Shown: positions 1 through 64,000 of the stretch, one piece after another
How the letters are laid out: each line of letters begins with the position of its first letter
How positions within the stretch are numbered: position 1 is the first letter of the stretch
Origin: Gemmobacter megaterium
GTDB taxonomy: Bacteria; Pseudomonadota; Alphaproteobacteria; Rhodobacterales; Rhodobacteraceae
Assembly: GCF_900156815.1 (NCBI RefSeq)
Contig: NZ_FTOT01000001.1
Coordinates: 434,001 to 498,000 of the forward strand
Direction: 5' to 3'
DNA: 64,000 nt
Position numbers and translations under genes: made by a program
Notes under the pieces: model-generated
What the model was told of the DNA's origin: nothing
The model's database searches: none
Seen by the model: the letters and a program-made list of their open reading frames with translations, nothing else

Positions 1-251
1 AAAGGATCGGCCCCGAGGCGGGGTGGGTTCTGTCCACCGCAGCCCATGGCCGGGGTCTGGCGACAGAGGCGATGGGCGCGGTTCTGGGCTGGGCCGACAG
101 CAATCTGCCCGCCCCGGACACGGTGGCGATCTTTGATCCCGATCATGTCGTCTCGCACCGCGTCGCCCGCAAACTGGGCTTCGGGGGCGACCGGATGGCG
201 CGCTACAATGGCCAGCCCACGCTGATGATGCAGCGCCCGCGCCACGGCTAG
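1..251 (+). CDS. GNAT-family N-acetyltransferase, C-terminal part (5' end outside window)
   Basis: The frame is open from the window edge to a TAG at 249-251, giving about 82 residues. The piece reads WVLSTAAHGRGLATEAMGA and then VSHRVARKLGF, which is the acetyl-CoA-binding region and the last helix and strand of the RimJ/RimL-type GNAT fold. Members transfer an acetyl group from acetyl-CoA to amines of proteins or small molecules; the substrate cannot be told from this fragment. It converges with the downstream minus-strand gene across a 12-bp gap. Confidence 0.75.
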   Translation, partial: RIGPEAGWVLSTAAHGRGLATEAMGAVLGWADSNLPAPDTVAIFDPDHVVSHRVARKLGFGGDRMARYNGQPTLMMQRPRHG

Positions 252-263
252 GGCCATTTTGCG

Positions 264-1703
264 TCAGGTGATGCTTGCCGCCTGATGGGCCGCCCGCAGA
301 TCGGCGATCAACTGGTGCAGCGCCGCGTCCCGCGGTTCCCCCTCGGGCAGGCGCAACAGGTAGGACGGATGCCAGGTGATGCGCACCGGCCCATCATGCA
401 GCCCGGTTTCCACAGTGCCCACCCGTGCCGCATGGGGCCCCTCGCGCCCTGTCAGGGCAAAGGCGGCCGTCGCCCCCAGCGCCAGCGTCAGGCGCGGTTG
501 CACCAGCGCGAGTTCCAGCCCCATCCACCAGTGGCAGGCCAGAATCTCGGCGCGGTCGGGGGTCTGGTGCAGCCGCTGCCTGCCTCGGGGCGTGAATTTG
601 AAATGCTTGACCGCATTGGTCAGCCACACCGCACCCGGATCTATTCCGGCACTGGCCATCGCCTGTCGCAGCACCTGACCTGCCGGGCCGACAAAGGGGC
701 GCCCTGCAAGATCTTCGTGGTCGCCGGGCTGTTCGCCGACAATCATAAGATCGGTCTGCGCCGGACCTTCGCCCCAGACCGTCCGGGTTGCCGTCGCGCA
801 CAAGGCGCACCGCGTGCAGACCTGCGCCGCCGCCTGCGCGGCCCCCAGTGACGAGGGCAGATCGACGGGCACCTCGGGCCGCGGCATCGCCGCACGGTAG
901 CGGGCCGAGACGCTGGCCGCACCGGGGCGCGGGGGTTGGGCCGCCGCCGCATGCATCCGCGCCACCCGTGCCGGGGCCTCTGCCAGCATGTCGGGGATCA
1001 GCCGGGTTTCGGGCAAGTTTTTCCAGTATTTCAGCGGCATTTCCGACCGCATCGCGGTGGTCTTGATCCGCGCGGGATTGAAAATATTGCGAAAATACGT
1101 TGCCCACAGCGCCCCCGACGCATCCTCGGGCAGATCGGGACGCGGACCGCCGGGGCCAAAGCGCAGCGCGCCGTCGCGGAACACCGCAGTTTGCCGGGGC
1201 GTGGCAATCATCCAGTCCATGTCGCTGAACCGTTTGACGAAAAACACGCTCCCCGGCTCCAGCGTGTCATGGGTGGGCTCGAACCAGGCGCCAAAGCTGC
1301 GGCGGGTGCCGTCGGCGGGCAGTTCCTGAAACCGCACGAAGGCGTGCATCTTGTGAATGTCGCGCGCCACCGCCTTGGCCATCAGATGCAGCCGCCGCCC
1401 CAGCGGATCCGCCTGCGACAGCGGATCGCCCGCAGCCGCGTCCAGCCGCCAGAGCGCCTGATACAGCAGGGCGAACCGTTCGGGCGCCGTGTGCCAGCCC
1501 ACCGATTCCGCCAGTGCCAGAAAGGCGGCAGGCACGCGCGGGCGATGCGGGCCGGGCCGGTCGGGCAGCGGATCCCCGGCCAGCAGGCCGCCGCCCTGCC
1601 AGTCGATCCGGTCCGGCGCAATCCGGTGGCTGATGGCCCGCCGCGCGGCGTCCCGCCAGGCGGCAAAGGCACCGCGGTCTGGCAGCGTGACGGCATGGAT
1701 CAT
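264..1703 (-). CDS. DUF4130 domain fused to UdgX-type uracil-DNA glycosylase
   Basis: This 479-residue protein has two parts. Residues 1 to about 250 match the DUF4130 (TIGR03915-like) domain that accompanies a radical SAM protein. Residues about 285-479 are a family 4/UdgX uracil-DNA glycosylase. Visible features are cysteines 296, 299, 302 and 390 for a 4Fe-4S cluster, the uracil-pocket motif GEQPGDHEDLAGRPF (323-337), NAVKHFKF (363-370), a loop RQRLH ending at His379, and HPSYLLRLP near the C-terminus. In the UdgX family the loop histidine forms a covalent bond with the abasic site after uracil release. The start at 1703 is chosen because it overlaps the stop of the upstream radical SAM gene by 4 bp (ATGA); the frame is open further upstream but inside that gene. 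Probable DNA-repair enzyme, last gene of the operon. Confidence 0.9.
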   Translation of the reverse strand: MIHAVTLPDRGAFAAWRDAARRAISHRIAPDRIDWQGGGLLAGDPLPDRPGPHRPRVPAAFLALAESVGWHTAPERFALLYQALWRLDAAAGDPLSQADPLGRRLHLMAKAVARDIHKMHAFVRFQELPADGTRRSFGAWFEPTHDTLEPGSVFFVKRFSDMDWMIATPRQTAVFRDGALRFGPGGPRPDLPEDASGALWATYFRNIFNPARIKTTAMRSEMPLKYWKNLPETRLIPDMLAEAPARVARMHAAAAQPPRPGAASVSARYRAAMPRPEVPVDLPSSLGAAQAAAQVCTRCALCATATRTVWGEGPAQTDLMIVGEQPGDHEDLAGRPFVGPAGQVLRQAMASAGIDPGAVWLTNAVKHFKFTPRGRQRLHQTPDRAEILACHWWMGLELALVQPRLTLALGATAAFALTGREGPHAARVGTVETGLHDGPVRITWHPSYLLRLPEGEPRDAALHQLIADLRAAHQAASIT

Positions 1704-2932
1704 AGCAGGCGCAACTGTTCCGGTGGCGGCGCAAAGCGCGCGCGCAGATCGGCGCTGTCGGTCAAGGCGCGCGGCGTCCAGCCGGGCAGGGTGATGAAGG
1801 GTCGCGCCTTGGTCATCAACGCACCCAGCCGGGCCAGATCCTCCCACCGCAAGGTGCCGTTGCGGCGGGCGGCCAGAATGCGGTCAACCGTGCGGGTGCC
1901 AAAGCCGGGCACGCGCAGCAGCATTTCGCGGCTGGCGCGGTTCACATCCAGCGGAAATTGCGCGCGGTTGTTCAGCGCCCAGGCCAGCTTGGGGTCCAGA
2001 TCCAGATCCAGATGGTTGCCGGTCGTCCCCGAGGCGATGTCCTCGACGCTGAAACCGTAAAAGCGCAGCAGCCAGTCGGCCTGATACAGCCGGTGTTCCC
2101 GCACCAGCGGCGGCTGGATCAGCGGAAGCGCCGCCGATGCCTCGGGAATGGGCGAAAAGGCGGAATAATACACCCGTTTCAGCCGATAGGATGAATACAG
2201 CCGCGTGGCGCTGGACAGGATGGCCACATCATCGGCCCCATCGGCACCGATGATCATCTGCGTGCTTTGGCCGGCGGGGGCAAAGCGGCGGGGTTTGCGG
2301 CCGGTATGGCTGCGGTCTTGAGCGGCTTCGGATTCCAGCCGCACATGGGCCATGGCGGCGCGAATGGTCTCGGGCCGCTTTTCGGGGGCCAGTTGGCGCA
2401 GGCTGGTATCCTGGGGCAGTTCCACGTTGATCGACAACCGATCCGCCCATAGCCCCGCCTCGCGGATCAGGTCGGGGGCGGCATCGGGAATGGATTTCAG
2501 ATGGATATAGCCCTTGAAGCCATGATCCTGCCGCAGGGTGCGGGCGATGCGGACCATATCGGCCATTGTCTGATCCGGCGAGCGGATGATGCCCGACGAC
2601 AGGAACAGCCCTTCGATATAGTTGCGCCGGTAGAATTCCAGCGTCAGGCGCACCACCTCCTCGACCGAAAATCGCGCGCGCGGCACGTTCGAGGACACGC
2701 GGTTGATGCAATAGGCGCAATCAAAGATGCAGAAATTCGTCATCAGGATTTTCAGCAGGCTGATGCAGCGCCCATCGGGGGTATAGGCGTGGCAGATCCC
2801 GCTGCCGCCCGATGACCCGAGCCCACCCTTTGTGGAATCGCGCCGTTCGCCGCCGCTGGATGCGCAAGAGGCATCATATTTGGCCGCGTCCGACAGGATG
2901 GCCAGCTTGTCCTGAAGTGTTGGTGTTTTCAT
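1700..2932 (-). CDS. Putative DNA modification/repair radical SAM protein (UDG-linked)
   Basis: This 410-residue protein carries the radical SAM signature CIFDCAYC (Cys68, Cys72, Cys75), which binds the 4Fe-4S cluster that cleaves S-adenosylmethionine. The N-terminal ICHAYTPDGRCISLLKIL segment and a C-terminal helix-hairpin-helix (DVNRASREMLLRVPGFG, about 345-361) are typical of the TIGR03916 family, which is nearly always found beside DUF4130/UDG genes. The hairpin suggests DNA binding. The reaction is not known for the family. It overlaps the UdgX gene by 4 bp and lies 38 bp after the photolyase, so all are probably co-transcribed from upstream of 4694. Confidence 0.93.
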   Translation of the reverse strand: MKTPTLQDKLAILSDAAKYDASCASSGGERRDSTKGGLGSSGGSGICHAYTPDGRCISLLKILMTNFCIFDCAYCINRVSSNVPRARFSVEEVVRLTLEFYRRNYIEGLFLSSGIIRSPDQTMADMVRIARTLRQDHGFKGYIHLKSIPDAAPDLIREAGLWADRLSINVELPQDTSLRQLAPEKRPETIRAAMAHVRLESEAAQDRSHTGRKPRRFAPAGQSTQMIIGADGADDVAILSSATRLYSSYRLKRVYYSAFSPIPEASAALPLIQPPLVREHRLYQADWLLRFYGFSVEDIASGTTGNHLDLDLDPKLAWALNNRAQFPLDVNRASREMLLRVPGFGTRTVDRILAARRNGTLRWEDLARLGALMTKARPFITLPGWTPRALTDSADLRARFAPPPEQLRLL

Positions 2933-2970
2933 GGTTTGTTCTTATCCTGCCCTCGCGCTGCCGTCAAACC

Positions 2971-4533
2971 TCAGCCAAACAAATCCGGGTGTTCGGGGGC
3001 GGGTGCGGTGGTACCGGGCGCGTCCAGAAAGGCACGGGCCTGATCGCGGATCCGGGTCTGTTCCTGTGGCGAGATGCGGTCCAGGTTGCGCCAGGACAGC
3101 GCCAGCCGCGGGTTGCCGGCAAGCTGTGGGCGGTTACGCATCAGGAAATCCCAGTACAGAAAGTTGAACGGGCAAGCCCGTGGCCCGGTGCGTATGCGCG
3201 GGTCATAGGCGCAGCGGCGGCAATAATCCGACATCCGGTCGATATAGGCGCCCGAGGCGGCATAGGGTTTGGACGCCAGCATCCCGCCATCCGCCCACAA
3301 TACCATGCCATGTGTATTCGGCAGCTCGACCCAATCGAAGGCATCGGCATAGACAGCCAGATACCACTCTTCGACCTCTGCCGGGCGGATGCCTGCCAGA
3401 AGCGCGAAGTTGCCTGTCACCATCAGGCGCTGGATATGGTGGGCATAGGCATTGCGCCGGGTGTCTGTGATGGTCTGCGCCATGCAGCGCATCGCGGTGT
3501 CGCCGGTCCAGTAAAACCACGGCAGCGGGCGGTCGGCGTGCAGGGCATTGGTCCGGGCATAGTCCGGCATCTTCATCCAGTAGATGCCGCGCACATATTC
3601 GCGCCAGCCGATGATCTGCCGGATAAAGCCTTCGACGGCGTTCAAGGGGGCGTCGCCCATGTGATAGGCGCGTTCCGCCGCGCGGCAGACTTCGTGGGCG
3701 GTCAGCAATCCGATGTTGAGATAGGGGGACAGAAGGGCGTGAAACAGAAAGGGCTCGCCCTCGGCCATGGCGTCCTGATACTCCCCGAACAGTGGCAGGG
3801 ACAGCGCCACAAAACGGTCCAGCGCCTCCAGCGCGCCATGCCGGGTGACGGCCCAGCGAAAGGGCAGCAGATCGCCGAAGGTGTCGGGAAATCGCCGGGC
3901 CACCAGATCGAGGACCGCCTGCGTGATGGCATCGGGTGGCTTGGGCCGCCGGGGCGGCGGGCGCAGGCCGGTCGGCAGCGCCTTGCGGTTCTGGCTGTCG
4001 AAATTCCACTGGCCGCCGACCGGATCGTCCCCCTGCATCAGAAAGCCGGTGCGTCGCCGCATGTCACGGTAGAAATATTCCATGCGCAGCGTCTTGCGCG
4101 GCGCGGCCCATTGCCGGAATTCGGCCAGCGAGCACAGGAACCTGTCATCCTCGCGGATCTCGACTGGCAGGCCGAACTGCGCCTCCCACCCCTCGATCAT
4201 CTGCAGCACCCGCCATTCGCCAGGTTCGGTGACGATGATCCGCTCGGGCCGGTGGCGGGGTATGGCCCGCGCGACCTCTTTGGTAAAACTGCCGGTGTTG
4301 GCGGGGTCGTCCAGCGCGATGTAATCGACGCGGATCCCCTCGGCCCGCAACCCGGCAGCGAAATGCCGCATGGCCGACAGGATCAGCGCGATCTTCTGCT
4401 TGTGATGACGGACATAGGTGGTCTCTTCGGCCAGCTCTGCCATCAGCACGATGTCATGGGCAGGATCAAGGTCGCGCAGCGATGACAGGCCGCGGGATAG
4501 CTGATCGCCCAGAACCAGCACAATCCGGGTCAT
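2971..4533 (-). CDS. Iron-sulfur cryptochrome/photolyase (PhrB/FeS-BCP type)
   Basis: This 520-residue protein starts with [13 protein letters not shown], the N-terminal fold of the prokaryotic (6-4) photolyase/CryB group. The C-terminal part carries DYCRRC followed 13 residues later by ACPFN, plus a cysteine in TAMRCM. This reproduces the cysteine spacing (346, 434, 437, 450) of the 4Fe-4S site in Agrobacterium PhrB. The conserved [11 protein letters not shown] and [12 protein letters not shown] segments form the FAD pocket. The family repairs pyrimidine (6-4) photoproducts with light, or acts as a photoreceptor; repair is favoured here by the neighbours. The start at 4533 overlaps the stop of the DUF2256 gene by 3 bp, and the frame continues upstream without homology. 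Cytosolic. Confidence 0.93.
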
Positions 4534-4694
4534 GGCCGTGGCTTTCGCGCAGCGCGTGCCATGCTCCGACAGCGGTCGGAACAATAGCGGACCTCATCCC
4601 AGACCCGCGCCCATTTGCGGCGCCAGGTGAAAGGCCGCGCACATTGCGCGCAGTGCCGGTGCGGCAGATCGCCCTTGCGGCGCATTCCGGCCAT
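4530..4694 (-). CDS. DUF2256 zinc-ribbon protein (photolyase-associated)
   Basis: This is a 54-residue gene encoding a compact cysteine pattern: HCAQCARPF near residues 14-22, a WRRKWARVW core, and VRYCSDRC at 35-42. The CxxC...CxxxC pattern with the tryptophan-rich centre is the hallmark of DUF2256, a small predicted zinc-binding family found next to cryptochrome/photolyase genes. The function is unknown; a role in delivering or maturing the photolyase is only inference. Its TGA overlaps the photolyase ATG. It has no obvious ribosome-binding site of its own, so translation may be coupled to the short frame just upstream. Confidence 0.85.
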
Positions 4695-4697
4695 GGA

Positions 4698-4763
4698 TCA
4701 CCACCCCGTGGCGCAGGCGGGCGCGCGATGGCCGGTCCGGCGGCAAAGAAGGCGGGCTGTCAT
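4698..4763 (-). CDS. Possible 21-residue leader ORF ahead of DUF2256
   Basis: An ATG at 4763 follows AGGAG at a good distance (7 bases) and opens a 21-codon frame, [21 protein letters not shown], that stops at 4698, three bases before the DUF2256 start. The DUF2256 gene lacks its own clear Shine-Dalgarno sequence, which makes a coupled leader plausible. I recognise no family. The frame is short and arginine-rich and could be chance in GC-rich DNA. Confidence 0.25.
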
Positions 4764-4855
4764 GGTTCGCTCCTGACTGGTCGCAGGGATACGTTGCCGA
4801 TCGCGGATCGGATCAGCGCGGGCGCGCGCCCGTGCAAGGGGGATTGCAGGGCAGG

Positions 4856-4872
4856 GCGATACGCTATATCGC
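4856..4872. promoter_or_regulatory. Candidate ArsR operator upstream of arsR/acr3
   Basis: A perfect inverted repeat, GCGATA (4856-4861) and TATCGC (4867-4872) with a 5-bp spacer, lies about 45 bp before the first arsR start. ArsR/SmtB repressors bind short AT-containing dyads between promoter and gene, so this is the best candidate for autoregulation. The site also sits in the divergent region shared with the DUF2256-photolyase operon. Confidence 0.4.
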
Positions 4873-4917
4873 TTATCGTCGATCAACGAACAAGGTGCGG
4901 CCTATGTCCGACTCCCC

Positions 4918-5238
4918 ATGTCCGAAGACAGAGTGATTGCCGAACTGGCCAAAGCATTGGCCCATCCTGCGCGGCTACATATCCTGCGGGTTCTGATGGC
5001 CACACCCGGATGTATCGGTGGCGATATCGTCGGCGCTGTCGGCCTGGCGCAATCGACGGTGTCCGAGCATCTGCGGATCCTGAAGGCGGCCGGGCTGATC
5101 ACCGGCGAGATTTCTGGCCCGCGCATCTGCTATGCCATCAATCCGGCGGCAGTGCAGCCTTTGACCGCCTTTGTCACGCTGCTGGCCGTGCCCGTCGGGG
5201 ATGCCTGCTGTCCGCCTGCAACCGGAGTTTGCGCATGA
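4918..5238 (+). CDS. arsR: ArsR-family arsenic-responsive repressor
   Basis: A 106-residue winged-helix protein. The recognition helix segment [18 protein letters not shown] is typical of ArsR/SmtB. It lacks the classical CVC metal site but ends in [12 protein letters not shown], placing Cys97, Cys98 and Cys105 at the C-terminus. This resembles the C-terminal arsenite site of Acidithiobacillus ferrooxidans ArsR. It would repress the ars operon until As(III) binds. An ATG at 4903 is out of frame, so 4918 is the start. Its stop overlaps the acr3 start by 4 bp. Confidence 0.93.
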
Positions 5239-6253
5239 GTCTGTTCGAACGTTGGCTGACCCTGTGGGTCGCGCTGTGCATCCTGGCCGGTCTGGTGCTG
5301 GGCACACAGTTGCCGGGGCTGTTCGGCGCGCTGGCCGGGCTGGAAATCGCCTCGGTCAACCTTGTCGTGGCGGTGCTGATCTGGGCGATGGTCTATCCGA
5401 TGATGATCGCCATCGACTTCGGCTCGCTCAAGGCTGTGGGGCAGCGGCCCAAGGGGCTGGTCATCACGCTGGTGGTCAACTGGCTGATCAAGCCGTTTAC
5501 CATGGCCGCGCTGGCGGTGCTGTTCTTTGATCATGTCTTTGCAGGACTCGTGGATCCCGCGCGCGCGCCGGAATATATCGCGGGCCTGATCCTGCTGGGG
5601 GCGGCCCCCTGTACGGCCATGGTGTTTGTCTGGTCGCAACTGACCAAGGGCGATCCGAACTACACTCTGGTGCAGGTATCGGTGAATGACCTGATCATGG
5701 TGGTGGCCTTTGCGCCGATCGTCGCGTTCTTGCTGGGGGTGACGGACATATCGGTGCCGTGGGAGACGCTGATCCTGTCGGTGGTGCTGTATATCGTCAT
5801 CCCGCTGATCGCCGGCACGCTGACGCGCGCAGCACTTCTTGGCAAGGGCGGCGATGCGGCGGTGGCCGCGTTCACTGCGCGGATCAAGCCGGCTCGGTGC
5901 TGGGCCTGTTGCTGACCGTCGTGTTGCTGTTCGGCTTTCAGGGGCCGGTGATCCTGGCGCAGCCGCTGCTGATCGCATTGATCGCGGTGCCGATCCTCCT
6001 GCAATCCTACGGCATCTTTGCACTTGGCTATGCCTGGGCCTGGGCGTGGCGGGTGCCGCACAAGGTGGCGGCGCCTTGCGCATTGATCGGCACGTCAAAT
6101 TTCTTCGAACTGGCGGTGGCGGTTGCCATCGGCCTGTTCGGGCTGAATTCCGGCGCGGCACTGGCAACTGTGGTGGGGGTACTGGTCGAGGTGCCGGTGA
6201 TGCTGACGCTGGTCGCCTTTGCCAACCGGACCAGAGAACGGTTCCCTGCCTGA
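5235..6253 (+). pseudogene. acr3: ACR3-type arsenite efflux permease, broken by a 1-bp frameshift
   Basis: The first 219 codons give an ACR3 permease start with several membrane segments and the conserved thiolate motif [13 protein letters not shown] (Cys126). At about 5889-5892 the sequence CCGGCTCGG lacks one G relative to the expected Pro-Gly-Ser-Val. The first frame then ends at a TGA at 5913-5915. The remainder ([15 protein letters not shown] to the ERFPA end at 6253) continues in the next frame without a gap. Restoring one base gives about 340 residues and ten membrane segments, the normal family length. It is either a natural inactivation or a sequencing error in a G run. If real, the main arsenite exporter of this operon is lost. 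Confidence 0.88.
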
Positions 6254-6313
6254 CCCTTGGCCATCCGGCAGGTGGGGCGGGGTGTCATGGAAATGTCACT
6301 GGACATGCTCAAT

Positions 6314-6341
6314 GATTCCATTATTCAGGAAATATGGAATC
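6314..6341. promoter_or_regulatory. Inverted repeat overlapping the arsR-arsC fusion start (candidate operator)
   Basis: GATTCCAT (6314-6321) and ATGGAATC (6334-6341) form a perfect 8-bp inverted repeat with a 12-bp AT-rich centre containing the AGGA ribosome-binding site. The right arm includes the ATG of the fusion gene, so a bound repressor would block transcription and initiation together. It lies in the 80-bp gap after acr3, suggesting that the downstream genes have separate control. Confidence 0.5.
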
Positions 6342-7182
6342 GAATAGCGCCGCCCTTGCCTTCTCCACGCTTGGCCACCCTGGCCGTCTTGCCGTCTTTC
6401 GGCTGTTGATGCGGTTTGCGCCCCAAGGGGTGCGACCGACCGAGATTGCCGCCGCCCTGGGGCTGCGGCCCAACACCCTGTCGCATCATCTGGCCGATCT
6501 GGTGGCGGCAGGGCTTGTGCAGGTGAACCGGCAGGGCCGGTCGCTGTTCTATACGACCGACCTTCACACAACTGACGCGTTGATCGGGTATCTGGCCTTG
6601 GATGTGGGGCGGGCCCGGCCGGATCTGATGACCGCGATTCGCGTTTCCACAAAGGAGAGGCCCGTGACAGGCGACGCTGCATACAACGTTCTGTTCATCT
6701 GTTCGGGCAATTCGGCCCGTTCCATCTTTGCCGAGGCGCTGTTGCGCGATCTGGGCGGCGGCCGGTTCGTGGCCCATTCCGGCGGCACGCGGCCCGGCGC
6801 GCAGGTAAACCCCCATGCGCTGGAGGTGCTGGCGCGCAACGGGCATTCCGCCGCCGGATTGCGGTCCAAGCACATATCCGAGTTTCAGGGCAAGGGCGCC
6901 CCGGTGATGGATTTCGTCTTCACCGTCTGTGATACCGCCGCCGCCGAGGAGTGCCCGCCCTGGCCGGGCCAGCCGATCACGGGGCATTGGGGGCTGCCCG
7001 ATCCGGTCAAGGTGGTGGGGACGGAGGCGGAAAAGGCGCTGGCCTTTGCCCAGACCTATGGCGCAATGCGGCGGCGGATCGCGGTTTTTGCCGAACTGCC
7101 CTTTGGAACGCTGGACCGTCTGGCGCTGCAATCCCGCATCGACGGGATCGGGGCCGATGCGCTGGCCCTTGGGAAAGGTTGA
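6334..7182 (+). CDS. ArsR-ArsC fusion: winged-helix regulator with arsenate reductase domain
   Basis: This 282-residue protein joins an ArsR-type winged helix (residues 1 to about 105; [17 protein letters not shown] is the recognition helix) to a low-molecular-weight-phosphatase-type arsenate reductase (about 116-282). The reductase has the P-loop CSGNSAR (Cys123-Arg129), the redox cysteines Cys199 and Cys207 ([13 protein letters not shown]) and the acid loop LPDP (Asp223). It would reduce As(V) to As(III) using thioredoxin or a similar partner. The regulator domain contains no cysteine at all, so it cannot bind As(III) in the usual way. The start follows AGGA by 3-4 bp. It is followed by GAPDH, a CDF-like gene and arsJ in the same direction. 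Confidence 0.93.
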
Positions 7183-7187
7183 TCGTG

Positions 7188-8198
7188 ATGACCCGTATTG
7201 CCCTCAATGGCCTTGGCCGCATCGGAAAGCTGGTGCTGCGCGACCTGATCGACACCGGGGCGGGTGGCGATATCGTTCTGCTGAACGATCCGGTCGGCGA
7301 TGCCGGGCAGCACGCGCTGCTGATGGAATTCGACAGTGTGCATGGCCGCTGGTCCACGCCTGTCGGTCATGCAGACGGGGCGCTGGTGCTGAACGGCCGA
7401 TCCGTTCGCCTGACCCATGAAAAGACCATTTCCGCGCTGCCCCTGGCCGAGATGGGGGTCGATCTGGTGATCGACTGTACCGGGGTGTTCAAGACCGCTG
7501 CCAAGATTGCCCCCTATTTCGAGGCCGGGGTCAAAAAGGTTGCGGTCAGTTCGCCGGTCAAGGATGGCGGCGCGCTGAACCTGGTCTATGGCGTCAATCA
7601 TCATCTGTATGATGGTGGGCAGACCATCGTGACAGCCGCATCCTGCACCACGAACTGCCTTGCGCCGGTGGTCAAGGTGATCCATGAAACGCTGGGCATC
7701 CGGCATGGGTCGATCACCACGATCCACGACGTCACCAATACCCAGACCATCGTGGACCGCCCGGACAAGGACATGCGCCGCGCGCGGTCGGCGCTGATGA
7801 ACCTGATCCCGACCACCACGGGCAGTGCCACGGCGATCACGCTGATCTATCCCGAACTCAAGGGGCGCCTGAACGGCCATGCGGTGCGGGTGCCGCTGCT
7901 GAACGCATCGCTGACCGATTGTGTGTTCGAGGTGGAGCGGGCGACCTCGGCCGAAGAGGTGAACGCCCTGTTCAAGGCTGCCGCCGAGGGGCCGTTGCAG
8001 GGCATTCTGGGCTTCGAGCCGCGCCCGCTGGTGTCATGCGATTTCACCAATGACCGGCGGTCGTCCATCATTGATGGCCCGTCCACCATGGTGATCAACG
8101 GAACCCAGGTCAAAATCTATGCCTGGTATGACAACGAATGGGGCTATGCCTGCCGCCTGGCCGACATCGTCCGCATGATGGCGGAGAGCCTGAGGTGA
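7188..8198 (+). CDS. ArsJ-associated glyceraldehyde-3-phosphate dehydrogenase
   Basis: This 336-residue protein starts with the NAD-binding motif [15 protein letters not shown] and has the catalytic cysteine in [11 protein letters not shown] and the closing [13 protein letters not shown]. In ars operons with arsJ, this enzyme uses arsenate instead of phosphate on glyceraldehyde-3-phosphate and makes 1-arseno-3-phosphoglycerate, which ArsJ exports. The location two genes before arsJ supports that role over central glycolysis. A GTG directly before the ATG at 7188 could also serve. Its TGA overlaps the next GTG start. Confidence 0.93.
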
Positions 8199-8785
8199 CA
8201 CGTTTCCAGAAAGGCGCGCTTGTCCTTGCGCTGCTGCTCAACCTGAGCGTCGCGCTGCTCGAGATCCTTGCAGGGCTGTGGGCGCGGTCGGTCGCGCTGC
8301 TGGCCGATGCGGCGCATTTCGTCGAGGACAGCGCGATCTATCTGCTGGCACTGCTGATCACCGGATCGACCGCCGCCGCCGAGCGGCGCTTTGCGCTGGC
8401 AATTGCGGTGTTGATGATGGCGCCGGGCGTGATGGCGGCGGCGCAGGTTGTCCGGCGCCTGGCCGACCCGGCCCCGCCACATGCGGCGGCTGTGGTCGCC
8501 GTGTCGGGCCTGGCGCTGATGGCGAACCTGCTGGGCGCGGCGATCATCCTGGCAGCGCGGCGCGGGCCTGCGCCGGAACCGCTTGGCCTGCGCGCCGCCT
8601 GGTATGCCTCGCGCCACGATGCCATGGGGAATATCGCCATGATCGGCGCCGGTCTGGCGGTGGCCGCAACCGGGCAGGGGTGGCCGGAACTTGTGGTCGG
8701 GGTCGGGGTTGCGTTGCTGCATCTGTCGGGGGCGGTGGCCATCCTGTCCTGTGTCTGCCTTCGCTCGACGCGGGCCGTGCGATGA
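8195..8785 (+). CDS. CDF-like six-helix cation transporter inserted between gapdh and arsJ
   Basis: A 196-residue membrane protein with about six hydrophobic segments. The second carries [15 protein letters not shown], resembling the metal-site helix of cation diffusion facilitators, and the fifth carries [15 protein letters not shown]. It lacks the cytoplasmic C-terminal metallochaperone-like domain usual in CDF proteins. The start is GTG overlapping the gapdh stop (GTGA), and its own stop overlaps arsJ (ATGA), so it is embedded in the gapdh-arsJ unit. It may export a metal ion or assist arsenical export; the substrate is unknown. Confidence 0.8.
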
Positions 8786-10044
8786 GCGGCGCCTCCGCGG
8801 CGCAGGGAACCTCCTTGCGTGCCTATGCCGCCGTGACGGCCGCCTACTGGGCCTTCATGCTGTCGGACGGCGCGTTGCGGATGCTGGTGCTGCTGCATTT
8901 CAACACGCTGGGCTTTTCGCCGGTCCAACTGGCCTGGCTGTTCCTGCTGTACGAACTGGCCGGGATCGTGACCAATCTGGCCGCCGGGTGGCTGGCGGCG
9001 CGCTTTGGGCTGGCGGCCACGCTCTATGGCGGGCTGGCGTTGCAGATCGGCGCGCTGGTGGCCCTGGCGCAGCTTGATCCGGGCTGGAGCATCGCGGCCT
9101 CGGTCGCCTTTGTCATGGCGGTGCAGGGCGTGTCGGGGGTGGCCAAGGATCTGGCCAAGATGTCATCGAAATCGGCGGTCAAGCTGCTGGCACCCAAAGA
9201 GAGCGGCGGCCTGTTCCGTTGGGTGGCGCTGTTGACCGGATCGAAGAATGCGGTCAAGGGCCTGGGCTTTTTTCTGGGCGCCGTGCTGCTGGGTCTGGCC
9301 GGGTTCGGCCCGGCGGTCTGGGGCATGGCGGCGGTGCTGGCGGCAATTCTGGTTGCGGTGGTGCTGTTCTTGCCCGCGGGCCTGCCGGGCCGCATGAAAT
9401 CCGAGGATGGCTGGGGCGGCTGGCGGTCGCGCGATGCACGGGTCAACCGGCTGTCCCTGGCGCGGATGTTCCTGTTCGGTGCGCGGGACGTGTGGTTTGT
9501 CGTGGGGATTCCGGTCTATTTCCAGTCGGTGCTGTCGGATGGCACCGCCGAGGGGCGGCGCGAGGCGTTCTTTCTGGTCGGCGGTTTCATGGCATTGTGG
9601 ATCATCGCCTATGGCGTGGTGCAGGCCATGGCGCCGCGCATTCTGGGGGGCAAGGACCAGCCGGATTCGGTGACGACGGCAAAGGCCATCTTCTGGGCCG
9701 GGCTTCTGGTGCCGATTCCCTTTGCGCTGGCGGTGGCGGCTTGGGTCGCGGATGGCCCCGCGCTGTGGCTTACCGTGACTCTGGTGGTGGGGTTGCTGGT
9801 GTTCGGCTTTGTCTTTGCGGTGAATTCCTCGGTGCATTCCTATCTGATCCTGGCCTTTGGATCGGCGGATCGGATCACGCGGGATGTCGGCTTTTACTAC
9901 ATGGCGAATGCGGCGGGCCGGTTGACGGGAACCCTGTTGTCGGGGGTCAGCTACCAGATCGGCGGGTTGCCGCTGTGTCTGGCCACCGCCGGGGGGATGG
10001 CGGCGGCCAGTTGGCTGGCCGCGCGCCGTCTCAGTTCCGTCTGA
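8782..10044 (+). CDS. arsJ: ArsJ, organoarsenical (1-arseno-3-phosphoglycerate) efflux MFS transporter
   Basis: This 420-residue major facilitator protein with about 12 membrane segments has the ArsJ signatures YWAFMLSDGALRMLVLLHF at the N-terminus, GVAKDLAKMSSKSAVK in the middle, and VGFYYMANAAGRL near the end. ArsJ exports the unstable product of the neighbouring GAPDH, which breaks down outside the cell to arsenate and so gives arsenate resistance without reduction. It overlaps the CDF-like gene by 4 bp, and its last 14 bp overlap the end of the converging MFS gene at 10031. Confidence 0.92.
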   Translation: MSGASAAQGTSLRAYAAVTAAYWAFMLSDGALRMLVLLHFNTLGFSPVQLAWLFLLYELAGIVTNLAAGWLAARFGLAATLYGGLALQIGALVALAQLDPGWSIAASVAFVMAVQGVSGVAKDLAKMSSKSAVKLLAPKESGGLFRWVALLTGSKNAVKGLGFFLGAVLLGLAGFGPAVWGMAAVLAAILVAVVLFLPAGLPGRMKSEDGWGGWRSRDARVNRLSLARMFLFGARDVWFVVGIPVYFQSVLSDGTAEGRREAFFLVGGFMALWIIAYGVVQAMAPRILGGKDQPDSVTTAKAIFWAGLLVPIPFALAVAAWVADGPALWLTVTLVVGLLVFGFVFAVNSSVHSYLILAFGSADRITRDVGFYYMANAAGRLTGTLLSGVSYQIGGLPLCLATAGGMAAASWLAARRLSSV

Positions 10045-11191
10045 GCCACAGCAGCGCGGCGGTGGCGGCCAGCCCGATCCCCGCCGTCAGCCAGATGGCC
10101 GATAGCCCCCAGCCCGTCAGCGCCGCGCCAAAGACCAAGGGGGCAGCCGCCTGCATCACCCGCGCGGGCGCCCCCAGCCAGCCCAGCCGTTGCCCGTATC
10201 CGGCAGCCCCGAACAGCGCCAGCGGCAGCGTGCCCTTGGCAATGGTCAGAATCCCGTTTCCCGCCCCGTGCAGCAGGGCAAAGGCATAGGCCGCAGGCCC
10301 GCCGAACGCCACCAGCCCCACTGCGGCGACAGGATGGGCCGCCGCGGCCAGCCGGGCAGAGACGAGCGGATGAAACCGGCGCAGCAGTCCGAATTCCAGC
10401 ACCCGCGCCGCCACCTGCGCCGGGCCGATCAGGGCGCCGGCGGCGATGGCCATGGCCGTGCTTGCCCCGGCGGCCTGCAACAGGCCCGGCAGATGCGCCG
10501 CCATCGCGGTGGAGTTGAACCAGGTCGCCGCAAAGACGAAGGCCAGCAGCAGCATGGCCCCGCGCGGCGGCGGTGGGGCTTCGGGCTCGGGCGCGGCAGG
10601 TCTGGGCGCAGGCGCCGCACCTGCGGGCAACAGCGCATTCAGCGGCAGCGCGATGGCCAGATGGATCAGCGCCCAGCCCAGGCAGGCCTCGCGCCAGCCC
10701 CAGGTGGCCAGCATCACCCCCGACAACGGCCAGCCGATCGTGCTGGCAAATCCGGCGATCAGCGTGATGCCGGTGATCGGCCCGCGCGCCTCGCGCCCGT
10801 ATATCCCGGCCAGCGTGGCAAAGGCGGCCTCGTACAGCCCCATCCCCATGCCCAGCCCGATCAGCGCCCAGCCAGCGAACATCATCACGGGATCCGGCGC
10901 AACGGCCAGCCCCCCCAGCCCGGCGGCAAAGACAAGGTTCGACAGCATCAGCACGCCGCGCCCACCGTACCTGTCGATCCGTGCCCCGGCCCAGGGGCCG
11001 ACCATGGCCGATACCACCAGCGCCATCGAAAAGGCGCCGAACACCCAGACCGGCGACAGGCCGAAGCTGTCGGCCATGGGCACCGCCAGCACGGCCGGAA
11101 TATAGTAGCTGGAGGCCCAGCCGATGGTTTGCGCCGTGCCAAGCGCCGTCACCATCGGCCCGCGTCGTGCCGGGGACAGGCTCAGCAACAT
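10031..11191 (-). CDS. MFS transporter of the second ars operon (ArsK-like candidate)
   Basis: A 386-residue major facilitator protein with about 12 hydrophobic segments (QTIGWASSYYIPAVLAVPMA first, WLTAGIGLAATAALLWL last) and a proline/glutamate-rich central loop. It is the last gene of an arsR-led operon after a flavin monooxygenase. MFS pumps in this position (ArsK and relatives) export arsenite, antimonite or trivalent organoarsenicals; assignment to ArsK is inferred from context. The start at 11191 lies 10 bp inside the preceding gene; upstream in-frame sequence is the antisense-like tail of that gene. Confidence 0.82.
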   Translation of the reverse strand: MLLSLSPARRGPMVTALGTAQTIGWASSYYIPAVLAVPMADSFGLSPVWVFGAFSMALVVSAMVGPWAGARIDRYGGRGVLMLSNLVFAAGLGGLAVAPDPVMMFAGWALIGLGMGMGLYEAAFATLAGIYGREARGPITGITLIAGFASTIGWPLSGVMLATWGWREACLGWALIHLAIALPLNALLPAGAAPAPRPAAPEPEAPPPPRGAMLLLAFVFAATWFNSTAMAAHLPGLLQAAGASTAMAIAAGALIGPAQVAARVLEFGLLRRFHPLVSARLAAAAHPVAAVGLVAFGGPAAYAFALLHGAGNGILTIAKGTLPLALFGAAGYGQRLGWLGAPARVMQAAAPLVFGAALTGWGLSAIWLTAGIGLAATAALLWLRRN

Positions 11192-12585
11192 GCCCCGGCC
11201 TTTTGCCCTGCACCCTTGGGCGTGGCAGGGCCGCAACCTGCGCTGGCGCCACGCCCTGAACCCGATCCCGAACTCGAACCGCCGTTCGCCTCGGCGCCAC
11301 AACCGCCCTTGGCCCCGGCCGGGGCCGGATCGCCGCAGCAGCCCGCCGCCGCCACTGCCGCCACAGCCGAGAGCGACGGGCCGCTGCACACGCCGGTTTC
11401 CGGCAATACCAGCTCCACCCGTGCCGCCGCGGCATGATCCCCGGCAAGGGCAGCAGCGATAGAGCGCACTTGTTCATGCCCCGTCGCCAACAGAAAGGTG
11501 GGCGCGCGGCCATAGGATTTCATCCCTGCGATGAAGAATCCCGGTTCGGGATGCGCCAGCTCTGCGGCGCCATGCGGGCGCACCGTCCCGCAGGAATGCA
11601 GGTTGGGGTCGATCAGCGGCGCCAGCGCAGGCGGGCATTCCAGCGCCGGATCCAGTGCCACGCGCACCTCGCGCAGCATCGCCAGATCGGGGCGAAACCC
11701 GGTCGATATGATCAGCGCGTCCAGCGCGATCCGCCGCCCGTCGCTGGCCACCGCCAGCATCGGGTCCGTTCCCTCGATGCCGGACAGCCGGAAGCCGGTT
11801 TCCAGCACCACCCGCTGCCCGGATACAAGCCTCGCCATCTCCAGCCCCAGCGCGCCGCGCGCGGCCAGTTGATCCGCTGCGCCACCGCCAAGCGCGCGGG
11901 TGACGCTGTCGGCCCGGCACAGCCACACCGGAACGGTTCCGGGCAGGGCTGCCAGCGCCATCAGGTTGCCGATCGCCGAATGGCCGCCGCCCAGGACCCC
12001 GACCCGCCGCCCCTGGTACCGGGCCCGCGCCTGTCCCTGGATATCGGGCATTCCATGGTCCACCTGCGGATGCCCGGCCTCGCCCGGCACCATCAGCCCG
12101 GCACCGCCCGGATTGGGCTGAAACCAGGTTCCTGTGGTGTCGATCACCGCCTCGGCACGGTGCAGGGTGCGCCCCTCCGGCCCTTCTGTCGCCACGACAA
12201 AGGGCGTGGTCGCACGTCCGGCATTCTTGACCTTGTCCAGCCCGTCGCGTGCCACGGCCACGACGCGCTGGTTCAGGCGCAGCCAGGGGGACAGGCTGCG
12301 CCCCAGCGGCTCCAGATAAGAAGATATCAGATCGGCGCCGGTCGGATGGGCCTCGGGGTCGGGTGCCAGCCAGCCGTTGCGCTGCAATAGCCGGGCCGCC
12401 GCCGTGTCGATATTGTACCGCCAGTTCGAAAACATCGGCACATGGCGCCAGGCCCGCACCGCGTGAGCGACCGTATCGCCCTGTTCCAGGATCAGCGGCG
12501 TCATGCCCCGTTCCAGCACATGGGCGGCAGCGGCAAGACCCACCGGGCCCGCGCCAAGGATTGCGACTGTCTTTGCCATCGGCAT
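11182..12585 (-). CDS. Flavin-dependent monooxygenase-like protein with cysteine-rich tail (ArsO-like)
   Basis: This 467-residue protein has a FAD-binding start VAILGAGPVGLAAAAHVLERG, a second dinucleotide motif VGVLGGGHSAIGN (about 198-210) and a STGFRPD segment, as in flavin-containing monooxygenases. Similar genes (arsO) occur in ars operons, with the reaction mostly uncertain. The last 75 residues are a Gly/Ala/Ser-rich tail with seven cysteines (400, 416, 417, 429, 451, 466, 467), ending in a Cys-Cys pair. The tail looks like a flexible soft-metal-binding extension. AAAGGA lies before the start. It follows arsR by 48 bp. Confidence 0.85.
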   Translation of the reverse strand: MPMAKTVAILGAGPVGLAAAAHVLERGMTPLILEQGDTVAHAVRAWRHVPMFSNWRYNIDTAAARLLQRNGWLAPDPEAHPTGADLISSYLEPLGRSLSPWLRLNQRVVAVARDGLDKVKNAGRATTPFVVATEGPEGRTLHRAEAVIDTTGTWFQPNPGGAGLMVPGEAGHPQVDHGMPDIQGQARARYQGRRVGVLGGGHSAIGNLMALAALPGTVPVWLCRADSVTRALGGGAADQLAARGALGLEMARLVSGQRVVLETGFRLSGIEGTDPMLAVASDGRRIALDALIISTGFRPDLAMLREVRVALDPALECPPALAPLIDPNLHSCGTVRPHGAAELAHPEPGFFIAGMKSYGRAPTFLLATGHEQVRSIAAALAGDHAAAARVELVLPETGVCSGPSLSAVAAVAAAGCCGDPAPAGAKGGCGAEANGGSSSGSGSGRGASAGCGPATPKGAGQKAGACC

Positions 12586-12592
12586 ATTCCTT

Positions 12593-12606
12593 TATTTCTG
12601 GAAATA
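12593..12606. promoter_or_regulatory. Inverted repeat between arsR and the monooxygenase gene
   Basis: TATTTC (12593-12598) and GAAATA (12601-12606) form a perfect dyad with a 2-bp centre, followed by a second GGAAATAT. A related TATTTC...GAAATA pair with a 10-bp spacer occurs at 12955-12976, just upstream of the same arsR gene. Both are candidate sites for the operon's ArsR. The downstream one overlaps the region of the monooxygenase ribosome-binding site. Confidence 0.38.
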
Positions 12607-12633
12607 TGGAAATATGGGGCGTCAAATTTCGCG

Positions 12634-12936
12634 TCAGGGCGACGTCGACGGCGCATCGGCGCAGCATTCATCGGCCAGATCGTTGATCAGACCCTGCATC
12701 ACGGCATAGTTGGTGCGACAGATCAGCGATGTTCCGGCCCGCTCCTGCTGGATCAGATCCACCTGCACCAACGCGCGGCAATGGTGCGACAGGGTAGAAC
12801 CGGGGATCCCCAGCCGGTCCTGGATCTGCCCCATCGACAGCCCGGCATCCCCGGCCCGCACAAGCAGGCGGTACAACCGCAGGCGCGTGGCATTTCCCAA
12901 TGCGGCAAGCCGGGAGGCAGCGAGATCGACATCCAT
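12634..12936 (-). CDS. arsR: ArsR-family repressor of the second ars operon
   Basis: A 100-residue winged-helix protein with recognition segment GIPGSTLSHHCRALVQVDLI. Cysteines are at 53, 73, 91 and 92, the last two as a C-terminal Cys-Cys pair (ADECCADAP), which could form the arsenite site. It heads the minus-strand operon arsR-monooxygenase-MFS. The start at 12936 is preceded by AAGGAA; the open frame upstream has no homology. This is the second stand-alone ArsR of the island and differs clearly from the one at 4918. Confidence 0.9.
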   Translation of the reverse strand: MDVDLAASRLAALGNATRLRLYRLLVRAGDAGLSMGQIQDRLGIPGSTLSHHCRALVQVDLIQQERAGTSLICRTNYAVMQGLINDLADECCADAPSTSP

Positions 12937-13021
12937 TGCGTGTTCCTTTTTCTGTATTTCTAGAATCATCGAAATAAAATGTCAAGCAAAGCGTCATGCC
13001 CCCGATTCCCCGCCGCAGGTG

Positions 13022-14194
13022 TCATCCCGCCGACTTGCCCTGATCGAATTCAGCCGCCAACTTGTCGCTGACCCTGACCGGGCCGGAAAAGCGGTCGATG
13101 GCATAGGGTGCCAGATCGACCGGGCCTGGGGTGCCACAGACCAGATGGGCAAGGCATTCCCCGACCGCCGGTGCGATCTGAAACCCGCCGCCGCTGCCGC
13201 CAAAGGCATGGAACAGGCCAGGGGTCGTCCGGCTGGCCCCGATCACCGGCAGCATGTCGGGCAGATATCCTTCGACCCCGGACCAGACGCGGATCACCTC
13301 GGCATTGCGCAGCGCGGGGACGTGCTGCGCGATGGCCCGCATTCCAGCCAGCGTCTTGGCAGGGGGGACAAAGGTATGCTGGCCATCCGCATTCGCCATG
13401 GTGCGCGGATAGCCCGCAAAGATCACATTGCCGCGCGGGATCTGACGCAGGATCAGATCGCCCTCGATGGCATAGACCGACGGGCGCAGCGCATAGGGCA
13501 ACGGCTCGGTGACAAACTGCGGCGGCCCTGCGGAAAACAGCGGCACGGCCTCGTCAAACTGCGCGCTGATGGCTCCGGCCCATCCCCCGGCGGCATTGAC
13601 CAGCCGCCCGGCCGCAAGCGCGCCCAGCGCGGGCCCGCTGACGCAGAACCCGCTTTCGCTGCGCTTGATCGCGGTCGCGGCGCAATGCTCGAACAGCACG
13701 CCCCCGGCCCGGACCAGCGCCCGGACCACTGCCGGCGTGGCCAGGCGCGGATTGGCCACCGCGCAGCGCGGCGAATACGAGGCGATCATCCCGTCCTGCG
13801 CTGCCAGCCATGGCATGGCGCGGCGCAGGTCCGCCCCTTGCCACAGTGCGATGTCCAGCCCGCAGGCGCGCGAATTGTCCGCATAGGCCAGCAACTTCTT
13901 GCGCCCGGCCTCGGTGCGGGCAAAGTAGATCATCCCGTTGCGGTCATAGTCGCAATCTTCCCCGATCACCGTCTCGAAGGTTTCCCAGACCTGCTGCGCC
14001 AACAGTGACAGCGGATATTGCTCGACCGAGCGGCCCTGTAGCCGCAGGCCACCGAAATTCGCGCCGCTGGACTGCGCCCCGACGGCCCCGCGTTCCACCA
14101 GCGCCACGCGTTGGCCCATGCGCGCCAGATGCAGCGCGGTAAAGGCACCGAACAGCCCGGCGCCGATCACGATCACATCAAAGTGCCGGGTCAT
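13022..14194 (-). CDS. FAD-dependent oxidoreductase, HcnC/opine oxidase subunit B type
   Basis: This 390-residue DAO-family flavoprotein begins with FDVIVIGAGLFGAFTALHLA and contains GVEGYLPDMLPVIG and AFGGSGGGFQIAPAVGE, typical of amino-acid oxidase-like proteins. It is the catalytic-type subunit of a three-gene set (with the next two genes) resembling hydrogen cyanide synthase HcnABC, octopine/nopaline oxidase and D-hydroxyproline dehydrogenase. Those complexes oxidise secondary amines or glycine at the membrane or pass electrons onward. The substrate here is unknown. The start overlaps the stop of the B-type gene by 4 bp. Confidence 0.9.
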   Translation of the reverse strand: MTRHFDVIVIGAGLFGAFTALHLARMGQRVALVERGAVGAQSSGANFGGLRLQGRSVEQYPLSLLAQQVWETFETVIGEDCDYDRNGMIYFARTEAGRKKLLAYADNSRACGLDIALWQGADLRRAMPWLAAQDGMIASYSPRCAVANPRLATPAVVRALVRAGGVLFEHCAATAIKRSESGFCVSGPALGALAAGRLVNAAGGWAGAISAQFDEAVPLFSAGPPQFVTEPLPYALRPSVYAIEGDLILRQIPRGNVIFAGYPRTMANADGQHTFVPPAKTLAGMRAIAQHVPALRNAEVIRVWSGVEGYLPDMLPVIGASRTTPGLFHAFGGSGGGFQIAPAVGECLAHLVCGTPGPVDLAPYAIDRFSGPVRVSDKLAAEFDQGKSAG

Positions 14195-15585
14195 GGGGAC
14201 ATGCCCTCCTCTTCGGCGCTGCCGATGGGAATCGGGCGCACCGGCGCCTGTGCGCGCAGGCGTCCGACCGCTGCGGCGGGGCGGCCGCTTGTCACCGCGG
14301 TCAGATCCTGCAAGGTCAGGCCACAATACCGGCCCTGACAGCGGCCCATGCCGCAGCGGGTGATCGCCTTGACGCGGTTCACATCTGCCGGGCCTGCAAC
14401 CTGGGTGATGGCCTGCCGGATCTGCCCGGCGGTGACACGTTCGCAGCGGCAGACGATGGTCTCGTCCGGCAACCGGGCGGTCTGATCCTGCGGCCAGCGA
14501 AAGGCTGTGGCGAGATGATGCTGGAACCGGCGCAACCGCCGGACCGAGCGGCGCAGTGCGAGTAGATTATCTGCCAGCGGTCGCGTCCCCTCTGGCTGCG
14601 CGGCCAGCATGGACAGGGCGGCCAGCCGCCCGCTGCGCGCGGCGGCACTCCGCCCGCCGGTCATTGCCCCATCGCCTGCCAGCCACAGATGCGGTCCGGC
14701 ACGCCCGTCGGGATCGGTGATCGGAAACCAGCCCCGCAGTGCAGGATCGAAGTGGAATTCTGCCCCGGCCAGTTCGGCCAGTTGGGTTTCGGGCCGCAGC
14801 CCCTGGCCAAAGGCCAGCGCGTCGCACTCCAACCGTTCGGACCGGCCATCGGCATGGTGGATCTCGATACCATCCAGGCGGTCCATCCCCGTGGCGCGCG
14901 CCACCTGCGCGCCGAACACCAGCCGCACGCCCGCTGCCCGCAACTCGCGCATCAGGCCCAGCCCCTCCAGCAGCGTTCCCGGCGCCGTCAGCGCCATGCC
15001 GGGGGCGGCCCGCAGCTTGGCGGCCATGGGTGTGCTGTCGATCACGGTCAGATCGCGCAGGCCCATGCGCAGGTATTGCACGGCTGCCAGATACAATAGC
15101 GGTGAGGCCCCCGCAAAGACCACGCGCTGCCCGATCAGGGCCGCGTGCTGCTTCAGCGCCACCTGCGCGCCACCCAGGGCAAAGACGCCGGGCAATGTCC
15201 AGCCGGGAAAGGCCAGACAGCGGTCGGTCGCGCCGGTGGCGATCAGCAAGCGGTCAAAGGGCAAGGTTTCGTGCCGCCCCTGGTGCACAACATGCAGCGC
15301 CGTGCCGAACACGCCCCAGACCAGCGTGCCGGGCCGCCAGTCGCAGGCCGCCAGAACGCGATCCTCCTGCGCCTCGCGCCATGCCGTGTCGCGGGCGCCG
15401 GTCGGCCCCAACAACCGATGGGCCGCAGGGGCAAGGCCGGGGGCAAGCCGGCGCGTGCCCTGACCGCCAGGCCGCGCCGCCTCGTCCAGCACGATGGGGC
15501 GCATCCCGGCTTCGACCAGCGCCGCCGCCGCGCCCAGGCCCGCCGGTCCGGCGCCGACAATCACCGGGGGCAGGTCAGCGGCCAT
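14191..15585 (-). CDS. NAD(P)/FAD oxidoreductase with BFD-like iron-sulfur tail, HcnB/opine oxidase subunit A type
   Basis: This 464-residue protein has an N-terminal FAD motif PPVIVGAGPAGLGAAAALV, a central pyridine-nucleotide-disulfide-oxidoreductase fold (LLIATGATDR, LWLAGDGAMTGG) and a C-terminal cysteine cluster, VCRCERVTAG then RCGMGRCQGRYC, of the bacterioferritin-associated-ferredoxin-like 2Fe-2S type. It is the second subunit of the predicted heterotrimeric amine dehydrogenase. It overlaps the ferredoxin-like gene by 11 bp and the DAO-type gene by 4 bp. Confidence 0.9.
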   Translation of the reverse strand: MAADLPPVIVGAGPAGLGAAAALVEAGMRPIVLDEAARPGGQGTRRLAPGLAPAAHRLLGPTGARDTAWREAQEDRVLAACDWRPGTLVWGVFGTALHVVHQGRHETLPFDRLLIATGATDRCLAFPGWTLPGVFALGGAQVALKQHAALIGQRVVFAGASPLLYLAAVQYLRMGLRDLTVIDSTPMAAKLRAAPGMALTAPGTLLEGLGLMRELRAAGVRLVFGAQVARATGMDRLDGIEIHHADGRSERLECDALAFGQGLRPETQLAELAGAEFHFDPALRGWFPITDPDGRAGPHLWLAGDGAMTGGRSAAARSGRLAALSMLAAQPEGTRPLADNLLALRRSVRRLRRFQHHLATAFRWPQDQTARLPDETIVCRCERVTAGQIRQAITQVAGPADVNRVKAITRCGMGRCQGRYCGLTLQDLTAVTSGRPAAAVGRLRAQAPVRPIPIGSAEEEGMSP

Positions 15586-15889
15586 GGTCCACCCCGACAG
15601 CAGGCGGCTGGCGCCGCAGGACCATCCCGTCGCGCACCTCGGTCATGCAGGCGCGCAGGCGCTGGCCCGTCGCGGTCCAGATGGTGCAATCCTGGCAGGC
15701 ACCCATCAGGCAGAACCCCGAGCGCGGCGCCTGATCGAACTCTGACCGCCCCGTCATCTCGCCGACTGCAAGCAATGCGGTGATCAGGCTTTCCCCGCGG
15801 CAGGCGGGGATTTCCCTGTCGTCGATCCAAAGTGTCACATCCGCGCGGCGCGGGCCGACGGGATACAGCAGAGGGTGGGCGTCTGGCAT
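15575..15889 (-). CDS. Small 2Fe-2S ferredoxin-like subunit, HcnA type
   Basis: A 104-residue protein with a plant-type ferredoxin cysteine pattern, CLMGACQDC with a further Cys in RACMTEV. It matches the small electron-transfer subunit of HcnABC/opine-oxidase systems and is the first gene of the trio. The start codon has no Shine-Dalgarno sequence and lies just 14 bp from the inverted repeat assigned to the IclR regulator. Confidence 0.88.
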   Translation of the reverse strand: MPDAHPLLYPVGPRRADVTLWIDDREIPACRGESLITALLAVGEMTGRSEFDQAPRSGFCLMGACQDCTIWTATGQRLRACMTEVRDGMVLRRQPPAVGVDHGR

Positions 15890-15895
15890 GTTTTA

Positions 15896-15923
15896 TATTG
15901 CTATGCAATAATTGATATTGCAT
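15896..15923. promoter_or_regulatory. Inverted-repeat operator of the dehydrogenase trio (IclR candidate)
   Basis: ATGCAATA (15903-15910) and TATTGCAT (15916-15923) form a perfect 8-bp inverted repeat with a 5-bp spacer. An overlapping dyad TATTGC...GCAATA spans 15896-15910. The block sits immediately upstream of the ferredoxin-like gene start. The same 10-mer ATGCAATAAT recurs at 16965-16974 before the crotonase, on the other side of the iclR gene. One regulator binding both is the simplest reading. Confidence 0.5.
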
Positions 15924-15975
15924 CAAGGGAAGCGCAATCCGCCCAATCTGTCAATCGCTATTCCGCACGGGCGTG

Positions 15976-16755
15976 TCAGAACGAGATGCCCCGCGCCGCG
16001 GCCGTCACCAGATGGGGAAAGGTTTCCAGAAACTGCGCCCGTTCCATGCGCGCCAGCGGCACCGCCATGCTGACCGCCCCCACAACCTCGCCGCTGGCGC
16101 CAATGATCGGCGCGGCCACCGAAGCATCACCATGATAGATTTCATCAAAGGCGGCCGCATAGCCATTGCGGCGGGCTTCGGCGATGCGCGCGAGTATCTC
16201 GTCAATGTCGGTCGGGGTGGCGGGGGTGTGGGCCAGCAGGTCGGACTGGGCCAGGATCTCGCGCACCGCCGCATCGGGCAGCCGCGACAGGATCGCCCGG
16301 CCCGGTGCCGTACAATAGGCGGGCAGGCGCGAGCCGGAGATGACATCGGTGTTCAGCATCCGGCGGCTGAGATAGCGCGAGACGAACACGATTTCCGTCC
16401 CGTCCAGAACGGTCAGGCTGACGGCCTCTTCGGTTTCCTTGCTCAGATGCAGCAGCACCGGCATGGCACGGTCCACCAGGCGGGATCCGCGAATGTAGTG
16501 ATAGGCCAGATCCAGCGTCTTGATCGACAGTTCGAACTGACGCGTCACCGGATCCTTGCGCAGATAGCCCAGCTGCGTGAGCGTGTGGGTGAACCGTTGC
16601 GCGGTGCTGACATCCATGTCGGTCAACTGCGCGATCTGCGACAGCGTCAGCGAGCCATGGCCCTTGTCGAATACGGTCAGAACCCGGAACGCCTTGGCGA
16701 CGGATTGCACCATCAGCGGGTCATTGCGTTTTGCCTTGGGCGTTTCGTTGAGCAT
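15976..16755 (-). CDS. IclR-family transcriptional regulator
   Basis: This 259-residue protein has an N-terminal winged helix (SLTLSQIAQLTDMDVSTAQR, about 36-55) and a C-terminal IclR effector domain with YCTAPGRAILSRLP. The start at 16755 follows GGAAGAG, a good ribosome-binding site. Upstream in-frame sequence is not conserved. It lies between the dehydrogenase trio and the divergent crotonase-transport operon, so it is the likely local regulator of both, sensing a pathway metabolite through its C-terminal domain. Confidence 0.92.
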   Translation of the reverse strand: MLNETPKAKRNDPLMVQSVAKAFRVLTVFDKGHGSLTLSQIAQLTDMDVSTAQRFTHTLTQLGYLRKDPVTRQFELSIKTLDLAYHYIRGSRLVDRAMPVLLHLSKETEEAVSLTVLDGTEIVFVSRYLSRRMLNTDVISGSRLPAYCTAPGRAILSRLPDAAVREILAQSDLLAHTPATPTDIDEILARIAEARRNGYAAAFDEIYHGDASVAAPIIGASGEVVGAVSMAVPLARMERAQFLETFPHLVTAAARGISF

Positions 16756-16947
16756 GACTCTTCCACCATAACAACAGGATAGGGGCAGATTTCGCCCCGC
16801 CCCGCCTTGCCGCGACCGCCCCGGCAGATGCCGTGGGGCCGCAGCGACACGCGGGGCGCAGAACCGGCCCTCTGGCGTCTGCATAGCCCCATCGCATGTG
16901 CGCTGCAATTTTTTCGCTTGACCAAAGATGTATCGGATCACAAAATA

Positions 16948-16973
16948 CAATAAGACTTATTGAAATGCAATAA
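16948..16973. promoter_or_regulatory. Nested inverted repeats before the crotonase gene (IclR operator candidate)
   Basis: CAATAAG (16948-16954), one base, then CTTATTG (16956-16962) form a perfect dyad. TTATTG (16957-16962) and CAATAA (16968-16973) form a second dyad sharing the central arm. The right end reads ATGCAATA, as in the site at 15903-15910. It overlaps the first possible start codon of the crotonase, which fits repression. Confidence 0.5.
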
Positions 16974-16984
16974 TGGAGCTTGAT

Positions 16985-17755
16985 GTGACAGAGTTCGTGC
17001 TGGTCGAGACCCTGGGCCGCATCCGGCGGTTGACCCTGAACCGCCCCGAGAAGATGAATGCCTGGAACACGCCGATGCGTGACCAGCTGATCGCCGCGCT
17101 GGAGGCGGCCGAGGCGGATCCGCAGATTGGCGCGATCATTCTGACCGGGGCAGGCGACCGCGCCTTTGGGGCCGGGCAGGATCTGGCCGAAAGCAAGGAA
17201 TTCGATGCCGACCGGGCCGAGGCCTGGATGGGCGAATGGAAACGGCTTTACAACTTGTTCCGCATGGGATCGAAGCCCATCGTGGCCGCGCTGAACGGCG
17301 TTGCGGCGGGTTCGGCCTTTCAGGTCGCGCTGCTGTGTGACCTGCGCGTCGGGCATCCCGGTGTCAAGATGGGCCAGCCCGAGATCAATTCGGGCATCGC
17401 CACGGTGACGGGCAGCTGGATCATGCGCGAAATCCTTGGCCTTGCGCGCACGATCGACCTGACCTTGACTGGCCGGATGCTGGATGCCGAAGAGGCGCTG
17501 TCGTTCGGTCTGATGTCGCGCCTTGTGCCGCAAGACAAGGTGCAGGATGCCGCGCTGGAACTGGCCGAACTGCTGGCCGGCAAGCCGCCGGTTGCGATGC
17601 GCCTGAACCGGATGCGCTTTGCCGAACTGACGCAGGAAGGCTTTGACGAGACGATGTCCTCGGGCGTGCGCATCCAGCGCCAGTCCTATGCCTCGGGAGA
17701 GCCGCAAAAGATGATGCAGGCGTTTCTGGCCGCCAAGGCCGCGAAACGCGCGTGA
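16985..17755 (+). CDS. Enoyl-CoA hydratase/isomerase family protein
   Basis: This crotonase of about 256 residues has the family motifs LNRPEKMNAW, GDRAFGAGQDL (oxyanion hole) and GVAAGSAFQVALLCDLRV, with the catalytic-region glutamate in GQPEINSGIA. It acts on a CoA thioester by hydration, dehydration or isomerisation; the substrate is unknown. I place the start at the GTG at 16985 because GGAG lies 6 bp upstream. An in-frame ATG at 16973 has no ribosome-binding site and lies inside the operator. It is the first gene of an operon with a transporter, a CoA ligase and a Rossmann protein. Confidence 0.9.
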   Translation: MTEFVLVETLGRIRRLTLNRPEKMNAWNTPMRDQLIAALEAAEADPQIGAIILTGAGDRAFGAGQDLAESKEFDADRAEAWMGEWKRLYNLFRMGSKPIVAALNGVAAGSAFQVALLCDLRVGHPGVKMGQPEINSGIATVTGSWIMREILGLARTIDLTLTGRMLDAEEALSFGLMSRLVPQDKVQDAALELAELLAGKPPVAMRLNRMRFAELTQEGFDETMSSGVRIQRQSYASGEPQKMMQAFLAAKAAKRA

Positions 17756-17764
17756 TCCTGTTTT

Positions 17765-17791
17765 CCCCGGCCCGCTGTGCGCGGGCCGGGG
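17765..17791 (+). terminator. Strong intercistronic hairpin after the crotonase
   Basis: CCCCGGCCCGC (17765-17775) and GCGGGCCGGGG (17781-17791) can form an 11-bp stem with a 5-base loop. No U tract follows, so it may be a partial terminator or an mRNA-stabilising structure separating crotonase and binding-protein expression. Confidence 0.4.
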
Positions 17792-17846
17792 CCAAGACCG
17801 AGCATCGACCCACGATGCCGCATTTCAGCCAACAGAGGAGAGACCG

Positions 17847-18905
17847 ATGACCAAGACCACATCCTTCCGCTTTTCACGTCGTGGCGCGCTGATCGCCGGG
17901 GCCGCCGCGCTGGCCACGCCGATGCTGTCGCGCAAGGCATGGGCCAGCCAGTCGCTGGTGGTGGCCGATCCTGGCGGGCCGTTTTCCGAAGGCTATCGCA
18001 AGGCGTTCTACGACACATTCACCGCAGAGACCGGTATTGCCATCAATGGCGTTGCGCGTGATGCCGAACCGACCGCGCAGTTCAAGTCCATCGTCGAGAC
18101 GAAATCCTACATCTGGGATGTCTGCACGCTGACCCTGTCGGCGCGGCTGATCCTGGAAGAGGCCGATCTGCTGGAACCGCTGAACCTTGATCCGGCCAAA
18201 GTCACCGACATCATGCCTGCGGCGGTGCATCCCAACATGCTGGGGATCGACGTCTATTCCACGGTGATGGCCTATAACACCGACACCCTGAAACAGGCAC
18301 CCGAAGGCTGGGCGGCGTTCTGGGACACCGCGCGCTATCCGGGCCGCCGCGCCCTGCGTCGCAACCCCATCGACACGCTGGAAATCGCCCTGATGGCCGA
18401 TGGCGTGGCGCCTGCGGATCTGTATCCGCTGGATGTGGACCGCGCCTTCCGCAAGCTGGACGAAATCAAGGACCAGATTGATGTCTGGTGGACCGGCGGC
18501 GCGCAATCGACCCAGTTGCTGGAAAGCGGCGAGGTGGACATGATCGCGGGGTGGAACGCACGGTTCCAGGCCGCGATCGACAATGGGGCACCGGCCCGGA
18601 TCGTGTGGAACGGCGGGCTTTATTCGATCGAGGGCTGGGGCGTTCCCAAGGGCAACCCCAAGGCCGATCTGGCCCGCGAATTCGTCGCCTTCTGCACTGA
18701 CGGGGCAATGCAGGCGAAGTTCACCGACGACCTGGCCTATGGCCCCACCAACCTGCGCGCCTACGACCATATCGCGCCGGAACGCGCCGCGATCCTGCCG
18801 ACGGCGCCGCAGAACCTTGAGGTGATGTCGCTGGCCTCTGAACCGTTCTGGAAGGCGAACCGCGCCGAACTGACCGAACGGTTCAACGCCTGGCTGCTGG
18901 TCTAG
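17847..18905 (+). CDS. Polyamine-type ABC transporter substrate-binding protein (PotD-like)
   Basis: This 352-residue protein begins with a twin-arginine-like signal (RFSRRGALIAGAAALATPML, cut probably after KAWA) and continues with SQSLVVADPGGPFSEGYRKAF, as in periplasmic spermidine/putrescine-family binding proteins. It is the specificity component of the ABC importer formed with the next two genes. The start follows GAGGAGAG. Periplasmic. The ligand is uncertain; the CoA ligase and dehydrogenase neighbours suggest an amine- or acid-containing carbon source rather than polyamines for biosynthesis. Confidence 0.9.
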   Translation: MTKTTSFRFSRRGALIAGAAALATPMLSRKAWASQSLVVADPGGPFSEGYRKAFYDTFTAETGIAINGVARDAEPTAQFKSIVETKSYIWDVCTLTLSARLILEEADLLEPLNLDPAKVTDIMPAAVHPNMLGIDVYSTVMAYNTDTLKQAPEGWAAFWDTARYPGRRALRRNPIDTLEIALMADGVAPADLYPLDVDRAFRKLDEIKDQIDVWWTGGAQSTQLLESGEVDMIAGWNARFQAAIDNGAPARIVWNGGLYSIEGWGVPKGNPKADLAREFVAFCTDGAMQAKFTDDLAYGPTNLRAYDHIAPERAAILPTAPQNLEVMSLASEPFWKANRAELTERFNAWLLV

Positions 18906-18915
18906 GCTATATAGT

Positions 18916-18940
18916 GCGGGGGGGAACGTTTCCCCCCCGC
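18916..18940 (+). terminator. Intercistronic hairpin between binding protein and ATPase genes
   Basis: GCGGGGGGGAA (18916-18926) and TTCCCCCCCGC (18930-18940) form a perfect 11-bp stem with a 3-base loop in the 81-bp gap. No T tract follows. In importer operons such a structure typically gives the binding protein a higher transcript level than the membrane components. Confidence 0.5.
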
Positions 18941-18986
18941 ATCCGACCCCTTCTTCTGTCCACCATCGAGATACTCAGGAGCCCCG

Positions 18987-20069
18987 ATGACTTCGGAATC
19001 CCGACAGAACAAACTTTTGCTCGAGGGTCTCTCGAAGCGGTACGGCAGCTTCACCGCCCTCGAACCGACCAGCCTTGCGGTCGAGGATGGCGAATTCCTG
19101 ACCCTGCTTGGCCCGTCGGGATCCGGCAAGACGACACTGCTTCAGATGGTGTCGGGGCTGGCCGAGCCGACATCGGGCCGGTTGTGGGTGGATGGCGAGG
19201 ATTGGACGCATCGCCCGGTCAATCAGCGCGGCATGGGGCTGGTGTTCCAGCACTACGCCCTGTTTCCGCATATGACCGTGGCCGAGAATGTCGCCTTTCC
19301 CTTGCAGATGCGCAAACTGTCGGGTGCTGATCTGCGCGCGCGGGTCGACGAGACCTTGAAGAAGGTGCAGCTCGACAGTTTTGCCCACCGCTATCCCAAG
19401 GAACTCTCGGGTGGCCAGCAACAGCGTGTCGCGCTGGCGCGCTGCTTTGTGTTCCGCCCCCGGTTGATCCTGATGGACGAGCCGTTGGGCGCGCTGGACA
19501 AGTCGCTGCGCGAACACATGCAACTGGAGATCCGGCGCCTGCACAAGGAATTCGGCACCACCGTGATCTATGTGACCCACGATCAGGAAGAGGCCCTTGT
19601 CATGTCTGACCGGATCTGCGTGATGAACCACGCGCGGGTCGAACAACTGGGCACGCCGCGGCAGATCTATTCGGATCCCGAAACCCTGTTCGCGGCAACC
19701 TTCATTGGTCATTCCAACGTGTTGCGCGGCAAGCGTATTTCGGCGGATGAGTCCCAGGGCGTGATCCGCACGGCGATGGGTGAGTTTCACGGCGGCTACA
19801 CCGCGCGCGACCGCAGCGCCGAGGATGTGGCGCTGATCGTGCGCCCCGAACACATGCGCATCGGGCCCGCCCCCTCTGCCGAATTCGAGGGGCTGTCCGG
19901 GCGGGTGCATGATCTGGTCTATGTCGGGGCGGAAACCCGGTTGCTGCTGATGCTGTCGGATGGCAGCGAAATCATGCTGCGCCACGATCCCGGCATCGGC
20001 GCGCAACCCGCCATCGGGGATATGCTGCCGGTGCACTGGGCCAGATCCGTGGCGAGGATCGTGGCATGA
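18987..20069 (+). CDS. Polyamine-type ABC transporter ATP-binding protein (PotA-like)
   Basis: This 360-residue protein has Walker A GPSGSGKTTLLQ, the ABC signature LSGGQQQRVALARC and Walker B RLILMDEPLGALD, followed by VTHDQEEALVMSD. A C-terminal TOBE-like regulatory region follows from about residue 285 (IVRPEHMRIG). It powers import through the fused permease encoded next, whose start overlaps its stop by 4 bp. Cytoplasmic face of the membrane. Confidence 0.93.
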   Translation: MTSESRQNKLLLEGLSKRYGSFTALEPTSLAVEDGEFLTLLGPSGSGKTTLLQMVSGLAEPTSGRLWVDGEDWTHRPVNQRGMGLVFQHYALFPHMTVAENVAFPLQMRKLSGADLRARVDETLKKVQLDSFAHRYPKELSGGQQQRVALARCFVFRPRLILMDEPLGALDKSLREHMQLEIRRLHKEFGTTVIYVTHDQEEALVMSDRICVMNHARVEQLGTPRQIYSDPETLFAATFIGHSNVLRGKRISADESQGVIRTAMGEFHGGYTARDRSAEDVALIVRPEHMRIGPAPSAEFEGLSGRVHDLVYVGAETRLLLMLSDGSEIMLRHDPGIGAQPAIGDMLPVHWARSVARIVA

Positions 20070-21811
20070 CGGCGGCAGCGATCCCCGTGGCCATGCGCCG
20101 GATGCTGCGCCCGCGCCCCTTGTGGCTGGTGCTGCCTGCGGTGGCGCTGTTGGCGGTGTTCTTTCTGTTTCCCATGGCGCGGCTGTTCATGCTGGGGGTG
20201 CAGGATCCGGCCACCGGCGCCTTTACCGCCGAACATTATGTGCGTCTGGCCGAAACCCCGGTCTATTGGCGCATCCTGGGCATCACCTTTCGCATTGCGA
20301 TCCTGACGGCGCTGTTTTCGGTGCTGCTGGGCTATCCGCTGGCCTTGTGGCTGTCGCGCATGGACAGCCGGCGGCAGGCGGTCATGGCCTTGCTGGTGCT
20401 GCTGCCGTTCTGGACCTCGTATCTGGTCAAGACCTTTGCCTGGATGATCCTGCTGGGTCATCGCGGCGTGCTGAACACGCTGTTCGTCGAGGCCGGGGTG
20501 ATCGAAAGCCCCATGCGCCTGATGTACAACGAACTAGGCGTCGTGATCGGCATGGTCCATGCCATGATGCCGCTGGCGGTGCTGACCATGCTGCCGGTGA
20601 TGAACGGCATCGACCGGCGCCTGACCCTTGCGGCGGGCACGCTGGGGGCAGGGCGGGCGCAGCGGTTCTGGCTGGTCTATTTCCCGCTGTCGATGCCGGG
20701 GGCCGCGGCGGCGGGGCTGCTGACCTTCATCACCTCGCTGGGCTTTTTCATCGTTCCGGCGTTCCTGGGCGGGCGCGGGCAGACCATGCTGGCGCAGACC
20801 ATCATTTCGCAGGTGCAGGAACTGGTGAACTGGTCCTTTGCTGCGGTGCTGGCCAGCTTCATGGTTGCTGCGGCGCTGATTTCGATCTGGATCTACAACC
20901 GCTTTTTCGGTCTGTCGGCCATTTCCGGCGGCGCCTCCAGCGGCGATGGTCCGGCCGGTGGCAAGCTGCTGCGCGGGGTGGGGCAGCGCATCCTGCGGTT
21001 CATGGCCTGGGTCTCCGGTCCGTTCGACCGGCTGGGCGCGCGGGACGGGGCCGATGGCCGTGGCTTTGCCGTCTATCCCTGGCTGGCCATCGCCTTTCTG
21101 ATCGCGCCGACGCTGGTGGTGTTCCCGCTGGCCTTCACCTCGGCGGGATCGCTGCAATTCCCGCCGCCGGGCTATTCGCTGCGCTGGTTCGAGCAATATC
21201 TGAACTCGCCGGTCTGGATCTCGGCCACGCTGCGTTCGTTCGGGGTGGCACTGGCAACGGCCTTTTGCGCCACGGTGCTGGGCGGGTTGGCGGCGCTGGC
21301 GCTGGCGCGGTCCAGCTCGCGCTGGAATGGCCCGATCTTTGCGCTGATGCTGGCGCCGATGGTGGTGCCGCGCATCGTGGTGGCGGTCGGGCTGTTCTAT
21401 CTGATGGCGCAGATCGGACTGGTGGCGACCAACACCGGGTTGATCATCGGCCACACGCTGCTGGCGATCCCCTATTGCTTCATCACCATCGGCGCGGTGC
21501 TCAAAAGCTATGACTGGCGGTTGAACCAGGCAGCCGAAACGCTGGGCGCCGGACGGCTGACCATCCTGCGGCGCATCACCTTGCCGTTGCTGCGGGGCGG
21601 GGTGATTTCGGCGGGGCTGTTCGCCTTTGTCACCTCGTTCGACGAACTGACCATTGCGATCTTCATCTCGGGTGGATTGCGCACCACATTGCCCAAGCAG
21701 ATGTGGGACGACATGTTCCTGCAACTGAACCCCACCCTTGCGGCGGTGTCGGTCGTGGTGCTGCTGATCGTCACGCTGATCCTGCTGGTCGCCCAGAAAC
21801 TCCAGAAATGA
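20066..21811 (+). CDS. Fused two-domain ABC permease (PotB-PotC in one chain)
   Basis: This 581-residue membrane protein contains two binding-protein-dependent permease domains. The N-terminal half has an EAA-type loop ending around TLGAGRAQRFWLVYFPLSMPG. The C-terminal half begins near YPWLAIAFLIAPTLVVFPLAF and has ETLGAGRLTILRRITLPLLRG. These units are normally separate proteins of about 280-300 residues, so the fusion supplies both halves of the channel. It is coupled to the ATPase gene by ATGA. Confidence 0.92.
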   Translation: MTAAAIPVAMRRMLRPRPLWLVLPAVALLAVFFLFPMARLFMLGVQDPATGAFTAEHYVRLAETPVYWRILGITFRIAILTALFSVLLGYPLALWLSRMDSRRQAVMALLVLLPFWTSYLVKTFAWMILLGHRGVLNTLFVEAGVIESPMRLMYNELGVVIGMVHAMMPLAVLTMLPVMNGIDRRLTLAAGTLGAGRAQRFWLVYFPLSMPGAAAAGLLTFITSLGFFIVPAFLGGRGQTMLAQTIISQVQELVNWSFAAVLASFMVAAALISIWIYNRFFGLSAISGGASSGDGPAGGKLLRGVGQRILRFMAWVSGPFDRLGARDGADGRGFAVYPWLAIAFLIAPTLVVFPLAFTSAGSLQFPPPGYSLRWFEQYLNSPVWISATLRSFGVALATAFCATVLGGLAALALARSSSRWNGPIFALMLAPMVVPRIVVAVGLFYLMAQIGLVATNTGLIIGHTLLAIPYCFITIGAVLKSYDWRLNQAAETLGAGRLTILRRITLPLLRGGVISAGLFAFVTSFDELTIAIFISGGLRTTLPKQMWDDMFLQLNPTLAAVSVVVLLIVTLILLVAQKLQK

Positions 21812-21861
21812 AACAGACCGGCGCCGCTGGCGCCGGGACGAACAATCAGGGTTCACTTCAG

Positions 21862-23397
21862 ATGTACATCCAGGGATTGGCGAACCGGCTGCAGGACATT
21901 GCAGACAGGGTGCCAGAGCGTGTCTTTGCGCAGACGGCAGAGGGCGCGCTGACCTTCGGCCAGATCGGCGCGGCGGCCAATGAGGTGGCGGCACGGTTGC
22001 TTGACCGCGAGCTGGTCAAGGGGGACCGCGTGGTCGTGATGATGGCCAACAGCCTGGGGGCGCTGGCCGTCATCCATGGGCTGATGCGGGCCGGGCTGGT
22101 CTGGGTGCCGGTCAATCCGTCGCTGGTGGGCGAGCCGCTGGCCCATGTGATCCGCACCACCCAGCCCGGACTGGTGATCTGCGACGCCGGGGTTGAACCG
22201 GCACTGGCCGACTGCGATGCCGCGCAGGGCATTCCGGTGGAAATCCTGCGCGATCGTGGCCTGCCAGCCGGGGGCGGCGTGCCTGCCACGTCCTGCCCCG
22301 ACCCTGCCGATCTGGCGGCGATCATGTTCACCTCTGGTACGACGGGGCCCGCCAAGGGCGTGATGGTCAGCCACATGATGCTGGAACTGGCGGCCGAAGG
22401 GGTTGCGCTGTGTGCCGATCTGGTGCCGGGCGACAACCTGTTCATGTGGGAGCCGTTCTATCACATCGGCGGGGCGCAGGTGATCGTGCTGCCGTTGATC
22501 CGCGATGTTCACCTGACCATTGCCGACCGCTTCAGCGCCTCGCGGTTCTGGCAGGATGTGGCTCAGGGCGGATGCACGCATATCCATCATCTGGGCGGGA
22601 TCATCCAGATCCTGCTCAAACAGCCGCCGGGGCCGCAGGACCGCGCCCACAAGGTGCGCATCGCCTGGGGCGGCGGTTGCGCCACCGAAGCCTGGCGCCC
22701 GTTCGAGGACAGGTTCGGGGTGCAGATCCGCGAATGCTATGGCATGACCGAATGTTCCAGCCTGACCACCTGGAACGACGAAGGCGTCGTCGGGGCCGTC
22801 GGTCGCCCGATGCCATGGTTCGACATCGACCTGCGGGCCGAGGACGGGCGCATCCTGGGGCCGGGCGAGGGGCGGGGCGAAATCGTCGTGCGCAGCAGCC
22901 TGTCCGGCGCCATCACCCAAGGGTATTTCCGCAATCCCGAGGCCACCGCCAGGGCGCTGCGCCCCGAGGGGTTCCGCACCGGCGATCTGGGATCATGGGA
23001 TGCCGAAGGGCGGCTGTTCTTTCATGGCCGCATGACGGATTCCGTGCGCTGCAAGGGCGAGAATGTCTCGGCCTTCGAGGTGGAAAGCGTGGCCGCGCGC
23101 CATCCGCAGGTGGTGGATGCCGCCATGGTGGGCGTGAAGGCGGATATCGGCGAAAACGACATCCTGCTGTTCATCCAGCCGCAGCCGGGCCACAGCCCGG
23201 ATCCGGCCGAGATCTGGCAATGGATGGCCCGCCAGCTCGCCCCGCATCAGCGCCCGCGCTACATCGCCCTTGTGCCCGACTTTCCCCGCACACCCAGCCA
23301 GCGCATTCAGAAGCATCTGCTGCCCGACGATCCCGCCCTGCGGTGGGACAGGCTGTCGGCGGCGGCGCTTGTCACCCCACAGGAGGCCCGCCCATGA
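21862..23397 (+). CDS. AMP-binding acyl-CoA synthetase/ligase
   Basis: This protein of about 511 residues has the adenylate-forming signature IMFTSGTTGPAKGVMVSH, RECYGMTECS, the FRTGDLGSWDAEGRLFFHGR hinge region and a C-terminal PSQRIQKHLL catalytic-lysine segment. It activates a carboxylic acid to its CoA thioester through an acyl-AMP. CaiC-like ligases are among the closest types. An in-frame ATG at 21808 would overlap the permease stop (ATGA) but adds a low-complexity 18-residue lead, so I prefer 21862. With the crotonase it suggests a CoA-dependent catabolic route. Confidence 0.9.
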   Translation: MYIQGLANRLQDIADRVPERVFAQTAEGALTFGQIGAAANEVAARLLDRELVKGDRVVVMMANSLGALAVIHGLMRAGLVWVPVNPSLVGEPLAHVIRTTQPGLVICDAGVEPALADCDAAQGIPVEILRDRGLPAGGGVPATSCPDPADLAAIMFTSGTTGPAKGVMVSHMMLELAAEGVALCADLVPGDNLFMWEPFYHIGGAQVIVLPLIRDVHLTIADRFSASRFWQDVAQGGCTHIHHLGGIIQILLKQPPGPQDRAHKVRIAWGGGCATEAWRPFEDRFGVQIRECYGMTECSSLTTWNDEGVVGAVGRPMPWFDIDLRAEDGRILGPGEGRGEIVVRSSLSGAITQGYFRNPEATARALRPEGFRTGDLGSWDAEGRLFFHGRMTDSVRCKGENVSAFEVESVAARHPQVVDAAMVGVKADIGENDILLFIQPQPGHSPDPAEIWQWMARQLAPHQRPRYIALVPDFPRTPSQRIQKHLLPDDPALRWDRLSAAALVTPQEARP

Positions 23398-24491
23398 CCT
23401 GCGACATACTGATCACCGGAACCGGCATGTTCGCCGGTCGCATTGCCCTGGATCTGGCTGCCACGGCGCGGGATCCGGTTCGCGTGGTGATCGCCGGGCG
23501 CAACCGCACGCGGCTGGACTGGTTGCGCACCGCCGGAAATGCGCGGGCGGCGATGTTCGGTACACCTGCCCGCTTTGCCACCCAGCCCATCGACCTGCTG
23601 GAGCCGGAGGCCAGCGAAGCGTTGATCCGCGCACATCGGCCCCGCCTGGTGGTTCAGGCCGCCTCGATCCAGACCTCAACCGTGATTTCGGATGGCGGAT
23701 CGCGCTGGACCGATCTGGTGGCCGAGGGCGGGCTAAGCGCCACCGCCGTATTCCAGGCGCTGATTTCGGGCCGCATGGCGGCGGCGATCAGCGCGCTTTC
23801 ACCCCGGACACGGCTGATCAACTGTTCCTTCCCCGATGTGGTCAACGGCATGATCACCGAAATGGGGCATCAGGTGCTGTGCGGCACCGGCAATGTCGCG
23901 ATCCTGTCGAATGTGTTCGAAGGGGCGCGGGACGGCCTGCCCGACGGGCGGTTGCGCGTTCTGGCGCAGTACCAGTGCCTTGCGCCCTGGCGTCTGGCGC
24001 CCGAGGCGCGGACAGGTGCCTTTGCCCCCCGTGTCTTTGTCGGTGACCGGGAACTGGACGATCCGTTCGCCACCTTTCGCCAATGCCGGTTGACCCCCGA
24101 ACCCGCCATCGAGATTTCCGGCGCCTCGGGCGTGACGCTGATGCTGGCGCTGATCGCCGGGCGGCCATGGCAGGGGCATGTGCCGGGACCGAATGGCCTT
24201 GCCGGCGGATATCCGGTGCGGTTGCAGGGGGATCGCCTGGCCCTTGATCTGCCTGCCGGTGTGGCCGAGGCCGAGGCCATCGCCTGGAACGATGCCTTTG
24301 AACGCCGCAACGGCCTGACCGTCTCGCAGGGCCGCGCCTGCTATCACGGGCGGCTGCGCGCATTGCTGGAAGAGGCGGGATGGCCCCATGCCGGGGGATT
24401 TGACCTGGCCGCGCTGGAACCCGTCTGCCAGGATATGGCAATGCTCCGCGACCGGCTGATGGCCCAGCCATCGGCCCGTCCGGCGGCCTGA
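23394..24491 (+). CDS. Rossmann-fold protein, saccharopine-dehydrogenase-like N-terminus, unknown function
   Basis: This 365-residue protein starts with a nucleotide-binding motif ILITGTGMFAGRIALDLA and continues with VVIAGRNRTRLDWL and PRLVVQAASIQ, as in NAD(P)-dependent dehydrogenase folds. I do not recognise a specific family for the rest (NCSFPDVVNGMITEM, GRACYHGRLRALLEEAGW). It overlaps the ligase gene by 4 bp and closes the operon. A reductase or dehydrogenase step in the same pathway is inferred. Confidence 0.75.
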   Translation: MTCDILITGTGMFAGRIALDLAATARDPVRVVIAGRNRTRLDWLRTAGNARAAMFGTPARFATQPIDLLEPEASEALIRAHRPRLVVQAASIQTSTVISDGGSRWTDLVAEGGLSATAVFQALISGRMAAAISALSPRTRLINCSFPDVVNGMITEMGHQVLCGTGNVAILSNVFEGARDGLPDGRLRVLAQYQCLAPWRLAPEARTGAFAPRVFVGDRELDDPFATFRQCRLTPEPAIEISGASGVTLMLALIAGRPWQGHVPGPNGLAGGYPVRLQGDRLALDLPAGVAEAEAIAWNDAFERRNGLTVSQGRACYHGRLRALLEEAGWPHAGGFDLAALEPVCQDMAMLRDRLMAQPSARPAA

Positions 24492-24623
24492 CGCCCCAAT
24501 CCGCAGCCCGGCCTGATACACAAGGCGGAAATCCATGGTCACGACCCTGAATTTTTCCGATGCGACGGTTTCCAATCCCCTGGCACTGTCCTACCTTCTG
24601 CGCGCAGACAGGGGAGGTCGGTC

Positions 24624-26894
24624 ATGGACACATTCGGCAAGGCACAGGGTGGACGGCGCGAGGATATCCGGTTCCTGACCGGACAGGGCCGCTATGTGGA
24701 CGATATCGTCCCGGCGGGTGCGCTCTATGCTGCCTTTCTGCGCGCGCCTGTTGCCCATGCCGAGATCCGCGCGCTTGATACGGCGCCAGCGATGGATGTG
24801 CCCGGCGTGCGGCTGGTGCTGACCGCCGCCGATCTGGAAGCGGCGGGGATCAAGCTGGGGATGCGCGGCCATGTCGTGACCGGCCCCGACGGGCAACCGG
24901 GTGCCGCGCCCGAACGCCCGGTGCTGGCACGGGGCAGGGTGCGCTTTGTCGGTGAACCCGTCGCCTGCATCATCGCCGACAGCCCCGCCGCCGCCCGCGA
25001 TGGGCTGGAGGCGGTCGCGCTTGATTTCCACGATCTGGATGCCAAGACCGATCTTGCGCCCGGTGGCGCTGCGATCCACCCCGAGGCGCCGGACAATGTG
25101 GGCTACCGCTATGAACTGGGCGATGCGGCGGCGGCCGATGCGGCCTTTGCCGCTGCCGCCCACCGGGTCGGGGCGCGCATCGAGGACAACCGCATCATCG
25201 CCGCCAGCATGGAGCCGCGCGGCGCCTTTGCCGAATGGCAGGACGGGCGGCTGCACCTGTGCTTCAACGGGCAGGGTGTCTGGGGCCAGAAGGCGCAACT
25301 CTGCGCGCATTTCGGCCTTGCCCCCGAGGATGTGCGCGTCACCAACCCCGATGTCGGCGGCGGCTTCGGCATGAAGGCGATGGCCTATCCCGAATATGTC
25401 GTCCTGTGCCAGGCCGCGCGGGTGCTGGGCCAGCCGGTGCACTGGATGTCGGACCGCTCCGAGGCGATGCTCAGCGACAATGCGGGGCGCGATCTGGTGT
25501 CCGATGTGGAACTGGCCTTCGACGCCGATCTGCGCATCACCGCCTATCGCGTCAACACATTTTCAAACCTGGGGGCCTATAACGCCCAGTTCGGGCAGGG
25601 CATCCAGTCGGAGATGTTTTCCAAGGTGTTGACGGGGGTCTATCATATTCCGGTGGCACATCTGGCGGTGAAGGGCATCTACACCAACACCACCCAGGTC
25701 GATGCCTATCGCGGCGCGGGCCGCCCCGAGGCGATCTATGCGCTGGAATCGCTGATGGATCATGCCGCCCGTGTGCTGGGGGTGGACAGGTTCGACCTGC
25801 GGCAGCGCAACTTCGTGCGCGAATTTCCCTATCGCACCGTCGCGGGGGAAAACTATGACGTGGGCGATTTCTCGGGCCTGCTGGTGCGCCTGATGGCCGA
25901 GGGCGATGTCGCAGGCTTTGCCGCCCGCCGTCAAGCCAGCGCCGCGGCGGGCAAGCTGCGCGGCCTTGGGCTTGCCAGCTATATCGAGGCGATCCTTGGC
26001 GCCCCGCTGGAACATGCACAGGTCGATTTCGATGCCGATGGCGGCGTCACGATGCGGGTGGGCACCCAGTCGAATGGCCAGGGGCATGAAACGGTCTATG
26101 CCCGTTTCCTTGCCGCCGAAACCGGCATTCCCGAAGACCGCATCCGCATCCTGCAAGGCGACAGCGACCAGATCGCCACCGGCGGCGGCACGGGCGGATC
26201 GCGCTCTGTCACATTGCAGACGGCGGCGACGCGGGCGACGGTGACGCAGATGCTTGCGGCTTTTGCCGACTTCCTGGCGCCGGAACTGGGGGACACGCCC
26301 GCGTTCGACGATGGCGCCTTTCGGGCGGCCGGGGCCAACCGCACCGTCAACCTGCTGGAAGCGGCAGAGCTTGCCCGCGCTGCCGGGCGCAACGACCTGT
26401 TGCGCCACCGGGCCGAGGCGCGGATCACCCAGCGGTCCTTTCCCAACGGCGCCCATCTGGCCGAGGTGGAGGTCGATCCCGATACCGGCCATGTCACGGT
26501 GGACCGCTATACGATCATGGACGATTTCGGGACGCTGCTTGCCCCCGAACTGGTGCTGGGCCAGGTCCATGGCGGCGTGGTGCAGGGGGTGGGGCAGGTG
26601 TTGATGGAACACGTGGTCTATGACGATCAGGGGCAGCCGCTGACCGGCAGCTTCATGGATTATGCCATGCCGCGCAGCACCGATGTGCCCTTCTTCTCGG
26701 TCGGCTTCGCGCCGGTTCCCGCCACCGGCAACCCGCTGGGCATGAAGGGCTGCGGCGAGGCGGGCACGGTCGGTGCCATGGCAGCCACCGCCAATGCGGT
26801 GCGCGATGCGCTGGCGGGGCAAGGCATCGCCTGGGCCGACATGCCCTTTACCCCCGCCCGCGTCTGGCAGGCGTTGCAGGCCGCGCCCGCGTGA
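24624..26894 (+). CDS. Molybdenum hydroxylase large subunit, form II CoxL/xanthine dehydrogenase type
   Basis: This 756-residue protein begins GKAQGGRREDIRFLTGQGRY and contains the pterin-binding segments VGGGFGMKAM and GTGGSRSVTLQ and the signature AYRGAGRPEAIYALES. AYRGAGR marks form II (CoxL-like) members as opposed to the AYXCSFR of true CO dehydrogenases. The glutamate in GMKGCGEAGTVG near the end is the usual catalytic base. Such enzymes hydroxylate aldehydes or N-heterocycles and need FAD and 2Fe-2S partner subunits, neither of which is encoded nearby. GGGGAGG precedes the start. Confidence 0.92.
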   Translation: MDTFGKAQGGRREDIRFLTGQGRYVDDIVPAGALYAAFLRAPVAHAEIRALDTAPAMDVPGVRLVLTAADLEAAGIKLGMRGHVVTGPDGQPGAAPERPVLARGRVRFVGEPVACIIADSPAAARDGLEAVALDFHDLDAKTDLAPGGAAIHPEAPDNVGYRYELGDAAAADAAFAAAAHRVGARIEDNRIIAASMEPRGAFAEWQDGRLHLCFNGQGVWGQKAQLCAHFGLAPEDVRVTNPDVGGGFGMKAMAYPEYVVLCQAARVLGQPVHWMSDRSEAMLSDNAGRDLVSDVELAFDADLRITAYRVNTFSNLGAYNAQFGQGIQSEMFSKVLTGVYHIPVAHLAVKGIYTNTTQVDAYRGAGRPEAIYALESLMDHAARVLGVDRFDLRQRNFVREFPYRTVAGENYDVGDFSGLLVRLMAEGDVAGFAARRQASAAAGKLRGLGLASYIEAILGAPLEHAQVDFDADGGVTMRVGTQSNGQGHETVYARFLAAETGIPEDRIRILQGDSDQIATGGGTGGSRSVTLQTAATRATVTQMLAAFADFLAPELGDTPAFDDGAFRAAGANRTVNLLEAAELARAAGRNDLLRHRAEARITQRSFPNGAHLAEVEVDPDTGHVTVDRYTIMDDFGTLLAPELVLGQVHGGVVQGVGQVLMEHVVYDDQGQPLTGSFMDYAMPRSTDVPFFSVGFAPVPATGNPLGMKGCGEAGTVGAMAATANAVRDALAGQGIAWADMPFTPARVWQALQAAPA

Positions 26895-27961
26895 TCCGCA
26901 CCGGGGATATCCTCGACTGGCTGGAACGCCCGCCGGTCCGTGCCACCAGCCCCGAACCGGGGCGCGGACCCGCCACCCATGTGGTGATCCTCGACGGCAC
27001 GATGTCCTCGCTCGACCCCGGTTCCGAAACCAATGCTGGCATCACCTGGCGCCTGCTGGACGAGGCGCGGGCCACGGCGCGCCTCTCGCTTTACTATGAA
27101 CCCGGCCTGCAATGGCAAGGCTGGAGCCACGCGCTGGACGTGGCGGCGGGGCGCGGGCTCAACCACCAGATCCGCCGCGCCTATGGCTTTCTTGCCAGCC
27201 GCTACACCCCCGGCGACCGCATCTTTCTGTTCGGCTATTCCCGCGGGGCCTATGCGGTGCGGTCGCTGGCCGGGTTGATCGACCGCATGGGCCTGTTGCG
27301 GCGCGACGAGGCGACGGAACGCGCCATCCTGCTGCTGTATCGCCACTACCAGACCGACCCCGACAGCCCCGCCGCGCGTCGCCTCGCCCGCCGGCTTTGC
27401 CATTCCGACACCGGGATCGAGATGGTCGGGGTCTGGGATACGGTCAAGGCACTTGGGCTGCAACTGCCCGTCATCTGGCGCTTTACCGAAATCCGGCACC
27501 GCTTTCACAACCATCACCTTGGCCCGGCAATCCGGCGCGGCTATCACGCGCTGGCCCTGGATGAGACCCGCACCGTATTTGAACCCGTGCTGTGGGACAC
27601 CCTGCCGGACTGGCAGGGCCGGGTCGAACAGGTCTGGTTCCGCGGCGCCCATGGCGACATCGGCGGGCAGATCGGCGATTTTCTCGACGCCCGGCCGCTT
27701 TCGAACATTCCGCTGACCTGGATGCTGGACAAGGCCGAAACCTGTGGCCTGCCGCTGCCGGACGGCTGGCGCGCGCGCTTTCCCTGCGATCCCGCCGCCC
27801 CGATGGTGGGGACATGGCGCGCCTGGGGCCGCATCTTTCTGGGGCGCCGCCGCCGGATCGTGGGGCGCGATCTGTCTGAACAGCTTCATCCTACGGCGAT
27901 GCAGCCGCCCGGCGCCCATACCCCGCCGGAACGCCAGTCACGTTCCATGTCCGCGCCCTGA
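26891..27961 (+). CDS. DUF2235 alpha/beta-hydrolase protein
   Basis: This 356-residue protein has the DUF2235 pattern: an opening VILDGTMSSLDPGSETNAG, the nucleophile elbow FGYSRGAYAVRSLAG (Ser in GYSRG) and GVWDTVKALG, with VWFRGAHGDIGG near residue 255. The family includes phospholipase-type hydrolases and type VI effectors, but many members are uncharacterised. No VgrG or immunity gene is nearby. The start is GTG overlapping the CoxL stop (GTGA), an odd coupling between unrelated proteins. Confidence 0.85.
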   Translation: MIRTGDILDWLERPPVRATSPEPGRGPATHVVILDGTMSSLDPGSETNAGITWRLLDEARATARLSLYYEPGLQWQGWSHALDVAAGRGLNHQIRRAYGFLASRYTPGDRIFLFGYSRGAYAVRSLAGLIDRMGLLRRDEATERAILLLYRHYQTDPDSPAARRLARRLCHSDTGIEMVGVWDTVKALGLQLPVIWRFTEIRHRFHNHHLGPAIRRGYHALALDETRTVFEPVLWDTLPDWQGRVEQVWFRGAHGDIGGQIGDFLDARPLSNIPLTWMLDKAETCGLPLPDGWRARFPCDPAAPMVGTWRAWGRIFLGRRRRIVGRDLSEQLHPTAMQPPGAHTPPERQSRSMSAP

Positions 27962-28131
27962 ACAGCGCGCGGATACATGCGGGCGACCGGCCTTGCACGC
28001 GGATCCGCATGACCTTGCCGGGGCAAAGCAGGCGCTGGCCATACCAGATGGGGGGCAGACCGGCCCCGCTTGCCCTTTGGGCCTGCGCGCGCTAGGCAGG
28101 CAGCCCCGACACCGCGCCCGGAGCCCGCCAC

Positions 28132-29874
28132 ATGGCCGACGCCCCCCCCAGACCGCGCCTGTTCGCCCGCCTGTGGTCGGACTATCTGCGCCCCTGGCGC
28201 TGGCAGATGGCGCTGGCCTTTGTCGTCCTGCTGATCGAGGGCAGCACATTGGCCCTGCTGGCATGGATGCTTGAGCCGCTGTTCGACCGGGTGTTCGTGG
28301 CAGGCGAGGCGGCCGCGATCTGGTGGGTGGGCGGCGCCATCTTCGGCCTGTTCACGCTGCGCGCGATCACCTCGGTGGTGTCCAAGACCTTGCTCACCTC
28401 GGTGTCCTTGCGCTCTGCGACCCGGATGCAAGTCGATCTGCTGGCCCGGATCCTGTCGCTGGACGCCCGGTTCTTTCAGGACAACCCGCCCGGCGCGCTG
28501 ATCGAACGTGTCCAGGGCGATACGCTTGCGGTGCAGGGCATCTGGCAGGTCATGCTGATGGGGATCGGCCGGGATGTGATCGCGCTGGTCTGGCTGCTGG
28601 GTGTCGCCTTGATGATCGACCCGCTCTGGACGGCGGCGGCGCTGATCGGGGCGCCGCTGCTGCTGTTGCCGACCCTTGCGATACAGCGCTACATCCGGCG
28701 CAAGACGGCGGCGGTCCGGGTGCAATCGGGCGAACGGGCGACCCGGCTGGACGAGGTGTTCCACGGTATCAACACCGTCAAGCTGAACCGGATGGAAGGG
28801 TATCAGACCGCCCGCTTTCAAAGGATCGTCAACGGCATCGTCAACGGTCAGGTCAAGATGGCCTTCGGGCAAAGCTTCATTCCGGCGCTGATCGACCTGG
28901 TGACGGGCCTGGGCTTTTTTCTGGTCCTCGTCCTGGGAGGACGCGAGATCATCGCGGGCGAGCGCACGGTGGGCGAGTTCATGTCCTTTTTCACCGCGAT
29001 GAGCCTGACGTTCCAGCCCCTGCGCCGGCTGGGCGCGCTGGCCGGAACCTGGCAGACCGCCGCCGCCAGCCTGGAGCGGATCTACGAGTTTCTTGACCTG
29101 CGCCCCATGGTGACGGCGCCCCGGCAGCCGGCTGCGCTTCCTGCCGGGACCACGGTGGAATTCGCGGATGTCCGTCTGTCCTATGGCAGCGCCGAGGTGT
29201 TGCGCGGCCTGTCGCTGATCGCACAAGGTGGCGCGCGCACGGCGATTGTCGGACCCTCGGGTGCGGGAAAATCCACGCTCTTTCACCTTTTGACCCGGCT
29301 GGTCGATCCGCAAGGTGGTCAGATCACGCTGGGCGGCGTGCCGATCCGTGATCTTGATCCGGCGGCCTTGCGGGGCCTGATCGCGGTGGTCAGCCAGGAT
29401 GCCTGGCTGTTCGACGAAACCCTGCGCGAAAACCTGACCATGGGGCAGGGAGACATTCCCGACGCGCGGTTGCGCGCTGCGCTGGAGGCCGCGAATGCCG
29501 CCGAATTCGTCGACCGCCTGCCGCTGGGCCTGGATACGCCGGTCGGCCCGCGCGGATCGGCCCTGTCGGGAGGGCAGCGCCAGCGGGTGGCGATTGCCCG
29601 CGCCATCCTGCGCGATGCGCCTGTGCTGTTGCTTGACGAAGCCACCAGCGCGCTGGATTCCGCCTCGGAACGGCTGGTGACCGACGCGCTGGACCGGCTG
29701 TCCCAGGGGCGCACGACGCTGGTGATCGCGCATCGTCTGGCGACGGTGCAGGGGGCGGACCGGATCGTGGTGATGGACGGCGGCCGCGTTGTCGATCAGG
29801 GCAGCCATGCCGAACTGCTGGCGCGAGGCGGGCTTTATGCCGAGCTGTGCCGGTTGCAGTTCGCCGAAGGGTGA
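28132..29874 (+). CDS. ABC exporter, fused permease and ATPase (MsbA-like)
   Basis: This 580-residue protein has an N-terminal six-helix exporter domain (about 20-310) and a C-terminal ATPase with Walker A GPSGAGKSTLFHLL, signature LSGGQRQRVAIARAIL, Walker B VLLLDEATSALD and the H-loop IAHRLATV. It works as a homodimer to export lipids or hydrophobic compounds; MsbA-type lipid transport is possible. It is preceded by a 170-bp gap without recognisable features and converges on hisE. Confidence 0.92.
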   Translation: MADAPPRPRLFARLWSDYLRPWRWQMALAFVVLLIEGSTLALLAWMLEPLFDRVFVAGEAAAIWWVGGAIFGLFTLRAITSVVSKTLLTSVSLRSATRMQVDLLARILSLDARFFQDNPPGALIERVQGDTLAVQGIWQVMLMGIGRDVIALVWLLGVALMIDPLWTAAALIGAPLLLLPTLAIQRYIRRKTAAVRVQSGERATRLDEVFHGINTVKLNRMEGYQTARFQRIVNGIVNGQVKMAFGQSFIPALIDLVTGLGFFLVLVLGGREIIAGERTVGEFMSFFTAMSLTFQPLRRLGALAGTWQTAAASLERIYEFLDLRPMVTAPRQPAALPAGTTVEFADVRLSYGSAEVLRGLSLIAQGGARTAIVGPSGAGKSTLFHLLTRLVDPQGGQITLGGVPIRDLDPAALRGLIAVVSQDAWLFDETLRENLTMGQGDIPDARLRAALEAANAAEFVDRLPLGLDTPVGPRGSALSGGQRQRVAIARAILRDAPVLLLDEATSALDSASERLVTDALDRLSQGRTTLVIAHRLATVQGADRIVVMDGGRVVDQGSHAELLARGGLYAELCRLQFAEG

Positions 29875-29882
29875 CGGCGGAC

Positions 29883-29898
29883 GGGGGGCCAGCCCCCC
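29883..29898 (+). terminator. Hairpin after the ABC exporter
   Basis: GGGGGG (29883-29888) and CCCCCC (29893-29898) can pair with a 4-base loop directly after the exporter stop. It precedes the repeat element at 29900-29948 in the convergent gap with hisE. No T tract is visible. Confidence 0.35.
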
Positions 29899-29899
29899 G

Positions 29900-29948
29900 G
29901 TGCCGCGTGCCGCGGCACGCCCCCCGGGGTATTTCAGGCAAGATGAAA
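29900..29948 (+). repeat. Intergenic hairpin-GGGGTATTT element, copy 1
   Basis: Hairpin arms GTGCCGCG (29900-29907) and CGCGGCAC (29911-29918) are followed by GGGGTATTT, three variable bases (CAG) and GCAAGATGAAA (29926-29948). The same arrangement occurs near 38482, 39693 and 62881. This copy is in a gap between convergent genes. Confidence 0.7.
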
Positions 29949-29958
29949 GGGGGGCGGA

Positions 29959-30279
29959 TCAGCCCTTTGGCCGGGCCGCCTTTTCGGCGAGGCCCGAGGT
30001 TCCGTGACGTGCATCCAGCACCGCCATCACCTCGTCCAGCGAGACATCGCGCGCCGCCAGCATGACGAGCAGGTGATAGAGCACATCCGCCGCCTCGGAG
30101 GCCAGCCTGTCGCGGTCGCCCCGGACGGCCTCGATGATGGCCTCGATGGCTTCCTCGCCGAATTTCTCGGCGCATTTCTCGGGGCCCTTGGCCAGAAGGC
30201 TGGCCGTCCAGGAACTGTCGGGGTCGGCAGATTTGCGCGCCTCGATGGTTGCGGACAGGCGGGTCAGGGTCGCGGTCAT
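29959..30279 (-). CDS. hisE: Phosphoribosyl-ATP pyrophosphatase
   Basis: This 106-residue all-helical MazG-like enzyme has [17 protein letters not shown] and [15 protein letters not shown], the metal-binding E-E...E-D pattern of HisE. It hydrolyses phosphoribosyl-ATP to phosphoribosyl-AMP and pyrophosphate, the second step of histidine synthesis. The start overlaps the hisF stop by 4 bp, the usual alphaproteobacterial order. Confidence 0.95.
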
Positions 30280-31037
30280 GACAGCCGCACCGGGATGCCG
30301 GCCGCGGCCATATGCGCCTTGGCCTGACCGATCGTATAGGTGCCGAAGTGGAAGATGCTGGCGGCCAGCACCGCGCTGGCATGGCCCATCGTCACGCCCT
30401 CGACCAGATGGTCCAGCGTGCCGACCCCGCCCGAGGCGATCACCGGCACCGTCACGGCATCGGCGATCGCACGGGTCAGCGGCAGGTTGTAGCCGCCCTT
30501 GGTGCCGTCGCGGTCCATCGAGGTCAGCAGGATTTCGCCCGCCCCCCTGTCTGCGACGGTGCGGGCGAATTCGACCGCGTCAATTCCGGTGGGTTTGCGC
30601 CCGCCATGGGTAAAAATCTCCCACCGGCCCGGCGCGACCGTCTTGGCGTCGATGGCAACCACGATGCATTGCGACCCGAAGCGGTCGGCGGCCTCGGCCA
30701 CCACATCGGGATTGGCGACGGCGGCCGAGTTGAACGAGACCTTGTCGGCCCCCGCCAGCAGCAGCGCCCGCACATCGTGGTGGGTGCGCACGCCGCCCCC
30801 CACCGTCAGCGGCATGAAGCATTGTTCGGCCGTCCGCGTCACCAGATCGAACATGGTGCCGCGATTCTCATGCGTGGCATGGATGTCGAGAAAGCACAAC
30901 TCGTCCGCGCCGGCGGCGTCATAGGCGCGCGCAGCCTCGACGGGATCTCCGGCGTCGATCAGATTGACGAAATTGACGCCCTTGACCACGCGGCCATCGG
31001 CGACATCCAGGCAGGGTATGATGCGGGTCTTGAGCAT
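30276..31037 (-). CDS. hisF: Imidazole glycerol phosphate synthase cyclase subunit
   Basis: This 253-residue TIM-barrel protein starts [23 protein letters not shown], with the catalytic Asp in CLDV and the second one in [15 protein letters not shown]. With HisH it converts PRFAR and ammonia to imidazole glycerol phosphate and AICAR. The start at 31037 is fixed by this conserved N-terminus; the frame is open further upstream without homology. It sits 46 bp from the divergent lipoprotein gene. Confidence 0.96.
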
Positions 31038-31083
31038 GATGCGATATAGGGCCATGCAGGAGCAAAGGGCAAGGGAGGCCGCG

Positions 31084-31476
31084 ATGCGGATCATTGTGCT
31101 GATACTGGGGCTTGCAGGCTGTGCGACGGCGGTGTCCGCACCTGTCCCGCACCCGCAGGGGCGCACCGCACGGATCGCCGCCGAATGCCGGTTGCTGGAG
31201 GTGGCCCATGCCGAAACCCTTGCGCGCGGGCTGGACGCGCCTTCGGATATCCTGGTCGGCTGTCCGGGGCACGAGACGGCGCGCGATACCATGCCGCTCA
31301 AGGCGCAATCTGCGGCGCTGCGCCGTGCCAATGCGGCGGTGCTTCCGCCCGATGTCGTGGCCAACGGACCGCAGGCCGCGCGCCTCTACCGCCGCATGAT
31401 CAGCCGGGGGGTGCCCGAGGCGGTGGCGGCGACGGTTTCGACGGGGGCGTTGCTGCGCGACGCCGCCCGAGGCTGA
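31084..31476 (+). CDS. Small predicted lipoprotein, unknown function
   Basis: This 130-residue protein has a lipoprotein signal [16 protein letters not shown], with the lipobox LAGC placing the lipidated cysteine at residue 13. The rest is helical and alanine-rich with a second cysteine in [10 protein letters not shown] recognise no family. It is divergent from hisF with only 46 bp between, and GGGAGG lies before the ATG. Confidence 0.7.
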
Positions 31477-31620
31477 TGACGGGACGCGCGGCCCGATCTA
31501 TGCCGGGGGGGGGTAAGGCACAGGGCGCCGGTGGGGCATTTCGCTCGGGTTCGGGTCTCTACGCCATGGCCTTCGCCCTTTGTCGGGTGGAGGCCGGTGG
31601 CGGAATTTGGCGGATTTGTG

Positions 31621-31636
31621 TGGTATATTGATACCA
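31621..31636. promoter_or_regulatory. Perfect dyad in the leader region of rplM
   Basis: TGGTAT (31621-31626) and ATACCA (31631-31636) with a 4-bp centre lie in an AT-rich patch about 50 bp before the predicted rplM -35. The 292-bp gap 31477-31768 otherwise holds only a G9 run near 31505 and the promoter described next. Operator or upstream element; unproven. Confidence 0.3.
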
Positions 31637-31684
31637 ATGCGGTTAAGTCATTGATTTAATTGTAGAGAATTAATGCTCGCGGGC

Positions 31685-31713
31685 TTGACTGTGCATGGGG
31701 GATGCGTCATACG
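31685..31713 (+). promoter_or_regulatory. Predicted rplM-rpsI promoter
   Basis: TTGACT (31685-31690) and CATACG (31708-31713) are separated by 17 bp, a good vegetative sigma-factor promoter. It lies 55 bp before the rplM start. Confidence 0.6.
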
Positions 31714-31768
31714 GCAGCATCCTTTCACGCCGGGGGCAGGGTCCTCCGCTGCAAGCACAGGCCACACC

Positions 31769-32233
31769 ATGAAAACCTTCACCGCAACACCTGCGGATAT
31801 CGAGAAGAAGTGGATCCTGATCGACGCCGAAGGCGTTGTTCTGGGCCGCCTCGCCACGATCGTCGCCAAGATCCTGCGCGGCAAGCACAAGCCGACCTTC
31901 ACGCCGCACATGGACATGGGCGACAACGTGATCGTGATCAATGCCGACAAGATCCAGATGACCGGCGCCAAGCGCGACGACAAGGTCTATTACTGGCACA
32001 CCGGCCATCCGGGCGGCATCAAGAGCCGTACCGCGCGCCAGATCCTCGAAGGCAACCACCCCGAGCGCGTGGTGACCAAGGCGGTCGAGCGCATGATCAG
32101 CCGCAACCGTCTGGGCCGCCAGCAGATGACCAATCTGCGCGTCTATGCCGGGGCCGACCATCCGCACGAGGCGCAGCAGCCCGAAGTGCTGGACGTCAAA
32201 GCCCTGAACCCGAAAAACACGCGGAGCGCCTGA
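31769..32233 (+). CDS. rplM: 50S ribosomal protein L13
   Basis: This 154-residue protein has the L13 motifs [30 protein letters not shown] and [20 protein letters not shown]. It is an early-assembly protein of the large ribosomal subunit. The start at 31769 matches the conserved N-terminus [14 protein letters not shown]. It is followed after 2 bp by rpsI, the standard bacterial pair. Confidence 0.98.
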
Positions 32234-32235
32234 TC

Positions 32236-32721
32236 ATGTCGGACATCAAATCGCTCGACGACCTGAAGGCCGCTGTTGCGGGCACCTCGGCCGCCGCCCC
32301 TGAAGAAGCCCCGCGCGAACCCGTGCGCGACTCGCTGGGCCGGTCCTATGCGACGGGCAAGCGCAAGGATGCGGTCGCTCGCGTCTGGGTCAAGCCGGGC
32401 ACCGGCAAGGTCATCGTGAACGGCAAGGAAATGGCCGTCTACTTTGCGCGCCCCGTGTTGCAGATGATCCTGAAGCAGCCGTTCCAGATTGCCAATGTCG
32501 AAGGCCAGTTTGACGTGATGGCCACCGTTTCCGGTGGCGGTCTGTCGGGTCAGGCCGGTGCGGTCAAGCACGGCATCTCCAAGGCGTTGCAGCTTTATGA
32601 ACCCGGCCTGCGCGGTGCGCTCAAGGCTGCCGGGTTCCTGACCCGCGACAGCCGCGTCGTGGAACGCAAGAAGTACGGCAAGGCCAAGGCTCGCCGCAGC
32701 TTCCAGTTCTCCAAGCGCTGA
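32236..32721 (+). CDS. rpsI: 30S ribosomal protein S9
   Basis: This 161-residue protein has an acidic alanine-rich N-terminal extension typical of alphaproteobacteria, then [19 protein letters not shown] and the basic tail [16 protein letters not shown] that reaches toward the P-site tRNA. It is co-transcribed with rplM and ends 20 bp before a strong terminator. Confidence 0.98.
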
Positions 32722-32741
32722 TCCGGTTTTCCGGTTTGTCG

Positions 32742-32770
32742 AAAGGCCCGCCACTCTGGCGGGCCTTTTG
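32742..32770 (+). terminator. Intrinsic terminator of rplM-rpsI
   Basis: AAAGGCCCGCCA (32742-32753) and TGGCGGGCCTTT (32757-32768) form a perfect 12-bp stem with loop CTC. Its U-rich end supports rho-independent termination. Confidence 0.85.
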
Positions 32771-32811
32771 CGTTCTGGATCGGCCGGTCAGATACCTGCC
32801 AGAGGTGCAGG

Positions 32812-32841
32812 CAAAAAAAGAGGGCCGGATTGCTCCGGCCC
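32812..32841 (-). terminator. Intrinsic terminator of the DUF1127 gene
   Basis: On the minus strand, GGGCCGGA and TCCGGCCC pair with a 4-base loop (32822-32841). They are followed by CTCTTTTTTTG (32812-32821). It ends transcription 25 bp after the DUF1127 stop. Confidence 0.85.
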
Positions 32842-32866
32842 AGGAAGGGGACTGTGATGGCGGGCG

Positions 32867-33091
32867 TCAGCCCTGCCAGAAGGGTTTTTGCGCCTCTGTC
32901 CGCGCCTCTGTCGGGTCAAGCCCGATGTCGCGCAGCAGGTGGGAATCGAGGCGCCGGATTGCAAGGCGGGTGCGGCGGCGGGTTTCCCAGGCAACCACGG
33001 TCAGTGCGATCGCCATGGCGATCCGCGAAAGCGGGGGCAGGGGGCGCATCGCGCTGTCGAAGGCGATGCCCGCAGAAGACGACGGCATCAT
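32867..33091 (-). CDS. DUF1127 small basic protein
   Basis: This 74-residue protein has a hydrophobic/amphipathic middle (LSRIAMAIALTVVAW) and the DUF1127 signature RLAIRRLDSHLLRDIGLDP. Members are small arginine-rich proteins linked to RNA turnover and to phosphate or stress responses in alphaproteobacteria; the role here is unknown. AAGGTGG gives a strong ribosome-binding site. Two ATG codons (33091, 33088) are possible. It diverges from the MocR gene across an 87-bp region full of TTGTAT/ATACAA repeats. Confidence 0.85.
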   Translation of the reverse strand: MMPSSSAGIAFDSAMRPLPPLSRIAMAIALTVVAWETRRRTRLAIRRLDSHLLRDIGLDPTEARTEAQKPFWQG

Positions 33092-33101
33092 GATCCACCT
33101 T

Positions 33102-33189
33102 TTGTATTGATACAATCCGAGAAATCTCGTAATGCTATGATACATTGTATTAATGGCAGCCTCCAGAGAAACATTGTGATGAATACAAT
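33102..33189. promoter_or_regulatory. Cluster of TTGTAT/ATACAA dyads between DUF1127 and MocR
   Basis: Three dyads are present: TTGTAT-TG-ATACAA (33102-33115), ATACA-T-TGTAT (33140-33150) and ATTGT...ACAAT (33173-33189), the last overlapping the mocR start. All use the same half-site. MocR/PdxR-type regulators bind repeated half-sites at their own promoters, so this is the likely operator. It may control DUF1127 too, since the first dyad lies 10 bp from that start. Confidence 0.5.
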
Positions 33190-34564
33190 CTGGACTCCTG
33201 ATCTGTCCGCCTTTGACGGGCCGAAATATCAGGCACTTGCGCGGGCGCTGCGGGATGCCGTGCGCCGTGGGGAGATGGAGCCCGGCACCCGGTTGCCGAC
33301 CGTGCGCGATCTGGCCTGGCGTCTGGGAATCACGCCGGGAACCGTGGCGCGGGCCTATCAACTGGCGACGCAGGAAGGACTGGCCGAGGCGGTGATCGGG
33401 CGCGGCACCTTCATCGCACAGCCTGCGCGGCCGGGTCCGAAGGTTCCGCTGCATATCGAAACCGACAGCCGGGTCATCGACATGCGCACGCCGCAGTTGC
33501 CCGAGGTCGGGCAAAGTGCGGCCATGGCGCAGGCGATGCGGGCGGCTGCCGGGCGGCTGGACGGGGCCTGGTTGGGGTATCCGGCGCAGCGCGACGAGAT
33601 GCCCCTGCGGCAGGCGGTGTGTGACTGGCTGTCGGACATCGTGCTGGGCCCGGTGCTGCCCGAGGATCTGGCGCTGACGAATGGTGGCCAGCACGGGATC
33701 AACGTGGTCATGCAATGCGTCCTGCGGGACGAGCGGCCTGTGGTGCTGACCGAAGATCTGGCCTATCCCGGCTTGCGTCACGCCGCGCGGCTGGTGCGCG
33801 CCGAACCCATCGGGGTCGAGACGGACGAGGAGGGGATGCGACCCGACGCATTCGAGGCCGCCTGCCGCCGCCACATGCCCCAACTGGTCTGCCTGACGAC
33901 CGAGGCACAGAACCCTACAACCGTGCGCATGGGGGTCCAGCGGCGATCCGATCTGGCCGCGATTGCGCGCGCGCATGACGTCTTTGTGCTGGAGGACGAT
34001 TGCTATTCGGTTTCGGGGGATCATCTTCCTGCCTTTCGCGCGCTTGCCCCGGAACGGACCTTCTATGTCGGCAGCCTGTCGAAATCCGTGTCGCCTGCGT
34101 TGCGGCTGGGCTGGGTGCTGTGCCCGACCGGAATGGGAGAGGCGGGTCGCCTGACGGTGCAACATGGCCAGTTTGCCCTGTCGCGCCCCCTGACCGCGAT
34201 CTGCGAGGAATTGCTGGTCTCTGGCGCGGCGCGGCGATTGCGCGAGGCGGTGCGGGCCGAACTTGCGGTGCGGATCGAGGCAATGGTCAACACGCTGGGC
34301 GCCTTCGATCTGGCCTGGCAGGCCGGGTTGCCCTTTGCCTGGCTGCATCTGCCGATTGGCTGGCGGGCCTCTACCTTTGCACGGGCGGCCGAGGCCGAAG
34401 GCGTACTGCTGCGGACGGCGGATGAATATGCGCTGGTGCATGGCCGTGCGCCGAATGCCGTGCGCCTTGCCATCTGCGGGACGGTGGCGCGGGGCCGGTT
34501 CCAGAACGGCCTTGGCGCGCTGACCCGATTGCTTGCGGCGCCTCCGACGGATCTGCCTGTCTGA
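33179..34564 (+). CDS. MocR/GntR-family regulator with aminotransferase-like domain
   Basis: This 461-residue protein has an N-terminal GntR winged helix (about 15-80; TRLPTVRDLAWRLGITPGTV) and a class I aminotransferase fold. The PLP-lysine segment is VGSLSKSVSPALRLGW and the cofactor-binding segment is VFVLEDDCYS. Such proteins regulate transcription in response to amino compounds or PLP. It starts at the ATG at 33179 within its own predicted operator. Its target genes may include DUF1127. Confidence 0.92.
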   Translation: MNTIWTPDLSAFDGPKYQALARALRDAVRRGEMEPGTRLPTVRDLAWRLGITPGTVARAYQLATQEGLAEAVIGRGTFIAQPARPGPKVPLHIETDSRVIDMRTPQLPEVGQSAAMAQAMRAAAGRLDGAWLGYPAQRDEMPLRQAVCDWLSDIVLGPVLPEDLALTNGGQHGINVVMQCVLRDERPVVLTEDLAYPGLRHAARLVRAEPIGVETDEEGMRPDAFEAACRRHMPQLVCLTTEAQNPTTVRMGVQRRSDLAAIARAHDVFVLEDDCYSVSGDHLPAFRALAPERTFYVGSLSKSVSPALRLGWVLCPTGMGEAGRLTVQHGQFALSRPLTAICEELLVSGAARRLREAVRAELAVRIEAMVNTLGAFDLAWQAGLPFAWLHLPIGWRASTFARAAEAEGVLLRTADEYALVHGRAPNAVRLAICGTVARGRFQNGLGALTRLLAAPPTDLPV

Positions 34565-34671
34565 CCTGTGGCAGGAAAGACTCTAGTCTCGGCGGAATTT
34601 CGCGCAGCGATTGACGCATGGGCAGATCACCGCGCACTCTGTGCTGATCGAAGCAGCAACGAGACCAGAAC

Positions 34672-34929
34672 ATGGCCAGTTTCGCCTTTCATAGCGCCCG
34701 CGGCGCGTCGGATTTCCTCGGCCTGCGCCTTGGTCGGCGTGGACAGACTGAAATCGTCTATGATGATGGCGCGGCCTGCCGCCTTGTCTGGCGCGTGGTC
34801 GGCGAGATGCCCGACACGGCTCCGCTGCGCGAGGCGCTACAGACGGCTGTCGGAGAAACACGCGTGTTGCCCGCGCTTTACGCCGAACTGAAACGCCGCG
34901 CCATTGCCATCGAGGTTGTCGCGCACTGA
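34672..34929 (+). CDS. Hypothetical 85-residue protein
   Basis: The frame encodes MASFAFHSARGASDFLGLRL and on to AIAIEVVAH, with no recognisable domain, signal or membrane segment. Codon third positions are only moderately GC-rich. The ribosome-binding site is weak. It stands 107 bp after mocR and 69 bp before a potB-like gene in the same direction. Opposite-strand frames here look no better. Real but unassigned, or spurious. Confidence 0.42.
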   Translation: MASFAFHSARGASDFLGLRLGRRGQTEIVYDDGAACRLVWRVVGEMPDTAPLREALQTAVGETRVLPALYAELKRRAIAIEVVAH

Positions 34930-34998
34930 ATCGCTTTTCATCGTGATCGCCCTGTGCAAGATGGTCGGAACGACAAGAAACGTCCGACAGGGGGCGCC

Positions 34999-35886
34999 AT
35001 GAATTCCGAAGGGGTGCTGCACAGGATTCGCCGGTCCGAGGCAGCGAACGGGCTTGCACTTATAAGTCCGCCGGCGATCTATGCCGTGCTATTGCTGGCG
35101 GCCCCGTTGGGGTTGCTGTTCGTCTATTCCTTTCTGACCGATGGTTATCTGACCATCCTGTGGGAATTCACGCCGCAGAACTACATCGACGCCTGGACCG
35201 ATCCGCTGGTGCGCACAGTCATGCTGCGCTCTTTGTGGGTGGCCATGCTGGTGACAATGGTCACGGTGGCCCTGGCCTTTCCGGTGGCCTATTTCGTCAG
35301 CTTTCACGTCAAGCCCTCCCGCAAGAGCATGTGGCTGTTCCTGATCACCATTCCGTTCTGGACCAGCTATCTGATCCGGGTGTTCCTGTGGAAAGTGATC
35401 CTGGGTTTCAACGGCGTGGTGAACTCTGGCCTGATTGGGCTGGGGATCATCGACGAGCCGCTGACCTTTATCCTTTACAACGTCAATTCGGTGGTGATCA
35501 CGCTGGCCCATGCCTATGCGCCCTTTGCGATCCTGCCGATCTTTGTGGCGCTGGAAAAGATCGACCGCTCCTTGCTGGAGGCCGGGCAGGACCTGGGCGA
35601 ATCCCGCATGATGACCTTCTGGCGCGTTACCCTGCCGTTGGCCATGCCGGGGGTGATCGCGTCGGTCCTGATCGTCTTCATCCCGACCATTGGCGATTAT
35701 GTCACGCCGCAACTGCTTGGCGGGCCAGAAGGACGGATGGTGGCCAACCTGATCCAGTTGCAATATCTGCGGCTTGACAATTATCCGGCAGGCTCTGCCA
35801 TCGCCATTTCGGCGATGCTGATGGTCACGGCGATCAGTCTGGTCTTCCTGTTCCTGAACCGACGCTTCCTGAGGGGGCCGAAATGA
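34999..35886 (+). CDS. ABC transporter permease, PotB type
   Basis: This 295-residue protein has about six membrane segments and the permease EAA-like loop EAGQDLGESRMMTFWRVTLPL. The opening segment SPPAIYAVLLLAAPLGLLFVY is typical of spermidine/putrescine-type PotB. The start at 34999 follows AGGGGG. It forms the channel with the next gene (4-bp overlap). Confidence 0.93.
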   Translation: MNSEGVLHRIRRSEAANGLALISPPAIYAVLLLAAPLGLLFVYSFLTDGYLTILWEFTPQNYIDAWTDPLVRTVMLRSLWVAMLVTMVTVALAFPVAYFVSFHVKPSRKSMWLFLITIPFWTSYLIRVFLWKVILGFNGVVNSGLIGLGIIDEPLTFILYNVNSVVITLAHAYAPFAILPIFVALEKIDRSLLEAGQDLGESRMMTFWRVTLPLAMPGVIASVLIVFIPTIGDYVTPQLLGGPEGRMVANLIQLQYLRLDNYPAGSAIAISAMLMVTAISLVFLFLNRRFLRGPK

Positions 35887-36692
35887 CCGGCGGGCGCCTG
35901 TTCAAGATCTATGCCATTGCCTATCTGGTGTTCCTTTATGCGCCAATCATGCTGTTGCCGATCTTTGCCTTCAACGACGGCACGATCATTTCCTTTCCGT
36001 TGCAAGGCTTCACGACCAAATGGTTCGAGGCCATGTTCGGCAATGCAACCCTGCACAAGGCCGTCAAGAACTCGTTGATCATCGCCAGTTCTTCGGCCGT
36101 GCTGGCCACCTGCCTGGGCATCTTCACCGCCCGCGCCGTCACCCGCTACAATTTTCCGGCCAAGGGGGGCATCGTCGGGCTGGTGATGCTGCCGCTGGTG
36201 CTGCCGGAAATCATCGTGGCGGTGTCGCTGTTCGGGGTGCTGCTGGGGCTGGGCATCCCGCTGTCGATCTGGACGGTGATCCTGGGCCATGTGCTGATCT
36301 GCACGCCCTATACGGTGGCGATCCTCAATTCGGCGTTCCAGTCGCTGGACCGCTCGCTGGAAGAGGCCGCCTATGACCTGGGCGAAAGCCGTTGGTCCAC
36401 CTTCCGGCTGATCATCCTGCCGCTGGTGGCGCCGGGGATCGTCTCGTCGCTGCTGATCTCCTTCACCATTTCGCTGGATGAATTCATCATCGCCTTCTTC
36501 CTGGCGGGAACCGAACCCACGCTGCCTGTCTACATCTTCTCGCAGTTCCGCTTTCCGCAGGCGGTGCCGGTCATCATGGCACTGGGAACCCTGCTGGTGC
36601 TGCTGTCCATCGTTCTTCTGGCCGTCGCCGAATATTTCCGCCGCCGTGGGATTGCCAAATCCGGCGGCAAGGATACCGGAGGTTTCCTGTGA
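35883..36692 (+). CDS. ABC transporter permease, PotC type
   Basis: This 269-residue permease has about six membrane segments and the coupling loop EAAYDLGESRWSTFRLIILPL. It begins with a PotC-like N-terminal segment, IYAIAYLVFLYAPIMLLPIF. It pairs with the PotB-type protein, overlaps it by 4 bp, and overlaps the following ATPase gene by 4 bp. Confidence 0.93.
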   Translation: MTGGRLFKIYAIAYLVFLYAPIMLLPIFAFNDGTIISFPLQGFTTKWFEAMFGNATLHKAVKNSLIIASSSAVLATCLGIFTARAVTRYNFPAKGGIVGLVMLPLVLPEIIVAVSLFGVLLGLGIPLSIWTVILGHVLICTPYTVAILNSAFQSLDRSLEEAAYDLGESRWSTFRLIILPLVAPGIVSSLLISFTISLDEFIIAFFLAGTEPTLPVYIFSQFRFPQAVPVIMALGTLLVLLSIVLLAVAEYFRRRGIAKSGGKDTGGFL

Positions 36693-37825
36693 CCACATCC
36701 GCCCCCCCGCTTTCCAAGGTTTCCGAGGCAGAGCGCGCTGCACGCAAGCCGCTGATCGAGCTGGAGAATATCCAGAAGTACTATGGCGATTACCACGCGC
36801 TGCGCGGCATCACGGCAACGATCCGGCAAGGCGAGTTCTTTTCGCTGCTGGGCCCCTCGGGCTGCGGCAAGACCACGCTTCTGCGCACCATCGCGGGGTT
36901 CGAGGATGTGTCCTCGGGCGTTCTCCGGATCGACGGGCGCAGCATGGACGGGGTGCCCGCAAACCGTCGCCCGACGAACATGGTGTTCCAGTCCTACGCC
37001 ATCTTCCCGCATCTGACGGTGGAACAGAACGTCGGCTTCGGCCTGCGCCGCGATCCGCGATCCAGGGCCGACAAGGACCGCGCCGTGCAAGAGGCGCTGG
37101 AGATGGTGGGCCTCAAGGGCTATGGCAAGCGCGCCGCACATGCCATGTCTGGCGGCCAACGCCAGCGGGTGGCGCTGGCCCGCGCGCTGATCCTGAAGCC
37201 CAAGGTGCTGCTGCTGGACGAGCCGCTCTCGGCACTCGACAAGAAGATGCGCGAGCAGATGCAGGTGGAGCTGATCAAGCTGCAACGCCAGGTCGGCATC
37301 ACCTTCATTCTGGTGACGCATGATCAGGAAGAGGCGCTGGTCATGTCCGACCGCATCGCGGTGATGTTCGAAGGCCAGATCGCCCAGCTGGATGATCCCG
37401 AAACGCTGTATCGTCTGCCCAGGTCGCGGCAGGTGGCGGATTTCATCGGCACGATGAACTTCCTCCCCGCCACCATCGCCACCACGACGGTGGATGGCTT
37501 TGACGTCGAGGTGGCCGGGCTTGGCAACTGCCACATCGCCGCGCGCCAGTCGCCCGGCGCGGCGACGGGCGAGGTGTCGGTGGGCTTCCGCCCAGAAACG
37601 CTGACGCTGCTCTACGAAGGCCAGACGGCGACCGACCGCGAAAGCCCCGGCGTGATCGAGGAGGTCGTCTACTACGGCGACATGACCTATTACGACGTCA
37701 GGCTGGATGGCGTGGCCGCCCCGGTGCGCCTGTCGATGCGCAACGTCTTTGGCCGCCCGGTGCTGGATCGCGGCACCCGGACCCGCGTGGCCTGGTCGCC
37801 TGGCGCGCTGGTGCTGTTTCGCTGA
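36689..37825 (+). CDS. ABC transporter ATP-binding protein, PotA type
   Basis: This 378-residue protein has Walker A GPSGCGKTTLLRTI, signature MSGGQRQRVALARALI, Walker B VLLLDEPLSALD and VTHDQEEALVMSD, with a C-terminal regulatory domain. The start is GTG overlapping the potC stop (GTGA). It is the last gene of a three-gene importer that lacks a binding-protein gene in this window. Confidence 0.93.
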   Translation: MTTSAPPLSKVSEAERAARKPLIELENIQKYYGDYHALRGITATIRQGEFFSLLGPSGCGKTTLLRTIAGFEDVSSGVLRIDGRSMDGVPANRRPTNMVFQSYAIFPHLTVEQNVGFGLRRDPRSRADKDRAVQEALEMVGLKGYGKRAAHAMSGGQRQRVALARALILKPKVLLLDEPLSALDKKMREQMQVELIKLQRQVGITFILVTHDQEEALVMSDRIAVMFEGQIAQLDDPETLYRLPRSRQVADFIGTMNFLPATIATTTVDGFDVEVAGLGNCHIAARQSPGAATGEVSVGFRPETLTLLYEGQTATDRESPGVIEEVVYYGDMTYYDVRLDGVAAPVRLSMRNVFGRPVLDRGTRTRVAWSPGALVLFR

Positions 37826-37868
37826 TCGGGCAGGGCGGCTGCCGCCCGGCGCTGTGCTGCTGACAGGG

Positions 37869-37890
37869 GGGGCGGCCTGCGCGCCGCCCC
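37869..37890 (+). terminator. GC hairpin after the potA-like gene
   Basis: GGGGCGGC (37869-37876) and GCCGCCCC (37883-37890) pair with a 6-base loop, 44 bp after the stop. No T tract follows, so termination strength is uncertain. Confidence 0.35.
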
Positions 37891-37979
37891 GTTCGCGTCG
37901 GCCCGGAGTGCTGCCGGAACGGGGTTCGAGATCACTGTGCAGGCCGGTGAAAAATCCTGCAAATTCCGCCTTCAACCGC

Positions 37980-38006
37980 TTGACGCCCCCCCGCGCATCC
38001 TATACC
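37980..38006 (+). promoter_or_regulatory. Promoter of the first tRNA-Asp gene
   Basis: TTGACG (37980-37985) and TATACC (38001-38006) are 15 bp apart and end 13 bp before the tRNA. The same arrangement precedes the second copy. The short spacer suggests a GC-rich, possibly growth-controlled promoter. Confidence 0.5.
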
Positions 38007-38019
38007 TCCCAGCTCATGC

Positions 38020-38096
38020 GCGGTTGTAGCTCAGTTGGTTAGAGTACCGGCCTGTCACGCCGGGGGTCGCGGGTTCGAGCCCCGTCAACCGCGCCA
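38020..38096 (+). tRNA. tRNA-Asp (GTC), first copy
   Basis: A 77-base cloverleaf: acceptor GCGGTTG pairs with CAACCGC, discriminator G and an encoded CCA at 38094-38096. The anticodon loop CTGTCAC carries GTC for aspartate, and the T arm contains GGTTCGAGCC. Confidence 0.97.
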
Positions 38097-38296
38097 CTTT
38101 TCTTCCTGAACTCAATGCCTTGAACCGGATCATACATCCGGTCAGGGCCTTGTGTTTTTGGAATGCCGCGCGCCGGTTCGCCCGGTCACAGCGCGCCTGA
38201 CGCCCCCTCTGTTCCGCGCTTTTCCGCGTGCCGCGGGCATGATCGTGCCGCGACAGATCCTCACCGAAAATACGTCAGAAATCTGTGATCTTCCGC

Positions 38297-38323
38297 TTGA
38301 CGCCCCCCGGACCATCCTATACT
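38297..38323 (+). promoter_or_regulatory. Promoter of the second tRNA-Asp gene
   Basis: TTGACG (38297-38302) and TATACT (38318-38323), spacer 15 bp, again 13 bp before the tRNA. The surrounding bases (CTTGACGCCCCCC, CATCCTATAC) are nearly identical to the first promoter, so promoter and gene were duplicated as a unit. The gap 38097-38336 holds nothing else I can support. Confidence 0.5.
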
Positions 38324-38336
38324 CCACCCCTCACGC

Positions 38337-38413
38337 GCGGTTGTAGCTCAGTCGGTTAGAGTACCGGCCTGTCACGCCGGGGGTCGCGGGTTCGAGCCCC
38401 GTCAACCGCGCCA
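38337..38413 (+). tRNA. tRNA-Asp (GTC), second copy
   Basis: Identical to the copy at 38020 except for one base in the D loop (T to C). It has the same acceptor stem, GTC anticodon and encoded CCA. It is a tandem duplication about 317 bp downstream of the first. Confidence 0.97.
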
Positions 38414-38481
38414 CTTTCTCCTTTGTCAAGATGACAGGTGCCCAAGATATTCGGCGCGAAGTACCATTGCGCGCAGCGCTG

Positions 38482-38533
38482 TTTCATCTTGCTGAAAATA
38501 CCCCCGCCGGAGGCATCTCGCGCAGCGCGCGAG
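38482..38533 (-). repeat. Intergenic hairpin-GGGGTATTT element, copy 2
   Basis: Reading on the minus strand, the hairpin arms CTCGCGC and GCGCGAG (38517-38533) are followed by GGGGTATTT, TCA and GCAAGATGAAA (38482-38504). It lies in the 333-bp gap between tRNA-Asp and tRNA-Gly (38414-38746). That gap contains no convincing gene and no other feature that I can support. Confidence 0.7.
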
Positions 38534-38746
38534 CCCCTGCGTCGTGCTGGGCGCCAGTGCCGGTTTACCTCCCTTGCCTAGCCTCCTTCCGACCGCAGAC
38601 GGGTGGTGCGCGGGCTGTGTGTCTGCCGGTTTCAGGGCCGATCCGCCGCATACGGGCCCGAGGCCTCGGCCAGGCGCGCCCTGCGCGTCACAGGCGCAGT
38701 TTTGGGCTTGCAGCCGACAGGCCGTGGCGGTATTCAGGCCACCGTC

Positions 38747-38820
38747 GCGGGTGTAGCTCAATGGCAGAGCGAGAGCTTCCCAAGCTCCAGACGAGGGTTC
38801 GATTCCCTTCACCCGCTCCA
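38747..38820 (+). tRNA. tRNA-Gly (CCC)
   Basis: A 74-base cloverleaf with acceptor GCGGGTG/CACCCGC and encoded CCA. The anticodon loop TTCCCAA carries CCC for glycine, and the T arm contains GGTTCGATTCC. Confidence 0.96.
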
Positions 38821-38980
38821 TCCCTACCAATGATGCGATGTAAGGCTGTCTGCGCCATGCGACCGTGTGATCGGCCGCAGGTAGATACTGCGGGGCGCTG
38901 TGCACCTTGATACGCCAAGACCTACCTGCGGGGCGGGGGCATCGCCGTCTGTCTGGTCTCGCCGCCCCCGGAGGGCGCCG

Positions 38981-39661
38981 TCAGAGAATGGCGATCAGGC
39001 GCTGCGCTTCGTCGCGCGGCTGCGCCAGTGGCTCGCGGTCTTCGCCAGGGAAAAAGCGGGCGCGGGTCGCCGTGGCCATCGGGGCAGGCGTTTCGATCAG
39101 GACACGTGGTCCGGTGCGCATGGTTTCGTTCTGCCAACTGCGGGCAAGCAGGATCTGGGCCGCCTTCGTGGTGCCATAGGCGCCAAAGAACTTTTGCCCG
39201 CCGCGCGGGTCATCCAGAAACAGCGCGGTGCCGCCAGCAGGGGCCGCCCGCAGCAGCGGCTCGACCATCGGGATCAGGATGCCGGTGGCGCGAAGGTTCA
39301 CGGCCACCGATTTCTCCCAGTCCTTCGCATCCAGATGTCCGGCAGGGGCAAGCGGGGCTGCGTGGATCGCGCTATGCACCCACAGGTCCACATGGCCCCA
39401 ACGATCGTGAAGCGACCGGCACAGATGGCGCATCGCGTCGTCGTTGGTGATGTCCATCGGCGCAAGAGTCAGCGCGCCTGCACCTGGCAGGCCAAGGGCC
39501 TTGACGCGATCATCGACATCTTCCAGGCCGCCGACGGTGCGGGCGACGGCCACCACATGCCAGCCGCGGGTGGCAAGTGCCTCGGCCATGGCCGCGCCAA
39601 GGCCACGCGAGGCGCCGGTGACAAGGGCTATGTTGCGGGCGGTGCTGGGGTGGTCTGGCAT
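38981..39661 (-). CDS. Short-chain dehydrogenase/reductase
   Basis: This 226-residue SDR has the cofactor motif IALVTGASRGLGAAMAEAL and the catalytic Tyr/Lys pair in FGAYGTTKAAQ (YxxxK). The usual catalytic serine region reads TALFLDDPRGG, so the serine appears to be missing. It oxidises or reduces an unidentified alcohol/ketone with NAD(P). It follows purF by 117 bp on the same strand, with a repeat element between them. Confidence 0.88.
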   Translation of the reverse strand: MPDHPSTARNIALVTGASRGLGAAMAEALATRGWHVVAVARTVGGLEDVDDRVKALGLPGAGALTLAPMDITNDDAMRHLCRSLHDRWGHVDLWVHSAIHAAPLAPAGHLDAKDWEKSVAVNLRATGILIPMVEPLLRAAPAGGTALFLDDPRGGQKFFGAYGTTKAAQILLARSWQNETMRTGPRVLIETPAPMATATRARFFPGEDREPLAQPRDEAQRLIAIL

Positions 39662-39692
39662 GGTGGCCTCGGGATGGTGGCTGGCGGCGAAG

Positions 39693-39744
39693 CCGGGGGT
39701 TTCACACCCCCGGACCCCCGTGGGGTATTTACGGCAAGATGAAG
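39693..39744 (+). repeat. Intergenic hairpin-GGGGTATTT element, copy 3
   Basis: Hairpin arms CCGGGGGT (39693-39700) and ACCCCCGG (39706-39713) are followed by GGGGTATTT, ACG and GCAAGATGAAG (39722-39744). It is in the gap between purF and the SDR gene, on the strand opposite to both. Confidence 0.7.
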
Positions 39745-39778
39745 CTGGCCGGGCGGTGTGCTGTGCCGATGGCCGCAG

Positions 39779-41254
39779 TCATTCGGCGGCGGTCTTCATC
39801 TCGAATCCCTGATCCAGCTTGTCGGCTGGCGCGATGGGATATTCGCCCGAGAAACAGGCATCGCAATAGCGCGGCGCCGCCGGGTCGCGGCCCTGCGCCT
39901 CGCCTGCGGCACGATAGAGGCCGTCGAGCGAGATGAATTTCAGGCTGTCCACCCCGATCCAGTCGCGCATCTGGTCTTCGGTCATCGTGGCGGCCAGGAG
40001 TTTCGAGCGTTCGGGCGTGTCCACGCCGTAAAAGCACGGCCAGGCGGTGGGGGGGGAGGCGATGCGGAAATGCACCTCGGCCGCGCCGGCATCCAGGATC
40101 ATGTCCTTGATCTTGCGGCTGGTGGTGCCGCGCACGACGGAATCGTCCACCAGGATCACGCGCTTGCCGCGGATGAGCGACTTGTTGACGTTCAGTTTCA
40201 GGCGGACGCCCATGTTGCGGATCTGTTCGGTGGGTTCGATGAAGGTGCGGCCCATGTATTGGTTGCGCGTGATGCCAAGGCCGAACTGGATGCCGGATTC
40301 GGCCGCATAGCCGATGGCGGCAGGCGTTCCGCTGTCGGGCACGGGGCAGACCAGATCGGCCTCGATCGGTGCTTCGCGTGCCAGTTCCACGCCGATCTGG
40401 CGGCGGGTTTCATAGACCGAGCGGCCGCCGATGATGCTGTCGGGGCGGCTGAAATACACCTGTTCAAAGATGCAGAACCGCGACTTGGCGGGTGCGAAGG
40501 GGCGGCTGGATTGCAGGACGCCATCCTCGATCACCACCATTTCGCCGGGCTCGATCTCGCGGATGAATTCGGCGCCGATGATGTCGAGCGCGCAGGTCTC
40601 CGAGGCGAGAAACCAGCCATCGCCCAGACGGCCCAGCACCAGTGGGCGTACCCCGAGCGGGTCGCGCACACCCATCAGTTTGGTGCGGGTCATGGCGATG
40701 ACGGAGAACGCGCCCTCGACAAGGCGCAGCGCGTCTTTCAGACGCTCTGCCTGGGTTTTCTGCATCGACCGCGCCATCAGATGGATGATGCATTCGCTGT
40801 CGGAGGAGGATTGGAAGATTGCCCCGCGCTCGATCAGATCCTTGCGCAGACGGGCAGCATTGGTGAGGTTGCCGTTATGGGCAATCGCGCAGCCGCCAAT
40901 GGCGAATTCGCCAAAGAAGGGCTGCACGTCACGAATGGCGGTGGCGCCTTTGGACCCGGCGGTGGAATAGCGCACATGGCCGATGGCCAGCGAGCCGGGC
41001 AGGGTGGCCATCACGTCGGCGCGGGTGAAATTGTCGCGCACATAGCCGAATCGGCGGGCGGAATTGAACCCTTCCACCGGGTCGTGGCTGACGATGCCCC
41101 CGGCCTCTTGCCCGCGATGTTGCAGGGCGTGCAGGCCAAGGGCGACGAAGTTTGCGGCATCTGTCAGGCCGATGGCGCCGAAGATTCCGCATTCCTCCTT
41201 CAGCTTGTCGCCATCGGCAAAACAGTCAAAGGGGGTGCCGGGCAGCAGGGTCAT
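39779..41254 (-). CDS. purF: Amidophosphoribosyltransferase
   Basis: This 491-residue glutamine amidotransferase has a short propeptide of about 21 residues before the catalytic CGIFGAIGL. The N-terminal Ntn-hydrolase domain is followed by a phosphoribosyltransferase domain with the PRPP motif VILVDDSVVRGTTSRKI. It catalyses the first committed step of purine synthesis, PRPP plus glutamine to phosphoribosylamine. It is downstream of cvpA, a common pairing. Confidence 0.97.
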   Translation of the reverse strand: MTLLPGTPFDCFADGDKLKEECGIFGAIGLTDAANFVALGLHALQHRGQEAGGIVSHDPVEGFNSARRFGYVRDNFTRADVMATLPGSLAIGHVRYSTAGSKGATAIRDVQPFFGEFAIGGCAIAHNGNLTNAARLRKDLIERGAIFQSSSDSECIIHLMARSMQKTQAERLKDALRLVEGAFSVIAMTRTKLMGVRDPLGVRPLVLGRLGDGWFLASETCALDIIGAEFIREIEPGEMVVIEDGVLQSSRPFAPAKSRFCIFEQVYFSRPDSIIGGRSVYETRRQIGVELAREAPIEADLVCPVPDSGTPAAIGYAAESGIQFGLGITRNQYMGRTFIEPTEQIRNMGVRLKLNVNKSLIRGKRVILVDDSVVRGTTSRKIKDMILDAGAAEVHFRIASPPTAWPCFYGVDTPERSKLLAATMTEDQMRDWIGVDSLKFISLDGLYRAAGEAQGRDPAAPRYCDACFSGEYPIAPADKLDQGFEMKTAAE

Positions 41255-41355
41255 GGGAGGGGCTCCGAATCCGCGCGTCGCTGGGGCACTCCTTAACGCC
41301 TTGTCACCCGAGTGTCACGTCACGACTGCATGTCCTGCGCTGCGATGCAGCGCAA

Positions 41356-41952
41356 TCAGTTGCCAGCCGGCGGCGTGGTTGCGGCAGGCGCAGTGCGCGG
41401 GGCCGAGCAATCGCCGACAAGGTTCTCGTATTGTTGCACGATCCAGCCCGGCGCGTCCGAGGGGATGCGGCTTTCCAGCGATTGCTGGAACGAGGCGAAC
41501 ACCTTGGCCGAGCGGGAATTGTCCACCATGGCGACCGAATTCGAGGCGATGGCGCGATCATAGACGACAAAGGCCACCGCAATCAGAATCACCCCGCGCA
41601 GCACGCCGAACAGGAAGCCAAGGCCCTGATCCACGCCGCCCAGCACTGAGCGTTGCACCAGGGAGGAGAACAGCGGCGTGAACAGCGCCATCAGGATCAG
41701 CCCGACGGCGAACACGGCCGCAAAGGCCGCCAGCCGCGACAATTCGCAACTGTCGCGCAGGAACTCGCCGACGACGGGCAGCTCCTTGATCAACGGTTCG
41801 GCCTGGGCGGCAAAGACAAAGGCCAGGATGGCAGCGCCGACCCAACCGGCAATGGCCAGGATCTCGCGCACCAGTCCCCGCGAATAGGCGAGGATCGCCG
41901 AGAGCACGATGACGACCGCGACGACCGCGTCAATCAGGGTGAAGCCTTCCAT
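41356..41952 (-). CDS. cvpA: CvpA-family membrane protein
   Basis: This 198-residue protein has four hydrophobic segments, starting FTLIDAVVAVVIVLSAILAY and SRGLVREILAIAGWVGAAI, the CvpA signature. The cytoplasmic tail ends with CSAPRTAPAATTPPAGN. The family is linked to colicin V production and envelope homeostasis and often lies beside purF, as here (101 bp upstream). It follows radA after 39 bp. Confidence 0.93.
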   Translation of the reverse strand: MEGFTLIDAVVAVVIVLSAILAYSRGLVREILAIAGWVGAAILAFVFAAQAEPLIKELPVVGEFLRDSCELSRLAAFAAVFAVGLILMALFTPLFSSLVQRSVLGGVDQGLGFLFGVLRGVILIAVAFVVYDRAIASNSVAMVDNSRSAKVFASFQQSLESRIPSDAPGWIVQQYENLVGDCSAPRTAPAATTPPAGN

Positions 41953-41991
41953 TCCATACTCCTCAGGGTGGACTGCGCCCCCTGTGGCCGG

Positions 41992-43356
41992 TTACCCGGC
42001 GCCGAACATTTCGCCAACGACCGCTGTCAGGTCGGTCATTTCGCGCACCCGTATCGCATCGGCCCCGCCAAGGCGCGACCGTGCAGGCACAACCGCCTGT
42101 GAGAAACCAAGTTTCTGCGCCTCTTTCAACCTGTTTTCCGTCTGGCCGACGGGGCGCAAGGCGCCGGACAGGGAAATCTCGCCGAAAAGCACCATATCGG
42201 TGGGCAATGCCACATCCTCGCGCGCCGACAAGAGCGCGGCCGCGACCGCCAGATCGGCCGCAGGTTCCGACACGCGCAGGCCGCCCGCCACGTTCAGGAA
42301 CACGTCCAGCCCGGTAAAGGGAATGCCGCAGCGTGCCTCCAGCACGGCGAGGATGGTCGAGAGCCGCCCGGAATCGAGGCCCACGACGGTGCGGCGGGGC
42401 GAGCCGGGCGGCGCAGGAGAGACCAGGGCCTGAATCTCGGTCAGCACCGGACGGGTGCCTTCGATCCCGGCGAACACGGCCGATCCGGGCGCCGGTGCAT
42501 CGCGGGCCGACAGGAACAGCGCCGAAGGGTTCGCCACCTCGGACAGGCCCGCGCCCGTCATCTCGAACACGCCGATCTCGTCGGCGGGGCCAAAGCGGTT
42601 CTTGACGCTGCGCAGGATGCGGAACTGATGGCCGCGCTCGCCTTCGAAATACAGCACCGTATCGACCATATGTTCCACCACGCGAGGCCCCGCGATCTGG
42701 CCCTCCTTGGTGACATGGCCCACCAGAATCACCGCGACGCCGCGCCGTTTGGCGAATGTCACCAGTTCATGCGCGGCGGCCCGCACCTGGCTGACCGATC
42801 CTGGCGCACTTTCGACGGTATCGAGCCACATGGTCTGGATGGAATCGATCACGGCGAGGGCGGGGCGTTCGGTGTCCAGCGTGGTCAGGATGTCCCGCAA
42901 GGCAGTTTCCGCGCCCAGTTGCACCGGCGCATCGGTCAGGCCCAGCCGCTGCGCGCGCATCCGCACCTGCGCGCTGGCCTCTTCGCCCGAGATATACAGC
43001 ACCTTGGCGCCTGCGCGGGCAAAGCTGGCCGCCGCCTGCAACAGCAGGGTCGATTTTCCGATGCCGGGGTCGCCCCCCACCAGAATCGCCGAAGCCGGGA
43101 CAAGGCCGCCGCCCAGAACCCGGTCGAATTCGCCCATGCCGCTGGCCAGCCGGGGCAGCGGCGCGTCCTCGCTCGACAGGTCGGACAGCGGGACCGCCTT
43201 GCCACGGGTGGTCAGCGCCTTGGCACCCGGCCCCTTGGACAGCGGCGCCTCTTCGACGATGGTGTTCCAGGCCCCGCAGGCGTCGCAACGCCCGGCCCAT
43301 TTGCGGTAGCTGGCACCGCATCCGGTGCAGGTGAAACTGGCGCTGGTTTTGCTCAT
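41992..43356 (-). CDS. radA: DNA repair protein RadA
   Basis: This 454-residue protein has an N-terminal zinc finger (CTGCGASYRKWAGRCDAC), Walker A GGDPGIGKSTLLLQ, the RadA motif VKNRFGPADEIGVFEM and a C-terminal Lon-like domain. It is a branch-migration helicase-like ATPase of recombination repair. It is the first gene of a radA-cvpA-purF run and is divergent from chrA. Confidence 0.97.
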   Translation of the reverse strand: MSKTSASFTCTGCGASYRKWAGRCDACGAWNTIVEEAPLSKGPGAKALTTRGKAVPLSDLSSEDAPLPRLASGMGEFDRVLGGGLVPASAILVGGDPGIGKSTLLLQAAASFARAGAKVLYISGEEASAQVRMRAQRLGLTDAPVQLGAETALRDILTTLDTERPALAVIDSIQTMWLDTVESAPGSVSQVRAAAHELVTFAKRRGVAVILVGHVTKEGQIAGPRVVEHMVDTVLYFEGERGHQFRILRSVKNRFGPADEIGVFEMTGAGLSEVANPSALFLSARDAPAPGSAVFAGIEGTRPVLTEIQALVSPAPPGSPRRTVVGLDSGRLSTILAVLEARCGIPFTGLDVFLNVAGGLRVSEPAADLAVAAALLSAREDVALPTDMVLFGEISLSGALRPVGQTENRLKEAQKLGFSQAVVPARSRLGGADAIRVREMTDLTAVVGEMFGAG

Positions 43357-43516
43357 GCGCCCGTTGTGCCTTGGGCGCGCGGCAGGGGCAAGCGCGTGTT
43401 CCGCCAGGGCTGGCCAAACGGTCCCCGGTGCTGCGGGAACCTGTCAGGCTGGGCCTGTCATGTTGGTATTGTCCCGCCATGGCACTACAGTCGCGCAACA
43501 GCCGGAAGGACACGCC

Positions 43517-44740
43517 ATGACCCTACCCGATCCGCCACCACCCCCGCCGGACCGCAGGGCGCATCTGGCCGAAGTGGCGGGCGTCTTCCTGAGGCTTGGC
43601 CTGACCTCCTTTGGCGGGCCGATCGCGCATCTGGGCTACTTCCGGCAGGAATTCGTCGTGCGGCGCGGCTGGCTGGATGATCGCGCCTATGCCGATCTGG
43701 TCGCGCTGTGCCAGTTCCTGCCCGGCCCGGCCTCCAGCCAGGTGGGCTTTGCACTGGGGTTGATGCGCGCGGGCTGGCAGGGGGCGCTTGCGGCCTTTGT
43801 TGCCTTTACGCTGCCATCGGCGCTGCTGATGGCAGCGCTGGCGCTGGGGGCCGGATGGGCCGGCGGCGCTGTCGGGGCCGGGGCGATCCATGGGCTCAAG
43901 ATCGTTGCGGTGGCGGTGGTGGCACAGGCGGTGCGCGGCATGGCACGCCAGCTTTGCCCCGATGGCGCGCGCGCAACCATCGCACTGACTGCGCTGGTCT
44001 GGCTGGCGCTGCTGCCCGGCACGCCCGGCATGATCGGTGCGATCGTCACCGGGGCGGTGGCGGGCCTTGCGCTAGGCCGGGGCAAGCCCGGCGAGACGGG
44101 CACGCTGCCCGCCTTCCCCGTGACCCGTGGCCAGGGCGTGGCGGCGCTGATCCTGTTGGGGCTGCTGCTGGCCGGATTGCCGCTGGTTGCGCCCTATGCC
44201 GGATGGCTGGCGCTGAGCGACAGTTTCGCCCGCGCGGGCGCGCTGGTGTTCGGCGGCGGCCATGTGGTGTTGCCGCTGCTGGAGGCGGGCGTGGTCCAGA
44301 CCGGACAGGTGGCGCCCGATGCCTTTCTGGCAGGCTATGCCGCCGCACAGGCGATGCCGGGGCCGCTGTTCACCTTCGCCGCCTATCTTGGCGCCCTTGC
44401 CGATGGCGGGCCCCAGGGGATTGCAGGTGCGGCCCTGGCGACAGTGGCGATTTTCGTGCCGGGATTTCTGCTGCTGATCGCCGCCCTGCCGTTCTGGCTG
44501 AGGTTCCGGTCGATTCCAGCCGCGCAATCGCTGATGCAAGGCGCGAATGCCGCCGTCGTGGGGGTGCTGGCTGCGGCGCTTTACGATCCCATCTTCACCG
44601 GAACGGTCCGCGGGCTTGCCGATCTGGCGGCCGTCGGTGCCTGCCTGCTGGCACTTGATACGGCCCGGTTGCCGCCCTGGAGCGTGGTTCTGGCCGCCGC
44701 GGCACTCGGCGCGATGCTGAGGCTGCTGGTTTCGTTCTGA
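43517..44740 (+). CDS. chrA: Chromate transporter ChrA
   Basis: This 407-residue membrane protein has two CHR domains. The first begins LGLTSFGGPIAHLGYFRQEF and the second contains ALVFGGGHVVLPLLE with AMPGPLFTFAAYLGA. ChrA exports chromate using the proton gradient. GGAAGGA gives a good ribosome-binding site 6 bp before the start. It is divergent from radA across 160 bp. Confidence 0.93.
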   Translation: MTLPDPPPPPPDRRAHLAEVAGVFLRLGLTSFGGPIAHLGYFRQEFVVRRGWLDDRAYADLVALCQFLPGPASSQVGFALGLMRAGWQGALAAFVAFTLPSALLMAALALGAGWAGGAVGAGAIHGLKIVAVAVVAQAVRGMARQLCPDGARATIALTALVWLALLPGTPGMIGAIVTGAVAGLALGRGKPGETGTLPAFPVTRGQGVAALILLGLLLAGLPLVAPYAGWLALSDSFARAGALVFGGGHVVLPLLEAGVVQTGQVAPDAFLAGYAAAQAMPGPLFTFAAYLGALADGGPQGIAGAALATVAIFVPGFLLLIAALPFWLRFRSIPAAQSLMQGANAAVVGVLAAALYDPIFTGTVRGLADLAAVGACLLALDTARLPPWSVVLAAAALGAMLRLLVSF

Positions 44741-44803
44741 GCCGGATATTCCTGGGGCTGCCCCCGGCGCGGGCCACGGGCGCAGCCGCTGGAACAGGAA
44801 CGT

Positions 44804-44826
44804 CCCGCCAGAACGGATCTGGCGGG
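44804..44826. terminator. Bidirectional hairpin between chrA and the iron-binding protein gene
   Basis: CCCGCCAGA (44804-44812) and TCTGGCGGG (44818-44826) form a 9-bp stem with a 5-base loop midway between convergent genes. No strong T tract on either strand. Confidence 0.5.
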
Positions 44827-44851
44827 GCGTGTGCCTGTCGGTCGCGGCAGA

Positions 44852-45859
44852 TCAGTTGTCGTAGCCGACCTCTTCCATGATCCGCAGCGCAGTGGGGCGC
44901 AGCTTGGCCAGTTCGGTCAGGTCCACCGAATCCGGGGTGAACTCGCCCCAGCTTTCGACCAGTTCCGACCGTTTCGCCCCGGCGAGAACCGGATATTCGG
45001 TGTTCTTCTCGGCATAGATCGCCTGCGCCTCGGGCGAGACAAGGAACTCCATCAGCTTGAGCGCCGCATCCTTGTTCGGCGCCGATTTCGTCATGGCGAT
45101 GCCCGAGACGTTCAGATGCGTGCCGCCATTCTCGAAGGTCGGGAAGATGATGCGCACCGACTCTGCCCAGGCTTTCTGTTCAGGATCGGCCAGCATGGCG
45201 CCCATGTAATAGGTGTTGGTCAGCGAGATGTCGCACTCACCGGCCCAGACCGCCTTGACCTGACCACGGTCGTTGCCTTCGGGCTTGCGCGCCAGGTTGG
45301 CCTTGACGCCTGCGGCCCAATCCTTGGCCGCCGCTTCGCCGTGATGCGCGATCACCGCCGCCAGCAGCGCCAGGTTGTAGTCATGCACGCCCGGACGGGT
45401 GCAGATGCGGCCCTTCCACTTGTCCGAGGCCAGATCCTCGTAGGTGGTCACTTCGCCATCCGCGACGCGCTCCTTGTGGGCATAGACCACGCGGGCACGG
45501 CTGGTCAGGGCATACCACAGGCCATCGGGGCTGCGCAGATTGGCGGGAACCGCCTCTTTCATCACCGCGCTGTCAACGGGTTGCAGGACATCGGCCTCGA
45601 CGATCTGGTTCAGGTTGGCAATGTCCACCGTCATCACCAGATCGGCGGGCGACCGGCTGCCTTCGGATTTCAGACGCTCGACCAGGCCCTTGTCGACATA
45701 GGCAAGGTTCACGGCGATTCCGGTCTCCTTGGTGAAGGCCTCCATCACCGGCTCGATCAGGAAGGCCTGACGGGTGGTGTAGACATTGACTTCATCAGCA
45801 AGGGCGGGCGTTGCGGCCAGAATGGCAGCGGTGGCTAGCAGGTTGATACGGATCGACAC
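44852..45859 (-). CDS. Ferric-iron ABC transporter substrate-binding protein (FbpA/FutA type)
   Basis: This 335-residue protein has a signal peptide (INLLATAAILAATPALA) and begins the mature part with DEVNVYTTRQAFLIEPVM, the pattern of periplasmic ferric-ion-binding proteins. TNTYYMGAML holds the paired tyrosines typical of iron ligands. It delivers Fe(III) to an ABC importer not encoded here. The upstream region contains an 11-bp direct repeat. Confidence 0.92.
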   Translation of the reverse strand: MSIRINLLATAAILAATPALADEVNVYTTRQAFLIEPVMEAFTKETGIAVNLAYVDKGLVERLKSEGSRSPADLVMTVDIANLNQIVEADVLQPVDSAVMKEAVPANLRSPDGLWYALTSRARVVYAHKERVADGEVTTYEDLASDKWKGRICTRPGVHDYNLALLAAVIAHHGEAAAKDWAAGVKANLARKPEGNDRGQVKAVWAGECDISLTNTYYMGAMLADPEQKAWAESVRIIFPTFENGGTHLNVSGIAMTKSAPNKDAALKLMEFLVSPEAQAIYAEKNTEYPVLAGAKRSELVESWGEFTPDSVDLTELAKLRPTALRIMEEVGYDN

Positions 45860-45871
45860 GGGCAGTTCCTC

Positions 45872-45918
45872 CAGTCAGGTCACTGCCGCGCATTAACCCG
45901 ACTCAATCAGTCAGGTCA
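45872..45918. repeat. Direct repeat CAGTCAGGTCA upstream of the iron-binding protein gene
   Basis: CAGTCAGGTCA occurs at 45872-45882 and again at 45908-45918, 36 bp apart. On the minus strand, TTGACC and TTAATG with a 17-bp spacer lie between and over them and could be the promoter. Candidate site for an iron-responsive regulator. Confidence 0.4.
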
Positions 45919-45942
45919 ACTAATTTGAGAAAAACACTCGCC

Positions 45943-46764
45943 TTAATCGCGCGCCCGGTCCGCGGCGCGGATTTCGTTCCACAAGGCGTCCATCTCGGCC
46001 AGATCGCTGTCCTGGGGCCGCCGCCCCTGTTCGGCCAGACGCGCCTCGATATAGGCAAACCGCCGGGTAAACTTGGCTGTCGCGGCGCGCAGGGCCGCCT
46101 CGGGGTCGATGTCCAGATGACGCGCCAGATTGGCCATCACGAACAGCAGGTCGCCGTATTCTTCGGTCATCGCCTCGGGGGTCAGGGTATCGCGGGCCTC
46201 GATCAGTTCGCGGGCCTCTTCGGCGATCTTGTCCACCACCTGCGCGACTTCTGGCCAGTCGAACCCCACACGGGCCGCGCGCGCCTGCACCTTGACGGCC
46301 CGCGTCAGCGCAGGCAGCCCAAGTGCCACGCCATCCAGCACACCGGCCGCGCCGCGCTCTTGCGCCTTTTGCGCCTCCCAGTCCTGGGTCTGCTGGGCGG
46401 CGGATTTGTCGCGGGACTGTGCGCCAAACACATGGGGATGACGCGCGACCATCTTGTCGCAGATGGCGCGCACCACATCATCCCAGCCAAAGCGCCCGTC
46501 CTCTTGCGCCATGCGCGCATGATAGACCACCTGCAACAGCAGATCGCCAAGTTCGCCGGGCAGTTCACCCCAGGCGTCTCGGGCGATGGCATCGGCAACC
46601 TCATATGCCTCTTCGATCGTATAGGGCGCGATACTGGCAAAGGTCTGTTCGATGTCCCAGGGACAGCCCGTCACCGGATCGCGCAATGCCGCCATGATCG
46701 CCAGGAGCCGGTCGATTCCCGCAGAGGCGTCAAAGATGATCGGGTCATGGTCGGAAGGGGGCAT
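45943..46764 (-). CDS. mazG: Nucleoside triphosphate pyrophosphohydrolase MazG
   Basis: This 273-residue protein carries two MazG domains. The first has CPWDIEQTFASIAPYTIEEAYE and ELGDLLLQVVYHA, and the second has KIAEEARELIEA and EEYGDLLFVMANL, each with the E-E...E-D metal site. It hydrolyses NTPs to NMP and pyrophosphate and removes damaged nucleotides. It is divergent from the M20 gene. Confidence 0.95.
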   Translation of the reverse strand: MPPSDHDPIIFDASAGIDRLLAIMAALRDPVTGCPWDIEQTFASIAPYTIEEAYEVADAIARDAWGELPGELGDLLLQVVYHARMAQEDGRFGWDDVVRAICDKMVARHPHVFGAQSRDKSAAQQTQDWEAQKAQERGAAGVLDGVALGLPALTRAVKVQARAARVGFDWPEVAQVVDKIAEEARELIEARDTLTPEAMTEEYGDLLFVMANLARHLDIDPEAALRAATAKFTRRFAYIEARLAEQGRRPQDSDLAEMDALWNEIRAADRARD

Positions 46765-46824
46765 TGCGGCTTTCCCTGTTTTGGGCTTCTGTCGGGGAAT
46801 ATCCGGGAACAGTTACAGGAGTCC

Positions 46825-47997
46825 ATGATGCCCGTTCTCAACCGCATCGCAGGCTATGCCGAGGAGATGAAGGGCTGGCGGCGCCATCTGCACGCGCACC
46901 CGGAGCTGAGCTTCGATTGCCACCAGACGGCCGCGTATATCATCGAACGCCTGCACGAGATCGGCGTTGACGAGATCCATGCAGGCATCGCCACCACGGG
47001 AATCGTGGCGATCATCAACGGGCAGGGGCCGGGGGCCACCATCGGGCTGCGCGCCGACATGGACGCCCTGCCGATCGAGGAAACCACCGGCGTTGTCCAT
47101 CAAAGCACCATCAAGGGCCGCGCACATTCCTGCGGGCATGACGGCCATGTCACCATGCTGCTTGGGGCCGCGAAATATCTGGCGGAAACGCGCCGTTTCG
47201 CAGGCCGGGTCGCGCTGATCTTTCAGCCTGCCGAGGAAGACGGCGGCGGCGGCGAGGTGATGGTCAAGGAAGGCGTGATGGACCGTTTCGGCATCACGCA
47301 GGTCTATGGCATCCACAATGCGCCCAATGTGCCCTTTGGCAAGTTCGTGACCACGCCGGGGCCTTTGATGGCAGCGGTCGATACCGCCTGGGTCCGCTTG
47401 CGCGGGCGTGGCGGACATGGGGCCACCCCGCACGAGACGGTCGATCCGATCATCGCCGCCGTTGGAATGATCGGCGCGCTGCAATCCATCGTGTCCCGCA
47501 ACACCTCGGCCATCGAAAGCCTTGTGGTGTCGGTCACGCAGATCCATTCGGGCACCGCATCGAACATCATCCCCGAAGAGGCATGGTTCTGCGCCACGAT
47601 CCGCAGCTTTGCCCCCCATGTGCGCGATCTGGCCGAACGACGCTTCCGCGAGATCGTGAGCGGTCATGCCGCCGCCTATGGGGTCGAGGCCGAAGTGGTC
47701 TATGATCGCGGCTATCCCCCGACGGTGAACCATCCCGACGAGACGGAGTTCGCCGCCGCAGTGGCGCGCGAGGTGTCGGGCGACGATCTGGTCGATGCCC
47801 GCGCCGACCGCGAGATGGGGGCAGAGGATTTCAGCTACATGCTGGAATCGCGTCCGGGCGCATATCTGTTCCTGGGCACGGGTCCGGGCGCAGGGCTGCA
47901 CCACGCAGCCTTCGACTTCAACGATGATGTGGCGCCGGTGGGTGCGACGTTCTTTGCCCGTTTGGTGGAACGCGCGCAGCCGCTTGCCGCAGGCTAG
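46825..47997 (+). CDS. M20-family amidohydrolase (hippurate/N-acyl amino acid hydrolase type)
   Basis: This 390-residue metallopeptidase has WRRHLHAHPELSF, GLRADMDALPI, the metal-binding CGHDGHVTMLLGAAKYL, FQPAEEDGGGGEVMVKEG and a dimerisation domain with GRGGHGATPHETVDP. It cleaves N-acyl amino acids to the amino acid and an acid. AGGAG lies 3 bp before the ATG at 46825 and 6 bp before a second ATG at 46828; the latter may be used. Confidence 0.94.
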   Translation: MMPVLNRIAGYAEEMKGWRRHLHAHPELSFDCHQTAAYIIERLHEIGVDEIHAGIATTGIVAIINGQGPGATIGLRADMDALPIEETTGVVHQSTIKGRAHSCGHDGHVTMLLGAAKYLAETRRFAGRVALIFQPAEEDGGGGEVMVKEGVMDRFGITQVYGIHNAPNVPFGKFVTTPGPLMAAVDTAWVRLRGRGGHGATPHETVDPIIAAVGMIGALQSIVSRNTSAIESLVVSVTQIHSGTASNIIPEEAWFCATIRSFAPHVRDLAERRFREIVSGHAAAYGVEAEVVYDRGYPPTVNHPDETEFAAAVAREVSGDDLVDARADREMGAEDFSYMLESRPGAYLFLGTGPGAGLHHAAFDFNDDVAPVGATFFARLVERAQPLAAG

Positions 47998-48048
47998 GAA
48001 CGGGCCGGCTGCATGTGTTTCAGCCAGGTCGGCAAAGTTCTGCGCAGC

Positions 48049-48092
48049 GGGCCGGGCGGTTTTGGCGACTTGTTGCCGGAACCGCCCGGCCC
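48049..48092 (+). terminator. Long hairpin after the M20 gene
   Basis: GGGCCGGGCGGTT (48049-48061) and AACCGCCCGGCCC (48080-48092) form a perfect 13-bp stem around an 18-base loop. It lies in the 203-bp gap before the PRC-barrel gene. Terminator-like, without a U tract. Confidence 0.45.
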
Positions 48093-48200
48093 CCGGATCC
48101 GGGCGCATAGGGGAGGGATCCGGCGGGCAGGCGGGGCGTTGTCCTGTCATGCATGAGCACAATCGCGTTCGTGTGCCGCAAGACCCAAAGGAGACTACCC

Positions 48201-48677
48201 ATGAAACGTCAAGCTTCCGTTCTGATCGCTTCGGCCCTGCTGCTGTCGGCGCCTGCCTTTGCGCAAACCACCGAGACCCTGCCCACGACTCCGCCCGCCG
48301 TTGACGCACCCGCGACCCCGACCCCTGTGGTGCCCGATGCCACGCTGGGCGCCGGAACGGTGATCGCCCCCGAGGGCTATACCGCCGTGCCGGATTTCTC
48401 GACCGTGACGGCAGAGCAGGTGCAGGGCATTGCCCTGAACGGCCCTGCGGGTGAAAGCATTGGCCAGGTGGCCGATGTGGAACTGGGCGCCGATGGCGCG
48501 GCCAGCGGCCTGATTGCCGATGTCGGCGGTTTTCTGGGCTTTGGCGAACACCGGGTGAAGCTGGGCTTCGATCAGGTGCGTGTGTTCTCGAATGCCGATG
48601 GCGACATGGTCGCCGTCTCGGATCTGACCAAGGACCAGCTCAAGGCGATGCCGGAATACGTTTCGCCCGAAACCTGA
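48201..48677 (+). CDS. Exported PRC-barrel domain protein
   Basis: This 158-residue protein has a signal peptide (MKRQASVLIASALLLSAPAFA), a Pro/Thr-rich linker and a PRC-barrel-like region (GPAGESIGQVADVELGADG, about 93-111). AAAGGAG precedes the start at 48201. Similar small envelope proteins are common in alphaproteobacteria; the function is unknown. Confidence 0.88.
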   Translation: MKRQASVLIASALLLSAPAFAQTTETLPTTPPAVDAPATPTPVVPDATLGAGTVIAPEGYTAVPDFSTVTAEQVQGIALNGPAGESIGQVADVELGADGAASGLIADVGGFLGFGEHRVKLGFDQVRVFSNADGDMVAVSDLTKDQLKAMPEYVSPET

Positions 48678-48697
48678 TTCCAGACCTTGATTGGCAT

Positions 48698-48721
48698 GGG
48701 CCCGGCCGCACGGCCGGGCCC
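48698..48721. terminator. Bidirectional hairpin between the PRC-barrel and M24 genes
   Basis: GGGCCCGGCCG (48698-48708) and CGGCCGGGCCC (48711-48721) form an 11-bp stem in a convergent gap. The following TGTGTCGTT is weakly T-rich. Confidence 0.55.
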
Positions 48722-48741
48722 TGTGTCGTTCTGGCCGCGTG

Positions 48742-49818
48742 TCAGGCGATGTGTAGGTCGCGCGACAGGCCCGACAGGATGCGGACGCCGGTGGCGGTGA
48801 CGACCGCCACCTCCTCCAGCCGGATTCCGAAACGGCCCGGCAGGTAGATGCCGGGTTCCACGGTAAAGACCATACCTTCCTCCAGCAGCAGATCGTTCGT
48901 GCCGGTCATGTAGGGCGGTTCGTGCACCTCGGATCCAAGGCCATGGCCGGTGCGGTGGGTAAAGTAATCGCCATAGCCCGCCGCCACGATCACCCCGCGC
49001 GCGGCCTCATCCACCACGCGCGCGGGAACACCCGGACGGATGGCGGCCAGGGCTGCCGCGACGGCGGCATCCACCACGGCGTGCACCTCGGCATAGCCCT
49101 CGGGCGGTTCGCCCAGACAGGCCATGCGCGTGATGTCCGAATTGTAGCCCGCCTTGGCGCCGCCGATGTCGCAGACAATGGGCTGGCCGGGGCGTACCAC
49201 GGTGCTGCCGGTGTGATGGTGCGGAAACGACGAGTTCACACCCGCGCCCACGATGGCAAAGGTCGGTGTCGCGCCTGCCTCGGTAAAGGCGGCGCGGGCA
49301 ACGGCCGCCAGATCCGCCTCGGTGAGGCCATCGCGCAAAGCCGCGCGCAGCGCAGCCTGTGCTGCATCGGCGATGCGGGCGTTTTCCTCCAGCGCGGCCA
49401 GTTCTGCGGCATCCTTGATCATCCGCAACGCGCCCACCGTCTCGGCGGCAAAGCTGCGCGCACAGTTCGGCAGGTTGTCCAGCAGCAGCAGCGCATGGTC
49501 GGCCCGCATGGATTCGTCGAGCGAGAGTTTCGCAGGCGCCGGGGCAACGGCATCCAGCGCGGCCTGCACCGCCGCCATGGGTCCGGTGGCATCGGCCCAG
49601 TCCCAGAACGGCAGGTCGGTGTGCTGCCGCGCATCCCCGGCATTCAGCACCGGCATGACGAATCCTGCCTTTTCCGGCCCGACCAGCAGCAGGCAGGCCC
49701 GTTCGTCGGGGTGCGGCGCAAAGCCGAGCAGCCAGTGCATGTGCGCGCCCGGCGCCAGGGCGACCAGCGTCGTTCCGGTGGCGGCCATCCGCGCGCGCAG
49801 GCGATCCAGCCGGGTCAT
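48742..49818 (-). CDS. M24-family metallopeptidase (Xaa-Pro peptidase type)
   Basis: This 358-residue protein has a creatinase-like N-terminal domain and a pita-bread catalytic domain. Metal ligands are in CDIGGAKAGYNSDITR, HRTGHGLGSEVHEPP and FTVEPGIYLPGRFG. It removes N-terminal residues before proline or cleaves dipeptides in the cytosol. It overlaps the GAF gene by 4 bp, close to a peptide importer, so it probably processes imported peptides. Confidence 0.92.
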   Translation of the reverse strand: MTRLDRLRARMAATGTTLVALAPGAHMHWLLGFAPHPDERACLLLVGPEKAGFVMPVLNAGDARQHTDLPFWDWADATGPMAAVQAALDAVAPAPAKLSLDESMRADHALLLLDNLPNCARSFAAETVGALRMIKDAAELAALEENARIADAAQAALRAALRDGLTEADLAAVARAAFTEAGATPTFAIVGAGVNSSFPHHHTGSTVVRPGQPIVCDIGGAKAGYNSDITRMACLGEPPEGYAEVHAVVDAAVAAALAAIRPGVPARVVDEAARGVIVAAGYGDYFTHRTGHGLGSEVHEPPYMTGTNDLLLEEGMVFTVEPGIYLPGRFGIRLEEVAVVTATGVRILSGLSRDLHIA

Positions 49819-50285
49819 GCGGCAGTCCCCATGGGGACATTCGCCATGGCCGCCAGCAGGGCAGGGCGATGGGCCTCGACCAAGGCAACGAAATCGGCGG
49901 CCACCTGCGGCGTGAAGTGGTTTTCCTTGTCGAGGATGTTCACCGTCCCCACGACCTGGCCGTCCTGCATCACCGGGATGTTCATGGCCGAGGCACAGCC
50001 GATCGCGGTGATCGTCTCGTGGTCGGCAAAATAGCGGGCGAATTCCGGCGTGGTATTGGCGATGAAGGGCTGGCCGCGACCGATCACCTGATCGGACCAT
50101 TCGCTGCCATTGCCGCCCATCTGCTTGGTGGCCGTCGTGGGATATTCCACCGGGTGCGAGGTATAGCCGCGCCGCACAAGGCCGGCCGCGCGGTCCATCA
50201 CCGTCACGGTGAACAATTTGGCGCCATGGGCAGCATCGGCTGCCTTGTGCAGGGCCGCGAAAACGGCATCGGGGGTATCGGTCAT
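49815..50285 (-). CDS. GAF-domain protein
   Basis: This 156-residue single-domain protein has GAF features (AAGLVRRGYTSHP, CASAMNIPVMQDGQVVGTVNI). GAF domains bind small ligands or sense redox state. It is coupled to the M24 peptidase gene by ATGA and separated from the peptide-binding protein by a strong hairpin. The start at 50285 is the first conserved methionine. Confidence 0.82.
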   Translation of the reverse strand: MTDTPDAVFAALHKAADAAHGAKLFTVTVMDRAAGLVRRGYTSHPVEYPTTATKQMGGNGSEWSDQVIGRGQPFIANTTPEFARYFADHETITAIGCASAMNIPVMQDGQVVGTVNILDKENHFTPQVAADFVALVEAHRPALLAAMANVPMGTAA

Positions 50286-50300
50286 TTTGGGAACGTCCGT

Positions 50301-50337
50301 GAAAGAGAAAGGCCGGGCGCAAGCGATGCGCCCGGCC
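50301..50337 (-). terminator. Intrinsic terminator or attenuator after the peptide-binding protein gene
   Basis: On the minus strand GGCCGGGCGCA and TGCGCCCGGCC form an 11-bp stem with a 5-base loop (50311-50337), followed by TTTCTCTTTC. It lies between the binding-protein gene and the GAF-peptidase pair and should lower expression of the latter. Confidence 0.65.
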
Positions 50338-50343
50338 CAGGGG

Positions 50344-51945
50344 TCATTTCTTTTCGACAAGGCGATAGAACACGAACGCCGCCGACGGCCCGTTGACAAA
50401 GCCCTGCACCTTGTCCGCCATCGCCACCTGCTTGACCGCCTGGAACATGATCACATAGGGCGATTCTGCCTGCATTTCGCGTTGCAGATCCACATACATC
50501 GCGTTGCGCGTGTCGGCGTCCTGTTCGGCCAGCGCGGCAAGGGTCTTTTTGTTGACCGCCTCGGGCGGCATCCAGGCGTTGCGCCAGGTGGTGGTCGAGA
50601 CGTATTTGTCATCCGCATTGTCGGCGTTGTAGGCGAATGCCTTGGCGTTCGAATGCGGGTCCATGAAGTCAGGGCCCCAATACAGCAGCATCCCCTGATG
50701 GGTCCGGGCGCGGTATTTGGTGATCACCTGCGCGCCGGTGCCGGGCAGGATGTTGAAGTTGATGCCCGCCGGGGCAAAGGTTTGTTGCAGGCTGGCGGCA
50801 ATATCGGTGAACGGCGCCGAATTGATCACATCCAGCTCGATGTTCAGCGGGGTCTGCACACCGCCATCGGCCAGGATCTTCTTTGCCTTTTCCAGATCAT
50901 AGGTAAAGGGCGTGTCATCCAGCGCGCCGGGGAAACCTGCCGGCCAGAACGCCTGATGCACCTGCATCTGCCCCTTGAGGAAGCTGTCGGCCATACCACT
51001 GTAATCAACCAGATAGCGCGCGGCCTCCCACAGGGCGGGGTTGGTCAGCGGTTCGTGTTTCTGGTTGAAGCTGAACCAGTGCACGGCGGTCTGCGGATAG
51101 GTTTCCACCTTGATCCCGGCCTTGCCTTCCAGACCGGCGACCTGATCGGGGGACATGTTCTTGGCCATGTCCACATCGCCCGATTCCAGCAGCAGACGCT
51201 GGGTCGCCGCTTCGGCCACATGGCGGATCATCACACGCTCGATGGCGGGGGCGCCATTGAAATAGGCCTTGTTCGCCTCCAGCACCATCGCCTCGCCGGG
51301 GCGGTAGGTGGCCAGCTTGAACGGGCCGGTTCCGGCGCTGTTCTGGTTCAGCCAGGCATGGCCCAGATCGCCGTCCTTTTCGTTCGCCATCGCGGTTTCG
51401 ATATCGACAATGGCGCCAACGCCCGCGGCCAGCACGTTCAACACGAACGAGGGCGCAAACTCGCCTGTCCATTTCACGGTGACGGTATCGCCTTCGGTCG
51501 AGACCATGTCGTCAAGGTTGTCGACCGTCCAGCCCAGATTGGCGAGGATGAAGGACGGCGCCTTGTTCAGCACCAGCACACGGCGAAAGCTGCCGACCAC
51601 ATCGGCGCCACGCAGCGGGTTGCCGGAATGGAAGGTCACGCCAGAACGCAGCGTGAAGGTGATCGTCTTGGCCGCAACATCGACGTCCCAGCTTTCGGCC
51701 AGTTGACCGACCAGCGTATCGGGATCGGCCGCATCATAGGCCACCAGCTTGTCATAGGCGTTGGTGACATATTCGCCCGAGCTGAACTCATAGGCGGTGG
51801 CCGGGTCGATGGTGACGATATCGTCGATGTTCTGCGCAATCACCAATGCGGTGTCGGGCGTTGCTGCCAGCGCGGGCGCGGTGGACAGCGCAATCAGGCT
51901 GACCGCCAGCGCGGCTTTCAGGGATTTGGGGGCGAAAAGGGTCAT
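50344..51945 (-). CDS. Peptide ABC transporter substrate-binding protein (family 5)
   Basis: This 533-residue protein has a signal peptide (KAALAVSLIALSTAPALA) and the family-5 start IAQNIDDIVTIDPATAYEF, with WTGEFAPSFVLNVL and LLYWGPDFMDPHSNA. It captures oligopeptides or similar cationic solutes in the periplasm for the dppBCDF-like importer encoded on the other side of the regulator. Expression is likely controlled by the XRE-cupin protein. Confidence 0.93.
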   Translation of the reverse strand: MTLFAPKSLKAALAVSLIALSTAPALAATPDTALVIAQNIDDIVTIDPATAYEFSSGEYVTNAYDKLVAYDAADPDTLVGQLAESWDVDVAAKTITFTLRSGVTFHSGNPLRGADVVGSFRRVLVLNKAPSFILANLGWTVDNLDDMVSTEGDTVTVKWTGEFAPSFVLNVLAAGVGAIVDIETAMANEKDGDLGHAWLNQNSAGTGPFKLATYRPGEAMVLEANKAYFNGAPAIERVMIRHVAEAATQRLLLESGDVDMAKNMSPDQVAGLEGKAGIKVETYPQTAVHWFSFNQKHEPLTNPALWEAARYLVDYSGMADSFLKGQMQVHQAFWPAGFPGALDDTPFTYDLEKAKKILADGGVQTPLNIELDVINSAPFTDIAASLQQTFAPAGINFNILPGTGAQVITKYRARTHQGMLLYWGPDFMDPHSNAKAFAYNADNADDKYVSTTTWRNAWMPPEAVNKKTLAALAEQDADTRNAMYVDLQREMQAESPYVIMFQAVKQVAMADKVQGFVNGPSAAFVFYRLVEKK

Positions 51946-51983
51946 GACCTCTCCTGTCTGTTGGGTGCCGCAGCTTGTCCCCG

Positions 51984-52583
51984 CTACGGGCGTTCGGGGG
52001 ATCGTCCGATCAGGCGGGGTGTGGTGCCGGTCCAGATCATCCGGGCCGGACCCTCCCCGATATTGGCAAAGGAATGGGGCGTATCCCCCATGAAGTGCAG
52101 GCTGTCGCCAGGGTTCAGGACCAGTTCGGCATCCCCCAGCGTCTGGCGGATGGTCCCGTCCAGCACCACGATCAGCTCTTCACCGACATGCGACACGATT
52201 TCCGACCTGTAACCTTGCGGGATGTGAACGATCAACGAGGTCAGCGTACCCCCCGGCAGGTTGGTGGACACCCGTTCATAGGCCAGCGAGCTGTCGGAAA
52301 TCGCAAACCGCACCCGTTCCGCCGCGCGGGTCACGCTGTCGGCCAGCCGGGGCGCGGCGACGAACACGTCGATCTCCACCTCAAGCGCGGTTGCAAGGCT
52401 GGCAAGCGTGCCCAGGCTGGGGGTTGCCTTGTCGCGTTCAACCTGACTGAGAAAGCCCACCGAGATCCCGGCCAGATCCGCCAGGGTCTGCAACGTCATC
52501 CCCGCCTTGCGCCGCAATTCGCGGATGCGGCCGCCAAAGGCGGGCGTCTGGGAAATGTCCGGCTGGCGCAGGGGGTCCGTCAT
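51984..52583 (-). CDS. XRE-family regulator with cupin domain
   Basis: This 199-residue protein has an N-terminal helix-turn-helix (RELRRKAGMTLQTLADLAG, ISVGFLSQVERDKATPSLG) and a C-terminal cupin (GEELIVVLDGTI, LNPGDSLHFMGDTPHSFAN). The start at 52583 follows GGAG by 7 bp; upstream in-frame methionines at 52595 and 52637 are less likely. It lies between the binding-protein gene and the importer genes and probably regulates both, sensing a ligand through the cupin. Confidence 0.92.
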   Translation of the reverse strand: MTDPLRQPDISQTPAFGGRIRELRRKAGMTLQTLADLAGISVGFLSQVERDKATPSLGTLASLATALEVEIDVFVAAPRLADSVTRAAERVRFAISDSSLAYERVSTNLPGGTLTSLIVHIPQGYRSEIVSHVGEELIVVLDGTIRQTLGDAELVLNPGDSLHFMGDTPHSFANIGEGPARMIWTGTTPRLIGRSPERP

Positions 52584-52608
52584 TGGGGTCTCCATCGGCT
52601 CGAGTCGA

Positions 52609-52637
52609 AAGGTAGTAAAAAAATTTTGCTCTGTCAA
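52609..52637 (-). promoter_or_regulatory. Promoter of the XRE-cupin gene with flanking direct repeats
   Basis: On the minus strand TTGACA (52632-52637) and TACCTT (52609-52614) are 17 bp apart. Overlapping it on the plus strand are AAATTTTGCT (52621-52630) and AAATCTTTGCT (52639-52649), direct repeats about two helical turns apart. They are candidate sites for the XRE protein acting on both directions. Confidence 0.55.
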
Positions 52638-52680
52638 AAAATCTTTGCTACGTTTTCACGAAACCGGAGGTGCCGCGCCG

Positions 52681-53703
52681 ATGACCCTGACCCACCGATT
52701 GCTGCCGCCCTTGCAGTTCCTGCTGATGCTGGCGGTCACATTTCTTGGCCTTCTGGCCATAACATTCGTGATAGGCCGTGTCGTGCCCATCGACCCGGTG
52801 ATCGCCGTGGTCGGCGACCGCGCCACCAAGGAAACCTACGAGGCGACGCGCCTGGCCATGGGGCTGGACGATCCGCTGATCGTGCAGTTCGTCCGCTATG
52901 TCGGCGCGGTGCTGCAAGGCAACCTTGGCAATTCGATCGGCACCGGCCGTGCTGTTGTGGACGATCTGGCCCGCGTCTTTCCGGCCACGCTTGAAATGGC
53001 GACGATCGGCATTCTGATCGGGGTGGCCATGGGTGTGCCGATGGGCGTCTGGGCTGCGGCCCGGCAAGGAACCTGGGTGGATCAGGTGATTCGCGTGGTC
53101 GGGCTGGCCGGCTATGCGATCCCGGCGTTCTGGCTGGGGCTGGTGGGGCTGGTGCTGTTCTACGCCAAGCTGCGCTGGGTCGGCGGGCCGGGGCGGATCG
53201 ACCTGTTCCTCGATGGCATGGTGCCGGTGCGCACGGGGTTGCTGCTGGTCGATGCGGCCCTCGCCGGGGATTGGAACAGCTTTCGCTCGGCCTTTTCGCA
53301 TATCGTGCTGCCTGCCTCGATCCTTGGGTTCTTTTCGCTGGCCTATATCGCGCGGATGACCCGCAGCTTCATGCTGGAACAACTGGGACAGGAATATATC
53401 ACCACCGCCCGCGTCAAGGGCGCGCCCGAGCGGGTGATCCTGTGGCGCCACGCCTTTCGCCCGATCCGGGTGCAACTGATCACGGTGATCGGGCTGTCCT
53501 ACGCGGGCCTGCTGGAAGGGTCGGTGATGATCGAGACGGTGTTCAGTTGGCCGGGTATCGGCAATTACCTGACCACCGCGCTTCTGAACGCCGACATGAA
53601 CGCCGTGCTGGGCGCAACCCTGGTGGTGGGCGCGGTCTTTGTCGGGATCAACAAGGGCTCTGACGCCCTCTATCGCTTGCTGGATCCGAGGGCACGGACA
53701 TGA
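52681..53703 (+). CDS. Peptide ABC transporter permease, DppB type
   Basis: This 340-residue permease has about six membrane segments and a long periplasmic loop after the first. It contains GLDDPLIVQFVRYVGAVLQG and the coupling loop TARVKGAPERVILWRHAFR. It is the first gene of the importer operon, with GGAGG upstream, and overlaps the next gene by 4 bp. Confidence 0.94.
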   Translation: MTLTHRLLPPLQFLLMLAVTFLGLLAITFVIGRVVPIDPVIAVVGDRATKETYEATRLAMGLDDPLIVQFVRYVGAVLQGNLGNSIGTGRAVVDDLARVFPATLEMATIGILIGVAMGVPMGVWAAARQGTWVDQVIRVVGLAGYAIPAFWLGLVGLVLFYAKLRWVGGPGRIDLFLDGMVPVRTGLLLVDAALAGDWNSFRSAFSHIVLPASILGFFSLAYIARMTRSFMLEQLGQEYITTARVKGAPERVILWRHAFRPIRVQLITVIGLSYAGLLEGSVMIETVFSWPGIGNYLTTALLNADMNAVLGATLVVGAVFVGINKGSDALYRLLDPRART

Positions 53704-54602
53704 TGACACGCGACTGGCTTTTGTCCGACGACCCCGAAACGCGGCTTCAGGCGCGGTTGGGGCAGGGGTATCGTCTGGCCCGTGCGCTGGCGCGCAATCC
53801 ACTGGCCATGGTGGGATTGGCGGTGATCGTGCTGCTGCTGGTGATGGCGGCGTTGGCGCCCTGGATCGCCCCTTATTCGCCGCTGGAAGGTATGCTGTCG
53901 AACCGCTTGCAGCCGCCATCCTCCGCCCATTGGATGGGAACGGATGAACTGGGGCGCGACATCTTTTCCCGTGTCGTCCACGGCTCGCGCATCACGTTGA
54001 TGATCGTCATCCTCGTGGCCGTCATCGCCGCGCCGTTGGGGCTGATCATCGGGACGGTGGCTGGATATTATGGCGGTTGGGTCGACAAGGTGCTGATGGG
54101 GCTGACCGACATCTTTCTGTCGCTGCCCCGCTTGATCCTGGCCCTGGCCTTTGTCGCGGCCCTCGGCCCCGGCATCGAGAATGCGGTCATCGCCATCGCC
54201 ATCACCGCTTGGCCGGTCTATGCCCGCATCGCGCGGGCGGAAACGCTGACCTTCCGCAATTCGGAATTCATCGCCGCCGTACGGATGCAGGGCGCCAGCG
54301 GGGTGCGGGTGATCGGGCTGCATGTGATTCCGCTGTGCATGTCGTCCACCATCGTGCGGGTCACGCTGGATATGGCCGGCATCATCCTGACCGCGGCGGG
54401 CCTTGGCTTTCTGGGTCTGGGGGCGCAGCCGCCCCTGCCGGAATGGGGCGCGATGATTTCCAAGGGCCGCGCGTTCATTCTGGATCAATGGTGGGTCGCC
54501 ACCATGCCCGGTTTTGCCATTGTCGTGGTCTCGCTTGGGTTCTGCCTGTTCGGCGATGGCCTGCGCGACGTGCTGGACCCCAAGCAAAGGACCAAGGGAT
54601 GA
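53700..54602 (+). CDS. Peptide ABC transporter permease, DppC type
   Basis: This 300-residue permease has an N-terminal DppC-type extension, HWMGTDELGRDIFSRVVHG and the coupling loop AVRMQGASGVRVIGLHVIP. It forms the channel with the DppB-type protein. ATG codons at 53700 and 53703 are both possible; the first overlaps the upstream stop. Confidence 0.94.
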   Translation: MMTRDWLLSDDPETRLQARLGQGYRLARALARNPLAMVGLAVIVLLLVMAALAPWIAPYSPLEGMLSNRLQPPSSAHWMGTDELGRDIFSRVVHGSRITLMIVILVAVIAAPLGLIIGTVAGYYGGWVDKVLMGLTDIFLSLPRLILALAFVAALGPGIENAVIAIAITAWPVYARIARAETLTFRNSEFIAAVRMQGASGVRVIGLHVIPLCMSSTIVRVTLDMAGIILTAAGLGFLGLGAQPPLPEWGAMISKGRAFILDQWWVATMPGFAIVVVSLGFCLFGDGLRDVLDPKQRTKG

Positions 54603-55432
54603 CCCTGCTTTCCGTCGAGAATCTGCGCGTCACCTTTCCCTCGGATCAGGGGCCGGTCGAGGTGGTCAAGGGGCTTTCGTTCAGCCTTGGCCGCGAACGT
54701 CTTGGAATCGTGGGGGAATCCGGCTCTGGAAAATCCATGACGGGCCGTGCGGTCATGGGGCTGATCGGCAAGCCCGCCCGCGTCACTGCCGACAGGATGG
54801 AGTTCGAGGGCCAGGATCTGCGCAACCTGCCCGAATCGCGCCTGCGCGCCCTGCGGGGTGCCCGCATGTCGATGGTGTTGCAGGACCCCAAGTTCAGCCT
54901 GAACCCGGTGATCCGCATCGGCGACCAGATCGCCGAGGCGCTGGAGTTCCACACCGCGCTGAATGCCCGCGCCCGCCGTGCCAAGGTGCTGGAGGCGCTG
55001 GAGGCGGTGCGCATCGACGATCCGGAGCGCGTGGCCCGGCAGTATCCGCACGAGGTGTCGGGCGGCATGGGCCAGCGGGTGATGATCGCCATGATGGTCG
55101 TCATGGAACCCGCCCTGATGATCGCCGATGAACCCACATCGGCGCTGGATGTCAGCGTTCGGGGGCAAGTGCTTGACATCATGGACGATCTGGTGCGCCG
55201 CCGGGGCATGGGGCTGATGTTGATCTCGCATGACCTGAACATGGTGGCGCGCTGGTGCGACCGAATTCTGGTTATGTATCAGGGCCGCATCGTCGAAGAA
55301 CTGGGCGCGGGGCAACTGTCGGCCGCCAGCCACCCCTATACCCGTGGCCTGCTGGCCTCGGTGCCACGCATTGACGAGGACCGTCCGCGCCTTCCGGTGC
55401 TGGACCGCGCCGCGCTGGAGGCTGCACGATGA
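54599..55432 (+). CDS. Peptide ABC transporter ATP-binding protein, DppD type
   Basis: This 277-residue ATPase has Walker A GESGSGKSMTGRAVMG and the signature region VSGGMGQRVMIAMMVV. Walker B is ALMIADEPTSALDVSV, and the oligopeptide-ABC C-terminal motif HPYTRGLLASVP follows. It overlaps its neighbours by 4 bp on both sides. Confidence 0.94.
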   Translation: MTLLSVENLRVTFPSDQGPVEVVKGLSFSLGRERLGIVGESGSGKSMTGRAVMGLIGKPARVTADRMEFEGQDLRNLPESRLRALRGARMSMVLQDPKFSLNPVIRIGDQIAEALEFHTALNARARRAKVLEALEAVRIDDPERVARQYPHEVSGGMGQRVMIAMMVVMEPALMIADEPTSALDVSVRGQVLDIMDDLVRRRGMGLMLISHDLNMVARWCDRILVMYQGRIVEELGAGQLSAASHPYTRGLLASVPRIDEDRPRLPVLDRAALEAAR

Positions 55433-56154
55433 TCGGGATCGAGAACCTTGTGGTCCGCTTTGGCCCGACCACGGTGCTGCATGGTGTATCCTTTGACGTG
55501 ACAGAGGGCGAGAGTTTTGCGCTGGTGGGCGAAAGTGGTTCTGGAAAATCCACCATTCTCAAGGCATTGGCGGGGCAGGTTCAGGATTGGTCCGGCCGCA
55601 TGACGCTGGGCGGAACGGGGATGAAACAAGGCGATGCCCCCCATGCGCGTCAGGTCCAGATGGTGTTTCAGGACCCCTATGGCAGCCTGCACCCGCGCCG
55701 TTCCGTTGATGATACCTTGTCAGAGCCGCTGGCGATTCACCGGATAGGCAACCGCGATGCCCGTGTTCTGGCGATGCTGGATGCGGTCGGCCTGCCGCGC
55801 CGCTTCCGCTTTCGGTTGCCGCATCAGTTGTCGGGCGGGCAACGCCAACGGGTGGCGATTGCCCGCGCCCTGATGCTGGAACCGCCGGTCCTGCTGCTGG
55901 ACGAGCCGACAAGCGCGCTGGATGTTTCGGTTCAGGCAGAGATTCTGAACCTTCTCAAGGGATTGAGAGAGGAAAAGAACCTGACCTATCTGCTGGTCAC
56001 GCATGACCTGCCGGTGGTCAGCTTTTTGTGCGACCGTCTGGCCATCCTGCGCCAAGGCCGGATCGAAGAACGCGCCAATGTTGATGCGCTGCGTGAGGGT
56101 CGCCTGACAACACCCTATGGGCGGGAGCTTTTTCTGCGATCCACCCAAGGGTAG
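55429..56154 (+). CDS. Peptide ABC transporter ATP-binding protein, DppF type
   Basis: This 241-residue ATPase has Walker A GESGSGKSTILKALAG, signature LSGGQRQRVAIARALM and Walker B VLLLDEPTSALDVSV. It is shorter than usual DppF (about 320 residues) because the C-terminal extension is reduced. It converges with the next gene with 7 bp between. Confidence 0.93.
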   Translation: MIGIENLVVRFGPTTVLHGVSFDVTEGESFALVGESGSGKSTILKALAGQVQDWSGRMTLGGTGMKQGDAPHARQVQMVFQDPYGSLHPRRSVDDTLSEPLAIHRIGNRDARVLAMLDAVGLPRRFRFRLPHQLSGGQRQRVAIARALMLEPPVLLLDEPTSALDVSVQAEILNLLKGLREEKNLTYLLVTHDLPVVSFLCDRLAILRQGRIEERANVDALREGRLTTPYGRELFLRSTQG

Positions 56155-56161
56155 CCGCGCG

Positions 56162-57169
56162 CTAGCGCAGCCACCACCCTTCACGCTTGATGGTGTTGCG
56201 GATGACCTGTTCCTGACGGGGCAGGTCGTCGCGGTCGAACAGGGGGCGGATCTTCTGCCGCCCCTTGCCCTGATAGACCAGTTTTCTTGCCGGTTCCCAG
56301 TCGCGCAGCAACCGCTTGAGCGCCTTGTCGGCGGTGACGGTTTCCAGCACATCGACGGCGTGGTCACTGTCACGGGCGTACAGCAATGGCAACGCCCGGT
56401 AATGGCAGGAGATATCCCCGTCCAGTCCCGCCAGCGCCGTGCCGGGGCGCCCGCCGCCAAATGCCGCGATCACCAGTGGCAAAGCAACCTGATCGAGCCA
56501 GGGATCCAGCGATTGCGCCGCCAGCATCGGCCCCGGATCGGACCGTATGGCCGTCGCATAGTCGGTGAACCGCCTGCCGAAGGCGACCGGACAGGCGCCA
56601 AAGAACCAGCCCGCATTGAAATACATGTAGCGCCGCCAATGTTCGTCCGGCTGCGACAGATCCAGCGTCGGGGTGATGTCCAGCCCGAAGCGGTCATAAA
56701 GCGAGCGCCAGATGCTGTCATATCCCGCGACATAGGGCTGCGGGTCGGGCCATGTGGCGGACACCCGCATCGAGGCAGAGGGGCGGGCAAAGTCGAAGGC
56801 CACCCTGTCCAGCGCGCCGGTGATCAGCGTATCGGTGTCGAAAAAGACAAAGGGTTCGCCTTCGGGCAGGGCCGCCAATGCCTCGATCTTGTTGCCATAG
56901 GGATAGGACGCGCCGAAATGGCGGCATTCGAATTCGACGATCTGCGCCCCCAGCCCCTGCAATGCCGCGCGGATCGCGGGATCCGCGATCCGTGGATCCT
57001 GTGGCCACAACGGGCCGGGCAGCGGCTCTGCCACGAACAACCGGCCCGACAGCGCGGGGGCATGGGCCGCCAGCGAGGCGGCAAAGATCAGGGCCTCGTA
57101 TTGCAGGCGGCCCGCCTGCGCCACGATGACGATATTGAACGCTTGCGTCCGCTTTGTCCTGCCTGCCAT
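56162..57169 (-). CDS. Conserved protein with glycosyltransferase-like features
   Basis: This 335-residue protein contains PFVFFDTDTLITGAL, a DxD-type motif as in GT-A glycosyltransferases, and YMYFNAGWFFG and DPWLDQVALPL, which match the sugar-acceptor half of that fold. Many uncharacterised Rhodobacterales proteins look like this. The start at 57169 agrees with NIVIVAQAGRLQYEA as the first strand. The function and partner sugar are unknown. Confidence 0.7.
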   Translation of the reverse strand: MAGRTKRTQAFNIVIVAQAGRLQYEALIFAASLAAHAPALSGRLFVAEPLPGPLWPQDPRIADPAIRAALQGLGAQIVEFECRHFGASYPYGNKIEALAALPEGEPFVFFDTDTLITGALDRVAFDFARPSASMRVSATWPDPQPYVAGYDSIWRSLYDRFGLDITPTLDLSQPDEHWRRYMYFNAGWFFGACPVAFGRRFTDYATAIRSDPGPMLAAQSLDPWLDQVALPLVIAAFGGGRPGTALAGLDGDISCHYRALPLLYARDSDHAVDVLETVTADKALKRLLRDWEPARKLVYQGKGRQKIRPLFDRDDLPRQEQVIRNTIKREGWWLR

Positions 57170-57258
57170 GCTGCCCTCGTTGCCACCGGCCCCTGACGGA
57201 CCTTTCGCGCCTGACTATAGGGTGGCGCCACGGACCATGAAAGTCATTGGAGATAGGG

Positions 57259-57672
57259 ATGTATCGCCACTTGAGCCTTGTTGCCGCGGGCCTGCTTGCC
57301 GCGACGCCAGCCATGGCCCAACAGTTCACCACAGCCGCAGAAATCCGGCCGATCCTGGAGGCGACGCGCGCAAGCTGGCTTGCGCTGCGCCCGTGGGACG
57401 GCAAGGAGCTGCTGTATTTCACCCATCTTGAAAGTTGGCGTTGCGGCATGGCCGAGGTGCGGTTTTCCGTCAATTCCTCGGCCGCGACGCGGGTCTGGGA
57501 CATGCCGCCCTGCCAAACCGGCACAGCGCAGCCGAATGCCATTCCGGCCGACCGGCTGCCCTTTGCCGAACTTCCGCCAGAAGCGTTGCAGACCGTCACC
57601 GTGGTCGTTGTACTGGCCGACGGAACCGAACTGCGCCAGGACTATACGCGGGCGAACATCCTGATGCCGTGA
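57259..57672 (+). CDS. Small exported protein of unknown function
   Basis: This 137-residue protein has a signal peptide (MYRHLSLVAAGLLAATPAMA) and a beta-rich mature part with two cysteines (SWRCGMAEV and DMPPCQTG) that could form a disulfide. I recognise no family. GGAG lies 6 bp before the ATG at 57259; a TTG four codons upstream is less likely. It converges with the flavin reductase gene after 18 bp. Confidence 0.78.
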   Translation: MYRHLSLVAAGLLAATPAMAQQFTTAAEIRPILEATRASWLALRPWDGKELLYFTHLESWRCGMAEVRFSVNSSAATRVWDMPPCQTGTAQPNAIPADRLPFAELPPEALQTVTVVVVLADGTELRQDYTRANILMP

Positions 57673-57690
57673 TCCCGCCCGCCCGCCGGC

Positions 57691-58182
57691 TCAGGCCGCT
57701 GAAAAGCCGCCATAGCGCCCCTGGCTGAAGACCAGCGGGGCGCCGTCCGTGGCTGCGGCGCGCAGCACGCGGCCCACGATGATCAGATGGTCGCCGCCAT
57801 CATGCGCGGCGTGCCGCTCGCAATCAAATCGCGCCAGCGCCGAAGGAATGACCGGCACGCCTTCGGGCGTGATCTCGTGCGGAAAATCGGCAAAGCCCGC
57901 GCCGTCCCTGGCGAACCGGGGCAACCAGTCGCTGTGATCGTCGCGCAGGATGTGGATGGAGTAATGTTGCGCCGTTTCGAAATGGGCAAAGCGGCTGGAG
58001 GATTTCGCAGGCGACCACAGAACGAGCGGCGGATCCATCGAAACGCTGGCAAAGCTGTTGACCAGGAACCCCACAGGCCCCTGGGGGGCGGCGACCGTCA
58101 CCAGCGCCACGCCTGTGGCAAATCGTCCCAGCGCATTGCGGAAGGCGCGTGGATCGGTATCGGGGGCAAAGAGCTGTGTCAT
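57691..58182 (-). CDS. Flavin reductase family protein (RutF/HpaC type)
   Basis: This 163-residue FMN-binding split-barrel protein has FATGVALVTVAAPQGPVGFLVNS and SMDPPLVLWSPAKSSSRFA. It reduces FMN or FAD with NAD(P)H to supply monooxygenases. No monooxygenase gene is adjacent. It is divergent from a RutE-like nitroreductase across 254 bp. Confidence 0.9.
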   Translation of the reverse strand: MTQLFAPDTDPRAFRNALGRFATGVALVTVAAPQGPVGFLVNSFASVSMDPPLVLWSPAKSSSRFAHFETAQHYSIHILRDDHSDWLPRFARDGAGFADFPHEITPEGVPVIPSALARFDCERHAAHDGGDHLIIVGRVLRAAATDGAPLVFSQGRYGGFSAA

Positions 58183-58290
58183 GCGTCTGTGTCCTGTTGC
58201 CTTGGGTGGTCCGCTGTAAACATCCGGCTTTGCCGGGGTCAAGGGGCCGCGCCTGTGTTGCGGTGCATATATGATCCGCGCTGACACACA

Positions 58291-58318
58291 TTGACCTTGG
58301 GGTCCGGCGCGATATGTC
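58291..58318 (+). promoter_or_regulatory. Predicted promoter of the nitroreductase gene
   Basis: TTGACC (58291-58296) and TATGTC (58313-58318), spacer 16 bp, lie about 120 bp before the gene. This is the best match in the divergent gap. Confidence 0.35.
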
Positions 58319-58436
58319 AGACGCCAATGGCCGCCGTATGACCTGCCCGTATCCCGCCGGGCATGTCAGCAGGCGGCCCCGGCACGTCCTGGTCGCCATG
58401 GTGGCGCCCCCTGCCGCGAAACCAGAGGAATGACCC

Positions 58437-59021
58437 TTGCCCCGGATCGACAATACCGCACTTGACCAGATCTTTCGCCTGTCGCGCAGCCACCCCGCCT
58501 TCGAGGATCGTCCCGTTGCCCCCGAGGTGCTGGAGGAGCTGACCGCCCTGGCGCTGCTTGGCCCTTCGGCGTTCAATCAGCAACCGCTGCGCCTGGTGTT
58601 TGTGCAGACCGCCGAAGGCAAGGCGCGGCTGGAACCGGCGCTGTCGTCGGGCAACCGGGCCAAGACCATGGCCGCGCCGGTCAGCGTGCTGGTGTGCTGC
58701 GACACCGAATTCACCGTGCATCTGCCGCAGGTGTTTCCGCTGTCCGATGTGCGGGGGTATTACACCGACCCGGCCGTGCGCGAGGCATCGGCGCGCACCA
58801 ATGCGCTGTTGCAGGCGGGAATGCTGATTGCCGCCGCCCGGTCGCTGGGGCTGGGGGTCGGGCCGATGGCGGGCTTTGACAAGGCAAAGGCAAAAGAGGC
58901 GCTGCTTGGCGGAACATCCTGGGAGCCGCTGTTCCTGATGAACCTGGGCTGGTTCAAGGCCAATCCCGACACTGCCCGCCTGCCGCGTCTGGGTTTTGAT
59001 ACCGCGGCCCGTATCGTCTGA
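58437..59021 (+). CDS. Nitroreductase-family protein, RutE (malonic semialdehyde reductase) type
   Basis: This 194-residue flavoprotein has FRLSRSHPAFEDRPV, LGPSAFNQQPLRLVFV and SLGLGVGPMAGFDK, as in RutE. That enzyme reduces malonic semialdehyde to 3-hydroxypropionate in uracil degradation. The start is TTG at 58437: an in-frame TGA lies 6 bp upstream and the nearby ATG at 58430 is out of frame, while AGAGGA is well spaced. No other rut gene is in the window. Confidence 0.9.
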   Translation: MPRIDNTALDQIFRLSRSHPAFEDRPVAPEVLEELTALALLGPSAFNQQPLRLVFVQTAEGKARLEPALSSGNRAKTMAAPVSVLVCCDTEFTVHLPQVFPLSDVRGYYTDPAVREASARTNALLQAGMLIAAARSLGLGVGPMAGFDKAKAKEALLGGTSWEPLFLMNLGWFKANPDTARLPRLGFDTAARIV

Positions 59022-59096
59022 CATCAACGCCCTTGTGTCGTCCGTCCGGGCGGCGCAAGGGCGCTGGCGCGCGAAGGGGGGGGCGGCCGGGGCCGT

Positions 59097-60026
59097 TCAG
59101 GGCAGGATGCTGAGCCAGAACCAGGCCGTCAGCATCGTAAGCCCCGTGGCCATCAGCACCGACGAGGCGACGACCCGGCGCGCGGTGCCGTACATGTTGG
59201 CAAAGAGATAGGCATTGACGCCCGGCGCCATGGCGGCGGTGATCACCGCCGAGCGCATCGCCGGGGTGTCCAGATGCAGCGCCGCCCCAAGCGTGAAGGT
59301 GATGGTCGGATGCAGCAACAGCGAAATGCCCATCACCATGGCGATCGTGCGCAGATCACCTTCGGGGCGATAGCGGTACAGCGTGCCGCCCAGACCGAAC
59401 AGCGCGGCGGGCAGGGCCGCGCGGGCGATCATGTCGGCAGCATCTCCGATGATCGCGGGCACGGCCAGCCCCGACAGATTGACGGCAAATCCCGCAAGGA
59501 TCGCCAGCACAAGGGCATTGCGGAACATCGACTTCAGGATACGCGGCACCGCCTCGCGCAGCGAACGGCCTGCGTTCAGCGCAAGCTCCATCGCGGTGAT
59601 GCCGACGAAATAGCAAAATGGCGAATGCAGGGCCACGATGGCGATATTGCCGGCCAGCGCCTCGGGGCCCCAGGCCCGCTCGGTGATCGGCATCCCGAGA
59701 AGCACCGAGTTGGAGAACAGGCTGACAAAGCCGATGGCCACCGCATCCGGCCAGGGGCGTGCAAACAGGTAGCGCGCGCCCAGCAGACCCGCGAAAAAGC
59801 AGACCAGCGCCCCGGCATAAAAGCTCAGCAGCATTGCGGGTTGCAGGTCGGCCGACAGATCCAGCCGCGAAATGGCACGGAACAGCAGGCAGGGAATGGC
59901 AAAGTTCTGGGCAAAGCGCATCAGCCCGTCGATCCAGCTGTCCTCAAACCAGCCGCGCCATGTTGCAAGATAGCCGAACCCCAGCACAAGGAACACGGGC
60001 AGGATGACGTCGATCAGGGCTTGCAT
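59097..60026 (-). CDS. AEC-family transporter (auxin efflux carrier type)
   Basis: This 309-residue protein has about ten hydrophobic segments, starting MQALIDVILPVFLVLGFGYLA and ending TGLTMLTAWFWLSIL. The conserved VITAAMAPGVNAYLFANMYG is typical of the family. Members export or import organic acids such as malate or malonate. It is last in the minus-strand run after tatD and the hydrolase (40-bp gap). Confidence 0.9.
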   Translation of the reverse strand: MQALIDVILPVFLVLGFGYLATWRGWFEDSWIDGLMRFAQNFAIPCLLFRAISRLDLSADLQPAMLLSFYAGALVCFFAGLLGARYLFARPWPDAVAIGFVSLFSNSVLLGMPITERAWGPEALAGNIAIVALHSPFCYFVGITAMELALNAGRSLREAVPRILKSMFRNALVLAILAGFAVNLSGLAVPAIIGDAADMIARAALPAALFGLGGTLYRYRPEGDLRTIAMVMGISLLLHPTITFTLGAALHLDTPAMRSAVITAAMAPGVNAYLFANMYGTARRVVASSVLMATGLTMLTAWFWLSILP

Positions 60027-60067
60027 GGCGAAGGCGTCCGCAGGGCTGGGCAGAGCAGCCCGGCAGT

Positions 60068-60871
60068 TCAGGCGACGGGCAGTTCCAGCACCATGCCGTC
60101 ATAGGCGGCACTGACATGGGCGGGGGTCTCGGCCTCGACTGTCGCATGGTCAAGGTCGATGTGCATGTTGGTCAGAACGGCGCGGTCAGGTTTCGCCTTG
60201 GCGATCCATTCCAGCGTCAGCGCCAGATGGGCATGGGTCGGATGCGGCGTGCGGCGCAGGGCATCGACAACCCAGACATCCAGCCCTTCCAGCACCGGCC
60301 AGCTATCCTCGGGGATGGCGACCACATCGGGCAGATAGGCCAGCCCGCCGATGCGGAACCCCAGCGCATCCATCGACCCATGGTCGGCCCGGAACGGCAG
60401 GAACGGCACAGGACCGCCTGCGCCCGAAATTTCGAACGGGCCGCGAATGGTGTGCAGGTTCAGGATCGGCGGATAGGGGCTGCCCTCTGGCTGGACAAAG
60501 GCATAGCCGAACCGCGACAACAGCGCATCCTGCGTCGGGCCATCGGCCCAGACCGGCAGACGGTTGCGCATGTTGAAGACGATCATGCGCAGATCGTCGA
60601 TGCCATGGACATGATCGGCATGGGAATGGGTGTAGACCACCGCATCCAGCGTACCGACCCCGGCGCCCAGCAACTGGTCGCGCATATCGGGCGTGGTGTC
60701 GATCAGAACCCGTGTGATCCGGTCGCCCGACAGACGCTCGACCAGCATGGAACAGCGGCGGCGGCGGTTCTTCGGATTGTCGGGGTCACACTCGCCCCAA
60801 TGCCCGCCCAGACGCGGCACTCCGCCGGACGAGCCGCAGCCCAGAATGGTGTAGCGCAACCTGTCGCTCAT
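60068..60871 (-). CDS. Metallo-beta-lactamase-fold hydrolase (PhnP-like)
   Basis: This 267-residue protein has an opening YTILGCGSSGGVPRLGG, the metal motif YTHSHADHVHGIDDLR and later histidines in RADHGSMDALG and NMHIDLDH. PhnP-type members hydrolyse cyclic phosphodiesters. It overlaps tatD by 4 bp, the usual neighbour in this group. Confidence 0.92.
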   Translation of the reverse strand: MSDRLRYTILGCGSSGGVPRLGGHWGECDPDNPKNRRRRCSMLVERLSGDRITRVLIDTTPDMRDQLLGAGVGTLDAVVYTHSHADHVHGIDDLRMIVFNMRNRLPVWADGPTQDALLSRFGYAFVQPEGSPYPPILNLHTIRGPFEISGAGGPVPFLPFRADHGSMDALGFRIGGLAYLPDVVAIPEDSWPVLEGLDVWVVDALRRTPHPTHAHLALTLEWIAKAKPDRAVLTNMHIDLDHATVEAETPAHVSAAYDGMVLELPVA

Positions 60872-61668
60872 GCCGCGGCGGCCTTGGCTGCGGCGCGGGT
60901 GAACAGCCGGTCGAAATTGGCCGATGTGGCGGCGGCGAAATCTGCATAGCTCAGCCCGAACAGCTCGGCGCCAACCTTCGCGGTATGGGTCACATAGGCC
61001 GGTTCGTTCCGCTTGCCGCGGAAGGGCGGCGGCGCAAGATAGGGGCTGTCGGTTTCCACAAGGATCCGGTCCAGCGGCGCGGCGGCAAAGATCGCGCGCA
61101 GATCGTGGCTTTTCGGAAAGGCCGCAATTCCCGACATCGACAGGTAGAACCCCAGATCCAGCGCCGCCTGCGCAAGTTCGGCACTGGAGGAAAAGCAATG
61201 CATGACGCAGGCATAGGGCTGTGCCGCATGGCCTTCGGACAGGATGCGGGCCATATCCTCGTCGGCATCGCGCGCATGGATGATCAGCGGCAGGCCGGTG
61301 ATCTGCGCCGCCTCGATATGCACGCGCAGGCTGGCCTGCTGGGCGTCCTTCGACTCGGGTGTATAGTGGTAATCAAGGCCGGTTTCCCCGATGCCCACCA
61401 TCTTGGGGTGCCGGGCAGCGGCAACAAGCTGATCCACCGTCAACGGCGATTCCTTGCCCACGCTCATGGGATGCAGGCCAAAGCTGTAGAACACACCGTC
61501 ATGCGCCTCGGCCAGGGCGCGCGCCTTGGGTTCCTGTGCCAGCCGCGTGCAGATATGCACCATCCGCGTCACGCCTGCGGCGCGGGCGCGTTCGATCAGC
61601 GCCTCGACCTCGCCATCGAAATCGGGAAAGTCGAGGTGGCAGTGGCTGTCCACGATGGTTGGTGTCAT
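60868..61668 (-). CDS. tatD: TatD-family metal-dependent DNase
   Basis: This 266-residue TIM-barrel hydrolase has VDSHCHLDFPDFDGEVE, GIGETGLDYHYTPES, LPLIIHARDADED, CFSSSAELA and LVETDSPYLAPPPFRGKRNEP. TatD proteins are 3'-5' exonucleases in DNA repair or quality control. It sits between holB and the metallohydrolase with ATGA overlaps. Confidence 0.96.
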   Translation of the reverse strand: MTPTIVDSHCHLDFPDFDGEVEALIERARAAGVTRMVHICTRLAQEPKARALAEAHDGVFYSFGLHPMSVGKESPLTVDQLVAAARHPKMVGIGETGLDYHYTPESKDAQQASLRVHIEAAQITGLPLIIHARDADEDMARILSEGHAAQPYACVMHCFSSSAELAQAALDLGFYLSMSGIAAFPKSHDLRAIFAAAPLDRILVETDSPYLAPPPFRGKRNEPAYVTHTAKVGAELFGLSYADFAAATSANFDRLFTRAAAKAAAA

Positions 61669-62795
61669 GTCTCTGCCCTTGCCGCCGCCGCGTCGATCTT
61701 CAGGAGCATATCCAACACCAGCGCGGCAGGGTCAAGGTTGACCGCCCGGCCCTTGCGGGCGCGCAGGCCAAGGGTCTGGGCAAGATCGGCCCAGTGCCGG
61801 GCCGCGCGGGCATCCGGCGCAAGCCGCGCCATCAGCGCCGCTTCGCCCGGTGCGGCCTCGGGCGGGAACTGCCCGGTGGCGCCTGCGCGGGCGGTGCGGG
61901 CGAGAAACAGGTCGATCAGCTCCAGCAGCAGATCGAACCGCCCTTCGGCCCCGCGTCCCGCGACGATATCCGCCAGTGCCGCGGCGGCGGGACGGTCCAT
62001 CCGGGGCAGGGTGGCACACAGCGCCACCAGCCGGGCATAAAGCTCGATCCCGTCAAGTCCGGCGATGCGCATGGCGGCCCCGACCGATCCCCCGGACAGT
62101 TGCGCCATGGCCTGTGGCGTATCGACCTCTGCGCCAGCGGTTGCCAGCGCCTGCGCCATGGCCTCGGGCGACAGGGCCTGCAAGGACAGCACCCGACAGC
62201 GCGACCGGATGGTCGGCAACAGCCGGGCCGGCTGATGCGAGATCAGCAGCATCGTCACACCGGGCGGCGGTTCTTCCAGCAGCTTCAGCAAGGCATTGGC
62301 GGCGGCGGCGTTCAGATCGTCCGCCGCATCCACGATGGCCACGCGCCGCCCGCCGTCGGCGGCGGACAGGGTGAAGAACGACTTCATCTTGCGCACTTCA
62401 CCAACGGTGATGTCACGGGTCAGCGCATCGCCCTTGTCGTTCGGCCCCCGGCGCAACAGGAACAGGCGCGGCTCGGACAAGGCGCGCAGGCGGCGGGCGA
62501 CCGGATCGTCCTCGGGGATATCCAGGCTTTGCGGGGGGGGCGGTGCAAGGAACCCGCCCACCTCTTCGGAGGTGGCGAGCAGGAAGCGGGCGATCCGCCA
62601 GGCCAGCGTTGCCTTTCCCACGCCCCTTGGGCCGGTCAGCAGCCAGCCATGATGCAGGCGGCCCGAGCCATAGGCCTCCAGAAACGCGGCCTCGGCCCGG
62701 TCCTGGCCCAGCAGCAGGCGGGTTTCACGCGGGTGCGGGGCACCTTCGGCGCGGTCGGGTTCGGGCAGGTCGCGGGAGTCGGGGGATTTCGCCAT
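61665..62795 (-). CDS. holB: DNA polymerase III delta-prime subunit
   Basis: This 376-residue AAA+ clamp-loader subunit has GSGRLHHGWLLTGPRGVGKATL (Walker A) and VRKMKSFFTLSAADGGRRVAIV. The segment DAADDLNAAAANALLKLLEEPP follows. It helps load the sliding clamp. The start at 62795 is the first methionine of the conserved protein; the frame extends to 62852. The usual neighbours tmk and metG are absent here. Confidence 0.95.
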   Translation of the reverse strand: MAKSPDSRDLPEPDRAEGAPHPRETRLLLGQDRAEAAFLEAYGSGRLHHGWLLTGPRGVGKATLAWRIARFLLATSEEVGGFLAPPPPQSLDIPEDDPVARRLRALSEPRLFLLRRGPNDKGDALTRDITVGEVRKMKSFFTLSAADGGRRVAIVDAADDLNAAAANALLKLLEEPPPGVTMLLISHQPARLLPTIRSRCRVLSLQALSPEAMAQALATAGAEVDTPQAMAQLSGGSVGAAMRIAGLDGIELYARLVALCATLPRMDRPAAAALADIVAGRGAEGRFDLLLELIDLFLARTARAGATGQFPPEAAPGEAALMARLAPDARAARHWADLAQTLGLRARKGRAVNLDPAALVLDMLLKIDAAAARAET

Positions 62796-62880
62796 TCGCG
62801 TCACTATGCCGGTTTGTGCGGGAAGGGCAACCGGGGGCCGTGGCAGGCACATCCCGGCGCGCCCCCGGCAGCCGGTTCAA

Positions 62881-62932
62881 CCGGAGGAACCCGGCAGACG
62901 CCTCCGGCGGGGGTATTTGGGGCAAGATGAAA
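62881..62932 (+). repeat. Intergenic hairpin-GGGGTATTT element, copy 4
   Basis: Arms CCGGAGG (62881-62887) and CCTCCGG (62901-62907) are followed by GGGGTATTT, GGG and GCAAGATGAAA (62910-62932). This copy is in the divergent gap between holB and the NDUFS4-like gene, so the element is not only a 3' feature. Confidence 0.7.
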
Positions 62933-63023
62933 CGGCAGCCCGATGGCGGCTTGCGCGTCGGGCACCTCTTGCGTCGCGGGGGCTGTTCTGCCAGAACCGG
63001 GACACAATCCGACGGAGAGTTTC

Positions 63024-63335
63024 ATGCGCGCCCGCATCTATCAGCCTGCCCGCAACGCCATGCAATCCGGCATGGGCAAGACCCGCGACTGGGTGCTGGA
63101 ATTTGTCCAGGCCGAAGCGCGCGAGATCGACCCGCTGATGGGCTGGACCTCCTCGGGCGATACCCAGCGTCAGGTGCGGTTGCGCTTTGCCACGCGCGAG
63201 GCAGCCGAGGACTATGCCCGGTCCAAGGGGCTGGAGGTCGATGTGATCGGCGCCAACACCCGCGCGCCGAATATCCGGCCCGCCGGATATGGCGAGAATT
63301 TCGCCACCAACCGCCGGGGTGCCTGGACGCACTGA
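63024..63335 (+). CDS. NDUFS4-like complex I accessory protein
   Basis: This 103-residue protein has [40 protein letters not shown] and [19 protein letters not shown], as in the alphaproteobacterial homologue of the mitochondrial 18-kDa complex I subunit. It stabilises NADH:quinone oxidoreductase at the membrane. GGAG lies before the start at 63024. Confidence 0.92.
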
Positions 63336-63476
63336 GGCGGCCTGTCGCAGTGTCGGGCGGCGGCCGGGCTCCGCCGACGCCGCCGATTCCGGCTGATCCG
63401 CAGTCTCACCTGTACGCGCGGCCGCCGCCGCCCGGCAGCGGGCCGTGACCTGGTGCGGCGCGGCCCCTTCTGCGGT

Positions 63477-64000
63477 TCAGCTGCGCCAGTCGAAGAACCC
63501 CGCCGGGGCCGCCGCCAGCAAGCGGCGTGCCAGATCCTCGCCCAGCGCGGCGGCCTCGGACATGGGGGCGCGTCCGTCCAGCGTGATCGCTTCGGATCCG
63601 TCAGGCCGCAGGATTTCGCCCCGCAGCCAGATCCGGTCGCCTTCGATCCGCGCAAGGCCCGCGATCGGCGTCTGGCACGAGCCGTCCAGCACCCGCAGCA
63701 TCGCGCGTTCGGCGCCAAGACGATGACCGGTTTCGGCGTGGTGGATCGGGTCAAGCAGGGCAGCGGTGCGCGCATCGCCCAGCCGCCGTTCGATCCCGAT
63801 GGCGCCCTGGCCGACAGCGGGCAGCATGTCGTCCGGGTCGATCGCCGAACGGGCCAACGGCGCCAGCCCCAGCCGGTTCAGCCCTGCCATGGCCAGGAAG
63901 GTGGCCACGGCCACACCGTCGCGCAGCTTTTGCAGCCGGGTCTGCACGTTGCCGCGGAATTCCACAACAATCAGATCCGGTCGGCGGTGGGTCAGCTGCG
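63477..64000 (-). CDS. hemC: Porphobilinogen deaminase, C-terminal part (5' end outside window)
   Basis: About 174 residues are present, reading QLTHRRPDLIVVEFRGNVQT at the window edge. They include the dipyrromethane-cofactor cysteine in LDGSCQTPIAGLA, AVGQGAIGIE and ERAMLRVL. HemC joins four porphobilinogen molecules into hydroxymethylbilane in haem and bacteriochlorophyll synthesis. The gene continues past 64000. Confidence 0.96.
   Translation of the reverse strand, partial: QLTHRRPDLIVVEFRGNVQTRLQKLRDGVAVATFLAMAGLNRLGLAPLARSAIDPDDMLPAVGQGAIGIERRLGDARTAALLDPIHHAETGHRLGAERAMLRVLDGSCQTPIAGLARIEGDRIWLRGEILRPDGSEAITLDGRAPMSEAAALGEDLARRLLAAAPAGFFDWRS

Follow-up and report, generated by a model that had tools for sequence, protein, structure and literature searches.

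To our knowledge, the ArsR repressors that have been characterised sense trivalent arsenicals, and they do so through cysteines. Operons that pair a glyceraldehyde-3-phosphate dehydrogenase gene (gapdh) with arsJ handle unreduced arsenate, and how they detect it is an open question, stated as such for Vibrio cholerae (PMC9601151). The question is raised again by the window analysed here, a 64,000-nucleotide stretch of Gemmobacter megaterium (contig NZ_FTOT01000001.1, positions 434,001 to 498,000), in which such an operon begins with a fusion of ArsR to the arsenate reductase ArsC. The ArsR half lacks the arsenite-binding cysteines, and we asked what might release it from DNA instead.

The fusion gene, arsRC (6334..7182, +), is a single open frame of 282 codons. 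Translation, Pfam and an AlphaFold model agree on a layout of ArsR at residues 1-100, a linker at 101-116 and an ArsC domain of the LMW-PTP fold at 117-255. Pfam places an ArsR-type HTH (HTH_20/HTH_5) at residues 13-64 and LMWPc at 119-229. The winged HTH scores 39.4 bits against HTH_20 (cut-off 27) and 31.5 against HTH_5 (cut-off 22), and the product scores 55.3 bits against NF033788 (cut-off 55); as far as sequence can assign it, the protein is a member of the ArsR/SmtB metalloregulator family. The AlphaFold model, made from an alignment of 65 relatives, has a mean pLDDT of 88, and in Foldseek comparisons its ArsR half matches AfArsR (6j05_B) and its ArsC half matches Deinococcus indicus ArsC2 (8p6m_B), each with a TMt of 0.93. 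At about 101-116, where pLDDT is low, the linker is predicted from the model to be flexible, and it is little conserved, with 34% identity within the triad-less clade defined below.

The ArsC half has the residue pattern of a thioredoxin-coupled ArsC, with the CX5R P-loop C123-SGNSA-R129, C199, C207 and D223-P224. The preliminary description of this DNA had named 123, 199 and 207 as the only cysteines in the protein, and the translation of 6334-7182 bears this out. Cys123 (6700..6702, +) is the P-loop nucleophile, in CSGNSARS, and Cys199 (6928..6930, +) and Cys207 (6952..6954, +) belong to the redox cascade; each of the three is kept in 128/128 fusions tested, and N126, S127, R129, S130, D223 and P224 are conserved in at least 95%. 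The ArsC part scores 58.5 bits against TIGR02691, the thioredoxin-coupled type of pI258 and Bacillus subtilis (cut-off 174.3), and is likewise below the cut-off of the glutaredoxin-type TIGR02689, so that the class of its reductant is not assignable by score.

ArsRs of type 1 (R773) carry CVC..C in the DNA-binding helix region, and those of type 3 (CgArsR) an N-terminal CC with a distant Cys. Neither motif is present in the window protein, which has no Cys before residue 123. The type 2 triad of AfArsR, at the end of the dimerisation helix, is also absent, its places being taken by Val91, Gly92 and Met99. The As(III) ligands of AfArsR are Cys95, Cys96 and Cys102 (PMC11868830), and the CC at 91-92 of triad-bearing fusions aligns with the CC of AfArsR 6j05. 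Its cysteines place the window protein outside the As(III)-responsive ArsRs of types 1, 2 and 3.

Relatives were gathered from 296 genomes within the same family and 385 within the class, giving an alignment of 131 full fusions. At positions 91/92/99, all three cysteines (CCC) are present in 84 of these, one or two in 10 and none in 37. The lost cysteines correspond in the window to codons 91-92 (Val-Gly; 6604..6609, +) and codon 99 (Met; 6628..6630, +), which are Cys-Cys and Cys in the 84 CCC fusions. In a tree of the fusions built without columns 88-118 and with ten outgroup rows, a single clade takes in 35 of the 37 triad-less rows; the enclosing 36-row clade has an SH-aLRT of 97, and the outgroup rows are all CCC. 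The tree contains three triad changes in total, with L143 and L092 as separate losses outside the main clade. The sister rows of that clade, L033 and L034, are intermediates reading CGL and CGS. Split arsR genes adjoining arsC in other families have the triad in 4/4 cases. Since the outgroups are all CCC and the split arsR genes have the triad, the arsenite site was present in the ancestor and was lost in the clade of the window protein. The loss in the 35-row clade is one event and a derived state, in which conserved hydrophobic residues and a glycine have taken the place of the cysteines: V/L/M/I/A-G/A at 91-92, mostly V/L-G, and L/M/I at 99 in nearly all members.

A second set of 80 loci with named organisms, whose genomes overlap the first set, includes 60 that are triad-less; genome counts of this kind are not independent, the main loss being a single event. 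The triad-less loci include those of Rhodobacter capsulatus, Paracoccus, Gemmobacter, Tabrizicola, Rhodovulum strictum, Roseovarius and Tistrella mobilis. With the state common to the 35-row clade and to 60/80 named loci, chance or a sequencing artefact is ruled out as the cause of the missing triad. The fusion of Cereibacter sphaeroides 2.4.1 has a single remaining triad cysteine, Cys91. The plasmid copy of R. capsulatus SB 1003 is triad-less but has Cys 5, 16 and 63 in its ArsR part. The preliminary description had stated that the ArsR domain contains no Cys; this is true of the window protein but does not extend to the clade, several members of which have scattered single cysteines. Since these are unaligned, the conserved trait is the missing Cys91/92/99 triad and not a Cys-free ArsR part. 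The accompanying claim, that this domain cannot bind As(III) by thiols, is well supported by the loss from the clade of the type 2 triad found in its relatives. Two triad-less copies occur on different scaffolds in R. capsulatus DSM 1710 (L283, L306). A triad-less fusion with 72-74% identity occurs in Tistrella (L302, L035-L037), on plasmid pTM1 in T. mobilis KA081020-065, and is probably a horizontal transfer out of Rhodobacteraceae-type bacteria.

Judged by gene content, arsRC heads an arsRC-gapdh-arsJ arsenate-export operon. It is followed by genes for an ArsJ-associated glyceraldehyde-3-phosphate dehydrogenase (7188..8198, +; NF033735 532.5 bits, cut-off 450) and for ArsJ, an organoarsenical efflux MFS transporter (8782..10044, +; NF033734 517.1 bits, cut-off 400; start read from the frame). 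The pathway exports arsenate as arsenophosphoglycerate (PMC6205960). In nearly all of the 16-kb neighbourhoods examined, the arsenical gapdh gene directly follows arsRC, whichever the state of the triad. In the window, gapdh and arsJ are separated by a cation-diffusion-facilitator-like gene (8138-8785; below the CDF superfamily cut-off); it is not seen in most relatives, where arsJ comes directly after gapdh. Beyond arsJ, a divergent cluster on the minus strand at 10031-12969 encodes an ArsK-like MFS transporter, a flavin oxidoreductase weakly similar to ArsO and a third ArsR, whose C-terminal end has a nearby CC; a similar arsK-arsO-arsR block follows arsJ in L154, L158 and L159.

Upstream of arsRC is a separate arsR (4918..5238, +), type-2-like with C97-C98...C105, beside a gene for the arsenite exporter Acr3 (5235..6253, +) whose frame is broken at about 5885-5915, so that TIGR00832 matches in two frames. 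This is the only acr3 match in the genome, and the break is either a real loss or an assembly error. An acr3 gene lies within the arsRC operon in 6 of the neighbourhoods listed, 5 of them retaining some or all of the triad and the sixth being the outlying loss L192, and in none of the 35-row clade; we claim no tight link between loss of the triad and loss of acr3 from the operon, because shared ancestry confounds the two. Nor do the proteobacterial loci examined support a rule that the regulators of gapdh-arsJ operons lose arsenite sensing. Most stand-alone ArsRs beside arsenical gapdh genes in other proteobacteria retain R773-type cysteines, and therefore such operons need no arsenite-blind regulator in general. 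Fusions in the reverse order, ArsC-ArsR, were seen in two gammaproteobacterial genomes. One (L265, 676-1440) stands directly before an arsenical gapdh and has its R773-type motif down to one Cys (LCVYELT); in the other (L269, 1477-2262), the motif is CVC without the third Cys.

The putative operator is a 13-2-13 inverted repeat (6314..6341) over the -10 region and the start codon. Its arms, GATTCCATTATTC at 6314-6326 and GAAATATGGAATC at 6329-6341, pair at 11/13 positions across a spacer of 2. When the 112 bp upstream were shuffled, 0.1% of the shuffles gave a repeat of equal quality, and the 64 kb contain just two further sites of this kind. The site had been put forward in the preliminary description; it is a real inverted repeat, unlikely by chance and kept in position and sequence in relatives. 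The upstream consensus, TTCc..TATTC.GGAA.TATGGAA, with a dyad that includes the ATG, is found in triad-less and triad-bearing fusions alike. Since the dyad covers the likely -10, which would set the transcription start near the ATG, the arsRC message may be leaderless.

A predicted PhoB-type Pho box, GTGTCATGGAAATGTCAC, lies just upstream (6282..6299, +). The format is two 7-bp direct repeats with a 4-bp spacer, and 2/14 specified positions differ from the E. coli consensus. Promoters of the triad-less clade carry CTGTCATGAAACCTTCAYTGGAC, a candidate Pho box at about -53. Allowing up to 4/14 mismatches to the E. coli consensus near that position, it is found in 27/35 of the clade vs 7/84 CCC fusions. 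With a relaxed pattern, drawn up once the sequences had been seen, the counts are 33/35 vs 19/84, with none in shuffles, and a Pho-type box is present in 52/60 of the named triad-less loci. The same format occurs in this genome about 100 bp before pstS, with 2 mismatches, and upstream of a phoR-like kinase gene; since the latter is followed by other genes and not pst, the pstS promoter is the better control. Because the box is also present in triad-bearing sisters and some other CCC fusions, it predates the loss of the triad and is not tied to it. A substrate-binding gene upstream of arsRC in R. capsulatus was considered as a PstS gene and ruled out, its product not being PstS-like.

Both halves of the fusion appear to be maintained. 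The median pairwise dN/dS in the triad-less clade is 0.19 for ArsR, 0.12 for residues 76-99 and 0.18 for ArsC. By these values the helix that lost the triad, like the rest of the ArsR part, is under purifying selection, and together with the conservation of the operator they rule out a degenerate ArsR half. Along the main triad loss, ArsC loop residue 204 changes stepwise from N to S to A. A general link between the two changes is ruled out: Asn is retained in the independent losses L143 and L092, which leaves a single lineage as the only case of coevolution between the halves.

The gene also has what looks like a second ribosome binding site. An internal Shine-Dalgarno (SD) sequence, AAGGAG (6652..6657, +), stands 6 nt before an in-frame GTG at codon 111, from which a free ArsC of 172 residues is predicted (6664..7182, +); the linker start and the SD are conserved. 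A linker ATG or GTG with at least 5 matched SD bases occurs in 25/37 triad-less genes, as against 1.6% of other in-frame start codons. Since the encoded peptide alone can force an SD-like sequence, a synonymous-codon null was run. Among 73 CCC genes that have a linker start, 57 carry the SD where the null expects 28; among 33 triad-less genes, 31 carry it where 23 are expected. It is likely from this pattern that free ArsC is made alongside the fusion.

Sensing via the ArsC catalytic cycle, an idea of the preliminary description, seems the best-fitting explanation of these features. The triad is gone, the operator, the DNA-binding half and the ArsC chemistry are kept, and arsenate-export genes lie downstream; from this combination we infer that release comes from ArsC meeting arsenate. 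On this basis, arsRC may be the autorepressor-enzyme of an arsenate-export operon, belonging to an arsenite-blind subfamily derepressed via the state of ArsC, a reading to which we give somewhat less than an even chance. The fusion dimer would repress by covering the -10 and start region. Derepression would come from the attached ArsC domains, either with arsenate bound or with the C123/C199/C207 cascade oxidised in turnover, and As(III) on the ArsR half would not be a derepressing signal. Activation by PhoB at low phosphate would be a second input, the operon firing under phosphate shortage in the presence of arsenate. The free ArsC made from the internal start could carry out bulk reduction, leaving sensing to the fusion. 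This fits the V. cholerae var operon (arsR-varG-varH-arsJ, where varG is gapdh), which is also As(V)-inducible and for which the authors propose an As(V)-sensing ArsR (PMC9601151). The low pLDDT and 34% identity of the linker make a rigid coupling of the halves doubtful. Also weighing against this reading are the unchanged ArsC residue 204 in L143 and L092, the presence of the Pho box before the triad was lost, and the R773-type cysteines of most stand-alone ArsRs beside arsenical gapdh genes.

The main rival is that the fusion is a repressor unresponsive to arsenic, and that PhoB at the Pho box overrides or outcompetes it under phosphate limitation, when arsenate would be entering via Pst. 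The frequency of the box, in 33/35 of the clade by the relaxed pattern and in 52/60 named triad-less loci, and its occurrence in the same format before pstS of this genome speak for it. Arsenic genes are known to come under PhoB in Halomonas HAL1, where aioBA is so controlled (PMC4563254), and on a plasmid of Paracoccus sp. MC1862 (L212, 1-3312) the neighbours of the fusion include phoX and a glycerophosphodiester phosphodiesterase gene, which are typical phosphate-starvation genes. Under this rival, however, enzyme activity would be the only reason for keeping the ArsC active site complete and conserved, a need that the internal start could meet by itself, and an inducer-less repressor would be costly in a toxin-export operon. 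We regard this rival as unlikely, but as one to be taken seriously. It is a good deal less probable that As(III) is still the inducer, either bound as a retained product by C123/C199/C207 of ArsC or acting on the same operator via another ArsR, such as that encoded at 4918-5238. An ArsC of the LMW-PTP type has been crystallised with arsenite (1lju), and the upstream ArsR does bear a triad. However, the search for inverted repeats turned up none like the arsRC operator in the region upstream of the 4918 gene, and most neighbourhoods of the clade have no adjacent acr3/arsR pair.

The inducer might instead be another molecule of the pathway, such as 1-arseno-3-phosphoglycerate, or phosphate or arsenate held in a phosphatase-type pocket without chemistry, in which case the ArsC domain would play a VarH-like part. 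VarH is a Cys-based phosphatase of PTP type encoded in the same operon type (PMC9601151), and the ArsC domain shares the LMW-PTP fold. But C199 and C207 are invariant, and these are needed for reductase and not for phosphatase chemistry, which leaves this proposal with a slim chance. Slimmer still is the chance that the gene amounts to an arsC with a vestigial ArsR half. The conserved ribosome site before the ArsC part could be read in that way, but the ArsR half has a dN/dS of 0.12-0.19 and conserved HTH residues, and the operator overlapping its start codon is conserved as well.

The protein resembles several known systems in part. The ArsR half has the winged-helix fold of the type 2 AfArsR of Acidithiobacillus ferrooxidans (6j05), but in its clade the three As(III)-binding cysteines are all missing and an ArsC domain is attached. 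Repressor and arsenate reductase are joined in one polypeptide in ArsR-ArsC fusions of Leptospirillum, Microbacterium, Sinorhizobium and Actinobacteria as well, which are described as As(III) sensing and/or detoxification proteins (PMC6205960, PMC6514093, PMC4443643). Compared by description, the portions of those papers that concern the fusions mention no triad-less subfamily, gapdh-arsJ partner or Pho box. The V. cholerae var operon likewise has an ArsR at the head of gapdh and arsJ, and the As(III) motif of that ArsR shows a C-to-A change (PMC9601151); unlike the window protein, this ArsR is unfused to ArsC, and the phosphatase VarH is a separate DUSP-type protein. The gapdh-arsJ operon of Pseudomonas aeruginosa DK2 shares export by GAPDH and ArsJ (Chen et al. 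2016, as summarised in PMC6205960), and that summary describes no ArsR-ArsC fusion in it. ArsR1 and ArsR2 of the related bacterium Paracoccus denitrificans offer a redox-responsive repressor, with type 2 cysteines at 92, 93 and 100, but they are stand-alone, keep the triad and control arsH (PMC9137774). In the literature searched, which excluded subscription papers, no description of a triad-less ArsR-ArsC subfamily was found. What is new here is this triad-less, Pho-boxed subfamily; the ArsR-ArsC fusion and the operon types were already known. The Pho box, the gapdh-arsJ operon, the internal ArsC start and the derived, clade-level loss of the triad also go beyond the preliminary description.

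It is possible, though we think it doubtful, that these proteins form a repressor class in which the fused ArsC acts as a receptor for intracellular arsenate by reacting with it, and switches ArsR after the arsenite site was discarded, with a PhoB phosphate gate on the promoter. Close relatives with and without the arsenite triad, sharing the same operator and operon, provide a natural experiment in tractable organisms such as R. capsulatus SB 1003, which has no triad, and C. sphaeroides 2.4.1, which has Cys91 only. If induction does run via the ArsC domain, then a metabolic enzyme would itself be sensing the substrate on which it acts, and the fusion could serve as an arsenate-specific biosensor part.
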